Below, piece after piece: positions 1 through 64,000 of a stretch of 64,000 nucleotides of DNA. This DNA comes from Gymnothorax reevesii (Eukaryota > Chordata > Actinopteri > Anguilliformes > Muraenidae). Position numbers and translations under genes: made by a program. Numbering within the stretch: position 1 is the stretch's first letter; the number at the start of each line of letters is the position of its first letter. The notes beneath the pieces are model-generated. The model saw only the letters and a program-made list of their open reading frames with translations. It had not been told where the DNA came from and ran no database searches. The stretch lies in assembly GCA_029721435.1 (NCBI GenBank), contig CM056583.1, positions 76,325,120-76,389,119 of the forward strand, given 5' to 3'.

Positions 1-478
1 ATCTTTTACACCTGGAATTAACTTTGTGGCTCTTCTTTCGACTTTTTCTAAAGCTTCCATATCTCTCTTGAAGTATGGTCCCCAGAACTGTCTGAATAAT
101 ATGTCGTTCAAAAGAGGTATAGCCTCCTTAGACTTATACTCAATACTTTTGGCTATATATCCCAGCATCCTGTTGGCCTTTTTTAGCTGTTTTTTAACTG
201 CAGTGGCTAGAACCTGTAAGGGTTTGGTCAACAATCACTCTCTGCTCTTTTTCATGTAGAGTACAGTCCAATTTTAAACCTCCCATGAAGTAGTCCTGTC
301 TAGTGTTTTTATTACCAACACGTGGAACTTTACATTTAGCTACATTGAATTTTATTTGCCACATTTCTGCCCAATTCTGAATTCCCTCTGAATCATTCTG
401 AATTACTTTACTGGACTCTAAAGTATTTGCCAAACCACCAAATTCAGTGTCATCTGACTTATTTGGCGAATTTATCAA
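1..478 (-). mobile_element. Non-LTR retrotransposon (jockey-like LINE) reverse transcriptase C-terminal fragment, broken
   Basis: Read on the minus strand, 478-194 encodes a typical LINE reverse-transcriptase stretch: DSEGIQNWAEMWQIKFNVAKCKV, shown here only by its key parts QNWAEMW and KFNVAKCK, followed by VGNKN and RVIVDQTL. The adjoining 260-1 in another frame gives KANRMLGYIAKS, then YFKRDMEALEKVQRRATKLIPG, of which LEKVQRRATKLIPG is the recognisable core. These are the post-YxDD thumb and C-terminal motifs of jockey-like elements. The frame breaks between the parts, so this is a dead fragment, and it runs off the left edge of the window. The exact LINE clade is not determined. Confidence 0.8.
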
Positions 479-599
479 ATAAGAAGAGCAAGATGTAAAA
501 ACCGTAAGGGTTTGTAGAAGCAGTTCGGTTGTAATAGAAAGTAAAACAAGGCATCAAATTGAAAAAGCCCTTAAAATCAAAGCGTAGGATTTAACTCCT

Positions 600-965
600 G
601 TTTTCCAAGGCGAAACCAAACTACTATTAAGGGAGCTGTTAATGGAGTTTTTGATCTTGTTGAAAGCTGATGCATCTGTGGAGGCGGGGAGCGGCTGTGG
701 AACCAGACGTGTAAAAAGCTACGGAGATGGGAAAGAAATTGACTGTACATTGGTACTAATAGAGTTTGAAAGAGAGTTTCTAGAACGGATGTTCTTAGAC
801 TATGGTAGTTACAGCATGAGGGCATTTGAACGGCCTCCAAAAATGTGTTTTTGTTGTCAAGAATACAATCATGTCGCAGCTGTTTGCAGGAGAAGGGATT
901 TCAAATGTAGAAGGTGTGGTAAAGGTGGGAGCAAGAAAGATGATTGTGAACTGCCAAAAGAAAGA
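600..965 (+). mobile_element. LINE ORF1 (gag-like) remnant with CCHC zinc knuckles
   Basis: The frame through 642-960 encodes a gag-like ORF1 tail. It reads RMFLDYGSYSMRAFERPP, then a zinc-knuckle pair with cysteines spaced CFCCQEYNHVAAVC and CRRCGKGGSKKDDC. This order, 'VFLGYxxYxVRxxxPPPxRC.KCQ..GHVAAVC...RCARCG..H..EC', is typical of ORF1 proteins of fish non-LTR retrotransposons. The fragment has no intact start and is interrupted at about 967 by a SINE. It lies on the strand opposite to the reverse-transcriptase fragment at 1-478, so the two are separate insertions or a rearranged pair. Confidence 0.7.
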
Positions 966-966
966 T

Positions 967-1335
967 CTGGCACAGTGGTTAGCACTACTACCTCACAGCA
1001 AGAAGGTTGTGGGTTTGAATCCTGCCTGGGGATTTTCTGTGTGGAGTTTGCATGTTCTCCCCGTATTCGCGTGGGTTTCCTTCCGGTACTCCGGTTTCCC
1101 CCACCCACAAAACATGCAATATAGGAACATGGCTGTGTGTGAATGTTTGGAGGTGGTCGGAGGGGCTGTAGGTGCATACTGGCAGCCACGCTTCCGTCAG
1201 CCGGCCCCAGGGCATCTGTGGCTACAGAAATGTAGTTTATCACCATCAGAGCATGAATGAATAATGTATCCATTGTGAAGCGTCTTTGAGTTCCCTGAAA
1301 AGCGCTATATAAAACTGATGCATTGTTATTATAAA
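967..1335 (+). mobile_element. tRNA-derived SINE with LINE-type tail
   Basis: The head contains an A-box-like stretch (TGGCACAGTGGTTAGCAC) and a B-box-like GGTTTGAATCC. These are followed by the conserved block reading 'tgtgtggagtttgcatgttctccccg' (key parts GGAGTTTGCATG and TTCTCCCCG) found in many fish dispersed repeats. It ends with 'gaaaagcgctatataaaa', the usual 3' tail of SINEs mobilised by L2-like LINEs. It interrupts the gag-like remnant on its left. Open frames across it are by-products of the repeat. Confidence 0.75.
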
Positions 1336-2380
1336 ACAGTGTGAAAAATTTGAGAGTGAAGTTGAACGGACACGTATACTGAATTTAGTATCTTATGTGG
1401 AGGGGGGGTAAGGGAGTGAGGGAAGAAAAGGAATGACCAGTGTACCAAGGAGATGTGCAGGTGAAACTGAAACAAAAACTGAAAGGACAAGAATGGTTGT
1501 TCATGCAGCTAGGGAGATTGAAATGATGTTCAGGGGGATGGAATTCAGGAAGGGCCCGGTGGAAGTCAATTGGGGAATAAGTTGGCACATGTAGAGCCCG
1601 GAAGCCTGGGAGTTAGGGCGATGGTATTTTAAATGAATATGTGCGGAGAAGGAAGTCTTGTAAATATTATAAATTTAATTAGTGGCAGTAATACACCAAC
1701 AAGTCTTTCGATGACCAAAAAACACCTAAGAAGAAGAGGAAAAAGTTTGTCAGGTCAGGTCAGTTTGTGCTGTTCTGTTCTCTTCTCTTTTATGGGCCCA
1801 CTGGTATTGTCAGCAGCATTTTGTCACTTTCTACTTTATAGAAATAAAAAAGAAAAAGCATTTTGAAAAAAAAAATTTACTGCGACTCCTCTGCCTACCA
1901 GCTCGGTTCCTGAAACTGACTTATAAACGTATTACTATATTTTAGCTTACCTAACTTTTGTATTTTGCTATCATTTAGCTGAGTGATTTGATTCTAACAT
2001 TACTTGCTAGCTAATGTTAGTGTAAATGCTGTCGTGTTGTGGCTCACTCGTTTTGAGCAAACATCAATTCATTGGGCCAGGTAATTACTGTTACATAAAG
2101 CTGAACTTACACTGTACAAATTTGAAAGGATTTACATACGATTTTAACGTTGATGACGTATTCCCAAAGTTGTGTCAACATCAGGCATCATTGGGATGTA
2201 ATTTATGCTGCCATCACTTCAAAGGACTTTTTACACAATTTTACCATCATTGACAAATTTTCAAAATGGGAATAAAATCAAGAGATTTTGACTGGAGTTG
2301 GGCCGTGCTCTTGTCATCTCGATTGTTTGGTGTAAGATATTCAAGACTTAGTCCGACCCAGTGATTTTTTGAATAAATCA
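1336..2380. other. Intergenic DNA, nothing recognised
   Basis: This stretch is AT-rich, with only short unrelated open frames. I see no conserved coding motif, RNA gene or terminal inverted repeat. Confidence 0.5.
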
Positions 2381-2384
2381 AACC

Positions 2385-3600
2385 TGATATGGAATCAGGT
2401 AGACACCAGATGCGGGGAGATGGGAATGAGGATTTTATTAAACAAAAAACAAAACAGGCACGAGGGCCAACGAAAAACTTGGCCCAAAGGGTTGCAAAAG
2501 ACAACTAAGGTACGCGACACAGTTTCCCCGCTCTAAATAGCAAAAATGGCAAGAACAAAAAAACCACTGGAAACTCCAGGTAGAAATTCAAGAACGAAAA
2601 TAAACAACGAGACTAGGGCTATATACACAGGGACTATGTACAAAACTTGGAACCATGAACGAGGACTTGAAAGCATGAACATGAGTGACAAAACTTGCGA
2701 ACATGAGTGACAAAACTTGCGAACATGAGCGACAAAACTTGCAAACATGAGCGACAAAACTTGCAAACATGAGCGACAAAACTTGCAAACATGAGCGACA
2801 AAACTTGCAAACATGAGCGACAAAACTTGCAAACATGAGCGACAAAACTTGCGAACATGAGTGACAAAACTTGACTATGAAACAAGACTTGAGCAACAAA
2901 ACTTGAGACACTGCCTGCCAGCCAACTTCCACCGCATCCAGATAAAGGCTTAGAAATCAGAACATGAGGGGCAACACCTGGAGAAAGAGAAACAAGAGGC
3001 ATGGCAAGATCAAGACATGGACAGAGATTGGATGACATGACCTGCTCATTAAGAGAATGACCGTGCTCAGCTTAAGTACCAATTAAGTATGCAGGTTGAA
3101 AGCAGCATGAATGTTAAGAACAGAAAAGCACAGCAAGACTTGAAATAGTAAAGCAGGAATCATGACAACAAACTCCCTGTCTAAATTAGTAATATTAGTA
3201 ATGTGCCTATCTAATGAATTACACCACCCAGTGAGTGTTAGTAAATGTTAGTAACTTAAAAACAGTTAATTGTCAATTAAGCTTAGACAGCTCCGAATCA
3301 GCACAGCACAGAAGGAAGGGTGAAATACCAAAGCCAACCATAGCTAAGAAATGTGCAACAACGAAGGCACGGGGCGGAACGCCGACAAGCGGTGGAGTGG
3401 CTTGGCAGACCTGGCCAAAACAAAAACATGGAAAAGTAAAAACATGGACAAGGATGAATTATGAAATGCTTGATCCAGATCTAAGAAACTGTTAAAACTG
3501 TGACATGAACTATGACTAAGACTATGGACTATGGAACATGAAACTGTTAAAACCAGAAATGCTGTCCTGGCCAAAGGCCAGGACCCCAGAACACAACAAA
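2385..3600. repeat. Purine-rich dispersed-repeat-like region containing a minisatellite
   Basis: The region is rich in short GA/CA-containing phrases such as 'aggaatgag', 'caaaacaggca' and 'tggccaaaggccagga'. Comparable text occurs at about 10936-11569, 31255-31860 and 62095-62680. The last part carries the palindrome 'gtcctggccaaaggccagga' near 3563. No coding capacity is visible. It looks like a non-autonomous element, but no terminal repeats could be fixed by eye, so the class is unknown. Confidence 0.35.
2679..2875. repeat. 22-bp minisatellite, 9 copies
   Basis: The unit 'acatgagcgacaaaacttgca' plus one base recurs at exactly 22-bp spacing, starting at 2679, 2701, 2723, 2745, 2767, 2789, 2811, 2833 and 2855. 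Only a few substitutions are seen (gagc/gagt, gca/gcg). Because 22 is not a multiple of 3, all three minus-strand frames stay open and give false repetitive ORFs. Confidence 0.9.
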
Positions 3601-6600
3601 ACCTGATTCATATTTTCATAATTAATTTTTATTAGATGGCTGGCCTGATCTGAAGTGTTAGATTTTCAGAAGCTTTTTTTAATTTATCCTATTTATTCTA
3701 CATGAGACGGAGGCGCAGAATCAATGATTAAGTGTCTTTCCTAATACCACAAACTGATGTGACACCTTTTTATTCTGCTAATATATTGCTGTTACTTGCT
3801 AACAGTGGTTGCATTAGTGTGTGCAAACCAACAAGATTCGATCAGGCGCGTATTTTGTGAATATTTTGTGAATGGGCTTGGAGGGGGGTGGGGGGCGTGT
3901 GGGACCAAAAATAATTCTTGCACCAGAGCCATCATCATACGCTTCCGCCACTGATTGTATCCAAGTTCCTTTTATACTGCTTGATGGTTTCATGCCTTTT
4001 TAAAGAGGGCTGATTACAATAAAGGGCTGTCTGTTGGCTCGGATTAAATGGCAGGGCATTGGAGCATGACCTTTGCTCTGTCACTGACTGGAATTCACAG
4101 GGTATTTGTCTTTCAGAACCCGTAAGAAAGATACAGCTGCTGTGTATTCATATAGACAATCCATAGGTGTATCAATATAGACTATCTACTGATAAATGAG
4201 ATAAACTGTCGATGCAATAATTTATATAATCTGTGAGTAAATGTACTGGGGATTATCCGTTGATGGAACAAGAAGTATTATCTTTGGATATAGATTATCT
4301 GTTGGTGGGTCCAAAAAAAAATCAATCGTAGAAAGTATTTATCAGCAAAACTCAAGTCAGCTGGCATAAGTTCATACAATGCGGCGGTGGAAACAAATCA
4401 ATTCAACCAGTGCAGATACTGGTAAGTCTTTAGGTTTAGACTCTCCTGAGTGGTTTGCTTTGCCTTGGAAATTGGCTACATAAGAAAATATTCTTTTCAG
4501 TTCGAGCTGTAATCACACATTTGGAGCTGAACGACATTGCTATGCTGTGAAAGTATATTTTTGTGAGCAAGATGCCAGCATGATGTGTGAAAGCTGGTTT
4601 ATATTTTCTGGATGCCTGACACATTGCACAAGCATAGCTCTGTGACTCCAAAACTCTGAAAGCTTGTGTGAACATTCTATCCACTCACTTGTTCTTTTAC
4701 CATGTACTTGCAAACTTTTGAAGATCTGGAAACCTGCGCACTGATTTTCTGAATTGTATTGGTTGTTACCTGGTCTGCTCAGGTTTAGAAGTAGAAGTGG
4801 GACAGAACAGGATCAAATACAATCTGAGGACCCCAAATGCCCCTCAATTATTCCATCTACATCATGAAATGGAATACTTGGTGTCATATCTGAAGTTATA
4901 TTTTTGAAGTTATACTTTGTGTATTTTCAGAGAACATTGTGCATATATTTAGATGTATTTATCTGATTTAAGTGCTGGACTCTCTCCCAGAGCAATTCAC
5001 TGTATATTCTTAATATCTTTATGTACACAAAGGCACAATTTACAATTGTTTTGCATAGATTGTATATTAATTTGGGCAAAATGTTTTACAGTTGAAGAGG
5101 GTTAATTGCCATTATGTTCAGTTTTCTGATAAAAACTGGTAGAAATGTAAAAAAAATGTCCCTTAAAAATTTTCTTAACAATTCAGGAATGTCAAGATAT
5201 GCAACAGGGATGAGATTTTGTATCTAAGCACAGTAAAATTAATTTATACTACTGTATCTTAAAAATTGGGTAATTTCATTTTCCCAGATGGTTTGCTATT
5301 CAAAGAGAATAAAGCAGCTTATTGCACAATGAGACTGTGCTATGAAGAAACTAAATGATTTTGTTTATTTCTTTCATTTTTCTATCATATGACCTTAAAT
5401 TTAAAACTGAAAATGTCTGCTCTGCGATGTGATTTTTTTTTTTTTATCAGAGAGGCTCATCTCAAAAATGTAAGCGCATGTAATTTCATTTCTGCCTCTT
5501 CTCAGAAGGATACAGCAGTCCATCTGTGCTCAGGGACTTTCACTGGCCAAAAACAGTTGATCATAGATTCTGTAATTGTGGAGTGTAACATGCAATATAT
5601 TCAAAAAAGATAAATAAACCTGCAATGGGAGCAAGATACCTTGCAATAAACCTCAGGAATGAGCGTGTAATATATGCTACATATCATCGTTAGATTTTCT
5701 CGTACTCCAAGCTGTCAAAAGGAATTGACGTGCTCTGCTGCTGTTAGTACAGGGAGTCTGCCACGTCTGAGGTGATGTAAATTATTCTTGATGTTTAAAA
5801 GTAGTATTTATATTTCCCATGATATTTTTGTGCATTTTATGCTTCATAAATCATTGTAAAAAGGTACTCCAGAAATTGTGCTAAACTGTGCTAAAATACT
5901 GCGATTCATATTTTATTTGCTTCTTTTAAACCCTGGCTCTACATGTGACTTGTCTAATAGTTGGTGTCACAGTGTTCAGGTGTTATGTATTTCTGAAGAA
6001 AAAGGGGTCAAATGTTTGATGAAATGAAATACATTTTGCTTCATATGATGTCATGTAATTCATTTTGAAATTAGGCTTTTAATCCTCGCACTATGTACAG
6101 AGCATCTGACCGCATGAAAGTGTTACTCTTTCCTGACTTGTCTTTGGATGAGCCCATGTGCTTGGATAACTGTCATTGAAAAAAGAAAATATAGGGACTC
6201 TAAAATGAGGCATTTAAGCTTTTCGAGTCTGCATCCACTGATGTGAGCAATGCATTTTTGTTACATTAATTCAGTGCAAAGTAATACCTGGCATTATAAA
6301 AGGCCTAACTCGGAAAGTCCACAAAAGTTTTTGATAGCCACCATTATGAATCTAAAATTTAATTATTCATGTCTCTGAAAGCTTTTAAATCGGTTATGAA
6401 GAAGCCAGACCCTCTGGTATTGACTGATCGTTGCTCATAGCATTTGTTGTGTTGGCATAAAATCTCCTCATTTGAAGTTCAATATGTGGGTTGCTGCCAT
6501 TAACCAAAGGAGATACCATCACTTCCCCCATCTTTGGACTTTGCGATGCCACATTACCAATCTTGTTTACTCAGTCCAAAATGGCCTCTACATAATTCAT

Positions 6601-6795
6601 AATTGTGATTTTTTTTGTTTGTGTTTTTTTTTTTTGTATTTTCAATTTTCATTATAAAGTGGGTGAGAATATAAGAGCAACACTGAGACATCCCTTGTGC
6701 AGTACGTAAAGCGATCCTAACACTATGAATAATGAAGGGCTGCACAGCCTGTAGGATAAGTTCGCTCAGCAAGTCTCCTTTTTCACTGGGCTTTC
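3601..6795. other. Intergenic DNA upstream of loxhd1, nothing recognised
   Basis: About 3.2 kb of AT-rich single-copy-looking DNA. I found no exon-like open frame with flanking splice sites, no RNA gene and no terminal repeats. Distal regulatory DNA for loxhd1 could lie here, but nothing in the sequence marks it. Confidence 0.45.
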
Positions 6796-6801
6796 TCCTC
6801 T

Positions 6802-6813
6802 GGTCACGTGACC
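6802..6813. promoter_or_regulatory. Palindromic E-box (GGTCACGTGACC) in the putative promoter
   Basis: A perfect 12-bp palindrome with the CACGTG core lies 255 bp upstream of the loxhd1 start codon. Such sites bind bHLH-zip factors of the USF/MITF/TFE class. No TATA box or clear CpG island is obvious between here and the start codon, so a promoter role is inferred only from position. Confidence 0.35.
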
Positions 6814-7067
6814 CATGCAGGTGTAGTAATTTTTCATGAGCTTGCAGTGACTGCTGTAGCCGTAGGTGGAGAGCTCCGGGAGTCGGCAGCCCTGGTCATC
6901 CTAACCTGGTCTGGCTCAGCAGAACCATACCCAGGAGCCAATGCGCGGCCGTTTACCCACACTTGGTGTTTGGCAGCCATGGTGTCACGGGTCAAATGAA
7001 TTGTCTTACACTTAGAAAGGTAGGAATCAGTTACGAAACAGAGGCCAAGGAAGTAAATGAATAAAAG
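6814..7067 (+). other. loxhd1: Putative 5' UTR / proximal promoter of loxhd1
   Basis: This stretch lies directly upstream of the start codon. An in-frame TAA at 7062-7064, two codons before the ATG, shows that the reading frame cannot extend further upstream in this exon. The transcription start is not visible from sequence. Confidence 0.4.
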
Positions 7068-7830
7068 ATGGCCCAGAAGAAGAAAAAAACCAAGAGAACC
7101 GAGGAAACTGAGGAGGGTGAGGATGACGTTGAGGAGAAGGTGCACAGGCTGAAGGAAAAGAGCGAGTCGACCGCAAACGGAGAAGTCACCAGGGAGAGGA
7201 AGAGGAAGACCAGAAGCTCAGCGGGCCCTGAGGCTGAGATCCCAGAATCTGGGAGGAAAAAAAGCAGGAGAAAAAAAGAAACTGATGGAAGAGTAAAGGA
7301 CAGAAAAAGGGAGGAACAACAAGATGATCAGGCGGAACGGGAACAAGGGGAGGGCGGTCATGTGATCGAACAGGTGGTGGAGGAACTAGAGGAACAGAAT
7401 AACAATGACACCAAGGCCAAAAATAAGAAAAAGAAAGAGAAGCCTCCAGAAGAAGAACTAACTGAACTTACCGAAGAGGACAAGAAGAAGAAAAGAAGGA
7501 AGAAGCCGTCAACTGAGGAAGATCAAGAGGAAGACATGGGCTCCAAAGACAAGAAGTCCAAGGATGGGGGCAAGAAACACAAGAAGAAGCCGGCTGACGA
7601 AGAGGAACTCATCCCAGAGGAACAGGAAGAAGAGGATGAACCAAAGAAGAAGAAGAAGGCCAAGAAGTCGAAGAAGGGATCAACTGATAGTGATGAGGAC
7701 AAGAAGAAGGGTAAAGGCAAGAAGTCCAAGTCCAAGCAGGTGAATTATGCAGAGATTTATGAGAACGAGCTGCTGAACTACCACACAGATTCTTCAGATG
7801 GATATGAGGATGAGTATTACAAGAAAAAAG
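7068..7830 (+). CDS. loxhd1: loxhd1 exon 1: start codon and long Lys/Glu-rich N-terminus
   Basis: The exon encodes residues 1-254 and ends in phase 1 at donor AAG|GTAATA. It starts [10 protein letters not shown], passes through about 200 residues of mixed Lys/Glu/Asp runs (many KKK and EEE), and ends with [13 protein letters not shown], an acidic stretch and EYYKKK. The last part matches the short N-terminus of mammalian LOXHD1 (basic start, then 'YEAELLNY'). The charged middle is extra. An in-frame stop two codons upstream fixes the start. No signal peptide or membrane segment is seen; the segment looks disordered and could hold nuclear-type basic signals. Confidence 0.9.
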
Positions 7831-10800
7831 GTAATACTATTGTGCTTTCACGCTGATTAATCAGTTTGCTTTGCCAGAATCAAGGTGTGACATTGATAGT
7901 TTTGTTTACTTTCTATTTGCCCTGACACTGCACACACTCACACTGCAAATTTGTGGACTTAACTTACAACCTCTATTGAGAGGTGTGTGGGAAGGTGTGG
8001 TGCTGCACTGGATAGATTCAGAAGTATTTCTTTCATTCATTAGCTTATTTGATTGGACGTGGTAGCTCAGGGAACATGGAGCCAGTGCTAAATCTTTTGG
8101 CACCGTCATGTGCAGTATTGCTGGTCGTAATCCTTTTGTGAGGTTACAATCAAGTATTTTTGGGATATACTGTTTACGACCATCTGTTGTTGTCATGGCT
8201 ATAGCAGTCAGTTGTATGTTGGTGCTATGTTGGTTTTTATTTGCATGTATTTGGTGTACACAGTTGATGATGCTACAGATGATGTATTTTAGGTATGTAA
8301 GAATTAGACTCAAGTTTAGGTATTCACATGCAAAAGTACATAATAGCCTATATTGAAATTGACCCATCAATAAGTTAAATGCTGGTGGTGGAGTACAGGG
8401 GTTTCAAACACAGAAATTCTGGAAAGCAGCGAATAATAAACTCATTAATAGTGTAGGATCAATAAGAAAAGAGGACCCTCTCATCCATCTACAGTAAGGG
8501 CTCTGTGCGCTGTGCTTGCACGGTATTGAGGCCAACTTATAAAGGCTTGACCGACAGACAGAAAAGATTACCCAGTGTCAACCAACACGATTTGTTCCTA
8601 ACATTTTATCAATATTGTCACACCAGGCACACCTTGAGAGTAGCTGCTTCTATTCTGGAGAGCACAGGCTTTGAAATGTTTCTGTCAAAGTTGTTCACTC
8701 TGACACGGCACTGCTCTGTTTTTGCTCATACACTGTATCTTTGCATCATGTCTCTGAATATTTGAAATAAATTAGTATTTTTTTAGCATATCTGATGCAT
8801 ATAATACATAATCTGCCTGCCTTGCTCTCTGCTGTTAGTTGGATGGGCAATATTGTCTTGTCACTGCAGTTGAACCGCTACGGAGTTTTTGGTGTCAGTA
8901 TGAGGCCTCCTCTCCCTGGGTGTATCAGGTTGATTATTTTTGTCTGCACTTCAGTGAGATTTCTGCATTCACACCTGCACAGACGTGCGCAATTAGGGGG
9001 AAAGCATGCTAGGCTTCAATTAAAATGGACTATATGTTGGAGATGGGAAAGGGCAGTTCTCTATGTGTCTGTGTGCGGCGATGTGGAAACTTCTGGACAC
9101 GCTTAGCCGAGCCTGTGTGTCTGTGTGTCAGCATTTTAACAATACCTCAACCTTTTATGTATGGATTAGTGACTACACTGCCTCGCCAAAAAAAAAATTT
9201 GTTGGACTGCTTTTAGCTTTGATCGCATACATTTGTTGTAGCATTGCTTTGATAATCTTAGTCATTGTTATAACATTTATTTCCAACTAGAGTTGTTTTC
9301 ATTTTTGGTCAAGAGTTTGCATTGACAACTGGAGTCAAATCTTAAGTAGCACATCCTGAAGACATTCAGTTGGTGAAGGTCAGGACTCTGTGGTGGCCAG
9401 TATACAGTTGTGCTCAAAAGTTTGCATACTCTGGCTGCATTTGTAAAATAGGTGACATTTTTTAACGAAAACATGAATGGCCAGGCAAAACACATTTCTT
9501 TTACATGTTATAGGATACATATCCAAATGTTGGTCATGTAGAGTGGCGCAATCATCAAATAAAACGTGGCAATAAGGGGAAAAAAAATTAAATGAATCCT
9601 GTTCAGAAGTGTGCATACCCTTAGTTCTTAATACAGTGTGTTTCCCCCTTGAGCAACAGTAACAGCGTGCAGTTTTTTGAGATAGTTTTCAATGAGGCCC
9701 CTAATTCTCTCTTGGTCATCTTACATGAACTGTACATTTGAGATCTCCCCAAAGCAACTCGATGATGCTGAGGTCACGAGACTGCGATGGGCACTCCAGA
9801 ACCTTCACTTTCTCTTCTTGAACCACTGGATGGTAAACTTGGCCGTGTGCTTGGATCATGCTAGAAAGTCCAAGTGTATCCAATGTGCTGCTTTCCTGCT
9901 GAAGACTGCAAATTGTCTGCCAGTATTTTCTGATAGCATGCTGCATTCATCTTGCCATCAATTTTCACGAGATTCTCTGTGCCTTTAGACTGCACGCCCA
10001 AAACATCAGAGAGCCACCACCATGCTGTACAGTGGGAATAATGTTGACTGCTCTCCAAATGACAGTATTCCCAAAGTTGTGAGGTGTGTCTAGGTGTTGT
10101 CTGACATATTTTAGGTGGGCTTATTTGCGGGATTGGTGCAATAATGGCTTCCTTCTAGTAACTCAACCATGCAGCTCTTTATTGTTGAAGTATGTCCTTA
10201 CTGTGCTCCCTGAAATGACAGCACCATCTTTTTTTTTTGACTGGGTATCAACATATCCCCTAATTTTCCAACTCCTAATCACGGACTGGACAGTGCCGAC
10301 TGGCATTTTAAAGTCTTTCGATATCTTTTATATCCTCTACCATCTTTAAAAAGTTGAACTACCTTGTTATGAAGGTCCATAGACAGTTCTAGGTTTAAAA
10401 AATGGTTTAACATAATGAGCCACACTTATGTGATGAGAAATGACTTCACATGATCACTATCCTTAATTAAAAGACAAGTTTTTTTGCATGATGAGTCATA
10501 TTTTTAAAATAAATGGCAACATTTCACAAATTCAGCTTGGCTATGCAAACTTTTGAGCACAACTGTATGTGTAAAATTTGTTCCTCATGCTTACTGAACC
10601 TGTCTTTCACTATTTCAGCCCAGTGCATCTTGGGGATTAAAAAAATACATTGATAAGATAACCTGGTTGTTCAGTATATTCAGATTGTCTTTGGGTTTCC
10701 CAAAATCACATAGGCTAACTTACAGAGTTGGACCCATTGACTGTGAATGGAGGATCTATGTATGTTGCTAACTTAGCAACTACGCTTTTGGGAAACGCGT

Positions 10801-13800
10801 CCCTGACCATTCAAAGCAACCCCAGATCAAAACACTGCCTCAAGTGGCTTTTAAACGAGGCACTATGCATGGTGGGTATATTACTGCATGGGCTTCCTTC
10901 CATACCCTGACACACCCATCCAGTTGCAGATCCAGGAATAAGCTGTATGGCATTTCAATAGTGGAATCAAGCCCCAAGTGACACCAACACAAACAGAGGA
11001 ACAGAAAAGAACACTGGCATGGCAGGTCACAGATAGTCCGAGTCAGGTGAGGAGCTAACAGGATCAGAGTGGTTTGGCAAGCTGTGGTCAGTGGTCAGTC
11101 CTCGGTCGAAACCGGGATAGGCAATCTGAGATAGCGAGGCAAGCTGGACTGTGCACATTCATAGGCCCTATATCTTGTTGAAATTGGAGAGATTTGCGAT
11201 TCAGAGGACCGCTAGAGAACGGGGGAATAGTCACTTGTTTCTTGGATGATACTGAAGAATGGATAGCGCTAGGCTCATAACTAGAATAGGCTGGTTAAAC
11301 ACTGATGAGACAAACACAAAGAAAGGCAATTCGCGAAGAGCTATGCAACAATCCAGCAAAGGGGAGACAAAACACAGGAAGTTAAATACACTGAGGGAAA
11401 AAGTAACAGGTGAGGAATGGAGTGAGGAATGCATGAAAGGTGGGGAAAAGAATGAGGCAGTACTATGACAGTGAGAATCAATTGAAGAAAAAGTGACATG
11501 AAATAAATGCGGAAAGCTGGATTGCGGAGAAAACAATTAACATTAGAAGCGGGTCGTGTCACCCGTTGCTGTGGAATAGGGTAAATCTTGATACATCAGT
11601 CCACATGACCTTTGACCATTACTCCACAGTCCAATCTTCATGTTCCCTAGCAAACAGAAGTCATTTTTCCCCCATAAGCCACACTATATAATGACTTTCC
11701 TGTGGCCACCCAGCTGTTTAGTCCCAGTCCTGCGAATTAATGCCCAATTGTGCATGTGGAAATGCTCTTACTTTGATAGACATAGCCATGAGTTCTACTG
11801 TCCATTGTTTTATGATGCGACCTCAGCAAGTGTTTTAGCGATCACAGATCACAATCATTCATGATTTTTTTCCAACCCTACTCTTCCACAAAGTTGAAGT
11901 TTCATCAGGTTTTAATAATGCCATTGACAGTTCTTAACCTAGTTCCAGTGATTTTAGCAATCTCCAAAGTTGTTTTTATTGCTGGATGCTGGGAAATAAT
12001 TTGCCCCTCTTGAAAAACAGTAACATCTTTACCACAAACATGGGATACGTCTTCCAACGTGGTTTTTTAAGAAATGAGGAGCTACACACTGCATCAGTCT
12101 GCATTGAAAGACTTGCTGCCTGCTGAAACATAATTATCACTCCAATAATTATTCAGTCATAGGCTTTTAAATATTTCCTTATTGAAATACAAACGGCAAC
12201 TTTTTTTTGTCCAGGCAGTGTATAAAGGCATGGGTTGCCAGAGGTGCTGGGAGCAGTGGTGCAGACCATGTGAAATTCGCCTTTCCCTTGTCTTCTCCCC
12301 CAATTTGACATTAATAATTATTTTTCTTCGATTAAGCAATGGTTTGCAGGGTTTAAAGACAGTACTCCATGTGCATTCAAAATTAGTTGGCTAGAGGAGT
12401 GATGTTTACGGATGTATGAGATGCAGTGAGGCTGCTGCCACAGTGCACATTTCCGATGACAAATCACCTCTGTTTGATTTTACGTTATTATGGGACATAA
12501 AAAGCTTAGAGCTCCATATTTAGGATTAGCAAAAAGCTTGAATAGAAAAAAAATATTACACTTTGAAGTATTCTAATATGGAAGGCATTTGTTTCATTAT
12601 GGACAAAATAAGTTGATATGACAACAGCCAGCCATTCCTGACGAATAGTCAGCTGATCCTTGTACTTTGCAATTTAAGCTGTTGTGATATTTATACTTGG
12701 AAGGCAGATCAAATGAACATGTATTTTGATATGAGGCTCGCTGTAGTCCTTCATCTGTAGTGCTCTATGCATCAGTGTCTGAACCTCTCACTGTCTGGGC
12801 TGATGAACTGAACTTATGAACTTCATCGAACTCGTGAACTCTCGCGATATTTCATAAGGATGCAATTTGGCGGTAACTCAAAGAACACCCAAGGTCAGTT
12901 CACTTTCTTTGTGATGTTGATTTATTATTGATGTAGATTTATTGTATGATGCTTTTTTTTTTTAGTCAATGACCAGTGGTTGATACGAAGATGAAATCTG
13001 AGGCATTCCATTCTTTTATCTGATTTTGCAGGTAGAGATGGATGATATTTGTGTTACTTGTAGTATGGTCCAATTTCTGCCTACAGGAAGAAAAAGATTA
13101 CCTTTTGGGTCTAAACTCACAAGAAAACACACATGCAGAGATGATGATGGTAGATTGATAGATAGATAGATGGATGAATGGATGGACAGATGGATGGGTG
13201 GATAGATGCATGCCATGGTGATATAATTGCATATGAAGCATGTAATGGCTCTAGTTTCACTGATAGATGTTTTTGAAGTCCTGCAACAATTTCTCTTCTG
13301 CTCTGACCTGATGTTTGCCTTTTGAACTTTCTGATTTTATATGCATAGCGATTTAGCCAAAACAGGCAGCTGCGTCTTTCATAACATTCATTTCCATCCC
13401 TTTCCCTCAAATAAAGCTGCATTGAATGAGGTAAACATGTTTCTGAAGTCAATAGATAACGGCAGTGTAAGGCACTCTTTTTTCAGAGCAATCCTTCCCA
13501 TCAGTTCAGCGACTGTCAGTAAGAAATCCTGCCCTGAAAGAGAGGAGTGATGGCAGCTGGCTTGTGGCCACAGTGTGGATTTGTTGCAGATGCACTGCAT
13601 TGAGTTCCCTGGCACAGCTCTATGGAATGAAACATAATGCCCCCATTGTTAGATGCTGAAAATGACCGAGCATATTTGCTTCAGTCGAACCTGCCTTCAT
13701 CAGTTAGGTGTTCTGACAGCGTTAATTCTATTTTTAGGAACCACCAATGCTGAGTTGTAAATTAACTGTAGATTGAAGCAGAATGAATAACAGTCCAGAT

Positions 13801-16800
13801 TTGCCGTTAGGGGAGACCGGGTCTAGTTGTTACAATTTTTTTTTTAACGACTGTAAAATTGACATTATCAGGTTTTTGTAATCAAAATGCACTGTTAAGG
13901 TAGAAAGTTTATTACACTTCATGACTGATCTGCAGCAACCCCTATATTCAGGACATGCGTGCTGCTGGCGAGGAAAAAATACCCCATATATGGGGTAATT
14001 TGTTACAGGAGGGGTAGTTTGTCACAGGTTGTGGGGCATTTTGTTACTCTAAGAACTTGCTTAAGTGAGATGTGTTTTCCACTTAAGTAGGCAAATTAAG
14101 GGGGATGCCTTACTACTAATATCCCAGGAAGCTACAGTAAGGAACCTCTTGAGTAATACTCTAATGACATTGCCACATTTCGTTACTCGTTTGTAATTTC
14201 GAGGCATCTTTCTGAAATAAAAAAAAGCTAGAAAGTCATTCAGTGAGGTAATTTGATCTTGTTCAAGTTTTTACAGGTTTTGGGGAAGTTCTTACTGTAA
14301 CAACTTGGGTGTATCAACTGGTCCATCAGCAACCCTCCACCATTGTCCCAACATTTTGAAATGTTCCAGTACAATCTTTACATGGGTGTGGCAAGACACG
14401 GTGGCTAATGTCTTCCTCTCTCAAAATCCAGAAAATCTTGGGTATGTATGAATTACACTCGATGTTAATCGAAATCTCCCAAAGAAAGAAAGTTACCAAG
14501 AAAGTTACTTCTTCGAGCATTTTTCTGGAACACTAACCTGCGACTTTTGACGTACGTCCTTCTGTCACGTAAAGACAAGGGACACCTTCACGGAGCAACT
14601 GGAAAAATTAGAGCGCCCTCTGTGTTTTATTATAGGAACTATTTAGAATGTAACAACATGGACGTGTAACAACCAGACCCGGTCTCCCCTAAAGGAGCTA
14701 CGTTACGATTACTGCACATGCTCACAACTTTGAATGAAGTAAATCCAGTCGTGACACAGCAGCTTTAAGTCTGCATTGTGCCGTTCTGTGACAAGGTCTG
14801 TGAAGTCTTTATCAGAACGCTGTATGGAGGTGGTGATGATGATGCTGATTTTTTTATTTGTAAAGCATGAATGTCAGATAATATGTTATTGAGATAAAGG
14901 GTTTCATCCTAAAATACACAGACTCCCCATCAGCATATGAACTGAACCTAAAGTGAATTTCTTTTTTTTTTCATTTTTTGTCAATTTTCACTTTAATTTC
15001 ATTTCATTTGACTTAGCTGTATGGCAGAACAGCCTCCCATATTTTGCCAAAGCAACGCATACAACACTCACAGCAAGCATGTGAACGCAGACATCACCTC
15101 GTCTCTCTCTCCCACAGTTTACGAGGTGGTGACAGTCACAGGGGATGTTAGAGGGGCAGGCACAGATGCTAATGTGTTCGTCACTCTGTTCGGAGAATTT
15201 GGCACCACTCCCAAGGTTCACCTGGCCAGCAAGTGAGTCCAATTATATTCAATGAAATTACTCCGAGTTAATGTTTTATCAGGCAATGCAGTGACGTGTT
15301 GACATTCAATAGCTATGAGTAAATGTACACACTTATCTATGCTTTTGCTTTTGTGAAACAAAAGACCTTCGCCTACTGTGCTAATGGTATAATATTAAGT
15401 GTGGCTGGACTGTAACTTACTCTGGTCGGAAATAGATTTGCTCTTCAATTGGATTTTCACTTATAGAAATGTTATATTCAAAACTTGCGAATGAAAGGAC
15501 GGTGAGGTTCCCTATACTAACAAGATTAGAAATAGCACAAGAGGATAGTATGTAAACATATACAACGTGCTTTCATGAGTTAAAGGCCTTGCTATACTGA
15601 ACAACAAAAGAAACGCAAGTTAATTAAAGGCTGACTGGAAAATAATTTTGCGCATAACTATTTCAGAAAATTACATTTATTACTAGCGAGTGCACATTTA
15701 CACTTGTTTCATCAAATTTCTCTTTATTTTGCGGTCAATTTGACTGAGTTAATGTACTCTTATGAGACATAAGAGTACATTAACTAACTAGCTAACTTGC
15801 GTTTCTTTTGTTGCTCAGTATAGATGTGTCCACAAAGCTGAATTTTGACTATATGTGAATGCATAATAATAATTGCAAATTACATCGCAAATGTTGTGTT
15901 GTCCAGTACAGTGACTCTGTCAGGGTTTTACACTTATTCATGGTCGTAATAATGAATGATTTGTATAATCTACCTCTGAATTTTTACGGAAAATTTTTGT
16001 CCTTTGTGTTGTAATGACTGGTATTAGACCTGTGGATGCTTTGCAGTGGTATCATGAGTATTGATCTTACATACACAAGGACGTGAAGAGAAATTAATTG
16101 AGCTCATAATGATTTTGTAGTAAAATGTAACTTACAAACTCTACGTTTCTCCCCAATTCTCCAGCACTGAAAAGAGGTATACATATGTGACCCTGGGTCA
16201 AACTGGGGGGCAGGGAAAGTGATCAGTGATTGCTGAGTTGTGGCAATGATGTTTTATACGAGTGCATGGTATTCCATTGAAGCACCTATTACTAAAACCC
16301 CATAAGTCACACTTGAATTGACTTGACTTGTGGGGTTTTAGTAATCAGTGCTTCAATTACCTTTTACCATGGTGTGAGAGTCTTTGAGGAGGACATATGA
16401 AAAATATAAGGAAAAGGTCTGCGAGATGTTACTCCTCTACAGAGAACATCTGAACCATCCAGACCATCATGCTGTGGTTAAATTCACAGTCTCACAGTTT
16501 CTTTACTAACAGAGAACTTCTTACTTAATTTAGATTTCTGTTGCAACTGCATTCTTTTTTTTAACTGAGAAAATCTTAATATGACTCTGAAATTTCTCAG
16601 CTGAATATTTGTATAAAAATGAGTTTCTTTCGTCGCATCTCCGCAGTCTGCATCAGGAAAGGATTTGACTGACATGGTAAAAGGATAGAATAGGCATGCA
16701 CCAATATGCATTAAAAACATATAGTACCTGGGGCTGTCTGGAAATCTGTGACATTGATGGCCTTTTTGCATGACAGATCAATGACAAAAGACTACAATAT

Positions 16801-19800
16801 CATTTCCAGACACTTGCACTAAATTGTGCCCATATTATTTCATATTGGTCTTGCTTGCTATTGGTTCCTGTAGTAAACCAGATGAAATGGTATGTGTTAC
16901 TCCCCAGCGTACTTATTGTAATTCTAATCGCATATGTAATTCATGAAATTTTCTTCCTGTTTGTTGTATTACAGTAAATAGACACTCAGGTATTTACTAA
17001 TTTGTGTATTATATAGAATATATATTATATAATATTTAAAATACACTTCCGTTCGAAAGTTTCGAATCATGTTCTCCATAAAAATTAATGCTTCTTCACA
17101 TTTCAAAATGAATAGAGAATTTAGTCAAGACATTAGCATGGTTAGAAATAATGATTACCACTTAAAATGAAATTTTGTCCCTAAAACTTTCATTTCATCA
17201 AGGAATCCTCAATTTGCAGCATTTACAGCCCCAAATACCTTTGGCAATCCAGCTGCCAATTTGTGAAGATAATCAGCAATTTCACCCTGAGCTTCATTAA
17301 GCCCCTCCCACAGGTTGGATTGGCTTGACTGGCGCTTATTTGTTCTCTACAGTCAAGCTGCTCCCACCACAGCTTCTTCCAAGAATAGGTTTTGAATAAT
17401 TTCGAACAATGCTTGGGATAATTTGGTGCGATGCTTTGGATCATTGTCCTGTTGTAGGATGAAATTGAAATGAGTTCCTGAAGAAAGCTGTTTCTTTCTG
17501 ACCATTTTGAAACTATAATTGACCCTACAAGTGCTGATGGCCAAGATACTTTGTAGCCCAACAAAGGCCAGTTTTTATTGATTCCTTAAACAGAACCCCT
17601 GTTTTCAGCTGTGCTATCATAATTGCACAAGGATTTATTGATGAGGAATTAACCTTTTAACATTTTAAAATTATGTTCCATTTTAACATATGAGTGCCGG
17701 TTGCTGAAATTGGTCCTTTATTTTGCCTATATCAATATTCCACTAAACATCTGCCGTTCACTGCTACTATAGTCAATTACAACATTCACAATGTCTTGAC
17801 TGTATTTCTGTTCAATTTATTGCATTATTAATCATTGGTGATTTTCTTTCAAAAACAAAAAAATGACTCAAAGGTGATTCCAAGTATTTGAACGGTACTG
17901 TACATATATTTATATGCACATACAAGGGGTGGACAAAATATCAGAAATACTTGTGAAAAAAAATGGCTTTACCTTTATAGTGTCTAAACCACAATTTCAG
18001 AAAGCATATACAATGGTCATTCCTGATCTAATCTGATTGCAAATAGCAGCATGTGTTTATTACGTTAGTCCTCAGATAGTTGGATCTCAGCATCTGCCAG
18101 AAAAATGGCAAGTGGTGGCAAACGGAATTTAATTAAAAATGATGACAACATCAGAAAATGATAGCTCAAAGATAACTGTAGCAATGAGTCCAAACTCTTC
18201 CAAAGGGACAGACAGACTGTTGTTCGGTAGTTGTTGATAACCAAGAAATTATGGCTCTTGAGATCACTACAGAATTGAATGAATCTATGTCTGAACTAGT
18301 TTTGAGAAAAACAGTCTGTCAACAGGCTTCAAAAAGCTGTTTTTTATGGCAGTGTTTCTGATTATGTAACCACTCCTGTATATGCTGCCTATAATATAAA
18401 GTATATGAAATATTATATATTGTCATGTATATTATATATGATTCACACATCGAGTTAACAAGTATTTGAATAAAAACTTTGATATGTTTAAAATGCAAGG
18501 TCGTCCTGTATGTTTGAGTAGCAAGCAACAGGCTGCTCTGCATTTGTAACACATATTGAATCACTTTACGGTGAACAGGGTAAAATTTCATGAATTTCCC
18601 AAATGGTACATTTCATTTGATTGTTGTCTGTGGGATGTCAGGAGTGACACATCAGTTTTAAACCTCTTGAGGGAAAAATGGTAGCAAAGCTTTCCAGATT
18701 TTGACCAAACTCTCAGATATGAAATAATTTCTGATGTATAAGCCTGAATGTGTATAGGATTTGCCTCCAATAGCAACGTTCTGTAATAACAATAACTTCA
18801 GAAGCTCACATTTGTGGAAGAATTCAGAGAATCAAGATTCCATACTCAGTTTTTTTAAGGGTTGAACGATTTGTCTGAATGCAACATTTTGGAAATCAAA
18901 TGAAAGTTGGCACATGGTTGTCTGCATTATTTCCAAAGTTTGCGTGTACAAGTAGGTTGACTTCAGGTTTTACTTACTTTTTTCATGATATGCTATTTTC
19001 ATGCCTTTTCATTCTTGTCTATGGTGCTTCATCAGCACGTGTGCCCTGGCATTTTTGAATGAATCAGATAAGTTGTGTGGAGACACAGACAGATATGTAG
19101 TGGATGAACAGACATGGAAAATGTGAAGAAAATCAAAACGGAGTGATCTGAAAAGTCAGTGTATCCTCTTCTATACTGAAGACACTACTACAGTATTTCA
19201 TGCACTGTAGTACATTTCAAGCTTGTAATACTTAGGAATTAAATTTCACCCCTGCCTTAAAAATGTAAGTTAACTCAACTAAATGTGTGTTAACTTGAAG
19301 ATAAGCTTTGTTTCAACTCGCAATTAGTTAAGACAATGGAAAACTTCAAGTTTAAGTTTTGAAAACTTATAAACTTGAGTTAAATATCTAAAACATGTCA
19401 TGTCAAGTGGAGCTAAAGAGAAAAAAATAAGTTCACATAACTTAATGAGGCAATCATGCTTTACAATGTGATTTAGCTTGTGAAGTCAGTTGTTTCTTGA
19501 AAATATATAGATATTTCAAATCTAATGACTGCAGCAAACTCCAGAAAAGTTGACATCAGGGCAAATTAAAACTAGTAATGATGCAATTTGCAATAGTTAG
19601 GTGATGTGAAACAGATAAGCTAATTATGATATAATATCAAAGGAGCCTCTGAAAAAGGCTCAATCTCTCAAGAGCAAAGATGGGTTTTTGCTCTCTAATT
19701 TGCCACCAGATGTGTCAGCTCATGATCAGTCACTTTGAGAACAGTTTCCCCAGACACAGTTTGGTTGGATTTTGGGCATTTCACCCTTTCCAGTTAGTAA

Positions 19801-22800
19801 TATCAAATTAAGCTGGCATGAAAACCAAATCCAGGTACTCTAGTTGTTGTGAATAATTAAAGGTCTTCATTTAACGGGGCTAAGATGGATCAAAGCACAA
19901 CAGTGTTTGGGCTTGTGCCTTCCTCGGGACGTGAATCCAACATTACTCTAATTGTTTTCCACAGTGTGTTATATTGTTGGGGGGGTCTGGACCAGTCGAA
20001 TCTCGGTTTATCAAGGGAAAGGCCAAAAACCATGTCTGAAGCTGTGCTGTGACTTATTTCTGTCACACCAGCTTCAGAATTTTTTTGAAAAAGTCAATCA
20101 ACACCATTCAACGCTGCATTTACTGAAGCAAATTGCAGTTTTACCGTGTGAAGCCAAACCCTTGCAGAATCACTGTCCAAAAGTGCTGCGGACTTCTCTG
20201 GACTCAGTGTCATCTGAGATGGACAATAGCACAGCGGAACTGTGTTGTGCGGTCTGACAAATAACATCGTAAGTGGATTTTGGAAAAACAGCTGCCATGT
20301 TTTGTGAACTGACAAGGATTAATACAACCCAAGCTTTTCAACGTCAGGTGCAAAAACCAATGTCTGCAGTGGAATATCAGTGTGTCAGTGCGCACGGCCT
20401 GAGTGACTTACACATTTTTGAGAGACTCATTATGCAGGAAGATTTTTACAAATTTCGGAGCAACATGTGCTACTATCAAGACGTAGCCTGTCCCAAGGAT
20501 GTCCCTGCATTTTTTAACAAGACAAAGCCAAACAACATTCTGCATGGATTACAAGTGTATGGCAATTTGAGCAGGGAATGCGGGTGGGAGATTGACCTGC
20601 CTTGAAGGAGCTTTACAGTGGCGATGCTGAAGACCTTCATAGTGGAGGAATGGGGGAAAATTCTGCTTGCTAGACTTGACCAATTGGTGTCTTGACCAAC
20701 TTCACACACTTAGTTAGCAGCTGACTGCGCCAACTTTTCGCATTCTGTTGCTGTCATTACTTTGTATATTTTCAATTAGCAATTTAATTCACATGTTTGC
20801 GCATAAAATAATGTTGTTGTACTGGTTTACTTTTTAAATCAGTCCTTTTTATTTAATTTGCATTTGCAATATTTTTGGTATTTGGGTTTTGTATAGTATT
20901 TATATTTTACAATATCGTAAGCAGATGTTGACTTCCCACGCATTTAATACCATAAAGCAAGTTTATATTCTCTTGTTGAGCAGAAAAAAAAGATTTAATG
21001 TCATATTACTCCACTAAAACACCTGTTAAGATGGACATTTGCACAGTATAATATATAGTTATGCACTACTCTGCCTGTGCTAGCTGCGCATTCCCCAGAT
21101 GCTAGTGCAGGCAGAGTAGTGCAGCTGGTTTCCAACTCTCACCCCTGCACTTCCTGGGTTCCTCATGTCCACCAAAGTCCAGCTCATTAGGTATTTCCTT
21201 TCTGTTCCCACACCTGATTACTTTTTTGTTGCCATCACAGAAGCAGGACGGCATTCGAGAAAAACAAAACCGACGTTTTCCGAATCAAAACGCACAATGT
21301 GGGACCCATTAAAAAGCTAAGGTATGCTACGCAGATATCTCTCTCTCTCACCCACAGAGAAAGTGTGTTACGTACAATGTGTTCACACCATAGCAGATAA
21401 TTTGCAAAGCTTCTTTTCCCTGGAACCAAAAATAACTTTACTTTGCTGCTCAGTGATTTCTGACAAAATCACCATCTGTTCACATAAAACTAGTTGGCTG
21501 TGGAATGCAGCAGAATCTTTTTCATCAGCCTATTCCTGTATGAGCCTTGTGAAGTACAGAGTCATGACGGACTCAACACACAGTATCACTTTGTTGAGGA
21601 CAAGTAACCTTCCACAGCAAATTACGTAATGATTCTCAGCTGGCTCACACAGAACTTTGATTGAGTCCAACATTATGTAACAGATACTTTGGGAATGGCT
21701 GACAGTAGTGAGAAATTTCCCAAGGCTTTATGAGTTGTAGTCTTTCATTTTACTAAACAAATTTATCTTGAAAGATTAGTATCACTTCCACATAATAAAG
21801 TTTTTATTTTTCGGTATTTAGACCGCTAATTTCGCGCATGGGGTAATGATGCTAACAGTGGCGCCTGTGTTCCAGGATTGAACACGACAACACAGGCATG
21901 AGCGCCAACTGGTTCCTGGACCGGGTGGTGGTGACAGACATGAACCGCCCCCACCTCCGCTTCTACTTTCCTTGCAACAACTGGCTGAGCAAAGAGGAGG
22001 GAGATGGGCTGTATGTACGAGACCTCCTGGGCAGCCTCAACCCCATGGATGTGCCCAAATGTAGGTCACCCTGTCCCTCCACTATCTACAGTCCTTATGA
22101 GGGTGGAAAATTTCTATATATACTGAAATAAATGAGGAATCAGTATGCCTGCTGATATAGCATTTCAGGCAAACAAGGCAGGCATTTGCTGTGGCCTTAT
22201 TTTATATCCAGAGATGGACTCCGCCTGGTGTTACACATCATTTATTATGAATAAGAGTATTCATGCCAGCATAGAGCCAGCCATGCCACAAACCTATTAT
22301 TAAAGCAGCCTGGACCTAATAAAAGTCTCAGTAATACCAGAAAGTTCTCCTTAAACTCAGGAAATGGGCTACTGCCTAATTGTCAGAGCTTGCAAGTGAG
22401 CTGTTAAACGCAACACCTTGGTGAAACTTTGCACTGGGCATACAGATATTGTGATCTGGCTTTCGCTACCTTTCAGACTTGTATCTGGCAAGTGTTTCAA
22501 GTTTGTAGATTCGATGACTCAGACCACTGGACAATGTGAGACTATGTTTAATTTGTGGTGATGTTTTGTGAAGATTGTGGACTGAACTCTTTAGACTTTT
22601 GACAAAAGCTGCTTGGAGAGATACAGGTTGCTTCTATTCCAAACCCTCCCCAGAGAACAATGTCCTAAAGTGTACATGAACAATTAGATGGTTTATTTGG
22701 GAAAGAGCAAGTTGAATTGTTTAGCTGTAGGATTTCCTATAATGTGTCCACTCTGTGGGCCTGGAATAGCTTGATTCAGCAGTGTGTCTGTTCTCTAGAG

Positions 22801-25800
22801 TCTGGATTGGCCTGGATCCATCATGTAATCCAGACTGGCCCAGTCTGTAGTGTGAATGCCCTGTTGAGTGTTGAATTTCCCAGGCCAGTTGTGTGCCTGT
22901 GCTGTACATCTGGAGTGGCCTGGGATTGTTTGTAAATCTTTTTGAAGTGTCATTACAGCCGTGCTCTTTGGCTCTTGGGCAAACGGGCTGCCAAATGATG
23001 TGGAATCCAAGCTGTTCTCATGAGAGTTGATTTTGAAGGAGGCTGTCAATGCTGGAAATTTTTGCCAGGTCGGAGTTCAGTGTATGTTGTTTGCTCAACA
23101 GTTTTTCTTGCTGCACATTATTAACTGATTTTCTCAATTTGCAGTCAACAAGTACAGTGTGAGTGTTTTCACTGCTGACGTGAAGGGGAGTGGGACTGAT
23201 GCTGATGTCTTCCTCAACATTTTTGGGGAGAATGGAGACACAGGTAGGAGTCAAAGCAAAAGTCCGTAGATTAGATAGAGAAACTATCCTTTAAAACTGG
23301 AAAACAATTCTGTGCTATGAAACCACAATATTGAGAAAGTCACATTTATTTCTTTCTTATATTTGTTCTACGAACAAGTTGCAAACAAATTGCAACCAAT
23401 TTTCTGTTCCCGATATGTCAGAGAGAGAGAGAGGGAGAGAGAGAGAGAGGGAGAGGGAGAGCGTCTTTTTAATTTCCTATCTTTAAGCTTGTAATTCTGA
23501 GAAACTTTTCAGGGAATTGAAAGGTGTTTTATTAATACAAGTGATGTTTGAAAAAGACGTGATGCATTTTAATGTTTTCATATTTTAATTTTACTGAGGT
23601 GAGTATTAGCTTGAGCTTGTTTGCTTTTATTAAAGGTTATTGTTCTTGAGATGTAAAATTTAGATTCAGAAAATAAGAGCACTCCCAGTATTTTGTTCCA
23701 GCCGTCGGATTTGCTAATTAATGGAGTTGCAGCATTAATTCAGGGAGACACAGGAGTCAGGTTTACTCACAAGCCCCTTTCTGTCCAATGACCCTGGTGT
23801 CTCCCACCCAATGAGCTTTTATAACCAAGGCAGTATTCATTAATTTATCCAGCTCCGTGCCCTCTACACCGCTCCTATTCTGGTCTACTAAAAATCTGCA
23901 TCTCATCTCCCCCACCTCCCCAGCCTCCTCCTTTATAAATAGCATTGTTCATCGTAAGCAGCATTTGTTCTCGTTGTGTTCCTGAATTTAAACATAAAGA
24001 ATCTCAGGCTCTGCTGTGGGGTTTGTGATCTCAGGGACTGACTGTGTCATGGTTGCTCAAATTGGTCCTGAGCTTCACTCGAGCATAGTCACTGCCATCT
24101 GGACTGCATGTCGTTATGTAATAAATGGTCAAATCTGACATTAGTACCATGACTGAAGCGCATTTCTTGGGCCAGAATGTTGAAGTAAAAAGTGAGACAA
24201 ACTGGAAGAGGTCAGAGATGGCGCAAAAACTTGGCAGGACTTCTAATATCTGACCCCTGGACTTCACTCCTTTGCTGTGCTTTGTTTTATTTGTTCTGTA
24301 TTTATGTTTGCTTGTCATAAGGTCCGCGGGCTTGTTCTAATTTATGCGTCCTGTAGGCGAGAGAAGACTAGACAATGACAAGGACAACTTTGAGCGGGGC
24401 TCAGAGGACAAGTTCATGATCGAGGCCCCAAACCTGGGGAGGCTGAGGAAGATAACAGTAGGCCATAATAACAAGGGCTCCTCTGCGGGATGGTGCCTGG
24501 ATAAGGTACTGCAGGCCCGTAGAAGACAATCCACAATCCATTTTTACCACATCATTCACTTACATCATTATCTGCAACCTGTTATCAGCTACAAAAACAT
24601 GGACAAATTGGACATCCTCACACTTATTTTTTCGTGACTGGTATAATCCTCAATTTATGTTTCTAGGATGTTATGCTGCACTCTCTGGCCCGACTGTATC
24701 ATCCGCATCCGCTGGTTACATAACAATCCCTCCCCTCGAAATTTCCCCTTCTCAGTCATGACTGCTCTGCTCAGCGCTGGTCCCCTGGAGTGGAGGCATG
24801 AGCACCTCTTTAAATTCAGATCACAGAGTCACTGCCTCTCTTCTGTTGCAAGCTAAAAACACATCTGTCTTACTGAAGCTTGATTACACTAATATGGAGC
24901 TGTGCGTATTAGAATTAGTATGTTTTTACCAGTGTTTGTTTGACTGCTCGTCAGTCAATGGGATCTCTCAGAAAGTTCTGGATGCATGCCAATGAAATGT
25001 TGGGTGTTGATAGATACTGTGCATTGGAGAAAGTGATTAAATATTGGTGAAGATCCCACTCATACTCTTGGTCTAGGATCCAAAAGAATTTCTATGCGCT
25101 TGAAGAAAGCACTGTGGTACGCCATTGTCACGAGACACTAACACCCGCATCAGCTGTTGGATCACTTTTTTTTGCAAATACTACATGCAAGGAGAAATCC
25201 GAATCCAACTTCCTCCACCAATAAATTTCACAGTGCTGGAGGTCGCGTGTTCTCTGATCGCTGTCTAGGTTGTTCTGATCCCACCGATGTGCTTTTATTG
25301 ACTATATCATCCTTCCCATATGCTGCTTGTAGTTCTGTCTTCCAAATCTCTATCGCATACCTACAGCCACCTTCTATACTGCTTAGCATGACATGTACTA
25401 TGTCTCGGTGAGTCCTATTTTAATATTTAGTAACCCAACCATGACATGACCTCTACAGCAAATCCTATATACGTACTTATGCAAGTTAATCTTCATTAAA
25501 CTGTCTGCTGAATATAATGTCATCTATCATTTATGTTTATTCATTGACCTGAATATTAAGAAGAATCTGGAATAGGGAGCGTAACCGTTGTGCCTTTGTG
25601 TAAAGGAGAGTACGTCCCCTGAATATTTATCCTGTTAACATGAATTGTTCCGCAAACAGACATTTTCTACCCCAGTCTTATCAAAATGATTCTGAAGAAA
25701 AAAAAATGGATTTGATATTAAATTTTACTTCGTCACCAAACCTCCAATCACATAAATGGAAGCATTCCTGTCTTCTGATGGTTTTGCACCAGTTTTTATC

Positions 25801-26310
25801 CCTGAGTCAAGAAAAATAGATAAATAAATCCTTCAGAGCGGCTTGTCAAGTTATTGTGGGCGTGCAAATGGACAAAGGGCAATTAAATGTAAATTTCAAT
25901 ACGATCTGTGTACTGTGAGCTCATGTTGAATCTTCTGAGATGTCCTTCGCTCACTGACTTACAGTGTTTTATCACTTATCCGCTGCAGTGATAGAGCCAA
26001 AAGCTGTTGTTCATATGTTACATATGCAGTCTCCAGAAACTCAGTCGCAAAGTTCTAAATCTCGAAGAACTTGCATTCAACTTGCACAGCGCTGTCTGTT
26101 TGTTGGCTGTTAGGGCAGCTGCAATATCCTGTTTTATTTTCTATGGCTGCGCAAGAAGTAAAAATTCCTGAATAAGTTACTTTGATGTGTTAACACGAAG
26201 GGCATTCGAAGAGATCGATATCTTTGTAGCGTCATTACGGTCTTTGGAGAGCCGCTGTCAAGATGAGTCAGGCGGGAGACAGAACAGAGGCGGGTAAAGA
26301 GGAGTGTGTC

Positions 26311-26346
<36 letters not shown>

Positions 26347-26790
26347 TGCGTTTAATGTTACATTGGGTATTTTATCTTTAATTTATTGCCTGGCTTCCAA
26401 CAGCTAGTATCAGTGAACTGCCAATTTCATGTGAGTTATGATATTGATATTCCTCACAATGGCTACCTGCTAATGGCCACCCGCGTCTAGAGTCCTGAAC
26501 CCTGGAAAAAGTGTACAGTGTTGACCACGTCAAAGCTCGCTCACACATACCTCAATTTGCGTGAGTCCGATGACTGAGTTTTGTATCTGCGGCAGTGACA
26601 AGTGCTTAGAGCACCATGGCAACAGCTGTGTTAGTGTAAGGAGAATATTGAATTTCAGCCTGTGCTCTTACACTGATCTCTCTTGTAACAAACCTTTTAC
26701 CTTCTCTACCATGAGACTGTTGACACGTGAGTTGGGGTATTCTGTACCTCTCCCATAAATGCTTCCTCAGTCCATTAGAGCTGCCCCCAG

Positions 26791-26821
<31 letters not shown>

Positions 26822-29800
26822 AGAACACATTCACATGTGATTGATACAGTACATTACTGTACTGCCTTATGTAAAGAGCCCTCAGTGACATTGAGGTCTC
26901 CCTTGCTGTATAACCACGGTTCACTGCACAGAATATGCACTTTCGTGGAAAGTTTCCATGATAAGTAATGGGAATGGAGGCTTCTTCCTCTCTTGTTGTG
27001 ACCCCTGGCCTCCCCAGGTGGTGGTTGACGACATGGGGAACAAGGAGGTGTATGAGTTTCCCGTTGGCCGCTGGTTTGCCATGGATGAAGACGATGGGAA
27101 GATCCAAAGAGACGTGCTGGTGGGGGGTAGTCAGCCCACGGGTGAGTGCTGGAGATGCGCTGGACTTACACTCCTGAACTCACTCTGGAAATCCCCTTTT
27201 CCCCTTAAACTATGAATTTTCACTTAAGTTTTACCTTAAGTAGGTTCAAAAACTGGAAAAAGCGACCATTTTTATTATCCCCCTGGCATATAATGCGGGG
27301 GGATATAGCGATAGCCATGTCTGTCTGTCTGTCCGTCCGTCTGTCCATAATCATTTCGTTTCCGGGGCAGAACTCAAAAACCGTTCAATATTTCCTCACG
27401 AAATTTGATGTGTAGATTTGATATTTCATGTAGATGTGCCTTTTGGTATTTTGGAATTTCTTGAGCAGTTATTCCATGAATGTGGGGGGCCGAGGGGATC
27501 CGCCATTGCCAGATGGCTCTTGTTCATACTGTCGACCGATGTCCCTAACAATACATATTCTGTATCTGCAAGTTGCAGCACTTCACTGAAGCTACATCAC
27601 ACTTGTACTGAGAGGAATATTCAAACCCAGGATGCTATGCTTTTATGGTCGCAGCATTACATGTAATGGAAAGTAGCTAGATCTTGAGTCATTTTAAGTA
27701 CCTTTCCCTCTAATTCAACAGGCATATTTGGTATTGTTGGAAACCGTGGAAGTTCCACTAGAATTTAAAAGGGTTTGAATACAGCAGCTGCATCTGATAG
27801 ACCCATGTATGGGTTCGTAGGTTTTATAGGGTTAAGATTGTTTTAAAAACACAGGTATGGACCTTTAGTGCAAGAGGTGTGCTTACTTTCGCACAATTTA
27901 CATGGATCGGTTGATGTGAACATCGGCGGAGTATATGCACATAGTAATGAAATTATATGGATTAAAACAGAAATGCTCTGCCCTATTTATGTCACTGCAT
28001 TGCAGTATGTTTGGCAGCCTGAAGTCTTCCCAGACGGCAGGCTCAGGAGACATGCTGTCAGACATTATCATCCCTGATGTAGCCTCATGGTTTATGCTCT
28101 GATGTACAAAGATGGCTAAAGGCTGGAATGGTGCTATATTTGTCAGACAGTAATGCAGGGGTATTATAGTGGTTAGGGAACAGTTCGTGCCTGTAACTTG
28201 GCTATTGAATTTAACCCGGAAAAAAAGGTCAAAACACTGTACTTTTCCACAAGCTAGTCGATATTCACTTGATTTAGTGAATATTCTGCTGTATAATCGG
28301 ATAGAATTTTATTGCAATTCGCTTGTGCATTGAAAGCAATTTTTTGTTGACTCCACTCTTATTTTGAGTCTTGCCTTCATTACCTTTTGACTGTCCCATA
28401 AAGTTCCCCTCATTAAATCAGACCTCACTCTGCACAGACTGAGCCTGTGTGTGTGTGCTGTGCCACCCACTCCCTGCAGGAATTGTGTACAATATCCAGG
28501 TGATGACAGGGGACGTCAGAGGCGCCGGCACCAACTCTAAGATCCACATCATCATGCACGGCTTAAAGGGCATAAAAAACAGTGGGAAGGTGTTTCTGGA
28601 GGGGGGTCAGTTTGAGCGGGGACTCATCGACATCTTCAACGTGGAGATCGCTGCCTTGCTCAGCCCTCTCAGCCGAGTGACCATCGGCCACGACAACTGT
28701 GGGGTCAGCTCAGGCTGGTACTGCGAGAAGGTCGGCCCAGGCTCTCCCTCCTCTCCCTCTCTTGTCTCTCCTCTCTTCCTCTCCTCGACCTCTCTCCTCT
28801 CCTCTCCCCTCCCTCTCCCTCTTCCCTCTTCTCTTTTTCTGTCCTCTCTCCTCTCACCCCCTTTTCTCCTCTCCTCCTCTCTCTCCCTCTCTTCCCTGCC
28901 TCTGCAGTCTGGCTGTAGGCCTGTGGCTCTCAGTCTCAGTTAACCCTTTAGTTTGGGCTGGAGTGGGTGTTTTGTGTCAGTTCTTTCTTTAACCCTTTTA
29001 ACAGTGAGCAGAACTCGGGGTCACAAAAGGAAGTTGGCCGAGGGTAGATTTAGCACTGATATTAGGAAATATTTTTTCACCCAGGAAGTGATCACAGTGT
29101 AGAATAGCTTGCCTGGCCAGATCATAGAGGCAGAAACTCTGGGGGTTTTCAAGTCCCGGCTTGATTTAGAGCTGGAAACCATCTTGTCTTTGAGTATCTG
29201 AACTGTTAGGTTCACTTTAGTGAGAGGAAAATGGCAGGCCTAGTTGGGCCTGTTGTTGCTACTCGTTATGTTATATAACTGCCTGCTCAGTTAATTGGTA
29301 GAGCACATTTTCTAATTGATAGATGTGTTGAACGTAACTGATTTGAGTTTTTCAGCCCAACATACCTCAGCCAAGTGTTAGAGATGACTCTGTCGGGTCA
29401 GGTTCAACACCTCTTTCAATTAGATAGGTTGACGTCCACCAAAAGGTTGAAGGTAGTTAAAGGGTTAATGAGTTTAATTTTCAGTCAGTCTGCTAACACA
29501 GAACCCCATTTAATTCATTTTTAATCTATTTTTCCCCCATTCACTGCAGGTTGTGATAACTCATTTTCACAAATGCAGGTCAATTCCTTGTTGGTTTTGG
29601 CTGCATCTCTTTTGTGTTTCAATGTTGTCCTGGTTGTAGCCTCATCTGATTCTGCTCTAAAGTGGTCTTTTTAACCCCTTTGCGCAGAATACAAATAATG
29701 CCAAATTTTCCTGTTGTGCATGAGCCCATTTAGGCCTTATAACTCAGTATTTGTGTCACAGAGACTCTGTAAAATTATACCAGTCAAGCAAGACATTTGG

Positions 29801-32800
29801 AAATTCAATTACAGTATTATTTAGGAATTCAATTTTGGAATTTATGGACGCCGGGGTCTATATCTGCGCAAATTCAGAAAGATTATCCCCCATTGTGTCT
29901 TAGGTGATAGTGTACTGTCCCTTTACTGGGACAGAGCAGACGTTTCCCTGTGGGAAGTGGCTGGACGAGGACGAAGGGGACGGCCTTATCGAAAGGGAGC
30001 TGTACGAGATGGTCTCCCTCAGGCAGAAGAAGCAGAAGAGTAGGCCGTCCGTCCGACTTTCCTCATCCTTCCTTTGCTTTCTCTACTGGCTGTGTTCTTC
30101 TGTCTGACATGCGCAGAGATTACTGAACTGTGAAGTTGTCCTCAACAAGAAGCAGACTGGTTTAGCTTCAGTTAGAAGGTATTAATGGCAACTTTGTCAC
30201 TCAAGTTCGATCCGTTTTAAGCTCATTCAACTCTCTCAGGTTTGACATGGTTTTACGGAACCATTTCGAAACTTCAGTCACGTAATCGAGCAATGTTTGT
30301 CCCGCCAAAAAAGAAAAATCTTTATTTAACGCAGGAAAGTTTGAATGCTCATTGAGAGTATTTTGCGTCGTTCTGTGATAGGAGAAGGTGAGACGCTTGT
30401 TATTGAGAATAAAATATGACAGACATGCATATTTTTACACAATGAGTGAAATTGATATTTCCATTTGCACATGCCGTTAGATTTGGGTAGCCTATATTTG
30501 GTTGTGAAGTGCCATTATGTACGATTAAAACTGCTTATGAAGACCACAAAGGAAAAAGAATCAAGAGTCCAAATTTACCATTTTTGTATATTTTATATAT
30601 TACATATTATTATAATATTTGTAGAATAATATTTATATTTTTGCATGTTTTTTCAGCGCTTTCTTTCTAAGATCGTTTTGAATTTTTAATTCAGCATTTC
30701 TCCACAACGTGAAAATGTGTCTCTGATCATTTTTCCACTGTGGTCCTCATGTGTATCTCACACTAGCTTTGTTAAATAGCCAATATCCATTCCTGCAGTG
30801 GACCAAAAGTTTTCCTCCACTTGCTGTGACATTTGAAAAATGAGCGTCTATTAGAGGTCTATTTTCAATAATATGAAAACAACTATATATCATCACCCCC
30901 TCGAGCAGAGAAGCAGGTCAGATCACTCCATGCATCAAATAACTGTGAAATTAAATTATCATAATGTTTGAGTTTTTCACTTAAGATGTTCAACTCCTGA
31001 TGGACAAATGGACAAATTTCAAACAAAAATAGCAGTCACCTCTCTGGGATTCTAAGACATAAGATGTGTAGCACTGGCTCTATTAAATCAAAATGAATTA
31101 AATAAATTACCATGTGTATATTCATGATAAATGATGGCATTCAAAGCATCAGTAATGATGATCAGTTGTTGAGGCTTATCATTGGGTATATCAGTTCAAA
31201 ATATATTAGCTGCAGTAGAAGTTTCTGGTAGAAATATTTTGAAATTTATCAAAATTGTTCGGGTATGGGATTATGGACTCCGGCACGCGCACAGGCAGAT
31301 GGAAGATAACCAAAGTTTATTAAGACAGATCTTTGGCAGCCAGAGGTCAAATCCAGATAGGCAGAAATTAGGCGCAAAATCACAATCTAAAAGTCTTTGG
31401 TCAGAATACAGGCAGTTCAAAACACCTGAGAGGGCAGGCTGAGGCACCAAATCACAGACCGCAATCCAAAATCAAGATGACAGGACAAGGATCAATAACA
31501 TGGTGCATCGTGAAACTAGAACAGGGTCAGGAACAAAAATGCAAAACCAGAAAGACAGACTGGGTCTAAACAGGCGGGCAGAATAAAATGACTGGGCCAC
31601 AGCAGAAACAAAAATCTACTTTGGTGACCTCACAGGGTATAACCACAGAAGACTGAAATGAGAAAAGAAGACACAGGTGAGGAATGAGGGAAGTGGAATG
31701 CAGTAAAGGAGGGGTGAGATAATGAGGCAATTAAACAATTAATCAGGACGGGGAAGAAGAAGGAAGGGAAATTTGAAGAAAGGCACATGCACATGGAAAA
31801 GAGAGGTGAACACAGAAACAAAGATGCCCAAAAGAAACCAAAGTTGAACAGGCAAGGAAGATACAAATATTAATTACAAGCACTGATTGAAGTGTTTTCA
31901 AATAGTTGTTGCTTCAAAGGTTTTAAAATCGTTTCAAAAGTTCAAAATCGCCATCCCTACTCAGAGGGTAAATTTATTCTGCGTCAAACTAAACTGAGCA
32001 AAATAAATTATGTAGATGATGGCCTCTTAGTAACGAACTGTCATGATCAAAAATAATATCAAGCTACATCCATCAACCGTAATTTAAGATCGCTCTCCTG
32101 TGCATGCACGTAAATTTATGTGACGCATTATGCTAAGTTATAAATAGAATTTTTCAAAGCCAGTTGAATAACCATCAACATGTCAGTCATCAGCAGAACC
32201 TAGCTTTGTACGGACTTCATCAGTTACTTTCACCTGCAGTCTGGTATATAACTAATTATTGCAATTTCCAACATCTTACATTTGTACAGCTATACATCAG
32301 CTTAAGGATTTGCTTTTTATCGGTCTGATCTAAGTTCATATTGTATTCAGGTGAACCATTCGGATGCAATATTTAGCCGGCAATGTTCAATGCCATCCCT
32401 GATTATTACATCCCTGTATTAATGAATAAAACTATTAAAAGCAGCAGTGCCTGATTATATTTTCAGGCAGTTATTCACAGGAGAGCCACATTTCCTGTGC
32501 TTTTGTCCCTCGCCAGAGCATCCTTGGTCTTTGTGGATCTGGACCTCTGACGTAAAAGGCGCCGGAACAGATGCGCAGGTCTTCCTGCAGATTTATGGGG
32601 AGAAGGGCAAGTCTGATGAAATGAGACTGGAGAACAACTCGGACAGCTTTGAACAGGGTCAGTTAGATAAGTTCATGGTAAGTCTGACGCGACGGTGGGG
32701 GCGTCAATGAGAAAGTCTGTATTTGGGCCGCCAGCAAGTTTGTCCCTCTGAGTTGTCACGAGGTTTCATTGTGTTTGCCTGTGTTTGTTGCGGACATCCA

Positions 32801-35800
32801 CAGATTGAAATGCCCGATATTGGGAAGATATTAAAGCTCCGTATTTGGCATGAGAAGAGACACCCATTTGCTGGCTGGCATTTGGACAGGGTGAGAAACA
32901 AAAATGAAGTTTCAATGAATTTTAATTACGAAAGAAGGAAATGGTATTTCATGAATGTTTGTGATATACACTGTAAAACATGACTTTAAATCTTCGTACC
33001 ATATTCTAGTAGTAATGCTAATGTAGTTTTTTTTTTTTTAATCACCCTTATAGCAGACTTCAAAGAATTGCTTAAGCTGTAATGAAAAAAATAGAGTAAA
33101 TGAATTGGAAGAAATGCGAATAATGAGATTCCCCCTTTCTTCACCAAGGCCACAGTAATGAAGACACTGACAAAAGAGAAGTATTCATTCAGCTGCGGGC
33201 GTTGGCTGGACATTAATGAGGATGACAACGAGATTGTTCGAGAGCTACCCGCAACAGGAGATCTCATTCCTGAACCTCTGCCACGTAAGATCATGAGAAC
33301 TCGTGTTCCCCAATGTAGTGGCCGTCGTAATTTTGTAGAGGTGATTTGTTGTCATCATTTGCATTAGCATGGGTCTGCCGTGCTTGCTTGCTGAAAGGTA
33401 TTCTTCTGCAGGTCGTTGTGGGAAAAGGGACAAATCATTTATAAGACAAACATTTGGCTGTTCTGCGGAGGCTGGAAATCTTAAATAAGCCGATGTGCAA
33501 ATTTGAAAATTGTCAGACACTGTTCTTTTTTTTTTTAAATGGGAGTGCTTTAATGCAACAGGATGAATTTCAGTCAAATTGGAGTATTTACACCTGATTA
33601 ATCTAATTTATGTTTACGTTTTGCCTGTTAATGACTGGGGGGTCGCGTGACGCATTGCACAATTTATGCGTGTCATCGACCTGTTCTGATAATGATGTCT
33701 CACAGACGCCTGTGAAATGTCTGTCTGGTTCTGCAGTGATAAAGTACCGCATCACCATATATACGGGGAACGTCAGTGGCAGTGGAACAGATGCCAGTGT
33801 CTTTCTCTGTCTGATCGGAGACCTGGGCGACACTGGGGAACGTCTAATGTTTACGAGCAAGAACAATGTCAACAAGTTTGAGAAGGGGAATGTGAGTGTG
33901 AACCTGTTCTAAGGCCTAAAGGTCTTCTGTCCTCTGCCTTTTCATGTATTTCAGATTTTCTTTAATTTATTTGCTGTGTTGAATTTCAGAATAACTCCTG
34001 GTAATGAGACATTTCCACGAATTCCATGGATTAGCTTCCTTCAGTTTTGGGAATTGAGTTCTCAGGTCTAGTTGTCGCTGCAGAATTTTTTAACATTGGC
34101 CGCCAATAAGATCATATGAAAGGTCTGCTCTGTGTGCTATTGCTAATTGGCTGCAATTACTATGGGAGCTAGGTAGTGCTAATTTGTTTTATTATATGTT
34201 CACAATGACGTGTTCAGTGTTGAGTTAAATTCCTGCTGTGTCTTATGAAAGGATTACCCAGGCTATAGTGTCTCAGTTGGTAGAGGCACCATACATGATG
34301 CAGGAATACGCCTTTTAGATTCAGACAAATGAAAGCCAGTTGCTGGTAGAGTCATTGCTAATTGGGTAATAGCTGATTGAGTTTTTTAGGCTATGAGGGG
34401 GTTCATTCGTTAGGGATCTGCATTTATCTGCTATCGAGCGGTTCCCGAGTGGGGCACCTATCGACTACGTATGAAAGGCCTTCTTCTAACTCTGCGCAAA
34501 TTTGGCTACAGTGTTTGGTGTGAAAATAGTCAGGCTAGTGGCATCTTTTTTTCCCGAGGAGGACTGAAAATGCCTACTCTCTCTCAAATTGGCGGTGGAG
34601 GTTCTGCAACTATGGTTTTAGATTATAGGAAATTCCTATGTTTATGTTTACTGAAAGAGGGATTGCCCAGGATCTGTGGGTAATGTAACCTTGCATATAT
34701 ATATATATTTTTTTGTTTGTTTGTTTTTTTTTTTACTTTTAATTGATGATATATAGGGGAAAATGTTTTTTTTCTGGTGTACACCTTTACTGAATAGGGT
34801 CATACTTCATCCAAGCTTTAATCACACAAGGCAGCTGTTGAATTGCTCAATTCTTTGTGTAATGCATAATCAATATATTCAATAGAGCCACGTAATTTAA
34901 CACATTAAACAGCATTTAATCTGAGTTCAGCCAGTATTGAATAATGGCACTGAACTGCATCTTTTCATAACACCCAACATATTCACTTACAGGATTGCCA
35001 CGGTGTGGTGAAACTCTGATACATTATCAGTGATAGTGGTAACTGAGATGAGGCTATTCTCTCTGGGTGCGGCCCACAGGCTGACGAGTTCCTGATCGAG
35101 GCCGTGTCGCTGGGGCAGGTGCGCAGGGTCCGGATCGGGCACGACGGGCGGGGCGGCGGCTGTGGATGGTTCCTGGATAAGGTGCTGGTCAGAGAAGAGG
35201 GCCAGCCTGAGTCTCAGGCCGTGGAGTTCCCCTGTAATCGGTAAAATGGCCGTTCAGGGAACAAAGGCAAACACACCCTGATGGCGGTATTCCGATATCC
35301 TCTCTTAAGTAGCGCCCTTAGCTAATGAACCAGCATCTTGTTACAAATGGGGACAAATACTCAGTAACAGGGCCTCTGAAACAGCACTTGTAACCAGATC
35401 TTACCTCCCAAACTAGGATCACTGGGCTTTGTACATAAAAATCTGCATAAATATAAGAGTTCATTGACTTTTTTGACAAGAAGTTGGAGGAATTAGTTTG
35501 TTTAAAGGAGGGGCCGAGTTCTCGGAAGTAGATTAGGCTTGGTACTTGACAATAATCTATTTTGAATGATGATGTCCATGTCAAAGATAGGACTTTAGTC
35601 CAGGACAGCGCAGTCTATGTCTCTGAAACCACCCCTTCATAGTAATAAATGACTTATTTGCACATTAGTCTGAAGACAAAGCAGTACATATTCTAAAACA
35701 ATTCTTATTTTCCAGTTGGCTTGACCAAAATGAAGATGACGGGCAGATTGTTCGGGAGTTGGTGCCAGCTGGGGATGGGCTGCGCCTTCATAGTAAGTGC

Positions 35801-38800
35801 ATTTTCTCACTCGGCTTATCACACCATGTTCACCTTTAACCCATACCACCAATTCTTTCAGATAATTAGTTGAGAATCTCCTTGATGTTCCTGAGAATGA
35901 ATTTTGTTCTCCTGCTCTTTATTTATTTTTGTGTTCGGGGACATATTGTAATTGTCCAGTTTCCTGTGTGCGTGCGCATCCGCATCGGCGTTCCCACCAT
36001 TTCAGGACCATAACTCGGAAACTGTCCGATATATTTCCATGAAAATATGCACACATTTGCAACAGGTCATGCAGATGTGCCTTTTGCTATTTTGAGGCTA
36101 TTATATATTCTAGTTTCTAAATGTTGGTGAACATCAGTGAGGGGAGGCAGTGTTGGGGTGGGGGGAGAATTTTTTTTTTTGCCTTGAAAGCAATCTCTAG
36201 TTCCATGGATGGTTTTCATGTTTTTATTGTAATAACAGTAGAGCTTGTGTAGGTGGAATGGAGGTGATTAATATGATGTCTGTTTGCTCTCAGACATCAG
36301 CTACCACATCGCTGTGAAAACAGGCAATATCAGTGGTGCGAGCTCTGATTCCAAGGTCTTTGTTAAACTCTATGGGGAGAAGGGTGACACCAGCAGGATG
36401 ATGCTGGTCGTCTCTGACAACGACCTACGCAACTACTTCGAGACAGGCCGGGTCGACGTTTTCAATATCGAAACATTTGATATTGGAAGAGTAAGTCCTC
36501 TTTCCAGGAGTAGAACCATTGAAATTGTTTCTCTATTACTTGCTATCTCATATTATCAGACCACTTGTTTAAAATGCGATTCATTGTCTCTGTTGTCTGC
36601 ATGGTCACTTTGTTTGCATCGTTTTTCCCGGCCTCTGGTGTTTCCTAACAGATCAACCGCCTCCTGATTGGACACAATAATGAGGGCTTACGGGCGGGCT
36701 GGTTTTTAGACAGTGTCCAGATCACGGTTCCAGTTCATGGGCTGCAGTACATGTTCCCCAGTCATCGTTGGCTTTGTAAAGACGAGGCAGATGGGAAGGT
36801 GGAGGTGGAGATCTATCCAAGCGAGATCATCGAAATGGAGAAATGTACATAAGCACATTTTAACTTCATGTTGTATTTTACGAGGGGCTGGTGCCACATT
36901 GCATGCATTATAAGGAAAGATATAAAAGACCAATACCTGGCCCCTGAGGCACATACAATGTGTTTTTTGTTTGGGTGGGGGTTTGGCTGTGTCTAGAATT
37001 TTTAAAAACCTTGGTGAAGCCTGGCAAATACTTCTACTGGGGTACATTTGAGAATTTGTCTTGTCTCCTTTGGTGAGAGTTTTCAACATGGCATTTAGCT
37101 CAATTTTGAATGATATTATTAGCGATAATAATGAGGTCAGGCGCTGAACTTCTTTTCAGAAGCTCTGTGATCATTCTGAGCTGCTTCATAGAAAAAGATG
37201 TTGAAGGTTAACTGAGAACTAATACAATACGCTACATCAAATCAGCACGAAATTTCTTGACTGAATGAATTATTCTACGATTGCCGGATGAATGGTAATT
37301 GCACCGAGCCTGACGTAAGTTCTGTCTTCTCTCCAGTGATTAATTATGAGATTACAGTGATCACTGGCGACGTCCGGGCAGCTGGCACCAATGCCAATGT
37401 GTATATTCAGATTTATGGAGAGGATGGGAAAACAGAGCTCATCACCTTGAAGAGTCGCTCTAACAACTTCGAAAGAGGGACCACTGAGATATTTAAGGTA
37501 TTCATTATGAGAGCATTTGTGTCTTATGATTCCAGGAACATAGCATAAGGCTGTAATAAAGATTTTTCATTTTATGGGAAACAATTCATCATAGATCTTG
37601 TTGAAACACAATTATTCAGAGGTTTAAAATTAAATGCTGACTATTTTGCATTTTAGTGAAAGTGAGTGGCTGGGTATTTTTGCTGAGTGCAATATATGGC
37701 AGCTCAAATCAGTTATGAATAATCAGCAGCTACGGTACATAAGACGCCTCATATTTCATATTATCCTCAACTTAACTTATGACTTAAGCAATATTTGGCT
37801 TTTTACGTTGAGGGCAAATGTTGACTGCGTGGTTCGTGCTTTTAATGTGAACTGAACTGAAACGTGATGACCTTCACAGATTGAGGCTTTGGATGTGGGC
37901 AAGATTCTGAAGATACGAATTGGTCACGACGGGTCAGGCATCGGCGATGGGTGGTACCTTGAGAAGGTGGACGTCAAGCGCATGACGACGGCCGTGGTGC
38001 AGAAGGAGGTGAAGAAGGAGGACAAGAAAGACAAGAAGAAGAAGAAAAAGAGGAAGGAGGAAGAGGAAGAGGAGGAGCCTGTGATGGAGCTGCAGGACGT
38101 GGTGCAGATGTACAACTTTCCCTGTGAGCGATGGCTGGCCCGAGATGAGGAGGATGGAGAGCTGGTGGTGGAGCTACTCCCTGAAGATGGAGGAGAATTG
38201 GAAGGTGGGGCTTTACTGGAGGGGAGAGAGATTCTTACAACAGATTAGTATTGGTATTGGCTGAGAAATATGTTTATCAGTTTTATTTTGATATTGAGAT
38301 ATTCATTGTTTCATTTTTTCATTCATTGTTTATTTGAAGGATCACCCCTTGAGATGGAACATCTCTTTTTCAAGACCAGATTTTTGATATTGTATTATCG
38401 ATTTGTGATATATTTGTCCTTTTCCTGGTTACCCCTCAGCCCTCAAGGCTGACAGGGTATTGCTATCCTTCGCGCGGTTGGGCAGGTGGGCGGGCGGGCG
38501 GGCTGGCGTCTCCAAAAACTTTGACATGGGGCTGAGGGGTATTCCGTGCATTGCACGCCTATTTTTTTTTCATGTCTGCAGTGCAGTAATGGGATACAGT
38601 TTTCTGAAGTTAATGAACTGTTCTCTCTTTGCTGCTCTGTTATTTACCTCTGCCTTCTTTAACATTTATTTGCTTTACTAATGATTATTTATCAACAATA
38701 TTGCGTGTAAATATCTTATGAAAGCAGGAATAGTCATCTCTCCAATATCAACACAATACTTATAGTTAGATATTTAGTCAAAAATACTGTGATGTTTGAT

Positions 38801-41800
38801 TTTGTCCATATTTTCTGGACCTATATTTATGTTTGACGCTGTGGCAGTTTTGCATTTCAAATGTGTTGGTCTTAGTGTTCCTGTTGGACAGCAATTCAAG
38901 ATTCACTGGCTGTTTAGTTTGTGTGCTTGAAATGGCTTTACATGAAAGTGGCTACTGTCTTTCCACAGATAACACGTATGAAGTCCACGTTTACACTGGA
39001 ACCATGTGGGGAGCTGGCACAGACGCTAACGTTTTCATTAACATTTATGGGGAAGTTGGTGACACAGGAGAGAGGCGCCTGAAGAAGTCGAATCACCTGA
39101 ATAAGTTTGAGAAAGGCCAGGTGGGATGGTTGCAGTGGGCGTATGGATGCGTCTGTGTCACAGTTTGCTTACTGTGGCGTTGAGTCACGCTGGCTTTTGG
39201 GGTTGAATATCTGATGAGGCATCCAGTGCTGCACTATGCCTGAGTGCTGCAGAGTCAGTCTGTAATTGTTCCTGTTGTGGCTCGAGCTATTCCAGTTCTG
39301 TAAATTGATTAAACATAATCGAATGACCTGTGAATTTGTCTGGACAAAGGCATCTGTTTCTTGGATTAATGTGCTACGGTTGTGCTACAGTGAAATGGCT
39401 TGGAGATACAGAATCCATTTTTCTGTATATTTGTTTTCTCGTGTGTGTAACAATATCTCGAAGAGGATATTTTAAGTTTTTATGTCAAAATTTACATGTT
39501 TTGTGAAAATTGATTTTAGCTGGAACTCTTCATTGAATCTGTTTTTTTTTTCCATTGGAAGTTTTTTTTTTCAATGAGATGCAAGGTATAGTCACTGAAA
39601 GGATAAATTTAAATTGTTAATTGAAAATCAGTGATGATATCGTGATGATGAAAGCCCCATTGTGACAGTGAATTAAACACAGATCTATTCCCCTTGCGCT
39701 GGTACTGTGCAGTGTGCACTTTAACTAATGCTGGAAAGTAGCCCTCGGTGATTTTAAGCTGGCCTTTCTGCATGCAATTACCTCCAGATCAAAGAGCATT
39801 ATGAATGTCTGCACTCTGTTTAAGTGCTTTGTTTTGAGTGTAAATGAAACTAGGCTTCCTGTGTTAGTGTGCTGTGTGTCGGCAGGTTTTCAAAGGAAGC
39901 GTCCCCCTGCTTTTTGTGTCGTACAGGAAGACATCTTTTCCATCTCCGCTATTGACTTGGGGCCATTAAAGAAACTGCGGATTCGTCATGACAACACACA
40001 GCCACACTCCGCCTGGTTCCTGGACCGAGTGGAAATTGTGGACTGCAAGGACGACACCACGTGAGTGCGAGAGAGAGGCAGTGACTGAGGCTGCATGGAG
40101 GAGAGAAAACAGGGCTGGTGCCCTCCTATCCAGTTAAATAAAAAAAAACCCCACCCTGCTAATAATGTCTGTTCGACAGATTAAGGTGGAGGCCTCGTCC
40201 TGCAGCTGCAGTACCCCTAATTAAAAAATAATTTTGCATATCAGAGCAATAATGTAAGTTTACTTCCTCATAGTGTGGCATTCCTCAGTGAGAATATTGT
40301 AAAATACTCGATTAACCTAACAGTCAGTTTAGCAAAAATTAGTTTTTCCCTGTGGTGAGGAAAATAGATATTGAGAAAAATGGCTCAGCCTTTTGTATGC
40401 TTTCCAGATTCCCAATGCGGCATACAATTCTGGAGAGGTCCTAGATTACCCTCTTGTGGTTATAAAGGAGAACAGCACCTTTGCCTTGTTTTCTCAATTT
40501 CAGCTGTATCAGTATGAAAGCCCAAGCATGACAGTGTGATTGCATTGCGTGAACACCATGACGATCACTGTAAGAGATGATGCAGATATAATGTGTCTTT
40601 GTGAGGTGAATGTCAGTATTGAAAATAATGTAATACAATTAAAGGGAAAGCAGTCAGGTTCCGCAAATATGAAGAAGAAATCACAAACATTACTGAATCT
40701 CCCCTTCATGCAGGTACTACTTCCCATGTAAACGCTGGTTAGCCATAGATGAAGATGACGGACAGATAGCCCGGGAGCTGGTGCCTGTAGATGAAGCGTT
40801 CATGAAGAAGAATGACGATGATGAGGAGGCAGATTCAGCGGCCACACTGGGTCTGGAACAGAAATGTAAGCAGGGGGTCAGGATTCTTCATATTCAGTGA
40901 CGTGTGTAAAATGCCACTTAAAATCTCACTGTTGTGTTAAACCATGTTAAACCATTCTCATTTTCAGTTGGCAAGGAAGTCTACAGTTGAGAATTTAGAA
41001 GTGATCCATTTCAGATTGTTGTTTTTGCATTCATGAGAGCTAGGGGGGCATATCGCATTGGCATTACATTGATTTCTGCTCCAGGCAACAGTTTTTTGGG
41101 ATTGCATTTCATCTTAATGCGATTTCGCTGTGCTATGCATCATAACTTTCTTGGAAATGATGACAGGAGGAGGGCATAATACTGCTGCATGCATATTCTG
41201 TTGGAAGAGATGCACAGGCTTTCCCTGGCTGTTATGAATGGTGGGATGTCAGAGCACTATGTGGGACTGGGATCCTCCAGTAGAAAGGCTGGTGGTCTGT
41301 AACTGCAGCTGCTGACATCCTGTGAACCCTGGCTGGTTCAGGTTTAGTCCTCTAAAGTACATTGGGCTGCCAGCAGCTCATTTGCACAATGTAGACTACA
41401 GCTAAGCTGACACAGAGTAGAGTTACAGTGCTTTGGTGATAAACCCCTTTCTGCAGAATACAAAATTTTGCCGATTTTTTTCTGCTGTGCATGAGCCTAT
41501 CTAAGCTTAATAAATCATTATTTGTGTCACAGAGATTTTTGAAAAGTTTTCCAGCAAAGCAAGACATTTGGAGGTTTAATTACAAAATTGTTCAGGAATT
41601 AAATTTTGGAATTTACAGATGCCGGCATCTATATCTGCGCAAAGGGGTAAGGTAGCCACTTCAGCCTTTTCCCTATGGAGCTACCAGCCTTATGCCCAGA
41701 TCACACCTGCAAATGCCCTGTGAAAGTCTCTTGTGCTTTGCTGCGAAATAAGATTAGACAGCATCGATACGAAGGCCGTCTCGGTGTCGATGGTAATCCA

Positions 41801-44800
41801 GGCATGTTCTTCATTGCCTTAGTTATTACCATCAGCCAATGCTGTATTGAACAAAATTTCATGATGCGACACTGCCAGAGCAGTCAGTGTTTCGATTGGC
41901 GGACATCAGGTGGACAGCTCGAATTTGCGCTCAAAGTTGAGCTTGTTGCTGTGATGGGAAATATGCGAGTTACTTCACAACCAGACATGGCTTGTATTTT
42001 TACGATTTCCGCAAATTTGCATGGATATCAAGGACAGACTGAGTGAAGTTGAGCATTTTTAAAGGCTAGAGTGACTGGGCCTTCAGTCAGAACTGACACA
42101 CCTGAATCAGAGGTCACGAGGGTCACTGATGCATCACAGCTATAGCCAAATGTGATAGCCCAGCTGTATGTACTTCAACATATCTGTACACATTGTTCAA
42201 TTAATTTTTTTTACAGCCATGTCAACGACATACACCCTGAGAATCAAGACTGGTGAAAAGAAATACGCTGGTACAGATGCCAATGTTTTCGCCATCTTGT
42301 ATGGTACCAAGGATGACACAGGTAACACTCTTTGAGCTGTCCTTTCTGTATTCGGATCTGTTACCTTTCACTTGAGCCTGAACACTTGCCATTTCATTAT
42401 ATCTGAAGTCATGTTAGCAATAGATTTCAGTGCTTGCAATATAATAAAACCATGTGATGGTAGGATTGAATATGATCACCTGAAAATGTCGAGTAATTTT
42501 AAAGTGTAGTGTGTATGTATATTATATTGAAAATGTAATCACATGAACTGCATTTTCAAATGTTTCCTGTACTAGAACTATCCTCAGCAGTACACAATGC
42601 ATGTGGGTGCTTTTGTGATTCGGTTCCGTTCACTCTGAGTATCACTGCAGGAATAGTAAACCTCAAGGCTTCTAAGACCCACAAGAACAAATTTGAGCAG
42701 GGGATGATCGATGAGTTCACTGTGGAGGCTGTGGATATCGGTGTTCTGAAGAGACTGCGCATTGGTCATGATAACTCAGGTAAGGTGCACATAGGAAAGT
42801 GACCTGCCGTAAGGGGATCTTCGCGGCTCTTTCACAGCTCAGTGATGCACTGTTTGCTTCAAGAAACAAAACTCAATTTTACTTATGTTTAGCTGGGAAG
42901 GCTACTGGCAGATATTCTGTGACAATGTTGGTACACCTTTGTGTTATTCCTGTAATTCATTAATACAGGTATATGCACCTTGGACATGACACTGGATTTA
43001 TCTATTTACAAAGACCTGTTGGTGTTAAATTGTTTATTCCATCTGGCTACACGAGAAGATTTGAGCTTTGTGTTCTTCGTCTGTCGGCCTCAGGTGGTTC
43101 AGCGGGCTGGTTTGTGGACTGGGTAGAAATCGACGCGCCCTCTGTGGGTCGAAAGCTGCGCTTCCCCTGTGGCCGCTGGTTAGATAAATCTGAGGACGAC
43201 GGTGCAATAGTGAGAGACCTTTACCCCGCCGACCTGCAGACTGAAGCATATGTCCCATGTAAGACCCTTCCCTGATCTTTCACCCTAATACCAAACCCAA
43301 ACCATAGGGCAATCTTAAACTGGCAAAGCCAGTCCACATATTTTAATGGAAAGTTACTTGACTTGGCTTTTTAATAATAATAATAATAATAATACATTTT
43401 ATTCAAAAGGCGCCTTTCAAAACACTCAAGGACACCGAACATGACACAGAATTAAGAACAAACAGGGATTAAAAGGAAAACACAAAATAAAATAAAAATA
43501 ATGATTAAATTACAATAGCAGCAATAGAAAACAACCAAAATGATAAATAAAGAAAACAATGATCCATAATATATTACTAATTAAACAGAGTAAGCAAGTC
43601 TAAAAAGGTGGGTTTTGAGCCGAGATTTGAATAAGGATAGAGAATCGGAATCACGGATGAATAGTGGGAGAAAGTTCCAAAGACGAGGAGCTGCACGGGA
43701 GAAGGCTCTGGACCCCATGGTAACTAAACGGGCGGGAGGTGTGATGAGAAGCATGGACGAGGAGGAGCGAAGAGAACGGTAGGGTGTGTAGATGCAGGAG
43801 ATCAGAGGTATAAGGAGGTGCTAAGTTGTGGAGGGCTTTGAAGGTGAGGAGGAGAATCTTGAAATCAATACGGAATTTGATGGGGAGCCAGTGAAGTTGT
43901 TGCAGAACGGGTGTGATATGGTCAGTAGGAGCGATTCTAGTGATTATCCGGGCAGCTGCATTCTGGGAAAGTTGAAGTTTCTGAGTGACCCTTTGAGGGA
44001 GATCGGAGAGGATGGAGTTACAATAGTCTAAACGGGAGGTGAAAAGTGCATTGACAAGGATGGCAGTGCTGGTGGGAGTGAGCGACGGACGGAGACGATT
44101 AATGTTTCGCAGATGAAAGCATGCAGACCTAGTAATGTTATTGACCTGTGATTCAAAAGATAGAGTGCAGTCGAGGACGACACCCGAGGACGACACCCAG
44201 ACTCTTGACTTGGGAGGAAGGAGAAACTGTAGAGTTGTGAATGTAAAGCTGTGAGATTTATCTAGAGTGGACTTGGTGCCAACAAGGAGAAAATCAGTTT
44301 TAGCAGAGTTTAATTTGAGGAAGTTTTGACTAAACCAGGATTTGATTTCATAAAGACAGTCAGAAAGGGAAGATGGTAGAGGGGTGGAGTTGGGCTTGGT
44401 GGAGAGGTAGAGCTGGGTGTCATCCGTATAGCAATGAAAATGTATACCAAATTTCCTAAAAATGTGACCAAGTGGGAGGAGATAGATGATGAAGAGGAGG
44501 GGACCAAGAACAGAACCCTGAGGTACACCGGTCGTGACAGGGGAGAGCTGTGAGTTGAGTTGAGTTTGAGTTGAACAAACTGATGTCTGTCGGAGAGATA
44601 AGATCTGAACCAAGTGACTGACGTGCCAGTGAAACCAATAGAAGATAATCTGTCAAGGAGAATGTGATGAGAGATGGTATCAAATGCTGCCCTGAGGTCG
44701 AGAAGGATTAATAATGACAGGAGTTCAGAGTCTGAGGCGAGTGTCTTAGTGTCTGTTGTCACTTAATGGAGTCCTAAGCAGGCCTACCAAAGAAAATGGC

Positions 44801-47800
44801 CAAGCTGTAACAAAGGTTTGTCAGATGTCTACCTTTTTCAAAGAACCAGCAACACACAATCGAAAACTCAGTTGGTTCATGTCTTGGTTTGTTACAGGCC
44901 ATCTGATTTTATGAGTCTGGTTCTGGTGAAAATGTATTGATTTCAAAGTGTTGTGGTGCAAAGTTTTGCGGGAATGTGGCGTGTTTTCGATTTTGTGTTG
45001 CTGGTTATTTGAAAAAGGTAGACGTCTGACAACCTTTTGTTACAGCTTGGCTGTTTTCTTTGTTAGGCCTGCTAAGGTCACCGAAGAGCATGCTTGTCAT
45101 ATTCATATGTTCTCACAGCTTTGAAAGAGGTATGTACTGATGGTATTGTTTGTAAATGTATGTGATATTTTTTGCTTTTATTTTTACTGTATATGTATCT
45201 TCAGTTTACAGTGAGGCACCTAAATGAAAATGTTGTATTGTTCAAACATTCTGGGGAAAAAGTATCCAGAATAACCGACCAATTTGTTTATTCGTCAGAG
45301 AAGTACTGTAATGTTTCCAGATATCAGTATTCATCATGACATTACCTGTTAGCCTCTGTAATCACTCCCATATAACTAAGCTGTATTTGCACTCTGAGGG
45401 AATCACTGGGCTGTACTTACCTCATACTTTTTTCTATCTTGGATGCAAAAATTGGAGGTCATTTGAGTAGGCTTGGAGCACTAAGCTAAACTGCTCTTCA
45501 GAGAGACATCAATATTTAATTGACTAACTCTTACTCATGAGTGGAAAGCAATAGTGTAAGCTCTCCTGTAGGCAGACTGGTATATCAATAACATTATTTT
45601 CTTGGATTGAACACACCAATAAGAACATAACAATGGCGAATGTATTATTTTCTCATTACACATTGAAATATTTTCCCAAAAAAATTCTATTTTGCCTTTT
45701 TAAAATATGAAATGTGGATTGATTAAGATATTTTATGAATTTCAGTTGTGCCTTATGAGATTAAAACATTTACGAGTGACGTCTTTGGAGCGGGCACGGA
45801 CGCGGACGTGTGTATCGTTCTGTACGGCCGGGATGGAGTGTGCACCCAGCAGAAGTCTCTGTGCGTCAACAAGAGGGAGAGGCTCATGTACTTCGAGCGA
45901 GGGGCAGAGGACATGTTCATTGTGGAGGTGAGTACCTGTCCGCATGTGGGCAGTTCAGATGTTTACCGTATAATAAACGCCTGGGGAAAAAAGTTAAGCA
46001 CCACCAAATTAAAATTTTTATTTTTTTTTTGAAAATTGGCAAGTCCTGTTCCTTAACTCAAAGGTTTTAGCATGCATTCCACAAGTATTTCATTCAAAAG
46101 GATTTGTCATGAACTATGCATAATTGTGCGTGCTGAATGTTAACAGTTGGGTGGCACTTCTGAAAACTAAGTGTCAGATATTGATGATGTCGCTTCCGAT
46201 TTCAGACTTCAGGGCACAGTTTTCGGTAAACACGGGACTCCTTGCCGTCTTTACAGGATAGTGGGCCCATGCTTTAAACAGCATTAAATGTATTGAAAAC
46301 GTACCCTTTGAATGCTAACAAGGAGTGAAGTTAAGATCAAATTCTTGATCACTGTTTTTGTATGCACGGAAAGGTATGTCCGAACCATATTTCCAAGAAT
46401 TGAACAATTGTTAGTTGATGCAAATAATTTCGGTTTTAAGTGAGTGGAACTTGTTTTCAGAATTGGGAGGAGCTTAACTTTTGTTCAGTGTATTTTGTTT
46501 TATGTTTGATTAATAATCGGTCTGTACCTATGAAATTTTGCTTGACAATTTTGTCCAACTATTTATACAGAGTGCACCTCATAACTTATTAGCTCTGGCT
46601 GTATGTACTTGTGGTAAGTTTTATCGACTGCGCTCAGCAATTCTTTTATCCACCTTTTTAATGCCTACGAGAGAAGATGGCACTTAAAGTAGGATAGAAG
46701 TTTAAAGAAATTTTATTTATTATTTTAGGAGTAAAAAGTTTTTTATTGTTATTGAAAGACCCATTGTCATGGAAAATACCATTATAAGAGCAAAGCTGAT
46801 GGGTATATACTAGCACTGATGTTCTTCAGCTGGAGTTCGTAGGTGATGTGATTGAGAAGCTGATGGATGTTTATGAACATCAGTGTTCTTACTGTCTACA
46901 GCTGGAGTTCGTAGGTGATGTGATTGAGAGGCTGAAGGATATATATGAACATCAGTGTTCTTACTGTCTACAGCTGGAGTTCGTAGGTGATGTGATTGAG
47001 AAGCTGAAGGATATATATGAACATCAGTGTTCTTACTGTCTACAGCTGGAGGACGTAGGTGATGTGATTGAGAAGCTGAAGGATATATATGAACATCAGT
47101 GTTCTTACTGTCTACAGCTGGAGGACGTAGGTGATGTGATTGAGAAGCTGAAGGATATATATGAACATCAGTGTTCTTACTGTCCTCAGCTGGAGGACGT
47201 AGGTGATGTGATTGAGAAGCTGACGGATATATATGAACATCAGTGTTCTTACTGTCTACAGCTGGAGGACGTAGGTGATGTGATTGAGAGACTGAAGGAT
47301 ATATATGAACATTTGCGTTCTTTCCTTCTGCAGCTGGAGGACGTGGGCGATGTGATTGAGAAGATCCGAATCGGGCATGACAACCGCGGCGTGAATCCTG
47401 GGTGGCATCTGGACAGGGTTGAGATCAGGAGACTCCTGAGAAAGGGAAAGGTACCATATTCCCTGGGCTCTGAATGTTGTGCCAAAAATGTACTGTGCTA
47501 TGGAAATAACTGTCAAATGTTGAGCTGATATTTTAGCTCATTATTGGACTGATGTGTTCCTGCCAGAATATTTCTCGCTTATTATCAAATTGAAGATAGA
47601 TATTCTGTAATTTATTGTTCATGGAATTGAAACACCAGCTGTCGCTTATGATTTGTAATTACAAAGTACAGTGCCTCAGTTTATTATAATGAGCAATTTG
47701 TATGTTAATCTCATGAAAGGAAACATGGAATTTACCTTATCGTGTAGAGGAAGCAAGTCTTCAAACAGCAGACTAGCGCCTTAGTGTGTACTCGGGCAGT

Positions 47801-50800
47801 AATAATGTTTAAATAACCTCTGGTAGAGCACTGACTTAAATTCATAATTGAATCATTATCTGGTATTAAATTCATACTAAGTCCACATTCTTGAGCTGGT
47901 TGCATTCAGCAGTGACCCCAATTTCGAACCGCAAGAAAATGCCAAATTAGGTGTTCAGCAGGAATTTGTGCTGTACTGGGATCAACCACAAGGTGGCTCT
48001 CCGCACCAGAGTTGAAATCCTGTCGTGTGAGTGATTGGAATTCTGCAGGCCTGGCGTCTGTGCCTGCTGGGGGTGGCAGGGAATTAGGTGTCATCTGCTA
48101 TTTAATTGAAAGGGTTCAGAGACCACCATCTTCCCCTGTGAGCGCTGGCTGGCCAAGTCAGAGGATGATGGCGAGACGGTGAGGGAGCTGGTGCCTTCTG
48201 ACATCATTCAGGAGAAGCTGCTGAGAGACGGCACGCTCAAGCTCACCGAGACCGAGGTTGAGGATGCTTTAGAGAGTATGTACCCCTCCCCCGCCACCCA
48301 AAAAACTCCTGCAGCAGTAGCACTAATAAAGAAATGCACCACAGGAACCTACTTGCTCACTAGTGCACTCAGACAGCTTCTGTGATGCAACAGAACCTTT
48401 GAACACCAGGTCTGATTTCTCCTACCCCCTCCCATTAAGTAGCATCGATCATTTACGCTTGGCTTGATTGTAAAATTATGACTTTAAAAACCTATTCATG
48501 CTTATATAATACTTGAGTAAGAAAAACATTTCCCGCAGCAGGGGTATATTCCCGCACAGCAAAAATCGCAGTGTTATCTGAACTCCAGTGGTGTTCATTT
48601 GAGACCAGTTGGTCTCATATAAACTCTACTGGAGTTCAGTTAACACTGGGACGTTTGCTGTGCGAGAATATGAGAATAGTGCTCAATGTCTAATTATGAT
48701 TACAGTCCAGCAAGAGCTCTTTCAAAGATAAGTGATTTTTTCTTGTCTTACTCTGTGGCTTTGCCTCGGAGGAAAGATGGAGTCTTTTGAACAAAAATGA
48801 ATCACTTTCTTAAATGCCAGAAAAAAATAATTTGCTTTATATCTAGAAATGTTTACATGCAGGTACATAAATATATGTATACACGATGAATATCAGCTCA
48901 AAGAGCACACTTTCTGTTTTCGTTTGAGGGTATTTGCACCTGGAGTGGGTCAGTGGTGTAGTAATTACTGTACTTTTTTATGAATGGTCTCCTCCTTTTT
49001 AAGGAATTAAAGTCATTGGACTTTTCAGCTGTGACATGAATTGTGTGTGTGTTATTCACTCACTATTCAATCTGGAAGAATGTTGATAAATGTCCAGAGT
49101 TAATATTAAATGTGCCATATGCATTTGAAATTGTTGCTGTTAGCTCTTATTATGAAGTCTGAAAAGTTGTAAATAACAGTAATGAAAAATTACTCTTGAC
49201 CAGTGACTGCTCACTGAGTTTCCCATTTTCAAAAGCAAAAGGTTTTATGTGCTTTTTGAACATTTATGTACACACTCCATTCTCCCGATTGCTGGCTGTC
49301 GGAGTTACTTGCAGCTGCACTTCCATTTTCAATGCTGGGTCGTTCTTCAATTTTCTGATGAAGATGGTTATGTTTGATCGTCGAAGACCTAAGAAAATGG
49401 CTTAGGTTAAAAAAAACTGAAACTCCTCCATACATTAAAGATGAAATTTAACGTATCAAGCCAATTTGATTTTTTCATCTAAAATCCATTGTGTTGGCTT
49501 ATGGATTGAATTATTTTTCTTTTTCTTTTTGGTGGAATATGCCATTCTTGTGCCCGTCTCTCCCTCAGTGCACACCTACAAAGTGTCAGTGATGACTGGG
49601 GATGTGTACGGTGCGGGCACTGATGCCAACGTGTACCTCACCATCTACGGAAACCTGGGCGACACTGGGGAACGCAAGCTTAGCAAGTCGGAGACCAACA
49701 GCAACAAGTTTGAGAGGGGATCGGTAAGAGGACTGACTCTGGGCCTTCCGTTGAGCACATGCTCAGCTTTTTACTGGGGTCACTCTAAAGGGCACACATA
49801 CCTCCTACTCCCTTCTCCTGCTTGTCAAGCAGTTCCTGAAATTTCCTTTTTGGCAATTTAGCCTGGTGACATGTATATTAGCATGGTGTCGCTGCATTTG
49901 GAGGAAAGCACTGCGATCCACTGTGCAATATGCAGGGTGCTTACTCAGTTGGTTTGGGAAGCTACAGTAGGCTTGTCTATAACCACATTAGGAGGGTATA
50001 AGTGAATGAAGGTATATTATTCTTAATGTTTCATGCTTAACCACATGTAGGGTAATGTCTCAAAGAAATGTGTTTGTATTTCTGACAGCCCAGACTCTGT
50101 AAACCCAGCCCAACTCTCAGGCATTCAGTCAGATGTCAGAGGAAGAACCAGTGTGCTAACAGCTTGAGTACCTCCTGGCATTTGTATTGAATTGAGTTAC
50201 AGAGTAAATGTCAAAACTAATGAAGGGAGGAAGCTCTTCAACCCTAAGCAGTTTGTGCTTTCAGCTGGGGTGACCATGCCTTCATCTACTGTGGAAAGGC
50301 TTATTATCTCCTATCACAGGGTGGATGGGGAGATAGGAATGAGTGCAGTCCCTCCGCGTGTCTGTTTGTCCTGTTTTTTCCTGAGGCGGAGGTTCTAAAG
50401 CATTCGGTGTTTCTTAACGAAATTTAACATATGGATACATCGTATTGTGTCGATGTACCTTTTCATACTTCAGTCTGTCATTCTGTCTTTCCCTCCGCCG
50501 CGTTTCGTTTCCAGGCTGCATATCAGCCATCCCATGGTGAGGGATCTGAGTGATTCTCGCTTGTTTTAAGATGCTGTGCTTTCGTCATGCGTATCTCTTT
50601 TGTGACGCTCGTATCCCAGAAAGATTTTCCTCCTTTGTTGCTCAGCTTTGATGCCATACTCACTGATGTAATACAGAACTCTGTCAAATATTTCATTTGA
50701 GGTATTGTCACTGCTTTGGGCAATGTTAAAACTTGTGCTGAACTCTGACTGTTACACATGACATTTGTTTTCGTCAGCAGACGCTAACATTTTTCTCCCA

Positions 50801-53800
50801 TTTGACCAGAATGTTCCAAATGAACATTTTGAATATGAAAGGTACCCAAGGTACATCCTGTTTAACATTGGGGATAAGTTTTCAGCATTATTATTCATGG
50901 TGTACTGTTGCGCCGGGAGTCCTATTCTTATACATGGTGAGTTAATGTTTCATGGTGTATTTGTTACAGTCAGAATGTGAAACCAGTCATTTCTTGAAAA
51001 GGACTAAAATTTTAGCGCTAGCCATTTCATGAAATGACTGAAATTTTTAGGAATTTCAGCATATGAAAGGTTTCACAATCTGACTGTAACATATTGTCGG
51101 TCTGCTCAGGAAAATGGACTGTGTCCCTTCATATAGCTGTTACTTTCTCGTTAACCCATTTGAGTTGTGTAACTGAGTTGTATACCTGGGGAACATACAG
51201 ACATTGCGGTAACACTTTATAATGAGTACACATTACTAAGTGTTAGTTAAGCATTGATAAAAACTGAATTCATCATGTATAAAGCATTGTTGTCATCTTA
51301 ATACTCATTAGTATGTAGTTTATAAACAGTTGTAAATGTCTTACTCAACTCATCATTAATAAGAATGTTAGTTATGGATTGGTAAATACTGAATTCATAA
51401 TTTATAAATCATGTTTTTAACATGAATACTCGTTGGTAAGTAGCTTATAATCAGTTATTTTTTTCTCTTCATTAGTAAGCTCATCAATAACATGCTTAAT
51501 TATCGCATTTTCAAACTTTAAATTTATTAATGCTTAACTAATGCTTAATAATGTGTACTCAATATAAAGTGTTACCGACATTGCTTCATACCGCATTTCT
51601 GCTCTCTAGCTCCCACAGTTGCTTTGCACTGAAATGCTAATTTTGGGAGAGGGAGCATCATTAGGTTGTTGAGCAGCTGTGACAGACTGGCTGTTGAGTT
51701 TGTCAGAGACAGACTGTGATGGCATTTCTCACAGTCCCAGTGCAGCTGTCCCTGTGCTCCCTCTCGGGAGACACACACACACACACACACACACTACTGT
51801 GCAGCTGCCGGCTTCTGGCAGGGCACAGCACTGATGGCTTTTACAAATGGCCCCACATATCATTTTATGAGCCTCCTACTGCTAGGTCATTGTCAGAGTT
51901 CATTAAAGCCGGGGCCTTTGCTCATGGACGCTGGAGTGTTTTTGACAGGATGTGACATCATAATGCTCTGTGCATCCTGCCCTCAATTGCTGTTTGGCAC
52001 TTCCCCAATGAATTTCCGCATTTATATTTTATATTAACAAGCTCCTGTTATCTTTTTTTTTCAAAGATAATCATTTCACTTAATCAGCTATGGTTCAAAG
52101 CTTGTAACATACAAGCTCATTAATTTCTAATTTCTCACGTAAGGCGAGTGAATCCCTCTTTTTTCCAAGGTGGACAAGTTCACCATGGAAGCAGTGGACC
52201 TTGGCGATGTCTTCAGGATTAAGATTCGCCATGACAACACCATGATCAGCCCTGATTGGTACCTGGACCAGGTGGAGGTTGTTGATGTGGACACAGAGGA
52301 GGTTTACCTGTTCCTGTGTGAGCGCTGGCTGTCCAAAAAGAAGGAAGACAGACACATCGAGCGGTTCTTCTATGTTAAGGTAACACCAGATCCCGAGACG
52401 TGTGTCTCCTATGGGCCACAGTTCAAGCAGTACTTCTGCTTTACCCCTGACAGGTTATCCGCTGAAAGCACTGTGATTCCGACTGTGATGAGTAAAATTT
52501 GCATCACTGTTTCCTCAGGGCTATGAGGGAGAGAGACAGAGTCTTCACAGCTCAAAGAAGAGCCTGAAAGGTTCGTCAATGAGCATGAAGAGTCTTGACA
52601 GCAACATGAACAGGAAGAATAAGAAGAAGAGAGATGAAGAGGACATCGATGAAGGGCCTCGTAAGGGAGTCTTATTGTAGTGTAATCAAATAAGTTTCTG
52701 CCACAGGGCTGTAGTACTCTCACCATTCCTTACATTGATCATTTTATACTTAAAATTTAGAGTTTAATGTGAATACTGTGTGTAGAATGTTATTTTTAGA
52801 GGTCTCGATAGAGTAGATATGCAAGTATAATCACCCATGCTGGAATTCAATCAACATTTTCCTTGACTGGCGAGCACCTGCAAGCATTACATTTTCTTAG
52901 CATTCACTCAGTGTGGCAGGTTTGTTTACTACTGAAGGACAAATGATTGAATCCGGGGCACAGTTTTATAATATAGTTTATAGGTGGGTAACTGAGATCC
53001 TGAGAGCAGCAAGGCCTATTACACTCTAAAAACTGGTTAAAAATAACCAATCTAATTGGTTTGGGCTGATGTTGATTGATTTAATCATGTTTGTTGAGTG
53101 TGATGTTCATTGTTACTTGCTGTTTAATTGGCCAATTAACGCACAGTCTATTCTGTCACCTCAACCTGGTTTCTTTGGTCAAACTGAATGTTGTACGAAG
53201 TGAAAACAGTGGTCAGTACACCTCTCCCGGACTGGAGTTGAGCACATTAAGTTGAACTCCTGCTTTACCCAACATTTCACTGCAGTTATCCCTTACCACT
53301 TCACTGTTGCTACCGGAGTGGAGCGTGACTCCAGCACCACGAGCCGTGTCTTTGTTATCATCATGGGAACAAACCAGCTTGTGACAGATCGGCTTTGGCT
53401 GGACCTACCTGAAGAGAAGAGCTGTTTCGCTGCTGGCTCCTTAGAGAAGTTTGAAACGTATGGCCTCGATGTAGGAGAGATCAAGAAAGTTGAGGTGCAG
53501 CTGAGTGCCAGTACATGCTCGCAATGTCGTCCTGGTGGCTAAATGTATGCCTTAAGCGTATCTTTGTAAGAACAAATTGTAAGACTGTAAAGAGCCCAGC
53601 GGTAACTGCCGAAGTTGCAGAGTTTACCTAGAAAATAATTTGCTAGAGCTATAATATTATACCATTCTTGAACGATTAAAAAACTGCATTCAGCTTCAGA
53701 ACACTTGGTGCCACATTGTTTATGTTGAATTACCGTATCTATTTGGGGAGAAATCCCAGATGTAGGCTTTGACAAATGGCAGAGTCTGAATATGGAGGAG

Positions 53801-56800
53801 AATATCACCTTGCTCCAAACTTATATTCATCAGAACAACAACAACAAAAAAAAAACATTTTTATGTGCACAAGCATATTAAACATAAATTAGTGTTTTAG
53901 AGCACAATAACTAGGGAGTGTTAATCATTAAACTGAATCACTGGCCATAATCACTTTTTCTTCTGCTATGATCTAACATTAGACAGTACAACTGAGCTGT
54001 ATGCTCCAGAATATGCATACATTTACTAGTGTCACACAGTTTATGGTCAATTTATTAATAAATAATGTTGAATCATAAAATGAATTCAACAACATGGACA
54101 GCATTGCCTTCCATCAATGTCTCATTTGGGCTCTCATGCATGCATTACATGTGTCAATTGTGTTTTTGGGACCAGTGCAGTGGTATTCACCACCCTATCC
54201 ATTAAATCTCCCTCCAGTAGTCTTCTAACTGTGGGGATTTTTTATGTATGTGTGGACTAGTAATGGTTTACTTTTTGGCTGGACCCACACATTCTGGCTC
54301 TACATCCATGAATGTCTGTGGCTGAGTGAGTGAGTGACTGACTGACTGACTGACTGACTGACTGATGAAGTTACACCATTTTGGTCTGTTGTGCACATAC
54401 ACCATGAACACTCCAGCCATACATTAGATTTTGACCTTGTTCAGTTCAGCCTAGCAAGTTCCAATATTAAATTGTAACATGTAGCCTACGTATGTACTAA
54501 TTGTGCATAAGCCAACTATATACAGGTAGTAATCCTTTGCCATACCAACTCAACCAGTTCTTCTACAACATGGAGAATAGCTCCCTCTAGGTATCCTATT
54601 GTTTCTGTTCTTTGTTTATTTAGCTGCCCATGTGTAAACCCTATAGAAACTCTGTGTGCTCAGTCTAAACATATTCAGATTTGCCTGTCATCTTCGAGAT
54701 GAATCTCAGAGCTCCTGATCACAGATTATTCATTATGACTGGCATAAATCTTACACTGGGCTGGCCTGAATCCCATTGGAACACACACTTGAACATACAC
54801 CATTATGGTAGGTCAATTGATAATAATGATAATAATGATTTATCCATAGACTATAAAATAACATTTTCTTCAGCAGGATAGCAGTACCTAATTAACATTA
54901 CCAAATCACCATTGCTGCGTAATTATACAAGCCCTGAGGCCTACCTCATTCATTGATTAATTGTCCCATAAACACCCACATTTCCTGTAGTGTCAGCTCA
55001 TTCAGCTGTTACAGTAAGCCAAGTGTGTCAAAAATGTTTTGTGCAATGATTGGCAGGTGAGTCAAAACGTAGGTTACAACAGAATTCCTGTCCGCTTAAA
55101 TAAGTGTTGACCTGTGACTCCCCACAGCTGGGGCATGATGGGGCGACACCGGAGAGCTGCTGGCTGGTGGATGAGCTGACAGTTGCTGTGCCGACCAAAG
55201 GGGTCATGTACATCTTCCAGTGCAAGTGTTGGCTGGCCAAAGACAGGGGGGACGGGCTGACAGCACGGGTGTTCAACGTGCTGGATGCTGATAGTGTCGC
55301 GATCGCCCAAAAGGTACATTTCTGATAGGACACTTTGTCAAAGAGAATATTTATTGAAGCATACAAGCTTACAATGAGTTTGGCGGCATGGCTCTGTTCG
55401 AGAGATCCCTGCCCGTCCAGCGTGGAACTGAAGGCAGGGAGCTGCAATTAACGCACCTTCCATAGAACAGAGCAAACAGCAACAATGACCTCAAACCGAA
55501 GAGACTTTGTTATTGAAAGACAGTTTAGTCATGAAAGAACAGGACTACAGAATGCTAAAAATGATGGGAGGAGCTGGGGAGGAGGAGGGATGTTAAGCGA
55601 ATGTGCTGGGGAGCCGCTTCTCAGAATGTGAGCTTAAGTAAACTAGCGTATTATCAATGAAGCAATCATGTGACAGCAAATTAGATGACATTTATGAGCA
55701 CTCAGGTGAGTCTCCGGCATGAGAATTGGCTCCTCTAAGTTAGCAAGCTTGACACCGTGCCCATCAGAATTTACATCAAGCTCCATACTTGGATATAAAG
55801 TATAAAAAAGCATTACCCTCCCATCAGTAAAAAATCTTGAAAGGTGATGTTATGTTAGCTGTAAGGTTTAGTCACTCTCCAGCAGTTAATCTGTGTTGTT
55901 CAATTTTGTTTCACTTTCATGTTTTCTGTTGTTCGGGGTCCTGTGAATTTGTACCAGAAATGAGGACATTGTGTAAAATGCAAAAGAAAAGTAGAGGTCA
56001 ATCATTTGGAAATAATTTTTTTACTGGATTCAGTTGAAAAAAGTGCACAAACAATTTAATTCATAATTTACCCAGTCAACTTTAAATTTTTTGTCAATAT
56101 AAAAAGTAATTTCATTTTACATGCTTGCAACTTGCTCCATGCAGCAGTTGTCTGGGAACTGAGAACTCTAACTGTAGCCGCTTTCAGTAAGGAGTTTTTT
56201 CCCACTTGATACCTGATATAATACTGAAGCTGCTCCAATTTAATATCTTCTGCAGCATAATGCGCCTCGCATTTTTAATAGAAGGCAGGTCTGAGCTGCA
56301 GTTCGGCCAGTCTAGCGCCCACCCCCTTTGACAACAAAACCTTGCTGTTGTGACACATGCGGAATGTTGCCTGCTGTTGTCTTACTAAAACACGCAGGGT
56401 CATCTCTGAAAAATGGAATCAAGATGGCAGCATATTTTGCTCCAAAATATGCATGGCTGCTGTACAAGCTACTCATGCTATGGTTGGGCATCATGCCATG
56501 TCAAACACTGGCTGAACTGTGTGGTATTAACGACCAGGATCGTCCTTTTCCTCATTTTGTCCTGAGAAGACAATGTCCACTTTATCCGAGAGCAATCCCG
56601 TCAGACCACTGCGCACTTTTACACTTTGTGTCAATCCATGTTAGATGCACTCAAGCCCACTGAAGTTGGTGGCATTTAATGTTGATATATAATTTTATTT
56701 TTTGTTTTTTTTGTAGTACAATTCTACTTGCATTTGTAGTTGCATCCATGAGCGCTGTTTACTGACAACAATTTTGCACACCATTCACTTGCCGATATGA

Positions 56801-59800
56801 TTATATTCATCACAGCATTATTTAAGGCCATGACAATGCTGACTCCGCAAAGATCACAGGCATTCTTCATTTGTTTTTGGCTTTGCCTTCACAAATATAG
56901 TCATTACATTACATTACAGGGACTTAGCTGACGCCCTTATCCAGAGCGACGTACAAAAGTGCAAAAGTCTCTCAGATTAAGTTGAGCATGGTACAGAGGA
57001 TTGTCTTTGGGGATGTCCCTAAATATTTAAGAAATCACTTTAAGAGAGTGAGGGATGTTCACAACTATTCCACAAGGGGCAGTTCTACAGATTTCGTTCT
57101 TCCCAGAGTTAAAAGTAACCGAGGTGAAGAATCCTTCCTGTATGCAGCAGCTCGTCTGTGGAATAGGTTGCCGGGAAATCTTAAGACTATCAGGAGATTA
57201 GATGCGTTTAAACATGCATTGGAAAGATGGTTTAGAGGACAATCTGAGTAGGATTTAATCGCTAAGTTCGCCCATGGTATTTATTTACTGAATGTAGGTA
57301 GTGTTTTGTCTATTACAGTACTATTTCTGTCACTATAGATCTGCTGCCCCCATCTCCTTTACCTTCCCCTGAGGACCACAATGGAAATAAACCTTAGGGC
57401 TTTATTGTGTCATCCTGCCCTCTCTGTTTTAAATGGACAGTGAGCTCTGGAGAGCTGTGTCATGTATTTTTTAACTGTGAGTTGGTCAAATAAAATCAAC
57501 CAATCAATCAGTTCAAGTGACAAAGAGCACTTCATGAAGTAAGTGACAATTGAACAAACAGTAGACAACTAAAGAGACCAGTAAAGTTAAAAAAGAGAAC
57601 TAAATAACAGTCGAGGAACGTGGACGTGACGTCAGGAGAGTCAAACTGAGGGCAATGAAGTAGGGGAAAGGTGGAGCCTGAAGAGGTGGGTTTTCAGGCT
57701 GCGCTTGAGGGGGCTCAAGGACTGACATTCTCATTTAGAGTCTCTGAATCCTCAAATGATATTATGGACTGTAAGGGGTGAAATCCCTACATTCCTTGCA
57801 GTAAAGCATTGAAAAATGTTCCTGAACTGTTGCCATTTTTCTGTGCATATTTACGTATGCAATTTTACTCAAATTGCCGGACCTTTAGCCATCCTTGCTC
57901 GAAAAACAACCAAGCCTCTGCTATCAATGCGCAATTTGTACTTGCACTTTTACATCATTTTTTTTAGCCTTCCTAATTTTGCAGTGATGTCAAAGCTTGA
58001 TATGCAATGGTGAAGCTTCATTTGATCATTTTCATGCCCTTGAGCAATTGTTGTCTCACGGATGTAGTGTCTCTTCATCCTCAGAAAATGTTTTATTTGC
58101 ATTGCTGTACTTTTCTTTCCTTGTCATTTACAGGCAACATTCTCCAAATCAATGCAAATTGTAGAGAAAGTATAGTAAGACAGAATTGATCTTGATTACA
58201 GTGTTTATTACACAGGTTATCTACCAGGCCACAGTTGTTACCGGAGATGAACAGAATGCTGGGACTGACACCAGTGTCTACCTGTCCCTGTTTGGGGCCA
58301 ATGGGAGCACAGAGGAGATCCTCCTGCAGAAGAATGAAGACAGGTGACAGGACAGGAGACCTCCCTCATCACACTCATCTGTACTGGCTACATTTCCTAT
58401 AGGTTGAATCTATAGTCAAGCTTGTTTGGACTTTGGAAAAGTTATTGTTATTTAAGTTGCCCACCACATACTAGAGTTGAAATTAAATTGAGAATATAAT
58501 CTAAAATACTGCCTTTCAGGTTTCATTTGAGGGTATTTACATCCAAATCAGGCGAATCCTGTAGGATTTAATGTACTTTTTGTATGTTATTCCAGGTGTT
58601 GAGTTGATTCCAAGTGTGCACTTGTGCTTGGAATCTGTTGAAGTTAAATCTTGTTATAAAGTCCAACGCGTTGTCACTGCCGGTGAAGCAAGCTGCCAGT
58701 AGGCTGCAATTAACCTCATAAAAGGACAGGCAAAAACATTGTGCATCCAATGTGGCAGGTGCATAAAGAGAGAGATTTCACTTGTGAGTTCAGAAACTCC
58801 AAAAATGGTAGATGATTGAAGATTGAAGAAAAGCTGGGGCAGATCAAGATTACTTTCCAGGAGGTTGGTTGGTGTCTGTGTAAAGGGCAAGAAAAATTTG
58901 ATGACTCCATCCTGTGGAAAGATCAGAGATCAACTTTTAACAGAATGATGGGAAGGGACAATTTTGGAGAAGCAAAGAAACTGTTCATGATCCATCTAAT
59001 CACCTCTTCTGGGATGCGTGTTGAGGGTAGTGTTCTGGCGTGGGAATGCATGGCTGCCGACAGAACTAGTTCCGTTTTATAAATTGACTGTATGATTAAT
59101 GACTAAAGTTTCTGGATGAATTCTGAGTTTCATCAAGCTATTTGGTTTGCTCAGTTTCAGTCATATGGTTCAAAACACATTCAGTGGTGCTTCCCAGTTC
59201 AGGTGGGCAAAAACCTGAAGCAATCTGAAAAATACGGGACCCCTCAGCCTTGCGCTTGCCCTACCGTGGCGTCCATATTGATTATTGCAGTGGGATATAA
59301 ATCGATAGGGAGCTTCCTCTAATCATTCCCAACATACCACCAGAAAATGAGAGCATTTTGCCAGGGCGTTTTTCAGCTATCGTCCGGAAACGAGAAGTCA
59401 ACGAACAGACAGACGGACACCGCTCACCACGACAATACCCCTCCACAACTTCCGTCGGCTGAGGGGTAAAAAGCAACCCAAAGAATTTTTTAAAGAAAAG
59501 AAGTGGTTTGCTCTATGAAGGCAATATCGGTTATCTGACCTTAATCCAAGGGAGCATGTTTCACTTGCTGAGGACAAAATGCCACAAAAACAAGAACTGA
59601 AGACAGCCTGTGATATCTGTGCGCTCCAGACAGCAGGCGGTCATTGTCTACAAAGGTTTTTGAGCCATGTTTTAAAGGGGCATTTTAATTTTGGATTATG
59701 TTAGTGTGTCCAACTACTTTTGAGCCCCAAATATCAGGGGGTTATGTGTAAAAATGTTGGCACTGCTGCCCTATATCTTCGATAAAACCTGTAAATTAAA

Positions 59801-61930
59801 GCTTAAAGTGCGCACTTAAGGTATATTTTGAATGATTCATTTCATGAGCAGAGCCAAATTATTTATCACTGTCTGAATACTTCAGGTTATGACTGTATAA
59901 AGCTGTGAAATCTCATGATTTCCTCTGAAAAAGCTGCCCATTTTGGTCCATATCACTCTTGTGAGTGAATCTGTTGGCACTAATTTTGAAGGTGAATTAA
60001 TGTTGAAACTGAATTAGCATGACTGTCTTTTTTCCAAACTGGCTTGAAGCATTCCAGCTGTAAAACAGAATCATCTTGTGTTGCAATGCTTCCTAGATTT
60101 GAGAGAGGCCAAGAGGACACCTTTAATCTGGAGATCGATGACATTGCCCCTCTGAAAAAGATGAGAGTACGCATTGATGGGACTGGAAGCCGTCCTGATT
60201 GGTTCCTAGACAAGGTTGGAGTCAAAAACAATGGCATAGCAAAGCTTTGTAAAAAAAAAAATTATTAATATATGGGGAAAAAGTTTAAATTCATAAAGCA
60301 AATAGTTTGCTAGTTTAGCCGACCATGAATCCCAAAGGAAGAAATATCCAGTTTCATTCACTATGTACAGTGGATTTACAGCGAATGCAACCAGTGATCA
60401 GAGCTGTGTGTTACAATTCCAGCAGTGGAGGCCTAGCTTTTCTGCAGTGTTTAAATGTGCAATGTTGGACATTAGGACAGTGCGCATAATGGTATCAGTA
60501 GTTATTTGGATTTTCGGCTAATGAGCAATGAGAATACCAGAGAAGAGGGTTTCACTTTTGTTAAAAAGATAAAAGGACAGAGATGAAATAACTCTCGAAT
60601 CGTGTTGAGAGAAACAATAACGCAGCCCCAAGACTGTCAGCTGATTAGACAACCAGGTCATTAATTATGTAAAAAGATTGCTATCTTGTCATTTATGACA
60701 AATTATCATACTCCTCATGTCCAACAAAAGACCATTTATTATTTAGATTAATTTACTGGACAGGACACGTTTTTTCCCACACTGGAGCGGACCTGAACAC
60801 TTTAAAAGTCTCACATTAATATGCACCGGAGCCAGCAGATGAGCTGTGGTATGGATTAGGCAGCTCTGTTATTTGAATCACCAGTGAGGCTGTGATACGG
60901 GTTTGCAGCTGCATGATTAGCCTTTAAAATGAAATGTTTTAATTTGACTTAGTGGGATTTTGTTCAGACAGCATTAATTATATGCTGGTAATCACATATA
61001 TTTTGCAGAACTTCTGAAAATATCAAGGAAGGCTGAATATAATGTAGGTTTGTATTGATTTCCATGTACCCAGGGTTAATACAGGGTAAATGGTCTGTTC
61101 GCTCGGCCTCCTCATATGCTCCCCTGTAAACACTAGTTGTCTGTGTGACCTGAAATTTGATTATCAATCCCAGTTTTCAGTTTTTTATCCCTCCCCCTTC
61201 CCTCTGTGAGTGTCTGGTCACTTTTTTATTTAAGCTTGGTCTCTCTATATTGTTTTATGAGGAATTGCAATCATGCACCTTAGATTTGATTGATGATATC
61301 TTCCTCCCTGCTTATGGTGTTCACTGCCTGGGTCAGCATTCATCTCTTTTTGAAGCCCCTGTTTCTGCAGGTGAATAGATATTCAGCTTTGTGAGCCTGG
61401 GCGTGCAAAATATATCAGTAATGTAGTATAATGTTACCTCTGTGTGTCAAAAATTTAGGATTGTCAAAAGCACATTTTGTCAGAAGGTTTCCTTTGGACA
61501 TTCAGGTTACTTGCAATGACCAGAAATACTACCAGTGGCACACTATTAATTAATCTAATTTGTTTAAAGTTTACCATGAAGAACCAGGAATTTGATTCAA
61601 ATGAAGCAAGTCAAGCACATATGTGACAGTTCTATGAACACTCTGTGCTTACAACCGGTAATATACTTTTGTGTTTTTTTTTTTGTTTTGTTTTGTTTAA
61701 TCCTGGGTATAAGGTACATAGTCTCAGCATTTTCACATTGCATTGACTCTAGATCATCTTGCGGAATCTGACGACTGAGGAGGTGTCTGTGTTCACTTAT
61801 GAAGATTGGTTGTCACGAACCAAAGGGCCAAAGCGGACTCTGATTTGTGAGATGGCTGCTGTAGTGGACGAAGAGGAAATGGTGGAGAGAACGATCTATA
61901 CCATACAGGTCAAGACCAGTGATGTCACAG
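7068..61930 (+). CDS. loxhd1: loxhd1, PLAT-domain repeat protein of hair-cell stereocilia (36 exons in window, 3' incomplete)
   Basis: Thirty-six exons with GT-AG borders join into one open frame of 6181 nt (about 2060 codons). It has a Lys/Glu-rich N-terminus (1-254), thirteen complete PLAT/LH2 domains (about 255-381, 382-505, 506-634, 635-762, 763-893, 894-1023, 1024-1185, 1186-1331, 1332-1464, 1465-1618, 1619-1787, 1788-1919 and 1920-2040) and the start of a fourteenth. Most domains show the family marks: Y.V.V.TGDV.GAGTDA.V, F..G..D.F, (I/V).(I/V)GHDN.G...GW.L..V, and FPC.RWL...E.DG...R.L. Domain order and linker positions match vertebrate LOXHD1. In mammals the protein lines stereocilia membranes and is needed for hearing (DFNB77). 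PLAT domains are thought to bind membrane lipid or protein partners. The final exons lie beyond the window. Teleosts can carry a and b paralogues; which one this is cannot be told. Confidence 0.95.
7831..9175. other. loxhd1 intron 1, first part: nothing recognised
   Basis: About 1.3 kb with only short unrelated open frames. No repeats, RNA genes or conserved blocks could be identified by eye. Confidence 0.5.
9405..10565 (-). mobile_element. Younger Tc1-like transposon with degenerate transposase
   Basis: Inverted terminal repeats CAGTTGTGCTCAAAAGTTTG (9405) and CAAACTTTTGAGCACAACTG (ending 10565) are perfect over 20 bp and flanked by TA on both sides (9403-9404 and 10566-10567). The minus strand carries broken transposase: [20 protein letters not shown], then [18 protein letters not shown], typical Tc1 DDE-region phrases. 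Frames are interrupted, so it is inactive. It sits inside the older Tc1-like element at 9176-12220. Confidence 0.9.
10692..10805. mobile_element. Small foldback element with GGGTTTCCCAAAA ends
   Basis: The left end reads TGGGTTTCCCAAAA (about 10692). The right end carries the complement, TTTTGGGAAACGC (about 10787-10799). Elements with these ends are common in fish genomes. It interrupts the older Tc1-like element. Confidence 0.55.
10936..11569. repeat. Purine-rich dispersed-repeat-like insertion
   Basis: Text of the same style as 2385-3600, 31255-31860 and 62095-62680 ('aggtgaggaatggagtgagg', 'ggtcgaaaccgggata'). It separates two parts of the older Tc1-like element, so it is probably an insertion. 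Its class is unknown. Confidence 0.35.
12222..13808. other. loxhd1 intron 1, middle: single-copy-looking DNA with a tetranucleotide microsatellite
   Basis: 13157-13207 is a GATA/GATG-type tetranucleotide microsatellite (gatagatagatagatggatg). Otherwise nothing is recognised. Confidence 0.6.
13810..14689. mobile_element. Non-autonomous DNA transposon, 880 bp, with GGGGAGACCGGGTCT ends
   Basis: The inverted repeats GGGGAGACCGGGTCTAGTTG (13810) and CAACCAGACCCGGTCTCCCC (ending 14689) differ at one position and are flanked by TA. The repeat continues inward as TTAC. The interior has AT-rich DNA with phrases such as 'gggtaatttgttacagg' repeated near the left end, and no transposase. Confidence 0.85.
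15118..15232 (+). CDS. loxhd1: loxhd1 exon 2: PLAT 1, first part
   Basis: Acceptor CCCACAG|TTT and donor AA|GTGAGT. It encodes [19 protein letters not shown] and the following [15 protein letters not shown], the first strands of PLAT domain 1. It begins in phase 1 and ends in phase 2. Confidence 0.95.
15592..15823. mobile_element. Mariner-like MITE, 232 bp
   Basis: The 31-bp arms ctatactgaacaacaaaaga.. (15592-15622) and their complement (15793-15823) differ at one base and start at TA. They resemble the TACTGAACAAAA.. ends of fish mariner-like elements. The interior holds a second palindrome around 15751-15785 (gttaatgtactcttatg / cataagagtacattaac). Confidence 0.85.
16265..16372. repeat. 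Short foldback repeat
   Basis: Arms ttgaagcacctattactaaa (16277) and tttagtaatcagtgcttcaa (ending 16356) pair over about 28 bp across a loop of about 25 nt. Outer bases (atggta / taccat) extend the pairing imperfectly. Confidence 0.65.
17044..17900 (-). mobile_element. Degenerate Tc1-like transposon, 857 bp
   Basis: The ends are CACTTCCGTTCGAAAGT (17044) and the near-complement TATTTGAACGGTACTG (ending 17900), flanked by TA. The minus strand shows a Tc1 catalytic-region phrase, [20 protein letters not shown], in a broken frame. Confidence 0.75.
17923..18378 (+). mobile_element. Short internally deleted Tc1-like element
   Basis: The ends AAGGGGTGGACAAAATATCAG and the complement of CTGATTATGTAACCACTCCT are imperfect inverted repeats with TA flanks (17921-17922 and 18379-18380). 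The + strand near 18250-18320 encodes a phrase like [16 protein letters not shown], resembling the helix-turn-helix region of fish Tc1 transposases. The catalytic part is missing. It lies 22 bp from the element at 17044-17900. Confidence 0.6.
18379..19950. other. loxhd1 intron 2, part: nothing recognised
   Basis: AT-rich DNA with no identifiable element, apart from locally repetitive 'aactt/aagtt' text around 19260-19400. Confidence 0.4.
20090..20710 (+). pseudogene. Tc1-like transposase pseudogene
   Basis: On the + strand, several frames together follow fish Tc1 transposase. In order they read [34 protein letters not shown], and finally [20 protein letters not shown] near 20629-20690. Stops and frameshifts lie between them and no terminal repeats were identified. 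It lies in loxhd1 intron 2. Confidence 0.75.
21065..21120. repeat. Hairpin, 20-bp arms
   Basis: actactctgcctgtgctagc at 21065 pairs with gctagtgcaggcagagtagt ending at 21120, with two mismatches and a 16-nt loop. It is probably a MITE remnant in intron 2. Confidence 0.7.
21241..21321 (+). CDS. loxhd1: loxhd1 exon 3: PLAT 1, middle
   Basis: Acceptor CATCACAG|AAG and donor AAG|GTATGC. The short 81-nt exon encodes [17 protein letters not shown] then [10 protein letters not shown], the central strands of PLAT 1. Phase 2 at both ends. Confidence 0.93.
21876..22060 (+). CDS. loxhd1: loxhd1 exon 4: PLAT 1, end
   Basis: Acceptor GTTCCAG|GAT and donor AAT|GTAGGT. It encodes [19 protein letters not shown], then [16 protein letters not shown] and the [12 protein letters not shown] linker. 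The [14 protein letters not shown] motif is nearly identical in mammalian LOXHD1 domain 1. Confidence 0.95.
23145..23243 (+). CDS. loxhd1: loxhd1 exon 5: PLAT 2, first part
   Basis: Acceptor TTTGCAG|TCA and donor CAG|GTAGGA. It encodes [20 protein letters not shown], then [13 protein letters not shown]. Phase 1 at both ends. Confidence 0.94.
24357..24505 (+). CDS. loxhd1: loxhd1 exon 6: PLAT 2, middle
   Basis: Acceptor CCTGTAG|GCG and donor AAG|GTACTG. It encodes [19 protein letters not shown], then [19 protein letters not shown]. The GHNNKG.SAGW core matches domain 2 of vertebrate LOXHD1. Ends in phase 0. Confidence 0.95.
24660..25010 (+). mobile_element. LINE-derived remnant (L2-like 3' coding region), low confidence
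   Basis: The stretch reading 'cgaaatttccccttctcagtcatgactgctctgctcagc' (key parts TTCTCAGTCATGACTGC and CTGCTCAGCGCTGG) followed by '..gcaagctaaaaacacatct' resembles the 3' coding region of a common fish [16 protein letters not shown], then a phrase like KLKTHL. It has no intact frame. Confidence 0.4.
25430..27010. other. loxhd1 intron 6, remainder: two microsatellites
   Basis: A GT repeat lies at about 26305-26344 and a CA repeat at 26790-26818. Nothing else was recognised. Confidence 0.6.
27018..27141 (+). CDS. loxhd1: loxhd1 exon 7: PLAT 2, end
   Basis: Acceptor TCCCCAG|GTG and donor CGG|GTGAGT. It encodes [20 protein letters not shown], then [14 protein letters not shown]. The usual cysteine of the FPC.RWL motif is Val here (FPVGRWF), so this domain lacks it. 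Confidence 0.94.
27272..27490 (+). repeat. Dispersed repeat 'R5', copy 1
   Basis: It begins 'tatccccctggcatataatg', followed by GATATAGCGATAGCC, a run of tctgtctg/tccgtccg, TCATTTCGTTTCCGG, CTCAAAAACCG and GATGTGCCTTTTGGTATTTTG. Related text appears at 35925-36110, 38430-38555, 50325-50480 and, on the other strand, 59285-59475. It is non-coding and its class is unknown. Confidence 0.6.
28480..28730 (+). CDS. loxhd1: loxhd1 exon 8: PLAT 3, first and middle parts
   Basis: Acceptor CCTGCAG|GAA. It encodes [50 protein letters not shown] and GWYCEK. The [11 protein letters not shown] and LLSPLSRV phrases are specific to LOXHD1 domain 3. The donor is AAG|GTCGGC, a poor match to consensus after +2, and a pyrimidine tract of about 165 nt follows at once. 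The frame joins exon 9 without change. Confidence 0.93.
28741..28907 (+). repeat. Long pyrimidine (CT-rich) tract next to the exon 8 donor
   Basis: About 165 nt of nearly pure C and T begin 10 nt after the exon 8 donor and end in a good-looking but unused acceptor (CCTCTGCAG at 28907). Open frames across it are composition artefacts. Confidence 0.85.
29003..29270 (+). mobile_element. Jockey-like LINE reverse transcriptase C-terminal end
   Basis: The + strand reads [20 protein letters not shown], then YFFTQEVI, a stop, [20 protein letters not shown]. This is the usual extreme C-terminus of jockey-like LINE proteins (R.RGH..KL.....D.RK.FFS.RV...WN.LP..VV.A.....FK..LD). It is a dead fragment in intron 8. 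Confidence 0.75.
29673..29876. mobile_element. piggyBac-like MITE, copy A
   Basis: It starts TTAA-CCCCTTTGCGCAGAATAC and ends TCTATATCTGCGCAAAT, so the ends are inverted GCGCAG repeats. The interior is closely similar to 41445-41650 (shared 'gtgcatgagcc', 'tttgtgtcacagaga', 'gcaagacatttgga', 'attttggaattta'). TTAA plus CCC ends are the marks of piggyBac elements. Confidence 0.65.
29904..30039 (+). CDS. loxhd1: loxhd1 exon 9: PLAT 3, end
   Basis: Acceptor TGTCTTAG|GTG and donor AGA|GTAGGC. It encodes [20 protein letters not shown], then [20 protein letters not shown] and a basic tail. The order CPFTG.(E/Q)QTFPC..WLDE is characteristic of domain 3. Confidence 0.95.
30040..32516. other. loxhd1 intron 9
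   Basis: 31255-31860 is a purine-rich dispersed-repeat-like stretch similar in style to 2385-3600. The rest is AT-rich with nothing recognised, and no internal exon is evident. Confidence 0.45.
32517..32677 (+). CDS. loxhd1: loxhd1 exon 10: PLAT 4, first part
   Basis: Acceptor TCGCCAG|AGC and donor ATG|GTAAGT. It encodes [20 protein letters not shown], then [15 protein letters not shown] and [11 protein letters not shown]. The unusual PWSLW(I/V)WT first strand is found in domain 4 of vertebrate LOXHD1. Confidence 0.95.
32804..32890 (+). CDS. loxhd1: loxhd1 exon 11: PLAT 4, middle
   Basis: Acceptor CATCCACAG|ATT and donor AGG|GTGAGA. It encodes [20 protein letters not shown], then PFAGWHLDR. 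Phase 0 at both ends, 87 nt. The 126-nt intron before it is the shortest in the gene. The usual GHDN motif is WHEKR, as in other vertebrate domain 4 sequences (WHDKR). Confidence 0.94.
33149..33284 (+). CDS. loxhd1: loxhd1 exon 12: PLAT 4, end
   Basis: Acceptor TTCACCAAG|GCC and donor CAC|GTAAGA. It encodes [20 protein letters not shown], then [17 protein letters not shown]. Ends in phase 1. Confidence 0.94.
33737..33891 (+). CDS. loxhd1: loxhd1 exon 13: PLAT 5, first part
   Basis: Acceptor TTCTGCAG|TGA and donor AAT|GTGAGT. It encodes [20 protein letters not shown], then [15 protein letters not shown] and NKFEKGN. Ends in phase 0. Confidence 0.95.
33892..35079. other. loxhd1 intron 13, with a possible tRNA-derived SINE remnant
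   Basis: 34262-34345 contains 'gtgtctcagttggtagagg', close to a tRNA A-box, but no clear B-box follows. A short TA/T-rich tract lies at 34695-34740. Nothing else was recognised. Confidence 0.35.
35080..35240 (+). CDS. loxhd1: loxhd1 exon 14: PLAT 5, middle
   Basis: Acceptor CGGCCCACAG|GCT and donor TCG|GTAAAA. It encodes [37 protein letters not shown] and the [16 protein letters not shown] stretch. GC content is visibly higher than in the neighbouring introns. Confidence 0.94.
35716..35792 (+). CDS. loxhd1: loxhd1 exon 15: PLAT 5, end
   Basis: Acceptor TTTTCCAG|TTG and donor ATA|GTAAGT. It encodes [20 protein letters not shown] and GLRLH. The 77-nt exon starts in phase 2 and ends in phase 1. 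Confidence 0.93.
35925..36110 (+). repeat. Dispersed repeat 'R5', copy 2
   Basis: It shares with copy 1 the order: G/T-rich start, 'accataactcggaaa', 'ccgatatatttccatgaaa' and GATGTGCCTTTTGCTATTTTG. It lies in intron 15. Confidence 0.5.
36294..36490 (+). CDS. loxhd1: loxhd1 exon 16: PLAT 6, first part
   Basis: Acceptor GCTCTCAG|ACA and donor AGA|GTAAGT. It encodes [20 protein letters not shown], then [17 protein letters not shown] and [20 protein letters not shown]. The GA(S)(S/T)DS variant of the PLAT signature is shared with mammalian domain 6. Confidence 0.95.
36652..36844 (+). CDS. loxhd1: loxhd1 exon 17: PLAT 6, end
   Basis: Acceptor CCTAACAG|ATC and donor AAT|GTACAT, which is weak after +4. 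It encodes [20 protein letters not shown], then [17 protein letters not shown] and [10 protein letters not shown]. As in other domain 6 sequences, the FPC cysteine is absent (FPSHRWL). Confidence 0.93.
37337..37497 (+). CDS. loxhd1: loxhd1 exon 18: PLAT 7, first part
   Basis: Acceptor TCTCCAG|TGA and donor AAG|GTATTC. It encodes [36 protein letters not shown] and [10 protein letters not shown]. Starts in phase 1 and ends in phase 0. Confidence 0.95.
37880..38204 (+). CDS. loxhd1: loxhd1 exon 19: PLAT 7, end, with charged insertion
   Basis: Acceptor CTTCACAG|ATT and donor AAG|GTGGGG. It encodes [20 protein letters not shown] and WYLEKV, then an insertion of about 35 residues made of a Lys run and a Glu run, and then [19 protein letters not shown]. 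Mammalian LOXHD1 has a longer Lys- then Glu-rich insertion at the same place in domain 7. The insertion sits in a loop before the FPC.RWL strand. At 325 nt this is the longest internal exon seen. Confidence 0.95.
38430..38555 (+). repeat. Dispersed repeat 'R5', copy 3
   Basis: It begins TTACCCCTCAGCCCTCAAGG, then GGGTATTG and a GGGC/GGCG run, and ends 'ggggctgaggggtatt'. The start matches the minus-strand copy at 59285-59475 (ttacccctcagcc..ggggtattg). It lies in intron 19. Confidence 0.5.
38969..39120 (+). CDS. loxhd1: loxhd1 exon 20: PLAT 8, first part
   Basis: Acceptor TTCCACAG|ATA and donor CAG|GTGGGA. It encodes [40 protein letters not shown] and NKFEKGQ. Starts in phase 1 and ends in phase 0. 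Confidence 0.95.
39121..39926. other. loxhd1 intron 20, nothing recognised
   Basis: About 0.8 kb of AT-rich intron sequence with no identifiable element. Confidence 0.5.
39927..40060 (+). CDS. loxhd1: loxhd1 exon 21: PLAT 8, middle
   Basis: Acceptor TCGTACAG|GAA and donor CAC|GTGAGT. It encodes [20 protein letters not shown], then [19 protein letters not shown]. Ends in phase 2. Confidence 0.94.
40714..40865 (+). CDS. loxhd1: loxhd1 exon 22: PLAT 8, end
   Basis: Acceptor TCATGCAG|GTA and donor AAT|GTAAGC. It encodes [29 protein letters not shown], a short acidic linker and TLGLEQK. The 'LALEQK'-type linker end is shared with mammalian LOXHD1. Confidence 0.94.
41445..41650. mobile_element. 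piggyBac-like MITE, copy B
   Basis: Starts AACCCCTTTCTGCAGAATAC and ends TATATCTGCGCAAAGGGGTAA. The right end is intact and is the complement of the left end of copy A (29673). About 205 bp, in intron 22, in the same orientation as copy A. Confidence 0.65.
41651..42216. other. loxhd1 intron 22, remainder
   Basis: It holds a 124-codon open frame (41675-42046) that resembles no family I know and has no splice or start context. Treated as non-coding. Confidence 0.4.
42217..42321 (+). CDS. loxhd1: loxhd1 exon 23: PLAT 9, first part
   Basis: Acceptor TTTTACAG|CCA and donor CAG|GTAACA. It encodes [20 protein letters not shown], then [15 protein letters not shown]. Phase 1 at both ends. The [13 protein letters not shown] form matches domain 9. 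Confidence 0.94.
42651..42779 (+). CDS. loxhd1: loxhd1 exon 24: PLAT 9, middle
   Basis: Acceptor CACTGCAG|GAA and donor CAG|GTAAGG. It encodes [18 protein letters not shown], then [20 protein letters not shown] and HDNS. Phase 1 at both ends. Confidence 0.94.
43094..43258 (+). CDS. loxhd1: loxhd1 exon 25: PLAT 9, end
   Basis: Acceptor GGCCTCAG|GTG and donor CAT|GTAAGA. It encodes [39 protein letters not shown] and [19 protein letters not shown](I/V)DAPS is a near-identical phrase in mammalian domain 9. Confidence 0.95.
43372..44762 (-). mobile_element. L2-type LINE, 5'-truncated, reverse transcriptase fragment with AAT-repeat tail
   Basis: The minus strand encodes [20 protein letters not shown], then [18 protein letters not shown], the catalytic box CYTDDTQLY, and a C-terminal domain with [13 protein letters not shown] and [13 protein letters not shown]. 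This order is typical of L2 elements. The catalytic box is YTDD, where YADD is usual. Its 3' end, on the left here, is an (AAT/ATT)n run at 43372-43395. It is truncated at the 5' end and has frameshifts near 44600. It lies in intron 25. Confidence 0.9.
44771..45080. mobile_element. Long hairpin (foldback) element, arms about 100 bp
   Basis: The left arm (44771-44870, 'cctaagcaggcctaccaaag'...) pairs with the right arm (44983-45080, ...'tgttaggcctgctaagg') over about 100 bp with some mismatches. Shared inner parts include TGTAACAAA, GTCTACCTTTTTCAAA and CAGCAACACA.AATCGAAAAC. The loop is about 110 nt. There is no coding capacity. It sits 9 bp from the truncated 5' end of the L2 element. Confidence 0.8.
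45081..45745. other. loxhd1 intron 25, last part, nothing recognised
   Basis: AT-rich intron sequence leading to exon 26. No element was identified. Confidence 0.5.
45746..45927 (+). CDS. loxhd1: loxhd1 exon 26: PLAT 10, first part
   Basis: Acceptor AATTTCAG|TTG and donor GAG|GTGAGT. It encodes [39 protein letters not shown] and [12 protein letters not shown]. The DxVCTQQK.LC.NKRE phrase is specific to domain 10. Ends in phase 0, so any in-frame extension at the next acceptor keeps the frame. Confidence 0.95.
45975..46495. mobile_element. Possible mariner-like MITE, low confidence
   Basis: 'ctggggaaaaaagttaagca' near 45980 and 'gcttaacttttgttcagtgta' near 46472-46493 are imperfect inverted repeats, and the right end (TACACTGAACAAAA) resembles mariner-like ends. 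The left end is too diverged to be sure. Confidence 0.35.
46830..47333 (+). repeat. loxhd1: Tandem array of seven 72-bp units, each duplicating the exon 27 splice acceptor and its first 30 nt
   Basis: Units start at 46830, 46902, 46974, 47046, 47118, 47190 and 47262, and the true exon follows at 47334; spacing is exactly 72 bp. Each unit begins with the 30 nt that open exon 27 (ctggag..cgta/tggg.gatgtgattgag.ag) and ends with 42 nt corresponding to the 3' end of intron 26, closing in a pyrimidine-rich 'CTAC/CTTC/CCTC-AG'. All units are in the exon's frame with no stop, each encoding LE(F/D)VGDVIE(K/R)L..(I/V)YEHQCSYC(L/P)Q or close to it. The first three have LEF, the rest LED. The last unit has the variant EHLRSFLLQ. 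Confidence 0.95.
47334..47450 (+). CDS. loxhd1: loxhd1 exon 27: PLAT 10, middle (canonical acceptor)
   Basis: Acceptor CCTTCTGCAG|CTG and donor AAG|GTACCA, phase 0 at both ends. It encodes [20 protein letters not shown], then [15 protein letters not shown]. This start is chosen because its pyrimidine tract is the longest of the eight candidate acceptors and the protein then matches mammalian LOXHD1 ([18 protein letters not shown]) with no insertion. Use of any upstream acceptor would add 24-residue blocks. Confidence 0.93.
47451..48112. other. loxhd1 intron 27, nothing recognised
   Basis: About 660 nt. It shows no further copies of the 72-bp unit and no transposon ends. Confidence 0.5.
48113..48275 (+). 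CDS. loxhd1: loxhd1 exon 28: PLAT 10, end
   Basis: Acceptor AATTGAAAG|GGT has a poor pyrimidine tract; donor AGA|GTATGT. It encodes [40 protein letters not shown] and [13 protein letters not shown]. Phase and homology (FPC.RWLA.SEDD, ELVP.DI..EK...DG) support the start. Confidence 0.92.
48553..48664. mobile_element. Hairpin MITE, 112 bp
   Basis: cgcacagcaaaaatcgcagt (48553) pairs with the end gggacgtttgctgtgcg (ending 48664), and ctgaactccagt pairs with actggagttcag. The centre 'gagaccagttggtctc' is also a palindrome. The whole fold covers almost every base. Flanking 'tatattcc' and 'agaatatg' may extend it. Confidence 0.8.
49569..49723 (+). CDS. loxhd1: loxhd1 exon 29: PLAT 11, first part
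   Basis: Acceptor TCCCTCAG|TGC and donor TCG|GTAAGA. It encodes [40 protein letters not shown] and NSNKFERGS. Starts in phase 1 and ends in phase 0. Confidence 0.95.
50325..50480 (+). repeat. Dispersed repeat 'R5', copy 4
   Basis: It has 'ccctccgcgtgtctgtttgt', 'tgaggcggaggttctaaag', 'cttaacgaaatttaaca' and GATGTACCTTTTCATACTTC, in the order seen in copies 1 and 2. It lies in intron 29. Confidence 0.45.
50963..51090. mobile_element. Foldback MITE, 128 bp
   Basis: gttacagtcagaatgtgaaa (50963) and tttcacaatctgactgtaac (ending 51090) are inverted repeats with one or two mismatches. Inner arms cagtcatttc / gaaatgactg continue the fold. It lies in intron 29. Confidence 0.8.
51208..51576. mobile_element. 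hAT-like non-autonomous transposon, 369 bp, with perfect 8-bp target duplication
   Basis: The ends GGTAACACTTTATAATGAGT (51208) and the complement of ACTCAATATAAAGTGTTACC (ending 51576) are inverted repeats. The 8-bp GACATTGC flanks both sides (51200-51207 and 51577-51584), the target-site length of hAT elements. The interior is AT-rich and repetitive ('gttagttaagcattgataaa') with no transposase. Confidence 0.9.
51771..51794. repeat. CA microsatellite
   Basis: An uninterrupted (AC)n run of 24 nt in intron 29. Confidence 0.9.
52170..52379 (+). CDS. loxhd1: loxhd1 exon 30: PLAT 11, end
   Basis: Acceptor TTTTCCAAG|GTG and donor AAG|GTAACA. It encodes [38 protein letters not shown] and [32 protein letters not shown].(I/L)ER is specific to domain 11; the Gly after D is Arg here. 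Confidence 0.95.
52519..52660 (+). CDS. loxhd1: loxhd1 exon 31: Ser/Lys-rich linker between PLAT 11 and PLAT 12
   Basis: Acceptor TTCCTCAG|GGC and donor CTC|GTAAGG. It encodes [20 protein letters not shown], a repetitive Ser/Met/Lys stretch, [15 protein letters not shown]. The exon starts in phase 0 and ends in phase 1. Mammalian LOXHD1 has an unrelated-looking linker of similar length here that also ends EGP. No fold is expected. The serine spacing could suit phosphorylation, but this is only an inference. Confidence 0.88.
52661..55127. other. loxhd1 introns 31 and 32 (exon 32 at 53286-53494 excepted)
   Basis: A TGAG/TGAC tetranucleotide microsatellite lies at 54322-54364. No transposon ends or further exons were recognised. 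Confidence 0.5.
53286..53494 (+). CDS. loxhd1: loxhd1 exon 32: PLAT 12, first part (divergent)
   Basis: Acceptor TCACTGCAG|TTA and donor GAG|GTGCAG. It encodes [39 protein letters not shown] and [17 protein letters not shown]. The GAGTDA signature is lost (DSSTTSR), as it is partly in mammalian domain 12 (DAATDSR). The donor is weak after +2 but joins exon 33 in frame as VE|LGHDG. Confidence 0.92.
55128..55313 (+). CDS. loxhd1: loxhd1 exon 33: PLAT 12, end
   Basis: Acceptor CCCCACAG|CTG and donor AAG|GTACAT. It encodes [40 protein letters not shown] and [14 protein letters not shown]. The GHDGA.PESCWLV.EL..AVPT.G phrase is nearly identical in mammals. Phase 0 at both ends. Confidence 0.95.
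55314..56900. other. loxhd1 intron 33, first part, nothing recognised
   Basis: About 1.6 kb without an identifiable element. Open frames at 55837-56663 have no family resemblance. Confidence 0.45.
56901..57720 (+). mobile_element. Fish dispersed repeat split by a LINE 3' end
   Basis: 56901-56965 reads 'cattacattacagggactta..cgcccttatccagagcgacgtacaaaagtgc', the start of a very common fish repeat. Its continuation ('caagtgacaaagagcacttc'..'gtgggttttcaggctgcg') resumes at about 57513. Between them, 56982-57251 encodes a LINE C-terminus: [37 protein letters not shown] and FKHAL. It ends in 'aaataaaatcaaccaatcaatcag', a LINE-type tail. The order implies a LINE copy landed inside an older repeat. 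Confidence 0.65.
57721..58215. other. loxhd1 intron 33, last part, nothing recognised
   Basis: AT-rich sequence leading to exon 34. No element was identified. Confidence 0.5.
58216..58343 (+). CDS. loxhd1: loxhd1 exon 34: PLAT 13, first part
   Basis: Acceptor TTACACAG|GTT and donor CAG|GTGACA. It encodes [20 protein letters not shown], then [19 protein letters not shown]. It is the only domain-opening exon here that starts in phase 0 rather than phase 1. Confidence 0.94.
58810..59895 (+). mobile_element. Degenerate DNA transposon (Tc1-like), interrupted by repeat R5
   Basis: 58816-59082 reads roughly like a decayed Tc1 transposase ([28 protein letters not shown]). 59600-59830 follows a common fish repeat 3' region: 'gcggtcattgtctacaaagg', 'ccaactacttttgagccc', 'gggggttatgtgtaaaaatg' and 'aattaaagcttaaagt'. 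No clean terminal repeats were found. Copy 5 of repeat R5 sits between the two parts. Confidence 0.5.
59285..59475 (-). repeat. Dispersed repeat 'R5', copy 5 (minus strand)
   Basis: On the minus strand it reads TTTTTACCCCTCAGCCGACG, GGGGTATTG, 'ggtgtccgtctgtctgttcg', TTCTCGTTTCCGGACGATAG and CTGAAAAACGCCC, the order seen in copies 1 and 3. It lies in intron 34. Confidence 0.55.
60097..60214 (+). CDS. loxhd1: loxhd1 exon 35: PLAT 13, middle
   Basis: Acceptor CTTCCTAG|ATT and donor AAG|GTTGGA, with an unusual T at +3. It encodes [20 protein letters not shown], then [19 protein letters not shown]. The GHDN motif is reduced to RIDG.GSRP.WFL, as in mammalian domain 13. Confidence 0.93.
60215..61752. 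other. loxhd1 intron 35, nothing recognised
   Basis: About 1.5 kb of AT-rich intron DNA without identifiable elements. Confidence 0.5.
61753..61930 (+). CDS. loxhd1: loxhd1 exon 36: PLAT 13 end and PLAT 14 start
   Basis: Acceptor GACTCTAG|ATC and donor CAG|GTAGGT. It encodes [40 protein letters not shown] and [11 protein letters not shown]. The domain 13/14 junction lies inside this exon, as the mammalian sequence ([23 protein letters not shown]) predicts. The next exon should begin by completing a Gly codon and the GAGTDANV signature; it is not found before 64000. Confidence 0.94.
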
Positions 61931-64000
61931 GTAGGTTCAGCCCAAAGAGCACACAATCTAGAGGGATGTGCAGAACAATGCCTCTGATAGTTCACCACCA
62001 AGCAAAGAAAAAAAACATGATCTTGTGTTTATTATTTTAATACAGAATGCTAGACAATATTGAGAATGTGATTTTTTTTAAAGGGTAATGTAAAACGTGA
62101 AGAGATTGAATAAACGAGCGTCAGGCACAGAACCAAAGAAATCAGTAGCAATGCCTGTAGTGCCATCAAAGCTTTTAGGGAAGTCAGCAGTCCATACTCA
62201 GAGCACCGCAAACTGGGCAGTGTGTGCAGGGCAGACCATAATCTGGGGACGGACAAGGGTCAAAGCACTGTCTGCAGGTGACTGGAGAGCAGGACGTAGT
62301 CTATATGGAAAGCTAAGGTCAGTGTCAAGACGGCAGTCCGAGGGGGGTGGGGCAAGTGAGGAAGGTAATAGTGGGCAGGTAGACCGACGAAGGGCTTAGG
62401 GAACTGCAACCTAACAAAAATGATGGCAGGACTGAGAATGCCGGAACAAAGAGCAAAGAACCTAGAAGCAGGAAGAGCAGGAAGTGTGCGCAGTGACAAT
62501 TTGGCAACGTACAATGAAAACTGGGGAACACAGGTAACAAGGACACAGTAGAAAACGGTTGAAGTGGTAGCGCGGTGGGACAACGTACCCGCCCGAAACA
62601 AGACAACACAATGATTCAACGAGTAAAACAATTAAGGGAGAACATACAGATAACAGACAGGACAGGAAAACGGGGGTTGACAGATGAAGACTTTTCACAC
62701 TAACTGAAGGTCTACTCCAAAGCTCATCTTCGTAGATTATGCTGGTGAATGTGGTTTGCACATTTGACAAGAGGAGTCAGGCACTGGCGCACATTTCATA
62801 ACACCTTTTATCCTGCCAGTTTCATCAAAATTCAAACCTCTCTTGACTGAAAAATGCTGCATTCTGCATTTCAATGATGGCCCAATTACTAAATAGCTGT
62901 CATTAGTTGTACTGAAAGCAGTCCTCGCAGGCAGTATGTGCCGTGAGAGTACACTCACATGCTCTCAAAACAAAGAAACCCACGCACGTGTGCACACATG
63001 CACACACAAAAAATAACCTCTTCTTGGACCTTGACACTAATCTTAACCTAAATCTTGTACCCTAACCTGCAAAATCTCCATAAATAACTAACCCAATTTT
63101 ATCCTTAATTTGGCTCCTAACGTTAACCTAGAGCCTTGCTCTAACACTTAACCTTAAAACTAGGTCTAGACCACACCATAAGGAACCTAGCCCTTGGCCC
63201 AGAATTAAGCTGTTTCCCCATGTGGACTCAAAAAAAGGTCCTCTCAGTGCTGGTTTTATTAGCTGTATTTCTGGCCAACTCATTTGAAATAGAACCAAAA
63301 AACAGTACATTACCTGTATGGTCCGGTGTCTATATCCTAGACATGATTTGTTTTTCTGCAGTGGACATTAGTGTTTAGTGCAGGGGGATGGTAATAGCCT
63401 TGTCAACCAGGTCCTTGGTGGAGCAAGAGTGATGATTCTGTCTTGACCAATTAACAGACTGCAGTGTATCTAGCTCCACCTTTTAGAAATGGATCAGTGT
63501 GCTCACTCTACAGATGAGCAACAAAAGGAACAGGATGGGTTGGAACAGTTCTTTTAGTACCAGTCACAACTTTTGACAATGAAAAAACAAAAATAACAGT
63601 TCTAATGTGTAAAAAACGGAACTGAGTCAGACTGCTAGGTGGAAACGAGACAATAGTCCCGAGAGATAGACCTGATCACAAGCACACAAGCGCACACACA
63701 CACACACAAATCCACACCCCCCACACACATACAGACACATGCCCCCGCAATGTACACACACATGCACACAGGCATATGGCTTTTCAACGTTGGAATTGAC
63801 TGCAGCTCTTCTGCACAGTCCTTCCTGCCAGAAAACAGGATTTGTCCCGAGGAATCTGCCGGGAAATGGAGCATTGAGGGGGTGGAAATGCAGAAGCATT
63901 CTCATCCTTCACTGGTATAGGTCATTTCAGCTTGGAGGTAATTGGCAGTCGATAGACTGAACAAAATGAAGGAATACTTAACAGACTGGTGCACTCTACC
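61931..64000. other. loxhd1 intron 36, start (runs off the window)
   Basis: 62095-62680 is purine-rich dispersed-repeat-like text. 63000-63175 has degenerate 'cctaacct'-like phrases. A CA-rich microsatellite lies at about 63691-63790. No sequence resembling the rest of PLAT 14 (GAGTDANVF) was found on the + strand, so exon 37 lies outside. Confidence 0.5.

Follow-up and report, generated by a model that had tools for sequence, protein, structure and literature searches.

LOXHD1 and the boundary between intron 26 and exon 27

Nearly all of LOXHD1 appears to lie between positions 7065 and 62000 of the window, by which we mean the whole 64,000-nt stretch of Gymnothorax reevesii DNA analyzed here. 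A hand-made pattern located 10 first-strand motifs of the gene's PLAT series, from 15138 to 58240, and the mouse PLAT1 primer peptide fit best to YENELLNY at 7758, within a lysine-rich frame at the N-terminal end. Minus-strand reading frames at 43651-44762, between LOXHD1 exons, presumably resemble a LINE reverse transcriptase. The part of the gene that concerns us runs from exon 26 to exon 28:

45746..45927, plus strand: LOXHD1 exon 26, first half of a PLAT domain, ending in FIVE, phase 0; acceptor at 45745, donor GAG/GTGAGT
45928..47333, plus strand: intron 26, 1406 nt if the terminal acceptor is used, as its splice signals suggest; holds the whole array
47334..47450, plus strand: exon 27, 117 nt, 39 codons, phase 0 at both ends; donor AAG/GTACCA
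48113..48275, plus strand: exon 28, as read from the sequence; acceptor GAAAG/GG, donor AGA/GTATGT

Exon 26 matched the Pfam PLAT family (E=6.5e-5, 24.1 bits, cut-off 23), and exon 27 alone reached 16.5 bits, under that cut-off. The exon 26 donor scored 11.5 bits with our general 5' matrix which, like the general 3' matrix used below, is approximate. Intron 26 is in phase 0, as an earlier sequence-only reading of this DNA had proposed, given that FIVE ends exon 26 at 45927 immediately before GTGAGT and that eight related proteins join the two exons directly. Intron 27 is 662 nt long, so that both introns flanking exon 27 exceed 250 nt. With this general matrix the real exon 27 donor (window 47334-47451) is weak, at 3.4 bits, and a donor-like TAG/GTGATG found in each of the seven repeat units described below scores higher, at 5.7 bits.

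LOXHD1 is described as necessary for hair-cell mechanotransduction in mice, and the samba allele as I1342N in PLAT10 (PMC8051682). The sequence-only reading had placed samba near the PLAT domain that contains exon 27, a link that our comparisons left unconfirmed. The mouse PLAT10 primer peptide KSENRTNK fit best at window position 49685, in the PLAT domain after that of exon 27, although this is a weak fit with a small margin (26 points versus 22 for the second best) and PLAT numbering may differ between counts. Neither the samba primer peptide nor the VEIW around the mutated codon could be placed convincingly in any part of the window, including exon 27, and we gave up a placement of samba at the VEI of exon 27.

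A 72-bp array that repeats the splice acceptor

Immediately upstream of exon 27, direct reading identified seven exact 72-bp units spanning 46830-47333, with exon 27 starting at 47334. Tandem Repeats Finder independently reported a single array at 46823-47363 (period 72, 7.5 copies, 94% matches, no indels, score 907), and thus the coordinates and period given by the sequence-only reading were right. A second minisatellite in the window (2678-2873; period 22, 8.9 copies, 97% matches) lies upstream of the apparent LOXHD1 start. The parts of the 72-bp array are:

46796..46829, plus strand: probable diverged, shortened intron-tail copy; GTTCTTCAG/CTGGAG, most upstream acceptor, 5.5 bits, nearest upstream AG at 16 nt
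46830..46901, plus strand: unit 1, a 24-residue block
46902..46973, plus strand: unit 2, a 24-residue block
46974..47045, plus strand: unit 3, a 24-residue block
47046..47117, plus strand: unit 4, a 24-residue block, identical to the array consensus
47118..47189, plus strand: unit 5, with acceptor GTCCTCAG in place of GTCTACAG
47190..47261, plus strand: unit 6, carrying CTGACGG
47262..47333, plus strand: unit 7, with an array-like head except for GAGAGA and a tail with the presumed authentic polypyrimidine tract

Each unit consists of 30 nt that nearly copy the head of exon 27, followed by 42 nt of intron tail closing in AG, and so the duplicated segment spans the splice site itself, just as had been claimed. 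The real exon at 47334 supplies the eighth copy of the head, with 2 of 30 positions unlike the unit consensus. An AG closes all seven units and another precedes unit 1, giving eight in-frame acceptors in the array region, and frame 0 is free of stops in every unit, also as claimed. The CSYC cysteine pair ascribed to the blocks in general is confined to units 1-6; in unit 7 the reading is LRSFLLQ. We take the CTGACGG of unit 6 to be a yUnAy branch-point-like word, with branch points judged by eye.

The units are not equally alike. Any two of units 1-6 share 65-71 of their 72 positions; unit 7 shares 58-63 with them. Seven of the 9 changes that separate unit 7 from the consensus fall in its last 21 nt, and within its tail the first 21 nt carry none (Fisher p 0.009). 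These tail changes include the loss of the upstream CAG and the replacement of three purines by pyrimidines. At the other end of the array, 46796-46829 is probably an extra, shortened copy of the tail, for which the evidence is moderate: 15 of 2000 random AG-ended 42-mers from the window matched the tail of unit 1 at least as well.

Tandem arrays are often mis-sized in assemblies, and the copy number, or even the array as a whole, could be a product of misassembly. There is a precedent in amphioxus, where the draft of one haplotype of the BflGb6 repeat is reported as apparently aberrantly assembled (PMC3087553). However, the units here bear different private changes, unlike simple read stutter, the period is exact, and the ends of the array fit the gene. 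We therefore regard an artifact as highly improbable.

On the minus strand, window 46810-47424 holds one open frame of 204 codons, which follows from a period that is a multiple of 3. RNA folding of 46758-47450 gave no case for a special structure (z -1.62; 2 of 20 shuffles folded as well). None of the 25 Pfam families listed for the peptide of array plus exon reached its own cut-off, and we took the non-PLAT matches as noise from a helix-like repeat. AlphaFold2 run without an alignment rendered the array peptide as helices, with a mean pLDDT of 43.8 that makes the model unusable.

Acceptor strength and the open reading frame

An array of in-frame acceptors raises the potential that several of the eight are used, yielding isoforms in which 0 to 7 extra 24-residue blocks separate two strands of a PLAT domain, with a copy number that depends on the individual. 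All eight are phase 0 AG sites with no stop downstream, and we compared their strength with that of 19 other LOXHD1 acceptors. With the general matrix, the terminal acceptor scored 11.6 bits, above all 19 others used (range 3.2-11.1 bits), in agreement with the sequence-only reading, which had credited it with the best pyrimidine tract and considered it probably the main site. The six acceptors at 46901-47261 scored 7.2 bits, well inside that range (11 of the 19 higher, 8 no higher), and so that reading's view of the others as plausible minor sites also held when all eight were scored. The acceptor at 46829, with its 5.5 bits, was exceeded by 14 of the 19.

A matrix built from the window itself separated the sites less clearly. 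By this measure the terminal acceptor scored 8.9 bits, with 7 of the 19 higher (8th best of 20), and the upstream array acceptors came close to it, at 6.6-6.7 bits for the six at 46901-47261 (10 of 19 higher) and 7.5 bits for 46829 (8 of 19 higher). The 19 acceptors behind this matrix were hand-chosen from 37 scanned stretches; sites dropped as unclear include 24356, 32516, 33148, 42575, 43093, 51885, 52169, 53444, 60096, and 61752, and the exon 28 acceptor (48112) is absent because it fell below the listing threshold. As a result, our acceptor yardstick is biased upward.

The terminal acceptor also has the longest AG-free stretch in the array, its nearest upstream AG lying 36 nt away, compared with 16-18 nt for the other array acceptors. 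This argument is soft, since among the 19 LOXHD1 acceptors the nearest upstream AG lies 14 to 108 nt away (median 27) and 5 of these genuine sites have one within 14-20 nt. Taken together, the upstream acceptors are not weaker than many of the LOXHD1 acceptors in use, and their use at a low level is plausible. The simplest reading of the differences within the array is that the tract of unit 7 is the authentic one, under selection, and that the others may have drifted before they were multiplied.

Position in the intron also bears on whether several acceptors are used. PMC9225289, whose introduction gives the proximity rule of Reed and Maniatis, reports that when human 3' sites separated by 20 nt or more compete, the upstream one is favored overall, which speaks for use of the upstream array sites. 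The same source states that this preference is significantly reduced, though not reversed, when both flanking introns exceed 250 nt.

The sequence-only reading had treated the matching phase of the acceptors as a sign of a functional ladder, and this part of its argument fared poorly. One unit length in three is divisible by 3 by chance alone, and the 42-nt tail is open in the acceptor's frame at 10 of the 19 other LOXHD1 acceptors. Among the units we counted 17 distinct changes which, each taken alone against the consensus, comprise 12 nonsynonymous, 4 synonymous, and 1 stop, the last masked by an adjacent change in unit 7. The neutral expectation at kappa 2 is 71/24/5% nonsynonymous/synonymous/stop. 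Because the split is neutral, we rejected a coding-constraint reading of the blocks, and, with the little statistical power that 17 changes afford, the blocks appear to behave as non-coding DNA. Given this pattern and the open tails of other introns, the matching phases say little for a coding role.

The content of the blocks also counts against their use in protein. Units 1-3 read LEF where 59 of the 59 relatives examined have D or N. In a low-confidence PLAT model of the related protein P0125 (5 sequences, mean pLDDT 43.1), the extra residues would enter within a predicted strand or at its end. Weighing these points against the strength and phase of the acceptors, we consider it unlikely that the array works as a set of alternative acceptors.

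The boundary in related proteins

The sequence-only reading had proposed a comparison with related fish genomes, and we looked for the array in predicted proteins. Our relatives were 163 predicted proteins from two overlapping homology searches, namely the best 120 of 236 matches in one and 62 from a second that scored only the 7994 candidates sharing most words. These proteins are partly without names, and there are perhaps several per species. The head of exon 27 followed by the next strand was found in 59 of the 163 listed proteins. Eight of these join the end of exon 26 (FIVE, FVLE, or FVVE) directly to the exon 27 head, among them proteins of three birds, a snake, and the fish Coryphaenoides.

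The other 51 frames enter exon 27 otherwise, mostly through the intron tail, and 20 of them belong to a possibly distant LDN type. None of the 51 contains a second exon 27 head, despite at least 24 residues before the head in 39 and at least 48 in 27 (fewer than 24 in 12), in a comparison that would miss arrays with stops, arrays out of frame, and arrays in proteins outside 0.55-1.75x the query length. In twelve of the 51 (P0001 and P0003-P0013), a single frame takes in exon 26, all of an intron 26 that is just 23-29 codons long, compared with 1406 nt in the window, and exon 27; these are retained-intron frames, probably picked because they are open.

Words from the blocks were likewise found in none of the 163 listed proteins, and units 3-5 as a query matched no protein at E up to 0.001 among 4181 candidates, and both results count against translated blocks. 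As far as predicted proteins can show, the array thus appears not to be ancestral to the gene. The exon 27 peptide itself is identical to that of Coryphaenoides P0125 at 39 of 39 residues and matches the LOXHD1 proteins of the three birds at 30-31 of 39 (29-31 of 39 when the snake is included). A predicted protein of Goodea atripinnis, P0020, joins exon 26 (...FIVE) to exon 28 (GSETTIFPC) without exon 27, possibly owing to a gap in annotation or assembly.

A probable mirage minisatellite outside amphioxus

Repeats of this kind have been described in amphioxus, where the name mirage, taken from work on Adh3, denotes the tandem duplication of an intron-exon boundary (PMC3087553). Examples given are Adh3, with units of 10-72 bp, the globins BflGb6 and BflGb9, and troponin C (PMC3087553, PMC3902484); PMC3902484, which cites the troponin C case, adds similar repeats in PGBD5. 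The BflGb6 mirage is reported with 6 and 3 units in two haplotypes, its units being 81-100% identical and its boundary units escaping homogenization (PMC3087553).

The LOXHD1 array resembles that of BflGb6. In both, the 3' end of an intron and the 5' part of the following exon are duplicated in tandem with AG signals present, and in both the inner units are homogenized and the boundary unit, here unit 7, is set apart. Repeats that span an intron-exon boundary, splice signals kept in many units, and concerted evolution that leaves out the boundary unit are all found here, the last as read from one haplotype of one species. In contrast to the amphioxus cases, the array lies in a vertebrate gene, its 72-bp unit is open in frame, it is known here from the genomic sequence of one haplotype, and most of its upstream acceptors score near the middle of those of their own gene. 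Our search of open-access titles and abstract openings found neither a splice-site minisatellite in LOXHD1 nor a vertebrate mirage, a result that does not prove their absence. We regard the array as a mirage case outside amphioxus, a rare though known kind of repeat in a new place.

A minisatellite that multiplies a splice site does not have to be silent. Turri et al. in 1995 reportedly described an IFI6 minisatellite that supplies several splice donors. According to PMC4526556, the repeat units of IFI6 (6-16, G1P3) serve as donors and allow three mRNA species, which favors the use of several acceptors here as well, and the IFI6 minisatellite also appears in the reference list of PMC2572611. 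As in IFI6, the LOXHD1 minisatellite sits on a splice site and multiplies it; unlike in IFI6, the sites are acceptors rather than donors, and they are known from sequence, whereas the IFI6 units are reported to be used. The amphioxus mirages point the other way, as RT-PCR is said to suggest that they do not interfere with regular splicing, although the same authors allow that mirage signals could act as cryptic splice sites (PMC3087553).

The array also recalls the intron-gain model of Rogers, in which a segment holding splice signals is duplicated, except that here an existing boundary is duplicated with no new intron shown. It could in this sense be the seed of a new exon-intron structure, a fate that PMC3087553 proposes for amphioxus globins. 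Two third-position differences from the real exon create the donor-like TAG/GTGATG that outscores the exon's own donor. However, splicing of a unit from its acceptor to this donor would yield a micro-exon of 13 nt and shift the frame, the donor-like word lacks a G at +5, and there is no sign of use. We consider such recruitment extremely improbable.

We think it probable that the array is a mirage minisatellite that is specific to its lineage and is mostly spliced out as part of intron 26. Its exact anatomy, the neutral changes among units, the ranking of acceptor scores, and the single copy in the relatives seen all lead to this reading. It is further favored by the amphioxus mirages, for which undisturbed splicing is reported or suggested (PMC3087553, PMC3902484), and by flanking introns that both belong to the length class in which the human upstream preference is reduced (PMC9225289). 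Against it count the upstream acceptors, which are not weak and which the window's own matrix barely separates from the terminal site, as well as a human upstream preference that is reduced and not reversed in that class, and the cryptic use of mirage signals that PMC3087553 allows.

If the array is a mostly silent mirage, a single tandem duplication that took in the tail of intron 26 and the opening 30 nt of exon 27 would have placed a second copy of this 3' boundary upstream. The polypyrimidine tract and exon head of the upstream copy would then have drifted, with an AG arising 18 nt ahead of the acceptor, and the drifted copy may have been multiplied by slippage or unequal exchange and afterward homogenized. 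The last tail, adjoining the real exon, would have stayed under selection; we infer that it is ancestral rather than secondarily improved. Splicing would mainly join exon 26 to 47334, with the array leaving in the intron. It is quite unlikely that the array is partly read in hair cells, adding a variable number of 24-residue blocks to one PLAT domain with a copy number that varies between individuals. If it were, repeat-length polymorphism would directly alter protein length via splicing.

As a mirage minisatellite, the array would carry a phenomenon described for amphioxus genes into a ray-finned fish, and into a gene of hearing. It offers a natural setting for testing how the spliceosome selects among eight almost identical acceptors that share spacing and frame, and how boundaries, once duplicated, stay silent or turn into new coding sequence.
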